Shown in pieces: positions 1-21,605 of a stretch of 21,605 bases of DNA. How positions within the stretch are numbered: position 1 is the first letter of the stretch; every line of letters begins with the position of its first letter. The DNA is taken from IMG/VR virus record IMGVR_UViG_3300032236_000800, positions 1 through 21,605 of that record. One strand, written 5' to 3'. The notes under the pieces are model-generated. The model worked only from the letters and a program-made list of their open reading frames with translations, had not been told where the DNA came from and ran no database searches. The DNA comes from a virus. The translations under genes were made by a program, and so were the position numbers.

Positions 1-82
1 AGTAGGCGTGGGCAATCATCTCATCAACCGTGATGGTTGTTTGAGCTGTCGTGTTTGAGGTGTTGTTGTAGTTGCTTGCCAT
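1..82 (-). CDS. 5' end of a structural protein gene (partial)
   Basis: An open frame starts at an ATG (82-80) that overlaps the TAA of the preceding gene as TAATG and runs off the left edge. The visible N-terminus reads MASNYNNTSNTTAQTTITVD followed by EMIAHAY. The polar Ser/Thr/Asn-rich start followed by a helix-like segment is compatible with a tail or head-completion protein, which would fit its place after the lysis and fibre genes, but only 27 codons are visible and I cannot assign it. The stop/start overlap suggests translational coupling to the 51-aa gene. Confidence 0.6.
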   Translation of the reverse strand, partial: MASNYNNTSNTTAQTTITVDEMIAHAY

Positions 83-237
83 TATTTTTTCTTGCGTTCA
101 GGCAGTTTGCTTTTGGCCTTGCCGGATGCTACGAACTCTTTGCCGACCTTTTGGGGGATGCCCACTTTCTTGGCGAATTCGGGGTTGTTTTTAACACCCT
201 GCATCAGGCGCTCTTGTGCTTTCGATTTCAAAGGCAT
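82..237 (-). CDS. Small basic phage protein, 51 aa
   Basis: This frame encodes a 51-aa Lys-rich protein beginning MPLKSKAQERLMQGVKNN and ending in RKKK. It contains the pattern NPEFAKKVGIPQKVGKEF, which I recognise from short unannotated proteins near tail and lysis genes of phages; their function is unknown. The start at 237 is supported by GGAAG seven bases upstream and lies one base after the stop of the 110-aa gene. The TAA overlaps the next ATG. The high charge and small size could suit nucleic-acid or virion binding, but that is speculation. Confidence 0.75.
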   Translation of the reverse strand: MPLKSKAQERLMQGVKNNPEFAKKVGIPQKVGKEFVASGKAKSKLPERKKK

Positions 238-238
238 A

Positions 239-571
239 CTAGCACTTCCCACCTTTTTTGAACTTGTCTGGGCCTTGCGCGGAGGGCTTGCCGGAGGCTT
301 TCTTGGTTGGCTCAGTTGCCTTGATCAGGCCACCTTCCTTGTACTTGCCAGTCATACCACCGCCACAGAATTCGCGCACGGTGCCTTTTTCTTTCTTCAC
401 GCGGCCACCCTTTTTGAGCTTGCTCAAGTCGGTTTTCTCGCCGCCATGCTCTTGCTCGTCGTGCATTTTGAATGCTTTTTTGACGAGTTTCTTGTCTTGC
501 GCCATGTCATCGCCGACTTCAAGGTCTTTCTTGCTGTGGTCGATGCGGGGGGTGTAATTAAGTTTTGCCAT
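239..571 (-). CDS. Lys/Gly-rich small phage protein, 110 aa
   Basis: This is a highly charged 110-aa protein with spaced KKGG, KEGG and KKGGK motifs, the last at the C-terminus (ending KKGGKC). The N-terminal half is mixed acidic/basic (VGDDMAQDKKLVKKAFKMHD), the C-terminal half strongly basic and probably disordered. Proteins with repeated KKGG tracts are common hypotheticals in podovirus tail/lysis regions; no function is established that I know of. The ATG at 571 has AGGAGA five bases upstream. It is the first gene after the promoter-like element at 580-618, whose last bases double as its ribosome binding site. Confidence 0.75.
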   Translation of the reverse strand: MAKLNYTPRIDHSKKDLEVGDDMAQDKKLVKKAFKMHDEQEHGGEKTDLSKLKKGGRVKKEKGTVREFCGGGMTGKYKEGGLIKATEPTKKASGKPSAQGPDKFKKGGKC

Positions 572-579
572 GTGACTCT

Positions 580-618
580 CCTATAGATAATTACCCATCA
601 GAGGGGTGTTTTTCGCCC
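580..618 (-). promoter_or_regulatory. Promoter-like element B (39-bp family)
   Basis: The minus strand reads GGGCGAAAAACAC, then after seven bases ATGGGTAATTATCTATAGG. Layout and spacing match the elements at 7143-7181, 11046-11085, 16529-16567 and 19861-19899. It shares the 13-mer GGGCGAAAAACAC with 11046-11085. It lies between the lysozyme stop (621) and the start of the 110-aa gene (571). If transcription starts at the G after TATA, the leader is only about 12 bases and begins with the Shine-Dalgarno sequence. Confidence 0.6.
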
Positions 619-620
619 AA

Positions 621-1097
621 TCAGGCCATGATCAGGGACTCTAGCCGGACTTCGCTGACTCGCCGTGTCCAGCCTTTGCCAAACTCGGGAAATGTGGGTA
701 GCGCCTGCAAATACGCTTGTCTCGCGTCACAGAACGCGTTGATAAGGCGTTTGGTGGCTTTGCTAGGTTCTTGGGCTGTTGCGGCGGCCAAAAGCCCATT
801 GGCCCGGGACACGCCGCCATTGACCGCGCAGTCAAAAACGCAGTGATCCAGCCCCGCTGGCAGGTCATCTGCCTTGACGGCATCCCAGTATTTTTTTCGG
901 TACAGCGGGGCTACCTGCGCAACCGTCAAACTTCGCATGTCTTGCTCGGTGACAGGGTGGCCAACCCACGCTTCCCAAACGCGCTTGGTCACGCCATGGT
1001 TGGTGATGCCGCCGGGGTCTTTGGGGTTGTTGGAGAAACCTCCCTCGCGGCCAACGGCCAACAATTTTTCCAAACAGTGGTCGAAGTTCTCTTTCAT
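621..1097 (-). CDS. Endolysin, glycoside hydrolase family 108 lysozyme
   Basis: This 158-aa enzyme should cleave the glycan strands of peptidoglycan at the end of infection. Residues about 18-37 carry the GH108 N-terminal signature EGGFSNNPKDPGGITNHG, in which the first Glu (E18) is the expected catalytic acid. The C-terminal half, with DCAVNGGVSRA and LINAFCDARQAYL, matches the peptidoglycan-binding part usual in this family. There is no signal peptide or membrane anchor, so export should depend on the holin. I chose the ATG at 1097 over the longer frame because GAGG lies five bases upstream, the family alignment begins here, and it overlaps the Rz stop as ATGA. Confidence 0.92.
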   Translation of the reverse strand: MKENFDHCLEKLLAVGREGGFSNNPKDPGGITNHGVTKRVWEAWVGHPVTEQDMRSLTVAQVAPLYRKKYWDAVKADDLPAGLDHCVFDCAVNGGVSRANGLLAAATAQEPSKATKRLINAFCDARQAYLQALPTFPEFGKGWTRRVSEVRLESLIMA

Positions 1098-1516
1098 TTT
1101 GACCTCAACACGTTGTAAGCGTCGATGCACATATTCAGTTCCCGGATTGCTGTGTCTCCGTCTTGGGTGATGGAGACAAGAGCGTCTGCAACCGTTGGGT
1201 CAAGTTGGGCTCTCTCTTCTGTAGGCTCAGAGGCGGCACTTGTTGCTGGGGTGACGACAGGGACGTACAGGCGCTGAGTGCCAGCGCGCAAAGCAGCGCG
1301 CAGCTGGTCATCTTTAGTTTTTGCATCTTCATTGGCTTTCTCCAAAGCGGTTTGCAGCGACCCAATTTGCTCGACATGAGCAACGTACTGGGTGTGTGCT
1401 TCTTTGTCTGCCTTGGCCATTTTGGCTTCCCACTCCAGCTCGGAGTAGTGCATGCCTCCAAAGAAGGAGGCAACAAGGGCTGCAATCAGAGCAAAGATTT
1501 TGATTTCATTTAGCAC
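1094..1516 (-). CDS. Rz: Rz-like inner-membrane spanin (i-spanin)
   Basis: This 140-aa protein has an N-terminal hydrophobic segment (about residues 5-21, IKIFALIAALVASFFGG), then a charged coiled-coil stretch (about 27-75) that would span the periplasm, and a C-terminal domain with DGDTAIRELNMCIDAYN. This is the layout of Rz-type i-spanins, which join an outer-membrane lipoprotein partner to fuse the two membranes at lysis. The start is GTG at 1516, overlapping the holin stop by 11 bases, with a poor ribosome binding site, so translation is probably coupled. A second gene, the o-spanin, is encoded inside it in another frame. Confidence 0.82.
   Translation of the reverse strand: MLNEIKIFALIAALVASFFGGMHYSELEWEAKMAKADKEAHTQYVAHVEQIGSLQTALEKANEDAKTKDDQLRAALRAGTQRLYVPVVTPATSAASEPTEERAQLDPTVADALVSITQDGDTAIRELNMCIDAYNVLRSK
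1135..1332 (-). CDS. Rz1: Rz1-like outer-membrane spanin lipoprotein, embedded in Rz
   Basis: A 65-aa frame lies wholly inside the Rz gene in a different reading frame. It starts MKMQKLKM, continues with a hydrophobic stretch and a lipobox LSAC with Cys at residue 22, and the mature part of 44 residues is Pro/Gln-rich (SSPQQQVPPLS). A lipoprotein signal plus a short proline-rich tail, nested in a TM/coiled-coil gene just before a lysozyme, is the classic Rz/Rz1 arrangement. The ATG at 1332 has GGAG seven bases upstream, better than the Rz start itself. The lipidated protein should sit in the inner leaflet of the outer membrane and bind Rz across the periplasm. Confidence 0.82.
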   Translation of the reverse strand: MKMQKLKMTSCALLCALALSACTSLSSPQQQVPPLSLQKREPNLTQRLQTLLSPSPKTETQQSGN

Positions 1517-1739
1517 GGGGTTCAGAGTTTTCTTTGAGTTTGATCATGGCGCCAATGCCGGCTGCCAACGAGCCAACACCGACACCAAACGATTGCATGT
1601 CGAAGGGCACGTGATGCACAATCACGGACCAGCCCTGCAAGAACACTCCAGCGGCGCCGGACAAGGCCGCAAACCAACGCCCAATGTCTTGGGTTTCGTT
1701 GTCCGCGCCAGTCAAAAGGTCGTTCAGAATTTTAATCAT
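1506..1739 (-). CDS. Holin-like protein, two membrane helices
   Basis: This 77-aa protein has two predicted membrane segments: about residues 22-42 (RWFAALSGAAGVFLQGWSVI) and about 50-69 (SFGVGVGSLAAGIGAMIKLK), a short linker, and a charged C-terminus (LKENSEPRAK). Size, topology and position just before spanin and lysozyme genes point to a class II-type holin that times lysis by permeabilising the inner membrane. I chose the internal Met (IKILNDLL follows) over a longer frame because the longer N-terminus would be wholly inside the upstream gene. The ATG overlaps the upstream stop by eight bases. Holin assignment rests on context and topology, not on a conserved motif. Confidence 0.7.
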   Translation of the reverse strand: MIKILNDLLTGADNETQDIGRWFAALSGAAGVFLQGWSVIVHHVPFDMQSFGVGVGSLAAGIGAMIKLKENSEPRAK

Positions 1740-1992
1740 GCTTGTGGTTTTGCAGATCGTCTTTGGAGACTTTTTCATCGAGCTTGTCAAAGATTTTGCC
1801 AAGCATCTCTTTGATGTCCTTTACGGCATCTTTGAAATCGTCTTTGCGGACAAAGTTTTCATGGACGTTATGTGTCAAGTCTTTCATGTCTGATTTCAGG
1901 TCGCGCACGGCGTCCCACATTGCTTTGATCATTGCGCCAAACAGCACACAAATAATACCAAACAGCGCATCAAAAATTTGTTGCGTATCCAT
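1732..1992 (-). CDS. Membrane-anchored coiled-coil protein of the lysis cassette, 86 aa
   Basis: One N-terminal hydrophobic segment (about residues 7-25, FDALFGIICVLFGAMIKAM) is followed by a long charged, probably coiled-coil stretch containing AVRDLKSDMKDL, FVRKDDFKDAVKDIKEML and KIFDKLDEK. I recognise this layout (one TM, then VRKDD and KEMLxKIFDKLD) in small proteins encoded next to phage holins; the role is not settled. It could be a second holin component or an antiholin. The ATG at 1992 overlaps the fibre stop as TAATG; a longer in-frame start would lie inside the fibre gene and is less likely. Its stop overlaps the holin start. Confidence 0.72.
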   Translation of the reverse strand: MDTQQIFDALFGIICVLFGAMIKAMWDAVRDLKSDMKDLTHNVHENFVRKDDFKDAVKDIKEMLGKIFDKLDEKVSKDDLQNHKHD

Positions 1993-4900
1993 TAGAAAGT
2001 TCCCCCAGAAATACCGGATGTAAAATTGCCTGTCCCTGCAACAGCAACTCCGGTGTTTGTCAACTGCATTTTCCATGCCGATTTGGCTTGTGTGAAGCCG
2101 CCCACATACCATTGATGGTAATTCGTTGTCCCTGTGCTATCTGTCGCGTACACAAGGTTGCCTGTTGTGCCAGAGCCGCTTGGTGCCGAGCCGAACAGGT
2201 AAGATTCATTTGGTCCAGTGACCGTGTAGGTTGTGTCCGCATATGCTGCGGATGTAATCCCCATGTCAACCCATCCGTGCGCATCTGTTCCGTTGTTTGG
2301 ATACGAAACAAAGTCGGCAGAAGAACTGACGCCGTTGGTCGAGTTGTAAATGTAGCTCTGGATGTAGCTTGACGATGCGCCAACAACCGCCGACAGCGGG
2401 TTGGTTGTGCCGCCCAACAATGAGCCGGGCCCAACGCTGAATGTTGTGCCGTTGAACTGCAACTGTGCGCTTGTGTTGAACGCACCATAGTGGATGTAGT
2501 TCGCTGTGAAGCTAGTCAGCCCCGTGCCGCCGTTGGCCACGGCTACAGTGCCTGTCACGTTCGACGCCGTACCAGTTGTGTTTTGGTTGAGCGTTGGAAT
2601 GTCTGTTGCTGTGATCGCGCGGAACGTCGGTGTTGCGGCAGGTCCTGTCGAAGGGCCAGCAAAGAACAAGTTTGCAGACTGGTTGTTGAACGCAGCTGTC
2701 AACGTGCCGCTTGTTGTGACCGTTGGTATGGTGACGTTGAAAATTGAAGGCAACGCCAAACCGACCGATGTGACGGTGCCGCCGGCTGATCCACTTGACG
2801 CGGCGGTCAAACGACCGTATGCGTCAACAGTGATCGTTGCGTTGGTGTAGCTGCCTGCTGTGACGGCTGTGGTGGCCAAGGCCAACACAGGGGTCGATCC
2901 ACCTGTGCTGGTGATTTGACCTGCGGTGCCGCTGACCGATGACACCTTGCTGTTAAACGTGGTCCAGTCGGTTGAACTCAACGCGCCGCGCGCGCTGGCA
3001 GATGCCGTGGGTACATTCAAAGTGATGACAGGCGTGGTTGTGCCTGTCGCCACAGTGGATGACAAATCTGTGCCACTGGTGCCCAATGTCAAGGCAGCCA
3101 CCGAAGTCACTGTACCAACGCTTGTGCTGCCGCCGAGGGCGATTGCTGAACCGTTGATTGTGATCGTGTTGTTAGCCAACTGCGCGTTGGTCACAGTGCC
3201 GCTCAACGCGGTTGTTGGGATGGTCGTTGCAGCTGTGACGTTGCCCGAGCCATTGGCGTACATGAAGCCTGTCAGGCCAGTCACCGCCAAGTTGGTGGTC
3301 GTCAGGTTGGTGAACGATTCGCTTGCCGAGCCCGGGATTTTTTGCCAGACGCCATTCTCAAAGATGGCCCAGTCACCCACGTTCCAGCCCGACACGCCGT
3401 TGAGTGTCGTGTTGCCAGCCACATTGACAACGTAATAGTTGCCCGGAATGCCGACGCTTGAAATTAAAATTGGGGTGTTGGTACTCGCATTCCAGACGCC
3501 TTGGTAGGATGGAGCATTGGTCGGCTGTGTGCTGACACTTGTGATTTGGCCTTGCGCGTTGACCGTAATCACTGGCACCACGGATGCAGAGCCGTATGTG
3601 CCTGCGGACACACCGCTGTTTGCGATTGCAATTGTGGTTGGCGCGCTGCCATTGAAGCTGGTGCCCGAGAGGCCAGTTCCAATTGTCAATGTGTTGGTTG
3701 TGTTGGCTGTTATGGTCGTTGAACCACCGAGGCTTACCGAGTTGCCGTTGATCGTGACGGAGCTGTTGATCAAGCCGCTGTTTGGCAAACCAGTTGCATT
3801 GGTCAGAGTCAGTGCGACAGGCGTATCCAAGTTCGGGGCGATCAGGGACGCGCCAGTCGCGCGCACGAAGTTGCCTGTGCCAGTGCCGGTGTACTCCGCG
3901 CTGGTCATGTGGTAGAACTCGTTGGTTCCGCCGCCTTGCAGTCCGCCTAAGTCGTTGTGGTTTGAAACCACTGAGCCTGCAAACTGTGATGAGAAAGCAG
4001 AGTCGATTTGTGAGGCGGTTGCCGCGCTCTTCTTGACAATGATACGACCTACCAAGATTGCCATGGTTGACAAGATCGATGGTGGTGTTGGCAATGTGGC
4101 CGCCACGGCAGAGGCCAAAGAGGTGTACGCCGCAGTGCTCAAGATGTACGCGATCTTGGGCAACCCAGAGCCGTCAATGTATCGATAAACCCAGTTGACG
4201 GCGTAGTTGTTATTTGGCAACGTCACCAAGTTTGTGCCGTTGTCGTATTGGGTGTTGTTGTACGTCGATACTGTGGAAGATGTCCATGCGCCCGATGAGT
4301 GATACCAAAATTCTGCGTTCGATGAAGCAGACGTTTGTGCCAGTTCATTGTACTGGTCAACACCGTACCAAATAACACCGGCAGCCACAGTGATCACGTT
4401 GCCTGTGGACTCGCCCAAACCTAAGCCCGATGCCCATTGGTAGCGGTTGGTTTGCACCACACGGCGGTTGAGGCGGCTTGCAGTCGAGCGGCCCCAGTCA
4501 ATTGTTTGCTGGTGAACTTGAGTGCCGTTGCGCCACAACAGCGCGGCGCCAACCACGCTGGAGTTGTCGATGTCGGCTACGTTCTGAGTGACGAAATACG
4601 CTGGGCTGCCGCTGTTGTATTTGACGACCAAGTAGTTGGCCGATTGGTCCACCAAAGCTAAACCGCTGGCCGCAGGGATGACATAGGTTTTGAAGTCACC
4701 AGCCCAACCGGTTTGTGAGAACAACACAGCAGCAACGCTTGTTGCGCTGAATGTTGCGCCGCCAGCGTCCACAGTGATTGTTGGTGCTGAAAGCACACCG
4801 GGCGTGTTGGCGCCAACGTCGAGCTGTTCGACGTTGCCGTATGAGTTCTTGAAGTACAGGCCAGTCGAGGCAGTCCACACATCGCCGTTGTTTGGTGATG

Positions 4901-5837
4901 TTGGAGCCACGCCATAAGGCATGTGCAGCGGCGCGGTGGATGCAGTGGATGCAGGCAACGTCAACTGTGTCGTCGCAGTGATCGATGTGCCTGTGATGGC
5001 TGCTGGTGTTGTGCCACCGATGACGGTGTTGTCAATCGACCCGCCTGTCACGGTGATTGAGTTGGCATTTTGGGCAGACATGGTGCCCAAGCCAGTGATC
5101 TTTGTGCTGGGCAGTGAGACAATCCACGATGGGTTGGTGTAGCTGCCTGTCAAGGACACAGCGCCCACGTCGGATGCACCGAGCGTCACAGCGCCGTTGA
5201 ACCCGTTGACCGAGTTGACCACATACGCCCATGTGTCGTTGTAGTCGGTTCCGTCCACCTTGATCAGCGCTTGGGTGGCCAATCCGCCAGTGGGCACACC
5301 CGCGCCGGGAATGCCTTGCGGGCCTTGTGGCCCTGTGTTGCCTTGGGGAATATAGAAATCAAGGACGGCATTTTGAGGTGTGCCGATGTTGACCACGTTG
5401 GCGTTGCCGCCGGGGGCTGTGGTGTGGGTGGTGCCCACGTTGACCATGACATCTTGGCCATCCGCGCCTGCGGGGCCTTGCGGGCCAGTTGGGCCTGTCG
5501 CGCCTTGTGGTCCTTGAGGTCCTTGAGGTCCTTGCGCACCCGTGGCGCCAACGGGGCCTTGATCGCCGGGCGCGCCGACGGCGCCTTGCGGGCCTTGCGG
5601 GCCGGCAGGGCCTTGCGGGCCAGACGGGCCGGGATTGCCTTGTGGGCCTTGTGGGCCGGGCGCGCCAGCGACACCAGCGGGGCCTTGCGGGCCTTGTGGG
5701 CCTGTTGGGCCGACGACACCGTTTTGAAATACGGACGCAGCAACCTTCTTCGTGATGCCATCTTGCACCACGACTGTCACGTCATTCGCCTGAACGTAAG
5801 TCGTTGGCGGCAGTTGCAGGATGCTAATATCTGCCAT
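1992..5837 (-). CDS. Tail fibre with collagen-like repeats
   Basis: This 1281-aa protein is the largest gene here. Residues 1-42 form a short N-terminal segment ([20 protein letters not shown]) likely to attach the fibre. Residues 43-128 are Gly-X-Y repeats dominated by GPQGPQGP, followed by a short non-collagen insert and a second repeat at about 165-180. The middle is a long Thr/Ser/Asn/Gly-rich region with recurring VTSV and GGTGL motifs, consistent with stacked beta structure. The last 140 residues ([20 protein letters not shown], later GGFTQAK) look like a receptor-binding tip found in many phage fibres. It should trimerise and contact the host. No strong ribosome site is visible; the start lies three bases after the upstream gene. 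Confidence 0.9.
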
Positions 5838-5840
5838 GGT

Positions 5841-6236
5841 TTATGTCTTTTTGATGTCGCCGTCAGTCGAAACCGGAGTCTCGTTGCCGTAAAGTGCTGG
5901 TGTGAATGCGTCTGAGCCAGTACCAATCATATCTGGACCTTCGTTGAGGTTCGCCACGTTTGGCGCATTCGGGATTGGTTTGCCCTTGCCTTGGATGGCC
6001 ACGGTAACATCTGGGCGTGGGTGACGCAAAGTGATTGTCTCGGTCTGACGCGCAGCAAGACGCCACGGATCATATTGATCGTAGTCGTCGGGGCAAACCA
6101 TCAGGCCGGGGGAATTGGGATCGGGACGTAACAGGGTGTACGCCATCTTGCGACTGCAACGGTCGCAAACCGCTACGGACAGTACAGACTGCCCGAGCGT
6201 GTCTACATAGAGCCCGCCAAAGTAGGCGTTGCCCAT
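5841..6236 (-). CDS. Small protein with partial zinc-ribbon motif, 131 aa
   Basis: This protein starts MGNAYFGGLYVDTLGQSV and has CDRCSRKM at about residues 24-31, then VCPDDYDQYDPW at about 47-58. A CxxC followed about 20 residues later by C and DDYD resembles the small metal-knuckle domain of phage structural proteins, but only three cysteines are present, so an Asp may complete the site or metal binding is lost. The C-terminal third is Pro/Asn-rich and probably disordered. The start at 6236 is preferred over a longer frame because GGAG lies seven bases upstream and the ATG overlaps the preceding TAA. It directly precedes the fibre gene and may help attach it; that is inference. Confidence 0.75.
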   Translation of the reverse strand: MGNAYFGGLYVDTLGQSVLSVAVCDRCSRKMAYTLLRPDPNSPGLMVCPDDYDQYDPWRLAARQTETITLRHPRPDVTVAIQGKGKPIPNAPNVANLNEGPDMIGTGSDAFTPALYGNETPVSTDGDIKKT

Positions 6237-6514
6237 TAGCGCACTCCAGCTTGGATAACTGTGAGTGTATCGGTGCCGGAGCCGCCTGTCATTTGAATCG
6301 CGCGGAAAGGTTGATTCACGATAGGACTGGCTGGGGCATTGACCCAAACGAGCGTGGGCGCACCGGGGACCGGATAGCCTTGCGCGTTCAGTGGGAATGG
6401 ATCAGAATAGCTGATCTGTACTGTGCCGCCAGAAGCAACGTAGGATACGTTGAAAGGCGTCACGTACTGATCGACGGGCACGGGTACGTTATTGCCGACA
6501 GTTACTTGACGCAT
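6236..6514 (-). CDS. Hypothetical beta-rich structural protein, 92 aa
   Basis: This 92-aa protein is rich in Val, Pro and Thr, has no cysteine and no membrane segment, and reads as alternating short beta strands (VNQPFRAIQMTGGSGTDTLT). I do not recognise a named family. The ATG at 6514 has AAGGA six bases upstream. It sits between the 177-aa protein and the zinc-knuckle protein in the unit leading to the tail fibre, so a minor virion role is likely but unproven. Its TAA overlaps the next ATG, suggesting coupled translation. Confidence 0.72.
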   Translation of the reverse strand: MRQVTVGNNVPVPVDQYVTPFNVSYVASGGTVQISYSDPFPLNAQGYPVPGAPTLVWVNAPASPIVNQPFRAIQMTGGSGTDTLTVIQAGVR

Positions 6515-6523
6515 TTCTTATCC

Positions 6524-7057
6524 TTATTGGTTGGTGTAGCCAGAACCCACGGCAGTGACCGAGCCGTCAGCGTTGCGGGCAGTGTAGTCCACAGTGAATG
6601 TGCCAGCCAATGTGCCAGTGATAGCTGTGATGGCGGTTGCTGTGAATGTGATGGTCGCGTCGTTCACGCCGACGTTAGCCAACACGGCGGCCACGGCTGC
6701 GCTGTTGGTGAAGCTGATTGAGATCACACCACCAGAAGTTGTTGGGGTGATTGTGCCCACGTCAGTGCCGGCCACGTTCACAGTGATCACGCCACCAGTC
6801 AACGCAGAAGGAGCGTCAGTTTGGAAGAACTTGACGTTCGAGACGATCGAACCAGCGGGGACCACAAAAGGCGTGGCAGTTGTTTGGCCCAAGTCATAGG
6901 TGGCCAAAGCGCCAGCGGCTTGAGTCGCGCTGATTGGGGCAATGAAAGATTGCTGAGTGATAGCAGCTGCGCCAGTGTTGTCTGGGGCGATTGTGCCGTC
7001 GTTGGAAGGGTTGTTGCGTTTGAAAACGCGTACTGGGGTATTAAAGGTTACTGACAT
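6524..7057 (-). CDS. Ala/Thr/Val-rich virion protein candidate, 177 aa
   Basis: This 177-aa protein begins MSVTFNTPVRVFKRNNPSND and then has low-complexity Ala, Thr, Val and Gly-rich sequence, with no Cys or membrane helix. Composition resembles phage beta-sandwich decoration or tail proteins, but I see no diagnostic motif. The ATG at 7057 was chosen over a frame 40 codons longer because AGGAGA lies five bases upstream and the longer version would translate the leader. It is the first gene of the unit that starts after the capsid terminator and runs through fibre and lysis genes. Confidence 0.75.
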   Translation of the reverse strand: MSVTFNTPVRVFKRNNPSNDGTIAPDNTGAAAITQQSFIAPISATQAAGALATYDLGQTTATPFVVPAGSIVSNVKFFQTDAPSALTGGVITVNVAGTDVGTITPTTSGGVISISFTNSAAVAAVLANVGVNDATITFTATAITAITGTLAGTFTVDYTARNADGSVTAVGSGYTNQ

Positions 7058-7142
7058 TTGTTTCTCCTGATGGGGAATTACCACGCCGTCTCCATCACGT
7101 CTGCACGGGAGCCAATGTGCAGTCTGCGTGGCTTGGGTGACT
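7058..7142 (-). promoter_or_regulatory. Structured 85-nt leader
   Basis: Between element A and the 177-aa gene lies an unusually long leader for this window. It contains two nested perfect inverted repeats: CCACGC/GCGTGG (7081-7086 with 7126-7131) outside and CTGCAC/GTGCAG (7101-7106 with 7117-7122) inside. The RNA could fold into one long hairpin just upstream of the AGGAGA ribosome site. It might protect the 5' end of the transcript or tune translation; no function is shown. Confidence 0.45.
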
Positions 7143-7181
7143 CCTATAAATAAGTACCCATTTACAGAGGCAAACAAGCCC
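7143..7181 (-). promoter_or_regulatory. Promoter-like element A (39-bp family)
   Basis: The minus strand begins GGGCTTGTTTGCC and ends ATGGGTACTTATTTATAGG, with the same spacing as the four other copies. The fifth base is T rather than G. It sits two bases downstream of the T-tract of the capsid terminator and upstream of the 177-aa gene. A terminator followed at once by this element is the best support for calling the family promoters. Confidence 0.65.
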
Positions 7182-7183
7182 TG

Positions 7184-7209
7184 AAAAACAAAAAGCCCAC
7201 CTTGTGGGC
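7184..7209 (-). terminator. Rho-independent terminator after the major capsid gene
   Basis: On the minus strand a perfect six-pair hairpin, GCCCAC with loop AAG and GTGGGC, is followed by TTTTTGTTTTT. It lies 70 bases after the capsid stop codon. It would end or reduce transcription from the head-gene unit before element A restarts it. Confidence 0.85.
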
Positions 7210-7279
7210 GGGCTTCTTGACAGGCGGCCTCTCACGAGATTGCCTTGGTTAAATCGGGCTTCTTTACGCCCGAAGTTGA

Positions 7280-8197
7280 TTACAGACCAGCGGTGCCGTA
7301 AATGTTGCGTGGATCGTGCCAACCGGTAGCGTAACGCTCGGTAGCCTTATAACGCATACTATCTGTTTCAAAATCGCCCTCTGTGGAGCGCTCCAAAGGA
7401 CGGCGCATCACCAACATCAAGCCGTTTTCGGCGTTGGTTTGGACGAACCATGCTTTGCTAGAACTCAAACGAGTCACCACATGAGCGCCGTTAGGCAACA
7501 TGCCGGTAGACTTGATTGGGTTCAAGTCGTTGTCTGCGCCGCCAGAGCGGAGGACAGACTTCAAGATCACTTCAGCTTGGAATTCCAAGGCTGGGGGAAC
7601 GACCAACTGTTCAGCTTTCAGGCGAATACGTTTGCCGTTGTTGTCAATCGCAGAGCGAATTTGAATCAACATTTGCTCAACCGAAGTTTGAGACATAGAG
7701 GCAGCTGTAGACAACTGGTTGCTGAAGGTGCGACCTTGAGAGATTGGGTGAGCGCTGTTGACCAAAGTCACGCCGTCACCGCCGACATAGCCGGATGTGA
7801 ACGCGAAGTTCAACAAGTTTGCACACAGAGTCTCTTTGGTTTCAATCATGGACTGAGCCAAGTGTTTGGAGAAGGTCGAACCGATACGGATATGGTCGCC
7901 GTCTTCCATCAACACTTTGGTCAATGCGTATGCCAAGCCATAGATTTTGTAGATGAATCGTGTGATGAACAAAGTACCACCTTGGTCATACGAGACGGGG
8001 GTGCCGTCAGGCATTTCAGGGGCTGTGTTCATACCGAAGAGCATCACTTCTTCGTGGTAGTTACGGGGAATGCCGGTGATTTGGGTAACGAAACCCTTCC
8101 ACTCGTCATCGCGTTGTTGGTATACACCATCAAAGACTTCGTTCAGAATCGGTTCGACTACTGCACGAAAGTCCGTACTGCGCATTGGGGTTGCCAT
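7280..8197 (-). CDS. Major capsid protein
   Basis: This 305-aa protein should build the icosahedral shell with the HK97 fold. It begins MATPMRSTDFRAVVEPILNE and includes DEWKGFVTQ, PRNYHEEVMLFG, GLAYALTKVLMEDGD and a C-terminal RSTEGDFETDSMRYKATERY. This pattern (extended N-arm, helix, then NPxxL-like loop and substrate-like strands) resembles Mu-gpT-type capsid proteins. The length is usual for the fold, and its place after scaffold and before a strong terminator fits the most expressed gene. AAAGGA lies upstream of the ATG at a workable distance. No separate protease gene is seen nearby, so maturation may not need cleavage. Confidence 0.85.
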   Translation of the reverse strand: MATPMRSTDFRAVVEPILNEVFDGVYQQRDDEWKGFVTQITGIPRNYHEEVMLFGMNTAPEMPDGTPVSYDQGGTLFITRFIYKIYGLAYALTKVLMEDGDHIRIGSTFSKHLAQSMIETKETLCANLLNFAFTSGYVGGDGVTLVNSAHPISQGRTFSNQLSTAASMSQTSVEQMLIQIRSAIDNNGKRIRLKAEQLVVPPALEFQAEVILKSVLRSGGADNDLNPIKSTGMLPNGAHVVTRLSSSKAWFVQTNAENGLMLVMRRPLERSTEGDFETDSMRYKATERYATGWHDPRNIYGTAGL

Positions 8198-8215
8198 TTG
8201 CTAGGTCCTTTCTAA

Positions 8216-8809
8216 TTATTCTGGATCAACAGCGTCAAACTTGGTATTGGCCAATTTGACTTCCACGACGGTGTATGTGTCACCCCATGCGTTGTCAATG
8301 CCACGACCCAAGTTAACCACTTCAACTTGACCTTGCCCACCCGCAGACACGTCTGTGGGGTCGATGGCGCCGAGCGAGGTGCCCAAGCCACCGTTACCGA
8401 TGATTTGGCCAGAGCTGTTGGCTGTCAAATTGAATTCTTGACCCACTGCTGTGTTGGCCAAAGAGCCGTTTGCTTGAGCCTCATAAACGATTTGATCGTC
8501 CATGAAAACCCACATCACGACGTTGGTGGCTGTGCCCAAAGCTGGACCGAACCATTTGCTGACAGTACGACGGCCAGATGCGTCGGTGTATTCAACACCA
8601 CCGAACACGCCAGCGAGACGTTGGTTCGATGTAGGGGTGTTGGAAGCAACACCCAAGGTAGAGGCCGTGCCAGAGTTGTTCAACGAAACAACAGTACCGC
8701 TGTAGAAAACTGCGTTGGTGTCATAAGCACCAGTGTAGTTTGTCGCACGAGTAATGCCGCTTGGATGAAAGACGGGCTTCAGGCCAAAAGGAGCGTAAGT
8801 TGCACTCAT
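8216..8809 (-). CDS. Head protein candidate upstream of the capsid gene, 197 aa
   Basis: This 197-aa protein starts MSATYAPFGLKPVFHPSGIT and is Gly/Thr/Asn-rich with predicted beta structure (VVMWVFMDDQIVYEAQANG, WGDTYTVVEVKLANTKF). The opening, ATYAPFGLKPVxxPSG, is a pattern I know from phage capsid-associated proteins encoded beside the major capsid gene. It could be a decoration protein or second capsid component. AGGAA lies about nine bases upstream of the ATG. The gene ends 19 bases before the capsid start, within the same unit. Confidence 0.78.
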   Translation of the reverse strand: MSATYAPFGLKPVFHPSGITRATNYTGAYDTNAVFYSGTVVSLNNSGTASTLGVASNTPTSNQRLAGVFGGVEYTDASGRRTVSKWFGPALGTATNVVMWVFMDDQIVYEAQANGSLANTAVGQEFNLTANSSGQIIGNGGLGTSLGAIDPTDVSAGGQGQVEVVNLGRGIDNAWGDTYTVVEVKLANTKFDAVDPE

Positions 8810-8836
8810 GTTTTTTGGTTCCTAGTAGTTTTTGGT

Positions 8837-9397
8837 TTATTGGAACCGCAGGTTTGCTGCGGAACTTCGATTGGCCTCTTTCTCCATCTCCAACAAGCCA
8901 CCCTCCAAGATTGAACTGCCGCCCTTGCCTGCATTGATTGCAGCCGAACGCACTTGCGCCGTAATATTGCGTTGGTGTTCCAACGGGTCTTCAAGGTGCA
9001 ACATCTTCATCACTTCTTGGTAGATGTCTTCTGGTAGTTTAAAGAGAACCATCTCATTGCAAGAAACACAACCTTCAAACTTGCCCGAACTCATTTTGCC
9101 CAAGTTTTCAAAGCCACGGCCTAATTCGGCGGCTTTAACTGGCTCATAGCCCAATGCCATTCGTTTGTCGATTGAATCATACTGGTTTGTCGTTGACAAC
9201 CAGCAGAGGTGCATCCCGGGAATTGTTTCCTTCGGAATGTCCGGCAGCGCGTTGTTGGCCCATTTGTCCCGAAAAGCATCCAGCCTTTCTCGACGCACTG
9301 CTTCATCAGGCGAGCCAGTTTCCTGACGCGCCAATACTTCATCGACACGCCCTTGCAGGCGGTCGTCTAAATCACGGGAGATACGATTGTTGGCCAT
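8837..9397 (-). CDS. Conserved-type phage protein between scaffold and head genes, 186 aa
   Basis: This charged 186-aa protein has an Arg/Glu-rich helical start (MANNRISRDLDDRLQGRVDE), a middle part with IPGMHLCWLSTTNQYDSID, a CVSC pair at about 111-114, then LPEDIYQEVMKMLHLEDPLE and a helical tail. I do not recognise a named domain, though its position between the scaffold and head genes suggests a role in capsid assembly. The single CxxC could bind metal only with partners from another chain. GAGGA lies seven bases upstream of the ATG. Confidence 0.75.
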   Translation of the reverse strand: MANNRISRDLDDRLQGRVDEVLARQETGSPDEAVRRERLDAFRDKWANNALPDIPKETIPGMHLCWLSTTNQYDSIDKRMALGYEPVKAAELGRGFENLGKMSSGKFEGCVSCNEMVLFKLPEDIYQEVMKMLHLEDPLEHQRNITAQVRSAAINAGKGGSSILEGGLLEMEKEANRSSAANLRFQ

Positions 9398-9407
9398 TTT
9401 TTATTCC

Positions 9408-10409
9408 TCACTTGCGGTTGTTACGGTCAAAGTCCGCGTAGTTGCGGATAGCACGGGCACGTTTGACGGGATCATCCCACATGCCTGCGTCCTTCAATGC
9501 TTGCACACGTTCACGGCTCAGTGTGAATGTATTCTTAGCCGCTGGGCTACCATTCACGTCAGCTCGTCCACTTGTGGTGCCTGCACGACGGTTGCGCGTT
9601 TCTCCTTGCTTGCCTGTATACCGATGAGGTAAACGCTCTTTCAATCGGTTGTCCAGCTCTTCCCAATATTCTTGGTCTGCTGGGTCCCAACCTTCCGCAG
9701 CCAGATCGTTGTCGATCACTTTGGCGATGCGGCTATCTGTGTCACGACCACTTGGGTCATACCACGAATTCTTGTTCAACCAACTCGACGCATTGCGTTG
9801 AATTGTGTCCGCTGCCGGATTCGGCACGTTGTTCTTCGGACGTTTGGCTTGCTCGACTTGCTGTTGTTTCAGCTGGTGAGCTTGGGCCAATTTTGTTTTG
9901 GCTTCATGGTATTGATCCATGTATTCGACCTGTGCTGCCATGTCGCCAGCTTGGGCGGCTTGGGTCATCTTCATCTTCGCGTACTCGACGCGAGTGGCCT
10001 CATCTTCAATGAGGCGGTCGATTTGTGCGAACTGGAAGCCTGCTGCGGCATTTTCGACCTCAGCCAAACGGCGGGCCAATTCTTCGTTGCGGCGCTCCAG
10101 TGCGCTGATCTTGTGCTTGGCGCTGGCTTCACGCTGCTTGGCCAGCTCTTTTTTCAGCTTGCGCTCTTCACGACGGGCTTGACGGATCGCTTCGCGTTCT
10201 TCGTCATCTTCCGCGTCATTGAGTTCATGATCGTCGGCTGCATCCACAACCTCTTCATTGGGGGTTGGGTTGCCTTCGGTATTTTCTTTGCTTTCTTCGG
10301 CAAAGGGGTCCACGTGGTCTTCAAGCGTTGTGACGACCGTGCCGTCCTCGCGCTCTTTGACTTCAATGTTTGCTTCGGCCTGTTGGGCCGTCTTGTCTGC
10401 TGCTTTCAT
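9408..10409 (-). CDS. Capsid scaffolding protein
   Basis: This 333-aa protein has a strongly acidic N-terminal part (about residues 15-75, with DAADDHELNDAEDDEERE), a long Arg/Lys/Glu/Ala-rich coiled coil (about 72-195), and a Pro/Asn-containing linker before a basic C-terminal region (ERLPHRYTGKQ, VKRARAIRNYADFDRNNRK). Acidic start, helical middle and basic C-terminal binding region, placed just upstream of the capsid genes, is the standard picture of a P22-type scaffold that guides procapsid assembly and then leaves. AAGGA lies eight bases upstream of the start. The basic tail likely docks on the capsid protein. Confidence 0.85.
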   Translation of the reverse strand: MKAADKTAQQAEANIEVKEREDGTVVTTLEDHVDPFAEESKENTEGNPTPNEEVVDAADDHELNDAEDDEEREAIRQARREERKLKKELAKQREASAKHKISALERRNEELARRLAEVENAAAGFQFAQIDRLIEDEATRVEYAKMKMTQAAQAGDMAAQVEYMDQYHEAKTKLAQAHQLKQQQVEQAKRPKNNVPNPAADTIQRNASSWLNKNSWYDPSGRDTDSRIAKVIDNDLAAEGWDPADQEYWEELDNRLKERLPHRYTGKQGETRNRRAGTTSGRADVNGSPAAKNTFTLSRERVQALKDAGMWDDPVKRARAIRNYADFDRNNRK

Positions 10410-10420
10410 CTCGAAAGTCC

Positions 10421-10852
10421 TTATTCAACGAATGCGGGGAACATGGTCCGCGCAACTTCAAAACTATCGATTTTGCCAATCACCTCGCGGTCTTGCAAAA
10501 CGATAAACACCACTTCACCATCGCCGTGTGGCACCGCCCAGCGGTCGCCGCCGTACTTGATGACTCGAACCAAATCGCCGGGATTTGCCCAAGGACCTTC
10601 AGGCCATGGTTGCATGGTGCTGATGTCTTTGTAGGCTAGTGGCCCATGTTTGACGACTTTGGCAATCACCTCGTTCCATTTCTCTGTGGCTTTGGTGTCA
10701 CCCACTAGGATGATGCCGCCCTTTGAAACGTCTTTGGCTTTGCGCAACTGAACCAAAATTCGGTTGCCTTGTGGTTGAAACCCCGGATCAACTTCCGGGA
10801 AACAGTCGGCTTCACTCCGACCATCAACTTGATATTTGCTCTCAGTTGACAT
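10421..10852 (-). CDS. Phage GroES-like co-chaperonin
   Basis: This 143-aa protein matches the Cpn10 pattern: NRILVQLRKA, a mobile loop at about 38-59 with SKGGIILVG (GroES has the same GGI-hydrophobic-L loop that docks on GroEL), then IAKVVKHGP, GDLVRVIKYGGDRW and a final VFIVLQDREVIGKI. It should replace or adapt host GroES so that host GroEL folds phage proteins, probably the capsid protein, as T4 gp31 does. It is longer than GroES (about 97 aa), with about 28 extra N-terminal residues, an insertion (STMQPWPEGPW) and a C-terminal extension. I chose the ATG at 10852 (MSTESK) for its GAGG six bases upstream; the longer frame has none. Confidence 0.87.
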   Translation of the reverse strand: MSTESKYQVDGRSEADCFPEVDPGFQPQGNRILVQLRKAKDVSKGGIILVGDTKATEKWNEVIAKVVKHGPLAYKDISTMQPWPEGPWANPGDLVRVIKYGGDRWAVPHGDGEVVFIVLQDREVIGKIDSFEVARTMFPAFVE

Positions 10853-11033
10853 CTTTTTCCTCGTCCTCTTGCAGGACATCATTGATAATATCCAAGGCTT
10901 CTTTCAAACCTCGGGCTTTTCCGACGAGCTGGTTGTATTTGTCCCAGCTGTCTACGCCTCCAAGCAAACTCTCACTCATTCGAGCGAGTTCTTCCTTGAT
11001 GGCGAATACTGATTCGTAAATCGGGTCTTTCAT
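10842..11033 (-). CDS. Small helical protein, 63 aa
   Basis: This 63-aa acidic, helical protein contains YESVFAIKEELARMSESLLG and ALDIINDVLQEDEEKD. I do not recognise it. It is preceded by GGGAGGG at good distance and by promoter-like element C (11046-11085), making it the first gene of the scaffold-capsid unit. Its end overlaps the start of the co-chaperonin gene by 11 bases. A small acidic helical protein here could assist assembly, but nothing proves it. Confidence 0.72.
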   Translation of the reverse strand: MKDPIYESVFAIKEELARMSESLLGGVDSWDKYNQLVGKARGLKEALDIINDVLQEDEEKDVN

Positions 11034-11045
11034 TCAAAGGCCCTC

Positions 11046-11085
11046 CCTTATAAGTAAGCACACACTAAGTTAGTGTTTTTCGCCC
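11046..11085 (-). promoter_or_regulatory. Promoter-like element C (40-bp family member)
   Basis: The minus strand begins GGGCGAAAAACAC, as in element B, and ends GTGTGTGCTTACTTATAAGG. The two boxes keep the family spacing, with one extra A in the final ATAAGG. ACACTA and TAGTGT within it form a small dyad. It lies ahead of the 63-aa gene and so would drive the unit with co-chaperonin, scaffold and capsid genes. Confidence 0.6.
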
Positions 11086-11094
11086 TTAACGGGT

Positions 11095-11122
11095 CATAAA
11101 TGATGCACAAAGCCCATTTATG
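11095..11122. repeat. Inverted repeat between two late units
   Basis: CATAAATG (11095-11102) and CATTTATG (11115-11122) are perfect complements separated by 12 bases, in the gap between the 62-aa gene and element C. No T-run follows on the minus strand, so it is not a standard terminator. It could be an RNA processing hairpin or a protein site. Confidence 0.4.
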
Positions 11123-11153
11123 GTCGATTTATGCCCCCAAAAGGGCACAAAAC

Positions 11154-11342
11154 TTACTTTTTCTTGGCGTCGTACAAGCCTTTGCTGTTCACTTCAGGCA
11201 CTTGGGCCAGAGCGCGCTTGGCGTTGTCGGCTTGTTTTGAACCGGATGGACCTTGCTCCACGGGGGAGCCGGGGCCGCCTGCGTAGCCGCCCTTGCCGGT
11301 CATTTTGTAGTTTTTACGAAAGCCCATGTCTTCGTTTGCCAT
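11154..11342 (-). CDS. Small Gly/Lys-rich protein after the portal, 62 aa
   Basis: This short basic protein (MANEDMGFRKNYKMTGKGGY, later PGSPVEQGPSGSKQADN, ending YDAKKK) looks largely disordered and is not a recognised family. The start is decided by the ribosome site: AGGAG is one base from the ATG at 11348, too close, but seven from the ATG at 11342, so the protein begins at MANED. It is the last gene of the unit that includes the portal. Such small genes beside portal genes often encode minor head proteins, but this is only context. Confidence 0.7.
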   Translation of the reverse strand: MANEDMGFRKNYKMTGKGGYAGGPGSPVEQGPSGSKQADNAKRALAQVPEVNSKGLYDAKKK

Positions 11343-11344
11343 TG

Positions 11345-14146
11345 TCATTCTCCTGTTTGATTTGGGGTTGGTTGTTGTGCGGCCATGGTGGCCTCGTGCG
11401 CTTGTTGCGCTTGCTGGGTCTGCTGTTGTGCTACTTGTTGTTGTGCTGCCATGCTTGCTTGGTGCGCGCGGTCGCGCTCATTCTGCACCTCTTGCAAGCC
11501 ATGTTGGCGAAGGTCCGCGTATGCCTGTTGCTCCGCCTGCAAGGCGTTGAGTTCTTGGGCATGCTGTTGTTGCATCTGTGTGCCGTCGAGCTGCGCTTTG
11601 GCCGTGATGGCTGCCACGCGTTCGCGCGATGCGTTGTTGATGTCGGCAATCGCAATCTTCGAGGCGTTGTCGTTGGTTGCGAGGCGTTGTTCCAGACCCA
11701 TCTTCGCTTGTGCTTCGGCCAGTTTGGCTTCCAAGTCGCGCACCTTGTCGGCGTATTCGGCCTGCATGCGCTCACGTTCGAGCTGCTGGTTGGCCGCTGC
11801 CTCTTCGGCTTTGCGCTTGGTTTCAGCCATCTGTGTTTGCAACAGCGCCTGCGCGGCGGGGTCGCTTGCGGCCACTTGCTGCAACTGAGCCTGTTGGGCT
11901 TGCTGCATTTGTTGGACCAGCTGACCGATGATTGGGTTGATGGCGCCGAATGTCTTCTGCGCGTCGTCGTTGACCAGCTGCGCGGCCATGGCCAACGCTT
12001 CTTGGGCATCCTTGTCGAGTGGGCGTTCTTCGTTCAGTTTGAACGCATCTTCGCCGCCGGCGGCATGCGCCACATACGCGCGCATCGACGACAGGTAGTG
12101 CAATGTCAAATGCTGCTTGATGTGCTCCATCATCAGCGGTGTCACTTGAGGCGCGATCAGCGGGCTGCCGCCGTATGCTGGGTCGGCCATGTACGCCAAG
12201 TGGACTTTGATGTGCGCAAGGTGGTCTTGGTCGGGGAATGCAGCTGCATGGGTGCCCATGGTCATCTGCACGTTTTCCAACGCTGGGTTGCTTTCGCTCA
12301 CGCCTTGTGGGTTTGGCAACACCTTCTCGATGTCAGGCACCTTCAACTGGCGCAGGATGCGCAAGTGGACTTCGCGCTGATCGTACAACTGAGGCGCTTG
12401 GCCAGCCAGCTGCAAAACTGTTTGCGCTTGGGTGATGCGTTGGGTTTCGCTGAAGATGTTGGGGTCGCTGACTGGGCTGATGTCGTTGTTGTCGGCGAAG
12501 TCGGCAACTTCAATCTCTTCACCCGATTGGTTGTCCATCTCCTCCAAATACCAGTAGTTCAAGCGCGACAGAATCTGCAAGCTCTTGGCTTGGCTGCGGT
12601 GCATGCGCGCGTGAATGCTGGAGAAGACTTTCGAGCCTTGCTCGATCAATGCTTGGGTGGTGCCCACTGGCGAGTTGGAGTTGGTGTCGGCGATGCGGCC
12701 TTCACTTGTCTTGACCACGCCTTTGGCGGCGTCAGTCAACCAGCCCAACAGGTTGTACAGCACGTTCGATGGTTGGTTGAACGGCATTGGCATGGCCAAC
12801 TTGCGCACGTCGTCCACCCCGGGGCTGCCCTCAATCTCAACCACTTGAGTTGGCTCAATGCGGTCGGTCTGCCCGCCGATGCGCCCGCCCTTGAGTTTGA
12901 GCAACGTCTGGCTGTTGTTGATGTGCGCCGAGTCCATCAGCGCGCGCAGGCTGCCGGTCAATGCAGCAGACAGGCCACCGATCAAGTGAGGCATGCCGAT
13001 GGCATACGCGCCGCGCCATGGAATGAACTTGTATTCCACGATCCAGTCCAGTTTGCGCATGCGGGTGTCGCCCGATTCCCAGTTGCGATACAGCGCCAGA
13101 ACTTTGCCGGACAGCTCATCGATTGTCAGGATGTACGGTGCGCGCGCACCCTTGGAGACAGGATCGTCTTCCAAACGCAAGTAGCAAGTGACTTCGTACA
13201 CACGGCGCAGGCCGTCCACGTTTTTGCTTGGCTCTTCGCGGCCCTCGATTTTGTTGTTTGCTTTTTCGGCGCGGGTGACGTGCTCGATGTCCAACTCAGC
13301 TTTGAACAGATCGATGTCGCGGTACTCGCCCATCTCGACGCGCTGTTCGTACATATCCTGAGTGATGTCTTGCTGCTCAGTGACGCGCGGCGACGCATAG
13401 AAGTTGGTCGAGGAGAATGGCAACAGGATGTTGTCGATTGGAATCCACTCGGGCACAGGGCGGTTCAAGTCGCGGTCAAAGCGCCACTTCAAATACTGGC
13501 TGCCGCCCAATGGAAGCTGGGTAAACAGCTGTTCCATCTCGTCGCGGTATTCCTCGATTTGCTCTGACAACTGCCAGTTCAAGAAGTTGGTCTTGCGATC
13601 AGCCGACGCCAGCTTGCTGGTGTCCACATCGCCTTTGATTTTGCTCTTGACCAAGCCGTCCGCAGGCAACAACTCTTTGCTGGCGTTGGCCGCAAAGTCC
13701 ACGCAGGCTTCTGCCATGACAGGGTGGACCACCTTGGACGCGCCTTGGAAGTTTGCGCCGCCCGGGGCGTCGTTGCCCATGCCTGTGCGGCGAATACCCT
13801 CTTCGTATTGCTCATCGCGCTTCTTGCGGGACTCACGATCAATCTCGATCAGGTCCAAATACTCGAACGCGAGGTTATCCAAGACGCCATCGTCCAATTC
13901 TTCGGCCAAGTTGGCGTAGAAGTCAGGATTTTCGGACGGTTTTTGAGTTTCGGTGAAGTTGACAACGACAGAGCCGTCTTCAAGCTCGATCACCTCTTGC
14001 TCAACGTCCTCTGTCTCCAAATCGAGCGCTTCAGCAATCGATTCGATTTCTTCTTGGTTGTCCAAGCCCTCGTTTTCGCCCTCTACGTGCGACAAGGCGG
14101 ACAAATTACCGCCTGTTTGGATGGGGAGTACGGGTGTTTGACTCAT
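11345..14146 (-). CDS. Portal protein, P22-like, with long coiled-coil C-terminus
   Basis: This 933-aa protein should form the dodecameric ring at the capsid vertex through which DNA enters and leaves. An acidic N-terminal stretch (about 20-95) precedes the core with FQGASKVVHPVMAEACVDFA, PLGGSQYLKWRFDRDL, WIVEYKFIPWRGAYAIGMPH and SHAxMHRSQAK-like helices. From about residue 735 to the end the sequence is Gln/Ala/Glu-rich and strongly coiled-coil (QAEYADKVRDLEAKLAEAQA). P22-like portals end in a long helical barrel, and this tail suggests one at least as long. It overlaps the upstream gene as ATGA. The antisense strand has an 815-codon open frame that I regard as a codon-bias artefact. Confidence 0.88.
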   Translation of the reverse strand: MSQTPVLPIQTGGNLSALSHVEGENEGLDNQEEIESIAEALDLETEDVEQEVIELEDGSVVVNFTETQKPSENPDFYANLAEELDDGVLDNLAFEYLDLIEIDRESRKKRDEQYEEGIRRTGMGNDAPGGANFQGASKVVHPVMAEACVDFAANASKELLPADGLVKSKIKGDVDTSKLASADRKTNFLNWQLSEQIEEYRDEMEQLFTQLPLGGSQYLKWRFDRDLNRPVPEWIPIDNILLPFSSTNFYASPRVTEQQDITQDMYEQRVEMGEYRDIDLFKAELDIEHVTRAEKANNKIEGREEPSKNVDGLRRVYEVTCYLRLEDDPVSKGARAPYILTIDELSGKVLALYRNWESGDTRMRKLDWIVEYKFIPWRGAYAIGMPHLIGGLSAALTGSLRALMDSAHINNSQTLLKLKGGRIGGQTDRIEPTQVVEIEGSPGVDDVRKLAMPMPFNQPSNVLYNLLGWLTDAAKGVVKTSEGRIADTNSNSPVGTTQALIEQGSKVFSSIHARMHRSQAKSLQILSRLNYWYLEEMDNQSGEEIEVADFADNNDISPVSDPNIFSETQRITQAQTVLQLAGQAPQLYDQREVHLRILRQLKVPDIEKVLPNPQGVSESNPALENVQMTMGTHAAAFPDQDHLAHIKVHLAYMADPAYGGSPLIAPQVTPLMMEHIKQHLTLHYLSSMRAYVAHAAGGEDAFKLNEERPLDKDAQEALAMAAQLVNDDAQKTFGAINPIIGQLVQQMQQAQQAQLQQVAASDPAAQALLQTQMAETKRKAEEAAANQQLERERMQAEYADKVRDLEAKLAEAQAKMGLEQRLATNDNASKIAIADINNASRERVAAITAKAQLDGTQMQQQHAQELNALQAEQQAYADLRQHGLQEVQNERDRAHQASMAAQQQVAQQQTQQAQQAHEATMAAQQPTPNQTGE

Positions 14147-15336
14147 TCTGGGATGATTCCTTTGTATCTGGACGGCAAACCGCCCATGTATGATGGGTTC
14201 GATGCCTCTGGAGGCAACAAAACCGGCACATTTTCAGCAAAATTGACTGTTGGCTTGCCCTGTGCGCGCAAAGCCACGTTTTCTGGGTCCACATAGTTGA
14301 CGTAGCTGTTTTGGCCGCGTGTTTCAGCGGTCATCGCGGGTTCAGCCAGTGGAGAATACATCTGACGGTGCGCCATCCACGCATTTTCTTCGCCGCGCGG
14401 CCCAAATTGGTTGGGTGTGGCCGTGCCAAGGTGGCCATAATAGTCGTGGACTGCGCGGAACAGCTCGTTGGCGTTGGCGCCAGTGTCAGGATCGATGTCC
14501 GAGAGGTACGGATGGCCACTGCCTTCACGGTCGCCGTACACTTGGAACGGTTTGCCTTGCTCCAATTCTTGGCGCATCAGCTGCGCGGGGCGCAGTCCAG
14601 CCTGTTTGGCGCGGTGCAAGTAGTCTTTTTGCTCGTAATCGGCGTTGCCCCACCATTCCGTCTTGTTCGGGATGGTCTTGAACTGTTCTTTTGTCTCTTT
14701 GGCGGCCTGCGCATACGACGCTTTCAACAGATCGTCGTAGTGTTGCGCGCCTGTTTGGGCGATCAGGTCGGGATTTGACTCACGGATTGCGTGAAAAACC
14801 GCAGCCTTGTACGCGGGGTCGTTCAGCTTGTACGCTTGCGCGCCGGCTTGGTGGGCTTTCCCGATCCACGCTTGGCGTTCGGCGCTGGATGGCGCGCTCA
14901 TCCCAGCTTCGTGCTGGAATTTGTATGTCGGCAGGTCGGGATTGCGCTTCATGTACTGTTCGGCCAGCTGCGCTTCAGTGTTCTGAGCGACTGGTTTGGT
15001 CTTGGCGGCGGCGCGCGCGGCGCGCAACTCAGCCAATTGAGGCAAATTCATGGCCAAATCGATGGCGCCGCCCACGGTGTCACCCTCGCGGATGGAGTGG
15101 ACCGCGCGGTCGATACCCAATCCGGTTGACGCCGCTGCCGCCACAGGGTTCACCATGCCAGCCACGTCCACCAAACCCATGTTCATGGGCAAGGCGCTCG
15201 AAGTTCCACCCACGGCGGTCTGCGCGGCGCGACGTGCAATCGGGCGGCGAACGCCCAAAGCCTCTAGGCCACGTTGGCCATACTCGCCAATGCGCTCACC
15301 GAGCGTGGGCTCCCACGCTTTGAGTTCGTCAGCCAT
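14143..15336 (-). CDS. Virion-associated protein candidate with HDYYGH-ETRGQ domain, 397 aa
   Basis: The N-terminal part (about 36-75) is Ala/Gly-rich and mildly hydrophobic (TSSALPMNMGLVDVAGMVNP), possibly membrane-active. The C-terminal third has a striking set of residues: LFRAVHDYYGHLG at 292-304, FGPRGEENAWMAH at 311-323, and ETRGQNSYVN at 338-347. This HDxxGH, GE, H, ETRGQ pattern occurs in large polyvalent proteins of phages and conjugative elements, described by Iyer and colleagues as proteins delivered with the DNA. The spaced His, Asp and Glu could bind metal and suggest an enzyme. Position before the portal supports an internal or ejected virion protein. It overlaps genes on both sides. 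Confidence 0.75.
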   Translation of the reverse strand: MADELKAWEPTLGERIGEYGQRGLEALGVRRPIARRAAQTAVGGTSSALPMNMGLVDVAGMVNPVAAAASTGLGIDRAVHSIREGDTVGGAIDLAMNLPQLAELRAARAAAKTKPVAQNTEAQLAEQYMKRNPDLPTYKFQHEAGMSAPSSAERQAWIGKAHQAGAQAYKLNDPAYKAAVFHAIRESNPDLIAQTGAQHYDDLLKASYAQAAKETKEQFKTIPNKTEWWGNADYEQKDYLHRAKQAGLRPAQLMRQELEQGKPFQVYGDREGSGHPYLSDIDPDTGANANELFRAVHDYYGHLGTATPNQFGPRGEENAWMAHRQMYSPLAEPAMTAETRGQNSYVNYVDPENVALRAQGKPTVNFAENVPVLLPPEASNPSYMGGLPSRYKGIIPE

Positions 15337-16481
15337 TATCGACGACCCCCCATCATGAGGGCTGCTTGCATGTCACGAGTGCTGCGCATCATGCCGCCGG
15401 CGGCTTTTTGCGGGATTTCACTGCGGCGTTTGTCTTTGAGTTCGTTGATGTCCCAGTCCTTGGCAAAACTGCCGCGTTGCTCTGGGGTTGTGTCCAACAA
15501 ATACTCGCGTTGGTGTTGTGGCTTCCAGTCCGATGGGTGCTTGGACACCACTGTCTCGGGCAGACCGCTGGCTCGGGCCAGATCGCGCCAGTCCTCAATC
15601 CCTTGGCGGCCCGATGGGCGCTGGCTGATTGGGTTCATGCCTGTGTAGTCATGGCGCAGTGGGTTGATCGACGCATGCACCGCGTTGAGCACGTCCTCAT
15701 GATCGGGCTCGATGCCGTGCAAGCGGAAGCTCTGGATCGCTTGATCGATCAACTTGTCGTGCTTGCCCAACATGATTTCATCCGACAACCGATCCATCGA
15801 CGGCGCTTCGAGCGCGCCGGCCTGTGTGGCGAACGGTTCGCTGGCGCTGGTCATTTGGGGGATGTCACCCTCGGTGGTGCGCAACGCGCCCAGACCGCCA
15901 GCTTCTTCGGGCAGCTCTGGTGCCATCTCGCCCATTTGCTGGCGCGCGGCCAACTCTTCAGTCGAGGGGGTGTAAGATTTGTTCCAAGTGCGATTGGATG
16001 TGCGGCCAGTGTTGGCCATCGACATGAAATCATCTTCGGGGAAAGCGTTGACGTGAGGTGGCGCGTACTCGCGCGCCGCTATGTTGCTTGGCGTCATGCC
16101 AAACTGGTCACGCATCTCGTAGCCCTTGGCTGCTTCGGGGGTTGTCACCGCGCCAGTGGTTGGATGCACCGCCGGACTGTACGGACGACCATTGCGGTCA
16201 ACCAGCTGGTTGGCAAAGGGCTCTTGCGCCGCAGTGCGCGCCGGTGTCTGGACGGGTTTTGGTGTTGGCTTGGCCAACGAGACAATGTGGTCTTCGAGTT
16301 GCTTGACTTCTTCAGCACTTGGCGCTTTACCCGTCGCACGGGTATATTGGCGGATTGCTTGTTGAATCCGGTTGCCAAATTGCTTCAAGATGTCTTCGGC
16401 CACTTGGCCGCCCGCGCCGTAGTGCGGGAGATGGGCATTTTCGTACATCATCTGCATTGGGGTTTTGATCAGGTTGGGCAT
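15336..16481 (-). CDS. Hypothetical virion-associated protein, 381 aa
   Basis: This 381-aa protein begins MPNLIKTPMQMMYENAHLPH, then has a helical segment (ILKQFGNRIQQAIRQYTRAT), a Pro/Thr-rich probably disordered centre, and a C-terminal part with DDF-containing and LYL-type charged patches (PSDWKPQHQREYLLDTTPEQ). It ends in basic AALMMGGRR. I do not recognise a family. The start of the protein, LIKTPxQMMYE, and the ending resemble partner proteins of the HDYYGH protein in similar phages. It is the first gene after element D. The ribosome site is weak (GAG before ACTTGA). It overlaps the 397-aa gene by one base, so the two are probably made in step. Confidence 0.7.
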   Translation of the reverse strand: MPNLIKTPMQMMYENAHLPHYGAGGQVAEDILKQFGNRIQQAIRQYTRATGKAPSAEEVKQLEDHIVSLAKPTPKPVQTPARTAAQEPFANQLVDRNGRPYSPAVHPTTGAVTTPEAAKGYEMRDQFGMTPSNIAAREYAPPHVNAFPEDDFMSMANTGRTSNRTWNKSYTPSTEELAARQQMGEMAPELPEEAGGLGALRTTEGDIPQMTSASEPFATQAGALEAPSMDRLSDEIMLGKHDKLIDQAIQSFRLHGIEPDHEDVLNAVHASINPLRHDYTGMNPISQRPSGRQGIEDWRDLARASGLPETVVSKHPSDWKPQHQREYLLDTTPEQRGSFAKDWDINELKDKRRSEIPQKAAGGMMRSTRDMQAALMMGGRR

Positions 16482-16528
16482 TCAAGTCTCGGGTGGGATT
16501 GTTGTTCTTTTGGTTGCCACTCCGGCCT

Positions 16529-16567
16529 CCTGTATTGAACTACCCATAATAGCGCCCAATCACGCCC
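16529..16567 (-). promoter_or_regulatory. Promoter-like element D (39-bp family)
   Basis: The minus strand begins GGGCGTGATTGGGCG and ends ATGGGTAGTTCAATACAGG, with the family spacing. It is the most divergent copy (CAATACAGG instead of ATNTATAGG). It overlaps the last codons and stop of the 112-aa gene and lies about 48 bases before the 381-aa gene, so it would drive the unit with the 381-, 397- and 933-aa proteins. Confidence 0.5.
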
Positions 16568-16878
16568 GCTCTGAATTCTTGCATGAAGTACCCCGCCAGC
16601 GGGATCAGTTTGGGCGCGTAGTCTTCCAACAACTCGCGCGGCACCGCGATCAGGGCATTGCTCTCCATGAACGTGCTGACCACATCCACTTCGCGTTTTT
16701 CATGGAAGATGAACGGACGCATGTACGAGCGAAACCTGATTCGGCGCATGTGCAGTTTGCGCTCACTCACGTCGTAGCTGACCCAAATGAATGTCAAACT
16801 GATACCTTTGTGTATCAGTTGCGGGGTGATATTTAAACCTATGCGTACCGATTGGCCTTCTTTGCGGATGTGTATCAT
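16540..16878 (-). CDS. Hypothetical protein after the terminase, 112 aa
   Basis: This 112-aa protein starts MIHIRKEGQSVRIGLNITPQ and has basic stretches (MRRIRFRSYMRPFIFHEKRE) then a more hydrophobic end (LIPLAGYFMQEFRAGVIGRY). I do not recognise a family. Its ATG overlaps the TGA of the terminase as ATGA, so it is translated together with it. Its end carries part of promoter-like element D. A packaging or head-completion role fits the position, without direct evidence. Confidence 0.72.
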   Translation of the reverse strand: MIHIRKEGQSVRIGLNITPQLIHKGISLTFIWVSYDVSERKLHMRRIRFRSYMRPFIFHEKREVDVVSTFMESNALIAVPRELLEDYAPKLIPLAGYFMQEFRAGVIGRYYG

Positions 16879-18314
16879 GCTGCGTATGGGTTGTAGACTT
16901 TGCGTGATGCAATCTCATCTGAGTGGCGGAAATCCCTGTCGGGCAGGGGGTCGAGTTGGAGCCAGCCCGAGTCGCGCAGGATGCGCAACCCTTGGCTCAG
17001 TGCGTCCACGTAGTCATCATGGCCTTTGGCCTCGGGGAACGAGCACACTTGGCGGATGAAGCGTTTGGCCCATGGCGCGATCTCGCCGGGCTGATCTGGG
17101 TCTTCGGGAATGAACACCTTGCCTTTGGCAATCAACGGGGCGACAATGTTCATGCGCTGCACCTTGTCCGCTTTGCCCGGGTTGTACGAACGCACGGGCA
17201 TGCCGCCAGCTTGCAGCTCCTGAATCAACGAGATGCCCGCGCTCTTGTCTTCCAGCAAAATCAGGTCGGCCTTCTTGCCTTTGGCAAAGGTGTTGTCCGC
17301 GCCGTACACCACTTCCTTGTAGTCGTCGCGCACTTTGCGGCGCAGGTCAGGATAGGCAAGGTGCTCGTCCCATGCGTCAAGGATCATCGCGCATGTGCCC
17401 GCGTCCTCACGCTCGAAGATGCCCAACACCACGCAGGCTGTCGGGTCGTTGTGGGTTTTCTCAGACGCCGCTGGGTCATACGACGCGATCACGTACTCCA
17501 ACGTGGGCGTTGGTCGGTTGGCTGGCCACAGCCTGAACCACTTGCGCTTGACGATACCCGCGTTCTCGGGGTCCAGAATCTCGCCGTAAATCTCCTGCTT
17601 GCCAAGGTCGGTGCCCTCGTACTGTTCCAGCTGTTTGAAGAACGTGGCGGACAGGTTGCTGCGGTTGTCGTATGAGCTGGCGCGCGAGACGTACACGTCG
17701 CCGCCCACCTTGCCCTCGTTCAAGTCCGTGATCAGCTCCAAGGGTTTGGGCGTGGTGGTGATGATCGATTGCACCCGCTTGATGCGCGGGTCGCGCAGAC
17801 GGAGCGTGAACTGGATTTGGTCGTATGCGTCGTCGATGTAGTCGAACGCGCACAACTCGTCCGCCCACATGCCATGCCACTGCGTACCCCGGAAGCGCTC
17901 TGGCTCGGAGGCAGGGATGCCCCGGATCATGGAGCCATTCTTCAACGTGAGTTCAAACAGCGACTTATTGTAGTCCTTGATCAGCGACTGAGGTATGATG
18001 TTGAGCAAACCCGAGTCACCCTCGAAACAGGTCGCGCGGATGTCGTTCGCCGTTGGCGCCGTCACCAACCAGCGGGTCTTATCGAACTCCGCCGCGCGCA
18101 GGCCGATCCAGTTGGACGCCGTGTGGGTCTTGCCCGATCCACGCCCGGCCAACAGCAAGAACGTGTCGTACTCGTTGTCCTCGGGTTCTCGTTGGTGGGG
18201 GAGGGCGGTCAGGTGCCAACGCACTTTCCAAAGCGCGAAGTCCAACGCCTCTTTTGGCCATCCTTTGTTTTTGGCCGCAAAGTCGGCTAGAATCTTTTCT
18301 TGTGCTGGTGTCAT
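16875..18314 (-). CDS. terL: Terminase large subunit
   Basis: This 479-aa motor packages phage DNA into the procapsid. Visible motifs: Walker A LLLAGRGSGKT at 53-63, a Walker B type HGMWADEL at 147-154 with catalytic Glu, the coupling-type motif IITTTPKP at 184-191, and RNase H-like nuclease residues ASYDPAASE at 277-285, LLEDKSAG at 353-360 and GHDDYVDAL at 431-439. The length is typical, and no intein interrupts the gene, although an intein-like gene lies right before it and overlaps its ATG as ATGA. The start at 18314 has a weak ribosome site, so translation is likely coupled to that gene. Confidence 0.95.
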   Translation of the reverse strand: MTPAQEKILADFAAKNKGWPKEALDFALWKVRWHLTALPHQREPEDNEYDTFLLLAGRGSGKTHTASNWIGLRAAEFDKTRWLVTAPTANDIRATCFEGDSGLLNIIPQSLIKDYNKSLFELTLKNGSMIRGIPASEPERFRGTQWHGMWADELCAFDYIDDAYDQIQFTLRLRDPRIKRVQSIITTTPKPLELITDLNEGKVGGDVYVSRASSYDNRSNLSATFFKQLEQYEGTDLGKQEIYGEILDPENAGIVKRKWFRLWPANRPTPTLEYVIASYDPAASEKTHNDPTACVVLGIFEREDAGTCAMILDAWDEHLAYPDLRRKVRDDYKEVVYGADNTFAKGKKADLILLEDKSAGISLIQELQAGGMPVRSYNPGKADKVQRMNIVAPLIAKGKVFIPEDPDQPGEIAPWAKRFIRQVCSFPEAKGHDDYVDALSQGLRILRDSGWLQLDPLPDRDFRHSDEIASRKVYNPYAA

Positions 18315-19198
18315 GGGATCAATGTGATAAAGCCCTCGCTCACGAGGATTGCATTTGCTGGGTCTTCAGTCTTCAAGTACACGCACTCGCGCACCGGTGC
18401 TTCCTCCACGCGGCGGATGCGGCGGTACTCCAAGTCCAGTGGTTTGTTTGGTGGCAGCTGATCGTCGATGAGTCTCATGAAGCTCCTGAAGCTGACGCGA
18501 AAATAAAAGCTGTGTTTGTTGTAGACGATGGAACTCCGCATTCCGAAAGACTCCACAAGATTCTGAATCTGTCGGGCCAAGGTCTGGTCCATCACGGCCA
18601 GAGAGAACAGCGTTGTTGTTTTGTTGAAACATTTGGGCTTCTTGCTCAGGATGCCCCTCAGCAACGCCAGCCGTTGCTCAAAGGACGCAAACAAATATTC
18701 TTCAGGGATTCGGTTGGGCACAATCGCATACCGCTCCATCAACTCGCGGCTGATTGCGGTCTGCGCCATGCGGCGCCGCTCCCTCGGTTCCATGATCCAC
18801 TGGCCAAACACATACGGGTCAACTGGCAGCGCGACCTCGCGCGGCCTGATCGGCTGACACACCGGAATGCGGCAGCGGCCAGCTTGCTTGCGCATGATGC
18901 TCTCCGCGTCCTTGGGTGTCACCGTGCCTTTACGGGGCCGGGCCCGGCTGGCGCTCCACATCCGCAGCGCGGTGAACTCCGTGTAAGAGTACGCCGGAAT
19001 CCCCGCGCGCCCATCCACCACCAAGGTCAGCCCATCCTTCATCCACACCTTGAAGCACTTGCGCGGCGTGTACTTCTGAACCAGCGTCACCTTCACCGGA
19101 TAGCCCGACTGGCCGAACAGCTCGTCGCCAACCTGAATCATCCCCGCCGGCAACCACCCTTTGGTGGTGGGCACCGGGATGCGCGCGTCAAACCCCAT
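18311..19198 (-). CDS. Intein-like (Hint/LAGLIDADG) protein, apparently non-splicing
   Basis: The 295-aa protein has the layout of an intein without host protein. Residues 2-31 (FDARIPVPTTKGWLPAGM, then QVGDELFG) match intein block A; about 44-70 match block B; 124-137 (LPVDPYVFGQWIME) and 174-189 (EQRLALLRGILSKKPK) match the two LAGLIDADG helices; 269-295 (VRECVYLKTEDPANAILVSE then GFITLIP) match blocks F and G. Key residues are missing: no Cys/Ser at position 1 (only the start Met), no TxxH in block B, no acidic ends to either LAGLIDADG helix, and no His-Asn at the end. Yet the frame is open and tightly packed in the operon. It is inferred to be a domesticated DNA- or terminase-binding protein. 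Confidence 0.8.
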   Translation of the reverse strand: MGFDARIPVPTTKGWLPAGMIQVGDELFGQSGYPVKVTLVQKYTPRKCFKVWMKDGLTLVVDGRAGIPAYSYTEFTALRMWSASRARPRKGTVTPKDAESIMRKQAGRCRIPVCQPIRPREVALPVDPYVFGQWIMEPRERRRMAQTAISRELMERYAIVPNRIPEEYLFASFEQRLALLRGILSKKPKCFNKTTTLFSLAVMDQTLARQIQNLVESFGMRSSIVYNKHSFYFRVSFRSFMRLIDDQLPPNKPLDLEYRRIRRVEEAPVRECVYLKTEDPANAILVSEGFITLIP

Positions 19199-19451
19199 GG
19201 CGTTTTAAAGCAATGCCTCGGTAGATGTTTGTCAGCTTGCCGTCAATCCGGATTCTGTCGGGAATCATTTGAATTCCTTTGAACGCTTTGAGGAATCTGT
19301 GCTTAAACGACATGGGGGAAATTACTGGAACACTATTGCCAATGCACCAAGATTCCCAAAGAACTCTGGCTTCCTCTTTGGTCACATGACCAAAGAGAGA
19401 CATATCAAAATGAGTAGAGATGAAATCGTCCATCAAGTCGTCGAGGTTCAT
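19188..19451 (-). CDS. Small winged-helix-like protein, terminase small subunit candidate, 87 aa
   Basis: This 87-aa protein (DDFISTHFDMSLFGHVTKEE, WESWCIGNSVPVISPMSFKH, ending YRGIALKRHGV) resembles the C-terminal DNA-binding domain of phage primase-helicases: a helix, WxxWC, a PxSxxxF helix, then RxxG...YRGI. Here it stands alone. It overlaps the 129-aa gene as ATGA and the intein-like gene by 11 bases. No other terminase small subunit is visible, and a small DNA-binding protein directly before the large subunit would fit that job. The alternative is a remnant or regulatory piece derived from a primase. Confidence 0.65.
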   Translation of the reverse strand: MNLDDLMDDFISTHFDMSLFGHVTKEEARVLWESWCIGNSVPVISPMSFKHRFLKAFKGIQMIPDRIRIDGKLTNIYRGIALKRHGV

Positions 19452-19837
19452 GCCTTGTCCTCAAAATCGCTGGTGTAAGGGAGCAAGATGGGGATCAACT
19501 TGGGATGCGCCTTCAACGCAACTCTCAGCTGATCTTGCGTCACGTCTTTGCGGCGCATCTCCCGATAGGCTTTACGGCAAACCTCACGTGCGGCATTGTT
19601 CTCAAGCAGGCTCAGGGTGCCCCGAGGCAACCTATCAGAAATCCGGTCGTACTTGCTCATGCGCAGTTTGCTGTCCGCCTTGCGGACATTTTCAAGTGCG
19701 TCAGGCGTTAACCAGATTTCCACATAGGTCCCGTCGGCCTTCAGACGGGCAGTGTACTTGTAAAACAAACGACCGTCTTCGCGCACTTCACCTCGCTTGA
19801 ATATCTGGCCGGTTGCTGGATTGATTCTCTTCGTCAC
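19448..19837 (-). CDS. Hypothetical protein at the start of the late series, 129 aa
   Basis: This 129-aa basic protein starts with GTG (MTKRINPATGQIFKRGEVRE) and includes DGRLFYKYTARLKADGTYVE and LPRGTLSLLENNAAREVC. The opening pattern, INPxTGxxFKRGxVREDGxxF, is one I have seen in unnamed phage proteins, some linked with HNH-type genes; I assign no function. AAGG lies about seven bases before the GTG. Element E is 23 bases upstream. It overlaps the next gene as ATGA, so it may belong to the packaging module. Confidence 0.7.
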   Translation of the reverse strand: MTKRINPATGQIFKRGEVREDGRLFYKYTARLKADGTYVEIWLTPDALENVRKADSKLRMSKYDRISDRLPRGTLSLLENNAAREVCRKAYREMRRKDVTQDQLRVALKAHPKLIPILLPYTSDFEDKA

Positions 19838-19860
19838 GCTAAACCTTTATTTCGTGGACT

Positions 19861-19899
19861 CCTACAACTAATAACGCACATGATCCCGGAAATACGCCC
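19861..19899 (-). promoter_or_regulatory. Promoter-like element E, first copy of the 39-bp family
   Basis: The minus strand begins GGGCGTATTTCCGGG and ends GTGCGTTATTAGTTGTAGG. The spacing is identical to copies A, B and D, and T22, G23, G25, T26, T29, T30, T34, A37 and G39 are shared by all five. It lies just before the 129-aa gene and thus heads the whole minus-strand series. Confidence 0.6.
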
Positions 19900-19918
19900 T
19901 ATTTTCGTGGAGGTTTGC

Positions 19919-19945
19919 GTATCCCGACAAAAAATGTTCAGGGTA
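19919..19945. repeat. Dyad 1 of the TATCC-GACA family
   Basis: TATCCCGACA (19920-19929) faces TGTTCAGGGTA (19935-19945) with five A between: an imperfect inverted repeat. Confidence 0.5.
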
Positions 19946-19969
19946 GCCCCGAAATAAGCTGATTTTTTC

Positions 19970-20003
19970 TTTGTATCCGACACAGTTATTGTAGGGATAC
20001 AAA
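19970..20003. repeat. Dyad 2 of the TATCC-GACA family
   Basis: TTTGTATCC (19970-19978) and GGATACAAA (19995-20003) are perfect nine-base arms with 16 bases between, which include GACA and TTGT. It is the strongest hairpin in the group. Confidence 0.6.
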
Positions 20004-20029
20004 TGGGGTGCCAGCCCTTATTCCATGCG

Positions 20030-20056
20030 GTATCCTGACAATAACTGTCGGGGTAT
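20030..20056. repeat. Dyad 3 of the TATCC-GACA family
   Basis: GTATCCTGACA, five bases, then TGTCGGGGTAT. The arms match at eight of ten central positions. The right arm recurs exactly at 20063-20073. Confidence 0.55.
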
Positions 20057-20062
20057 TCAAGT

Positions 20063-20073
20063 TGTCGGGGTAT
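20063..20073. repeat. Half-site TGTCGGGGTAT
   Basis: Exact second copy of the right arm of dyad 3, 17 bases further on and directly beside the AT-rich core. A related half-site, GTCGGGATACC, is at 20158-20168. Confidence 0.5.
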
Positions 20074-20123
20074 ATTTATCTTTTTTTTTTTTTTTTTTTT
20101 TTTAAATAAATAAAATAAATATA
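20071..20123. repeat. T23 tract inside an AT-rich inverted repeat
   Basis: TATATTTAT (20071-20079) and ATAAATATA (20115-20123) are perfect nine-base complements enclosing 23 consecutive T (20081-20103) and AAATAAATAAA. Such DNA melts easily, as needed at an origin. The exact T count may be affected by sequencing. Confidence 0.55.
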
Positions 20124-20208
20124 GAGTTAAAATGCTTGAACATCCGATACTGTTTTCGTCGGGATACCATTGATTTCACCCACTGGAAGAAGGGGGACCC
20201 ATGGCGCA

Positions 20209-20221
20209 GATTAACTTTAGT
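20209..20221 (+). repeat. Direct repeat GATTAACTTTAGT, copy 1
   Basis: Exact 13-mer repeated at 20327-20339, each preceded by a CGC; the two copies bracket the palindrome at 20247-20272 and the hairpin at 20292-20310. Confidence 0.55.
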
Positions 20222-20246
20222 TTTAATTAAAGAAAAGCGTCATAAC

Positions 20247-20272
20247 GTCGGTACTTGTTAACAAATGCCGAC
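20247..20272. repeat. 26-bp palindrome, likely protein-binding site
   Basis: GTCGG, three bases, TTGTTAACAA, three bases, CCGAC. The centre is a perfect ten-base palindrome and the outer pentamers are perfect complements at equal distance, as for a site bound by a protein dimer. CATAAC occurs just left of it and again across its right edge (20272-20277). Confidence 0.6.
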
Positions 20273-20291
20273 ATAACATCAAACCGGTTCG

Positions 20292-20310
20292 CTAACATGG
20301 CCGATGTTAG
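20292..20310. repeat. Short perfect hairpin
   Basis: CTAACAT (20292-20298), loop GGCCG, ATGTTAG (20304-20310). Confidence 0.5.
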
Positions 20311-20326
20311 AACAGCCAGACACCGC

Positions 20327-20339
20327 GATTAACTTTAGT
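20327..20339 (+). repeat. Direct repeat GATTAACTTTAGT, copy 2
   Basis: Exact second copy of the 13-mer at 20209-20221, 118 bases downstream. Confidence 0.55.
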
Positions 20340-20481
20340 AGTACATTGTCATCCTGACGACATTTTTGTAAAAATTTTGGGGGGTCGGGTTTTGTGGTAA
20401 ACGGGCGAGTTGACGAACTTGCTTAGGTAGTGGGCCCCCCGGCCACCAGACCCCTGGAATCCTTTCTGGGGTGTATGCCTC

Positions 20482-20500
20482 AAAAAAGAGGGCCACCCTC
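20482..20500 (-). terminator. Possible rho-independent terminator, minus strand
   Basis: On the minus strand GAGGG, loop TGG, CCCTC is followed by six T. The stem is short but all but one pair is GC. No clear gene lies upstream on this strand, so it could stop transcripts starting in the tandem-repeat region from reaching the late genes. The call is tentative. Confidence 0.35.
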
Positions 20501-20531
20501 GAAGCAATCTGGCACGGAATTTGCTTGCCAT

Positions 20532-20717
20532 GCAAGAATCGTGCCAACTTAGCAACACGCCACATCAGGCACGGATCATGCTAGCAAGCAAGAATCGTGC
20601 CAACTTAGCAACACGCCACATCAGGCACGGATCATGCGAGCAAGCAAGAAGCATGCCAGTTTGGCCACGCTGCCACGTTGGCACATTAGTTGCTAGGGCA
20701 AGAAGCATGCCTAGCAA
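20532..20717. repeat. Tandem repeat array, 56-bp period
   Basis: A perfect 50-bp repeat occurs at 20532-20581 and 20588-20637, beginning GCAAGAATCGTGCC. Two degenerate units begin GCAAGAAGCATGCC at 20644 and 20698, so unit starts are 56, 56 and 54 bases apart. Each unit has facing GGCACGGAT and ATCGTGCC arms that could form a hairpin, separated by an identical 22-base spacer. The last unit contains TTGCTAGG/CCTAGCAA, perfect eight-base arms (20690-20697 with 20710-20717). This resembles iterons or an RNA with repeated stem-loops. Confidence 0.8.
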
Positions 20718-20728
20718 GTTGGCACACA

Positions 20729-20743
20729 TGCATTATAGTGCAT
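20729..20743. repeat. Near-palindromic site TGCATTATAGTGCAT, copy 1
   Basis: Exact 15-mer also at 20801-20815. TGCA arms flank TATA, one mismatch from a perfect palindrome. The minus strand reads TATAAT, but no -35 hexamer is at the right distance. Confidence 0.5.
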
Positions 20744-20800
20744 ACGATTGTCGCGGGCGTGAGGACAAACTGACAATTTGGCGCCAACTTACCACAATGC

Positions 20801-20815
20801 TGCATTATAGTGCAT
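20801..20815. repeat. Near-palindromic site TGCATTATAGTGCAT, copy 2
   Basis: Exact second copy of the 15-mer, 72 bases from the first and about 80-95 bases before the first plus-strand gene, where an operator would be expected. Confidence 0.5.
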
Positions 20816-20848
20816 GTTATTTGCTTTGCTATCGAGCAGGCGTGAAAG

Positions 20849-20865
20849 TACCCCCAATTGACCAT
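20849..20865 (+). promoter_or_regulatory. Shared 17-bp leader sequence, copy 1
   Basis: TACCCCCAATTGACCAT is exactly repeated at 21435-21451, also just before a plus-strand gene. It contains TTGACC, like a -35 box; a TAAACA lies 17 bases on, but a start there would leave almost no leader before the ATG at 20897. Confidence 0.5.
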
Positions 20866-20896
20866 AGTGATGTCAGCAACTAAACAAGGTAACAAC

Positions 20897-21091
20897 ATGG
20901 CAACAAAGTCAACGGAGCATGAAATGAAAACCTACCGAGTCACATTGGTTTACACCACATACGTTCACTATGAGGTGCAAGCAGACAGCGAAGACCAAGC
21001 CACGGATATGGCGTGGTCAAAAATAGAGCACAACCCGCCTGACCTGACATATGGCGATTGGGAAACAGTCGATGTGGAGTTCCTACCATGA
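20897..21091 (+). CDS. Small plus-strand protein, 64 aa
   Basis: This protein contains MKTYRVTLVYTTYVHYEVQA, DSEDQATDMAWSK and a C-terminal DWETVDVEFLP. The Y-V-beta-strand then DSEDQA-helix layout is common in small phage proteins with an alternating strand/helix fold of unknown function. Two starts are possible: the ATG at 20897 with AAGG about seven bases upstream, or the ATG at 20924 with GGAG six bases upstream, where the recognisable fold begins. Its stop overlaps the next ATG as ATGA. Confidence 0.75.
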   Translation: MATKSTEHEMKTYRVTLVYTTYVHYEVQADSEDQATDMAWSKIEHNPPDLTYGDWETVDVEFLP

Positions 21092-21411
21092 AATATCAAA
21101 TCAACATCGGATTGAATGTGCCAAACCACCAGGTTGACATACAAACCCAACTCAATAAAACGCTGGACTTGCTCACTGACGCGTTCAGGGTGCATCGTGT
21201 TGGTCTGGCACAATCAAGCACCGAGCCCACACTACTGGCTGAATTCAGCGCTGACCCGCGCCGTGTGTATGAGGCGCTGATACAAATCAGCGACAAGCTA
21301 GGTCAGGATTGTGTCGCGGTGTACAACCCACAACGCCAACAAGGCGCATTGTTGGGCAGCAAGGCAGCAGAATGGGGCGCGTTCAATATCGCCAACTTCT
21401 TGTCACTGTAA
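21088..21411 (+). CDS. Hypothetical plus-strand protein, 107 aa
   Basis: This 107-aa protein starts MKYQINIGLNVPNHQVDIQT and includes LTDAFRVHRVGLAQSSTEPT, EFSADPRRVYEALIQISDKL and a C-terminal GAFNIANFLSL. The strand/helix alternation suggests a small globular fold. I do not recognise a family. GGAG lies eight bases upstream, within the end of the previous gene, and the start overlaps its stop as ATGA, so the pair is an operon. Confidence 0.75.
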   Translation: MKYQINIGLNVPNHQVDIQTQLNKTLDLLTDAFRVHRVGLAQSSTEPTLLAEFSADPRRVYEALIQISDKLGQDCVAVYNPQRQQGALLGSKAAEWGAFNIANFLSL

Positions 21412-21422
21412 CTTTCTTATTA

Positions 21423-21453
21423 CAATGGTCAATCTACCCCCAATTGACCATTG
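21423..21453. repeat. Perfect 11-bp inverted repeat
   Basis: CAATGGTCAAT (21423-21433) and ATTGACCATTG (21443-21453) are perfect complements with nine bases between. The right part overlaps copy 2 of the shared 17-mer. No T-run follows, so an operator or attenuator is more likely than a terminator. Copy 1 at 20849 lacks the left arm. Confidence 0.65.
21435..21451 (+). promoter_or_regulatory. Shared 17-bp leader sequence, copy 2
   Basis: Exact copy of TACCCCCAATTGACCAT, 34 bases before the ATG of the last gene. See the copy at 20849-20865. Confidence 0.5.
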
Positions 21454-21485
21454 GTGTAAGGCAGTTAACAACCAAAGGACACACC

Positions 21486-21605
21486 ATGTACAAACTATCG
21501 AGCCGCAAATTGCTAAACGATCAGTATTTTCACACAAGAGTCGAAGCCGAAACACGGGCGCGACACTTGGGATTGAAACGGTTCAGCATCAAACCAGTTC
21601 ACTAA
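21486..21605 (+). CDS. Small basic plus-strand protein, 39 aa
   Basis: This 39-aa protein begins MYKLSSRKLLNDQYFHTRVE and ends KRFSIKPVH; its TAA is the last three bases of the window. AAAGGA lies about six bases upstream of the ATG. It is basic and probably a helix with flanking strands; I do not recognise it. With the two genes before it, it belongs to a set of very small plus-strand genes, as seen in early or replication regions of phages. Confidence 0.6.
   Translation: MYKLSSRKLLNDQYFHTRVEAETRARHLGLKRFSIKPVH

Follow-up and report, generated by a model that had tools for sequence, protein, structure and literature searches.

The gene directly upstream of terL in the virus record studied here is, with little room for doubt, a domesticated, noncatalytic intein. 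The window, a linear IMG/VR virus record of 21.6 kb, carries tailed-phage late genes, and on its minus strand an intact open reading frame at 18311..19198 starts with ATG and encodes a protein of 295 amino acids. Profiles, phmmer, AlphaFold, Foldseek, and residue tallies mark this product as a free-standing and apparently catalytically dead intein of the class 3 type, composed of Hint and LAGLIDADG parts. The usual view of inteins is that they are parasites or, at best, serve as splicing switches within the protein that hosts them. In the present case, an entire intein has apparently turned into a normal, free-standing gene of a phage, and both of its enzymes appear to be dead throughout a diverse lineage. 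The best explanation overall, to which we would give an even chance, is that a domesticated class 3 intein has been kept as a DNA-binding packaging accessory. Inteins acting as splicing switches are known (PMC8987985), but our search of the open-access literature found no description of a complete intein that had become a fixed, free-standing gene beside terL in a phage.

Descent and structure of the protein

The earlier note on this DNA had proposed a 295-residue Hint/LAGLIDADG layout without an extein, and profile searches, phmmer, the AlphaFold (AF2) model, and Foldseek all agreed with that reading. Although the Pfam match was weak (LAGLIDADG_3, E=0.21, below the cut-off), PHROG terminase profiles matched the protein where their aligned TerL inteins lie (1.5e-13), and class 3 DnaB inteins were matched both by phmmer (7.6e-8) and by the family profile (1.7e-9). 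The AF2 model of the protein alone, for which 35 family members served as the alignment input, had a pLDDT of 91 and a pTM of 0.88 and showed a full-length intein-endonuclease fold: Foldseek matched it to the TliVMA, PhoVMA, and PI-SceI inteins over the full length (2.6e-11) and, in the Hint part, to mini-inteins of class 3 from DnaB. When a relative was used as the query, tblastn aligned it over its full length with inteins set in frame in phage proteins (Rousseau DnaB, 5e-29; B23 TerL, 1e-20; and mycobacteriophage RecB and TerL, among others).

The class 3 signature, a WCT triplet (defined in PMC5050341), is present in 7/7 aligned active inteins, and several of the active inteins that were fetched and aligned are inserted between GK and T of the Walker A motif. 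The ends of the family proteins map to the old splice junctions, with the initiating Met in the place of the last N-extein residue and the stop codon at the position of THN. Residue 2 aligns with intein residue 1 and is Gly in the window protein (Ala in 71/103 family proteins and Gly in 32/103). In-frame exteins are absent; the gene has start and stop codons of its own, and terL is uninterrupted. Judged from sequence, the family is descended from class 3 inteins. An origin inside terL is possible, but the closest active relative found is a DnaB intein. From the GK/T insertion sites of the active relatives, the ancestor probably homed to DNA that codes for a P-loop.

All window features are given on the minus strand. 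By alignment and residue tallies, the N-terminal Hint segment comprises residues 1-75 (18974..19198) and has Ala at the block B His position and Ile at the WCT Trp position. The AF2 model and the tallies place the LAGLIDADG segment at residues ~124-240 (18479..18829); its first helix (residues 128-135, 18794-18817) ends in WIME, and its second (residues 173-185, 18644-18682) reads RGILSKKPK, with Lys in place of the catalytic Asp. The C-terminal Hint segment, delimited in the same way, covers residues 253-295 (18311..18442), retains the block F Cys272 (18383-18385), and ends with LIP and a stop codon in place of THN. The class 3 inteins compared with the protein were those of Brevibacterium phage Rousseau DnaB, Synechococcus phage B23 TerL, Escherichia phage Ec_Makalu_002 TerL, and M. 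smegmatis DnaB (PDB 6bs8). Common to both sides are the Hint fold, a residue 1 that is not a nucleophile, and the block F Cys, at 22-30% identity over the full length, and the phage class 3 inteins have the LAGLIDADG insert as well. Unlike them, the protein has no extein, it has lost the His of block B, the Trp and Thr of the WCT triplet, the His-Asn terminus, and the catalytic Asp of the second LAGLIDADG helix, and it is encoded by a separate gene before terL.

Public databases give a homing-endonuclease name to at least one close relative: A0A6J7WN65, a free-standing protein of 293 aa from an uncultured Caudovirales phage (41% identical; TM 0.92), is entered as 'DOD-type homing endonuclease domain-containing protein'. 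The family members aligned here, A0A6J7WN65 not among them, lack the second catalytic Asp. Two plasmid matches considered as stand-alone relatives were rejected on inspection, both lying inside larger genes.

Catalytic residues and selection

Residues were tallied in 103 distinct family proteins aligned with 7 active class 3 references. The block B His, the C-terminal His, and the C-terminal Asn, whose loss had been claimed for the window protein, are each absent from the whole family (0/103). The same is true of the WCT Trp (block B:12; 0/103 versus 7/7 active references), and the WCT Thr (block G:5) is found in a single protein (1/103 versus 7/7). The earlier claim that both LAGLIDADG acids are lost stood for the second, where no protein has Asp (0/103) and 89/103 have K or R, but failed for the first, which is D in 28/103 and E in 5/103 and is E in the window protein. 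The LAGLIDADG fold itself is present, as indicated by the full-length match to PI-SceI and TliVMA. A missing nucleophile at residue 1 had also been counted as a sign of death; this does not follow, because the relatives belong to class 3, whose members normally lack Cys/Ser there and use the block F Cys instead. That residue (block F:4) is kept in 101/103 proteins although its partner residues are lost. The same residues proved to be missing universally over the 103 proteins, and both splicing and nuclease activity are predicted to be dead in every relative checked. The family is basic, with a median isoelectric point of 9.5 and a mean charge of +15 (103 proteins).

The view of the earlier note that the gene has been kept and is not a decaying parasite is supported by the intact frames and by dN/dS values far below 1. 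By the Nei-Gojobori method, the 279 pairs with dS of 0.05-1, which share ancestry and are not independent, gave a median dN/dS of 0.13 and a maximum of 0.32; TerL gave 0.047 on the same 279 pairs. Between the window gene and its nearest relative, dN/dS was 0.042/0.525 = 0.08. Relative to TerL, the intein-derived protein changes 3.4 times as fast, and sister-clade TerS changes 2.9 times as fast. Moreover, A18, Q41, E216, and G289 show complete or almost complete conservation within the family and are absent or nearly absent in the aligned active class 3 inteins, and such family-specific residues fall in both the Hint and the LAGLIDADG parts. The loss of all known catalytic residues but one would by itself fit a decaying parasite or a chance ORF, but the low dN/dS, the full-length intact frames, the new invariant residues, and the single origin with vertical inheritance described below make such a reading scarcely credible. 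None of the three outcomes that had been named against a retained dead intein was seen, namely, a lack of Hint or LAGLIDADG matches, homologues with catalytic residues, or a dN/dS near 1.

Coupling to terL and history of the upstream slot

In the window, terL (16875..18314), which encodes the large terminase subunit (Terminase_6N/6C), has an intact Walker A motif, GRGSGKT, and no intein. The overlaps claimed with both neighbors are real: the stop codon of the intein-derived gene and the start codon of terL share ATGA (18311..18314), and an upstream ORF of 87 aa (19188..19451) overlaps the intein-derived gene by 11 bp. Among 156 loci to which either terL or the family profile had led, the gene lies directly before terL in 151, and the other 5 begin inside terL or less than 260 bp before it. 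After removal of repeats, 141 distinct viral contigs have the gene directly before terL, and terL came next in 80/80 loci found by the intein profile alone, which bears out the suggestion that homologues always lie 5' of terL. The start codon of terL is inside the intein-derived gene in every complete, abutting copy (119/119), with an overlap of 4, 7, or 10 nt. A conserved C-terminal Cys (93/103) was considered as a catalytic relic and rejected: in 108/110 cases an A stands before its codon and completes the ATG of the terL start, which accounts for the conservation of the Cys without any need of enzymology. An endonuclease VII-type HNH gene separates the intein-derived gene from terL in nine loci, five of which were inspected (L018:1029-1388, with similar insertions at L022, L023, L030, and L034); therefore, the direct overlap is dispensable.

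The terL genes examined in the intein-type clade align without an intein. This would be expected if the dead endonuclease relative occupied the P-loop site of terL and blocked active terL inteins, a form of homing immunity that also fits the probable P-loop target of the ancestor. However, sister-clade terL genes likewise align without an intein though they lack the intein-derived gene, and the Walker A codons are under no special synonymous constraint; we consider homing immunity very unlikely. In the synonymous-conservation scan of terL, both clades showed a dip at codons 106-120 (window ~17955-17999), the stretch of terL most strongly conserved at synonymous positions in the intein-type phages, where observed/expected synonymous change was 0.67 in the intein-type clade and 0.80 in the sister clade, and in neither clade was a dip centered on Walker A. 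The scan did not point to an old homing site in Walker A as a pac site.

In the TerL clade closest to the intein-type one, which comprises MW202545 and 80 contigs, TerS lies before terL in 76/80 contigs, the rest being truncated, and the intein-derived gene is found in 0/80. The outgroup, centered on Caulobacter phage RW, has TerS as well. The TerL tree shows one gain of the intein-derived gene (support 99/98), a pattern that, as far as phylogeny can tell, reflects a single entry followed by vertical inheritance. The sister-clade TerS proteins (L193-L272, 5' of terL) join three non-homologous N-terminal modules to one conserved C-terminal tail, NVFGELLKxIKxQRQ, which suggests swapping of DNA-recognition modules; because three unrelated N-terminal types occur on one tail, the slot before terL appears prone to exchange. 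No isolated (cultured) relative with the intein-derived gene was found; the closest cultured-phage TerL is ~42% identical, and its genome has TerS. One related contig falls in the bin of a betaproteobacterium MAG. As a separate observation, two genomes, that of Caulobacter phage RW and a single contig of the sister clade, have an N-terminal TerL ATPase fragment between TerS and full-length TerL (L085:2445-3113, L204:774-1319).

A TerS-like gene elsewhere and the role of the protein

The suggestion that the protein is the missing terminase small subunit was not upheld, as a conserved gene for a TerS-like protein was located at another place in intein-type genomes. Neither the sister-type TerS nor its C-terminal tail was found in six large intein-type genomes, three of which are probably complete because they have direct terminal repeats. 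All six, together with a seventh record, encode an HTH protein of 126-135 aa that matches PHROG 309 (terminase small subunit; 1e-13). The profile search was positive in 7/9 intein-type records, the two without a match being fragments of 31-36 kb. These genes lie at L089:12939-13343 (minus strand), L093:16058-16453 (plus strand), L098:18579-18956, L104:12805-13191, L103:3725-4108, and L108:3776-4168. The gene is part of the replication operon, ~16 kb from terL in genome G001. Contigs that carry it have the same 376-aa neighbor gene, presumably DUF2800, in 80/80 cases and terL in 0/80 over the 6 kb of flanking sequence taken to either side. Most homologues from isolates bear the annotation TerS, and the one in Rhizobium phage RHph_X3_2 stands directly before terL. 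The AF2 model had a pLDDT of 71, and its six best structural matches were all Sf6 TerS, each weak (E 0.15). TerS has probably moved to the replication operon, with the intein-derived gene now in its old place. Judging from its relatives, the window's own genome would also carry the relocated TerS; the window fragment ends short of the replication region.

Should the intein-derived protein have taken over the TerS role outright, it would bind pac/cos and recruit TerL, and the replication-operon HTH protein would do something else. This would account for the exact swap with TerS before terL between sister clades in one event (76/80 versus 0/80), for the absence of the sister TerS and its tail from intein-type genomes, and for the TerS-like evolutionary rate. 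The case is undercut by the conservation of the PHROG 309 protein, by the TerS annotation of its isolate relatives and the position of one of them directly before terL, and by its best structural matches, all to Sf6 TerS, weak as they are; an outright replacement is, in our view, quite unlikely. The 295-aa protein matches no TerS profile or fold and lacks the sister clade's conserved tail. Compared with TerS (PHROG 1482, PHROG 309, and Sf6 gp1), it has the same slot directly before terL and a similar divergence relative to TerL, but its fold is unrelated, it has neither an HTH domain nor a conserved TerL-binding tail, and a separate TerS-like gene is present. That the domesticated intein replaced or shares the DNA recognition of TerS, with the TerS-like HTH protein serving another purpose or a later step, we regard as unlikely.

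Four features favor a DNA-binding packaging accessory: conserved co-translation with TerL, a basic protein, Lys or Arg in place of the acid at the old nuclease site, and the TerS-like rate. As to its origin, the gene is, with little doubt, an intein that parted from its extein and now starts and stops where splicing once took place; splicing and nuclease activity appear to have been lost early in one phage lineage, after which the gene was retained. The mechanism that we propose for its product is tentative and held with somewhat less than even confidence. The basic product would be translated from the late operon together with TerL and bind DNA at specific sequences. Its old homing-endonuclease DNA-binding face may mark or present the packaging site, and together with the relocated TerS it would help TerL to start packaging. 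Against this stand the failure of the synonymous scan to single out the Walker A homing site, the HNH gene that makes direct overlap dispensable in nine loci, and the fact that coupling to terL is also open to a late-operon regulator.

Such a transcription regulator, placed first in the operon, would have a precedent in WhiA, a regulator made of an HTH and a non-nucleolytic LAGLIDADG part (PMC3781837, PMC11701221) that is likewise LAGLIDADG-related and not a parasite. The intein-derived gene is the first late-operon gene in G001, and its product is basic with a DNA-binding fold. However, WhiA is a cellular gene product without a Hint domain, whereas the phage protein comes from a late operon and has no helix-turn-helix match in Pfam, and the start-stop overlap in all abutting copies ties the gene to terL itself. 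We hold this reading possible but do not favor it. The Hint domain might instead bind the TerL ATPase and restrain or chaperone it until packaging, in keeping with the lodging of the nearest active relatives in GK/T P-loops, the co-translation with TerL, and the new invariant residues in both the Hint and LAGLIDADG parts. The high mean positive charge and the replacement of an acid by Lys/Arg at the old active site favor nucleic acid, which makes a TerL-directed factor rather improbable.

If the packaging role is true, the site of packaging would be specified in a new way, and the gene would be a clear example from nature of how a selfish element became a working phage part, for which the sister clades show the states before and after. 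A LAGLIDADG motif has been proposed in a viral terminase before, in HCMV pUL56 (PMC7920273, PMC11937570); the idea is alike, but pUL56 is a different protein and the claim concerns a short motif.

The 87-aa ORF at 19188-19451 is similar to the C-terminal domain of phage primase-helicases, with 27-39% identity to the large helicase of relatives. It is apparently a stray extra copy of that domain, confined to the window, with no counterpart beside the intein-derived gene in relatives. A 129-aa protein without a PHROG match, encoded at 19448-19837, carries a TGQIFKRGEVREDG motif; in relatives its gene is often located 5' of the intein-derived gene, and in another genome it is found in the replication operon.
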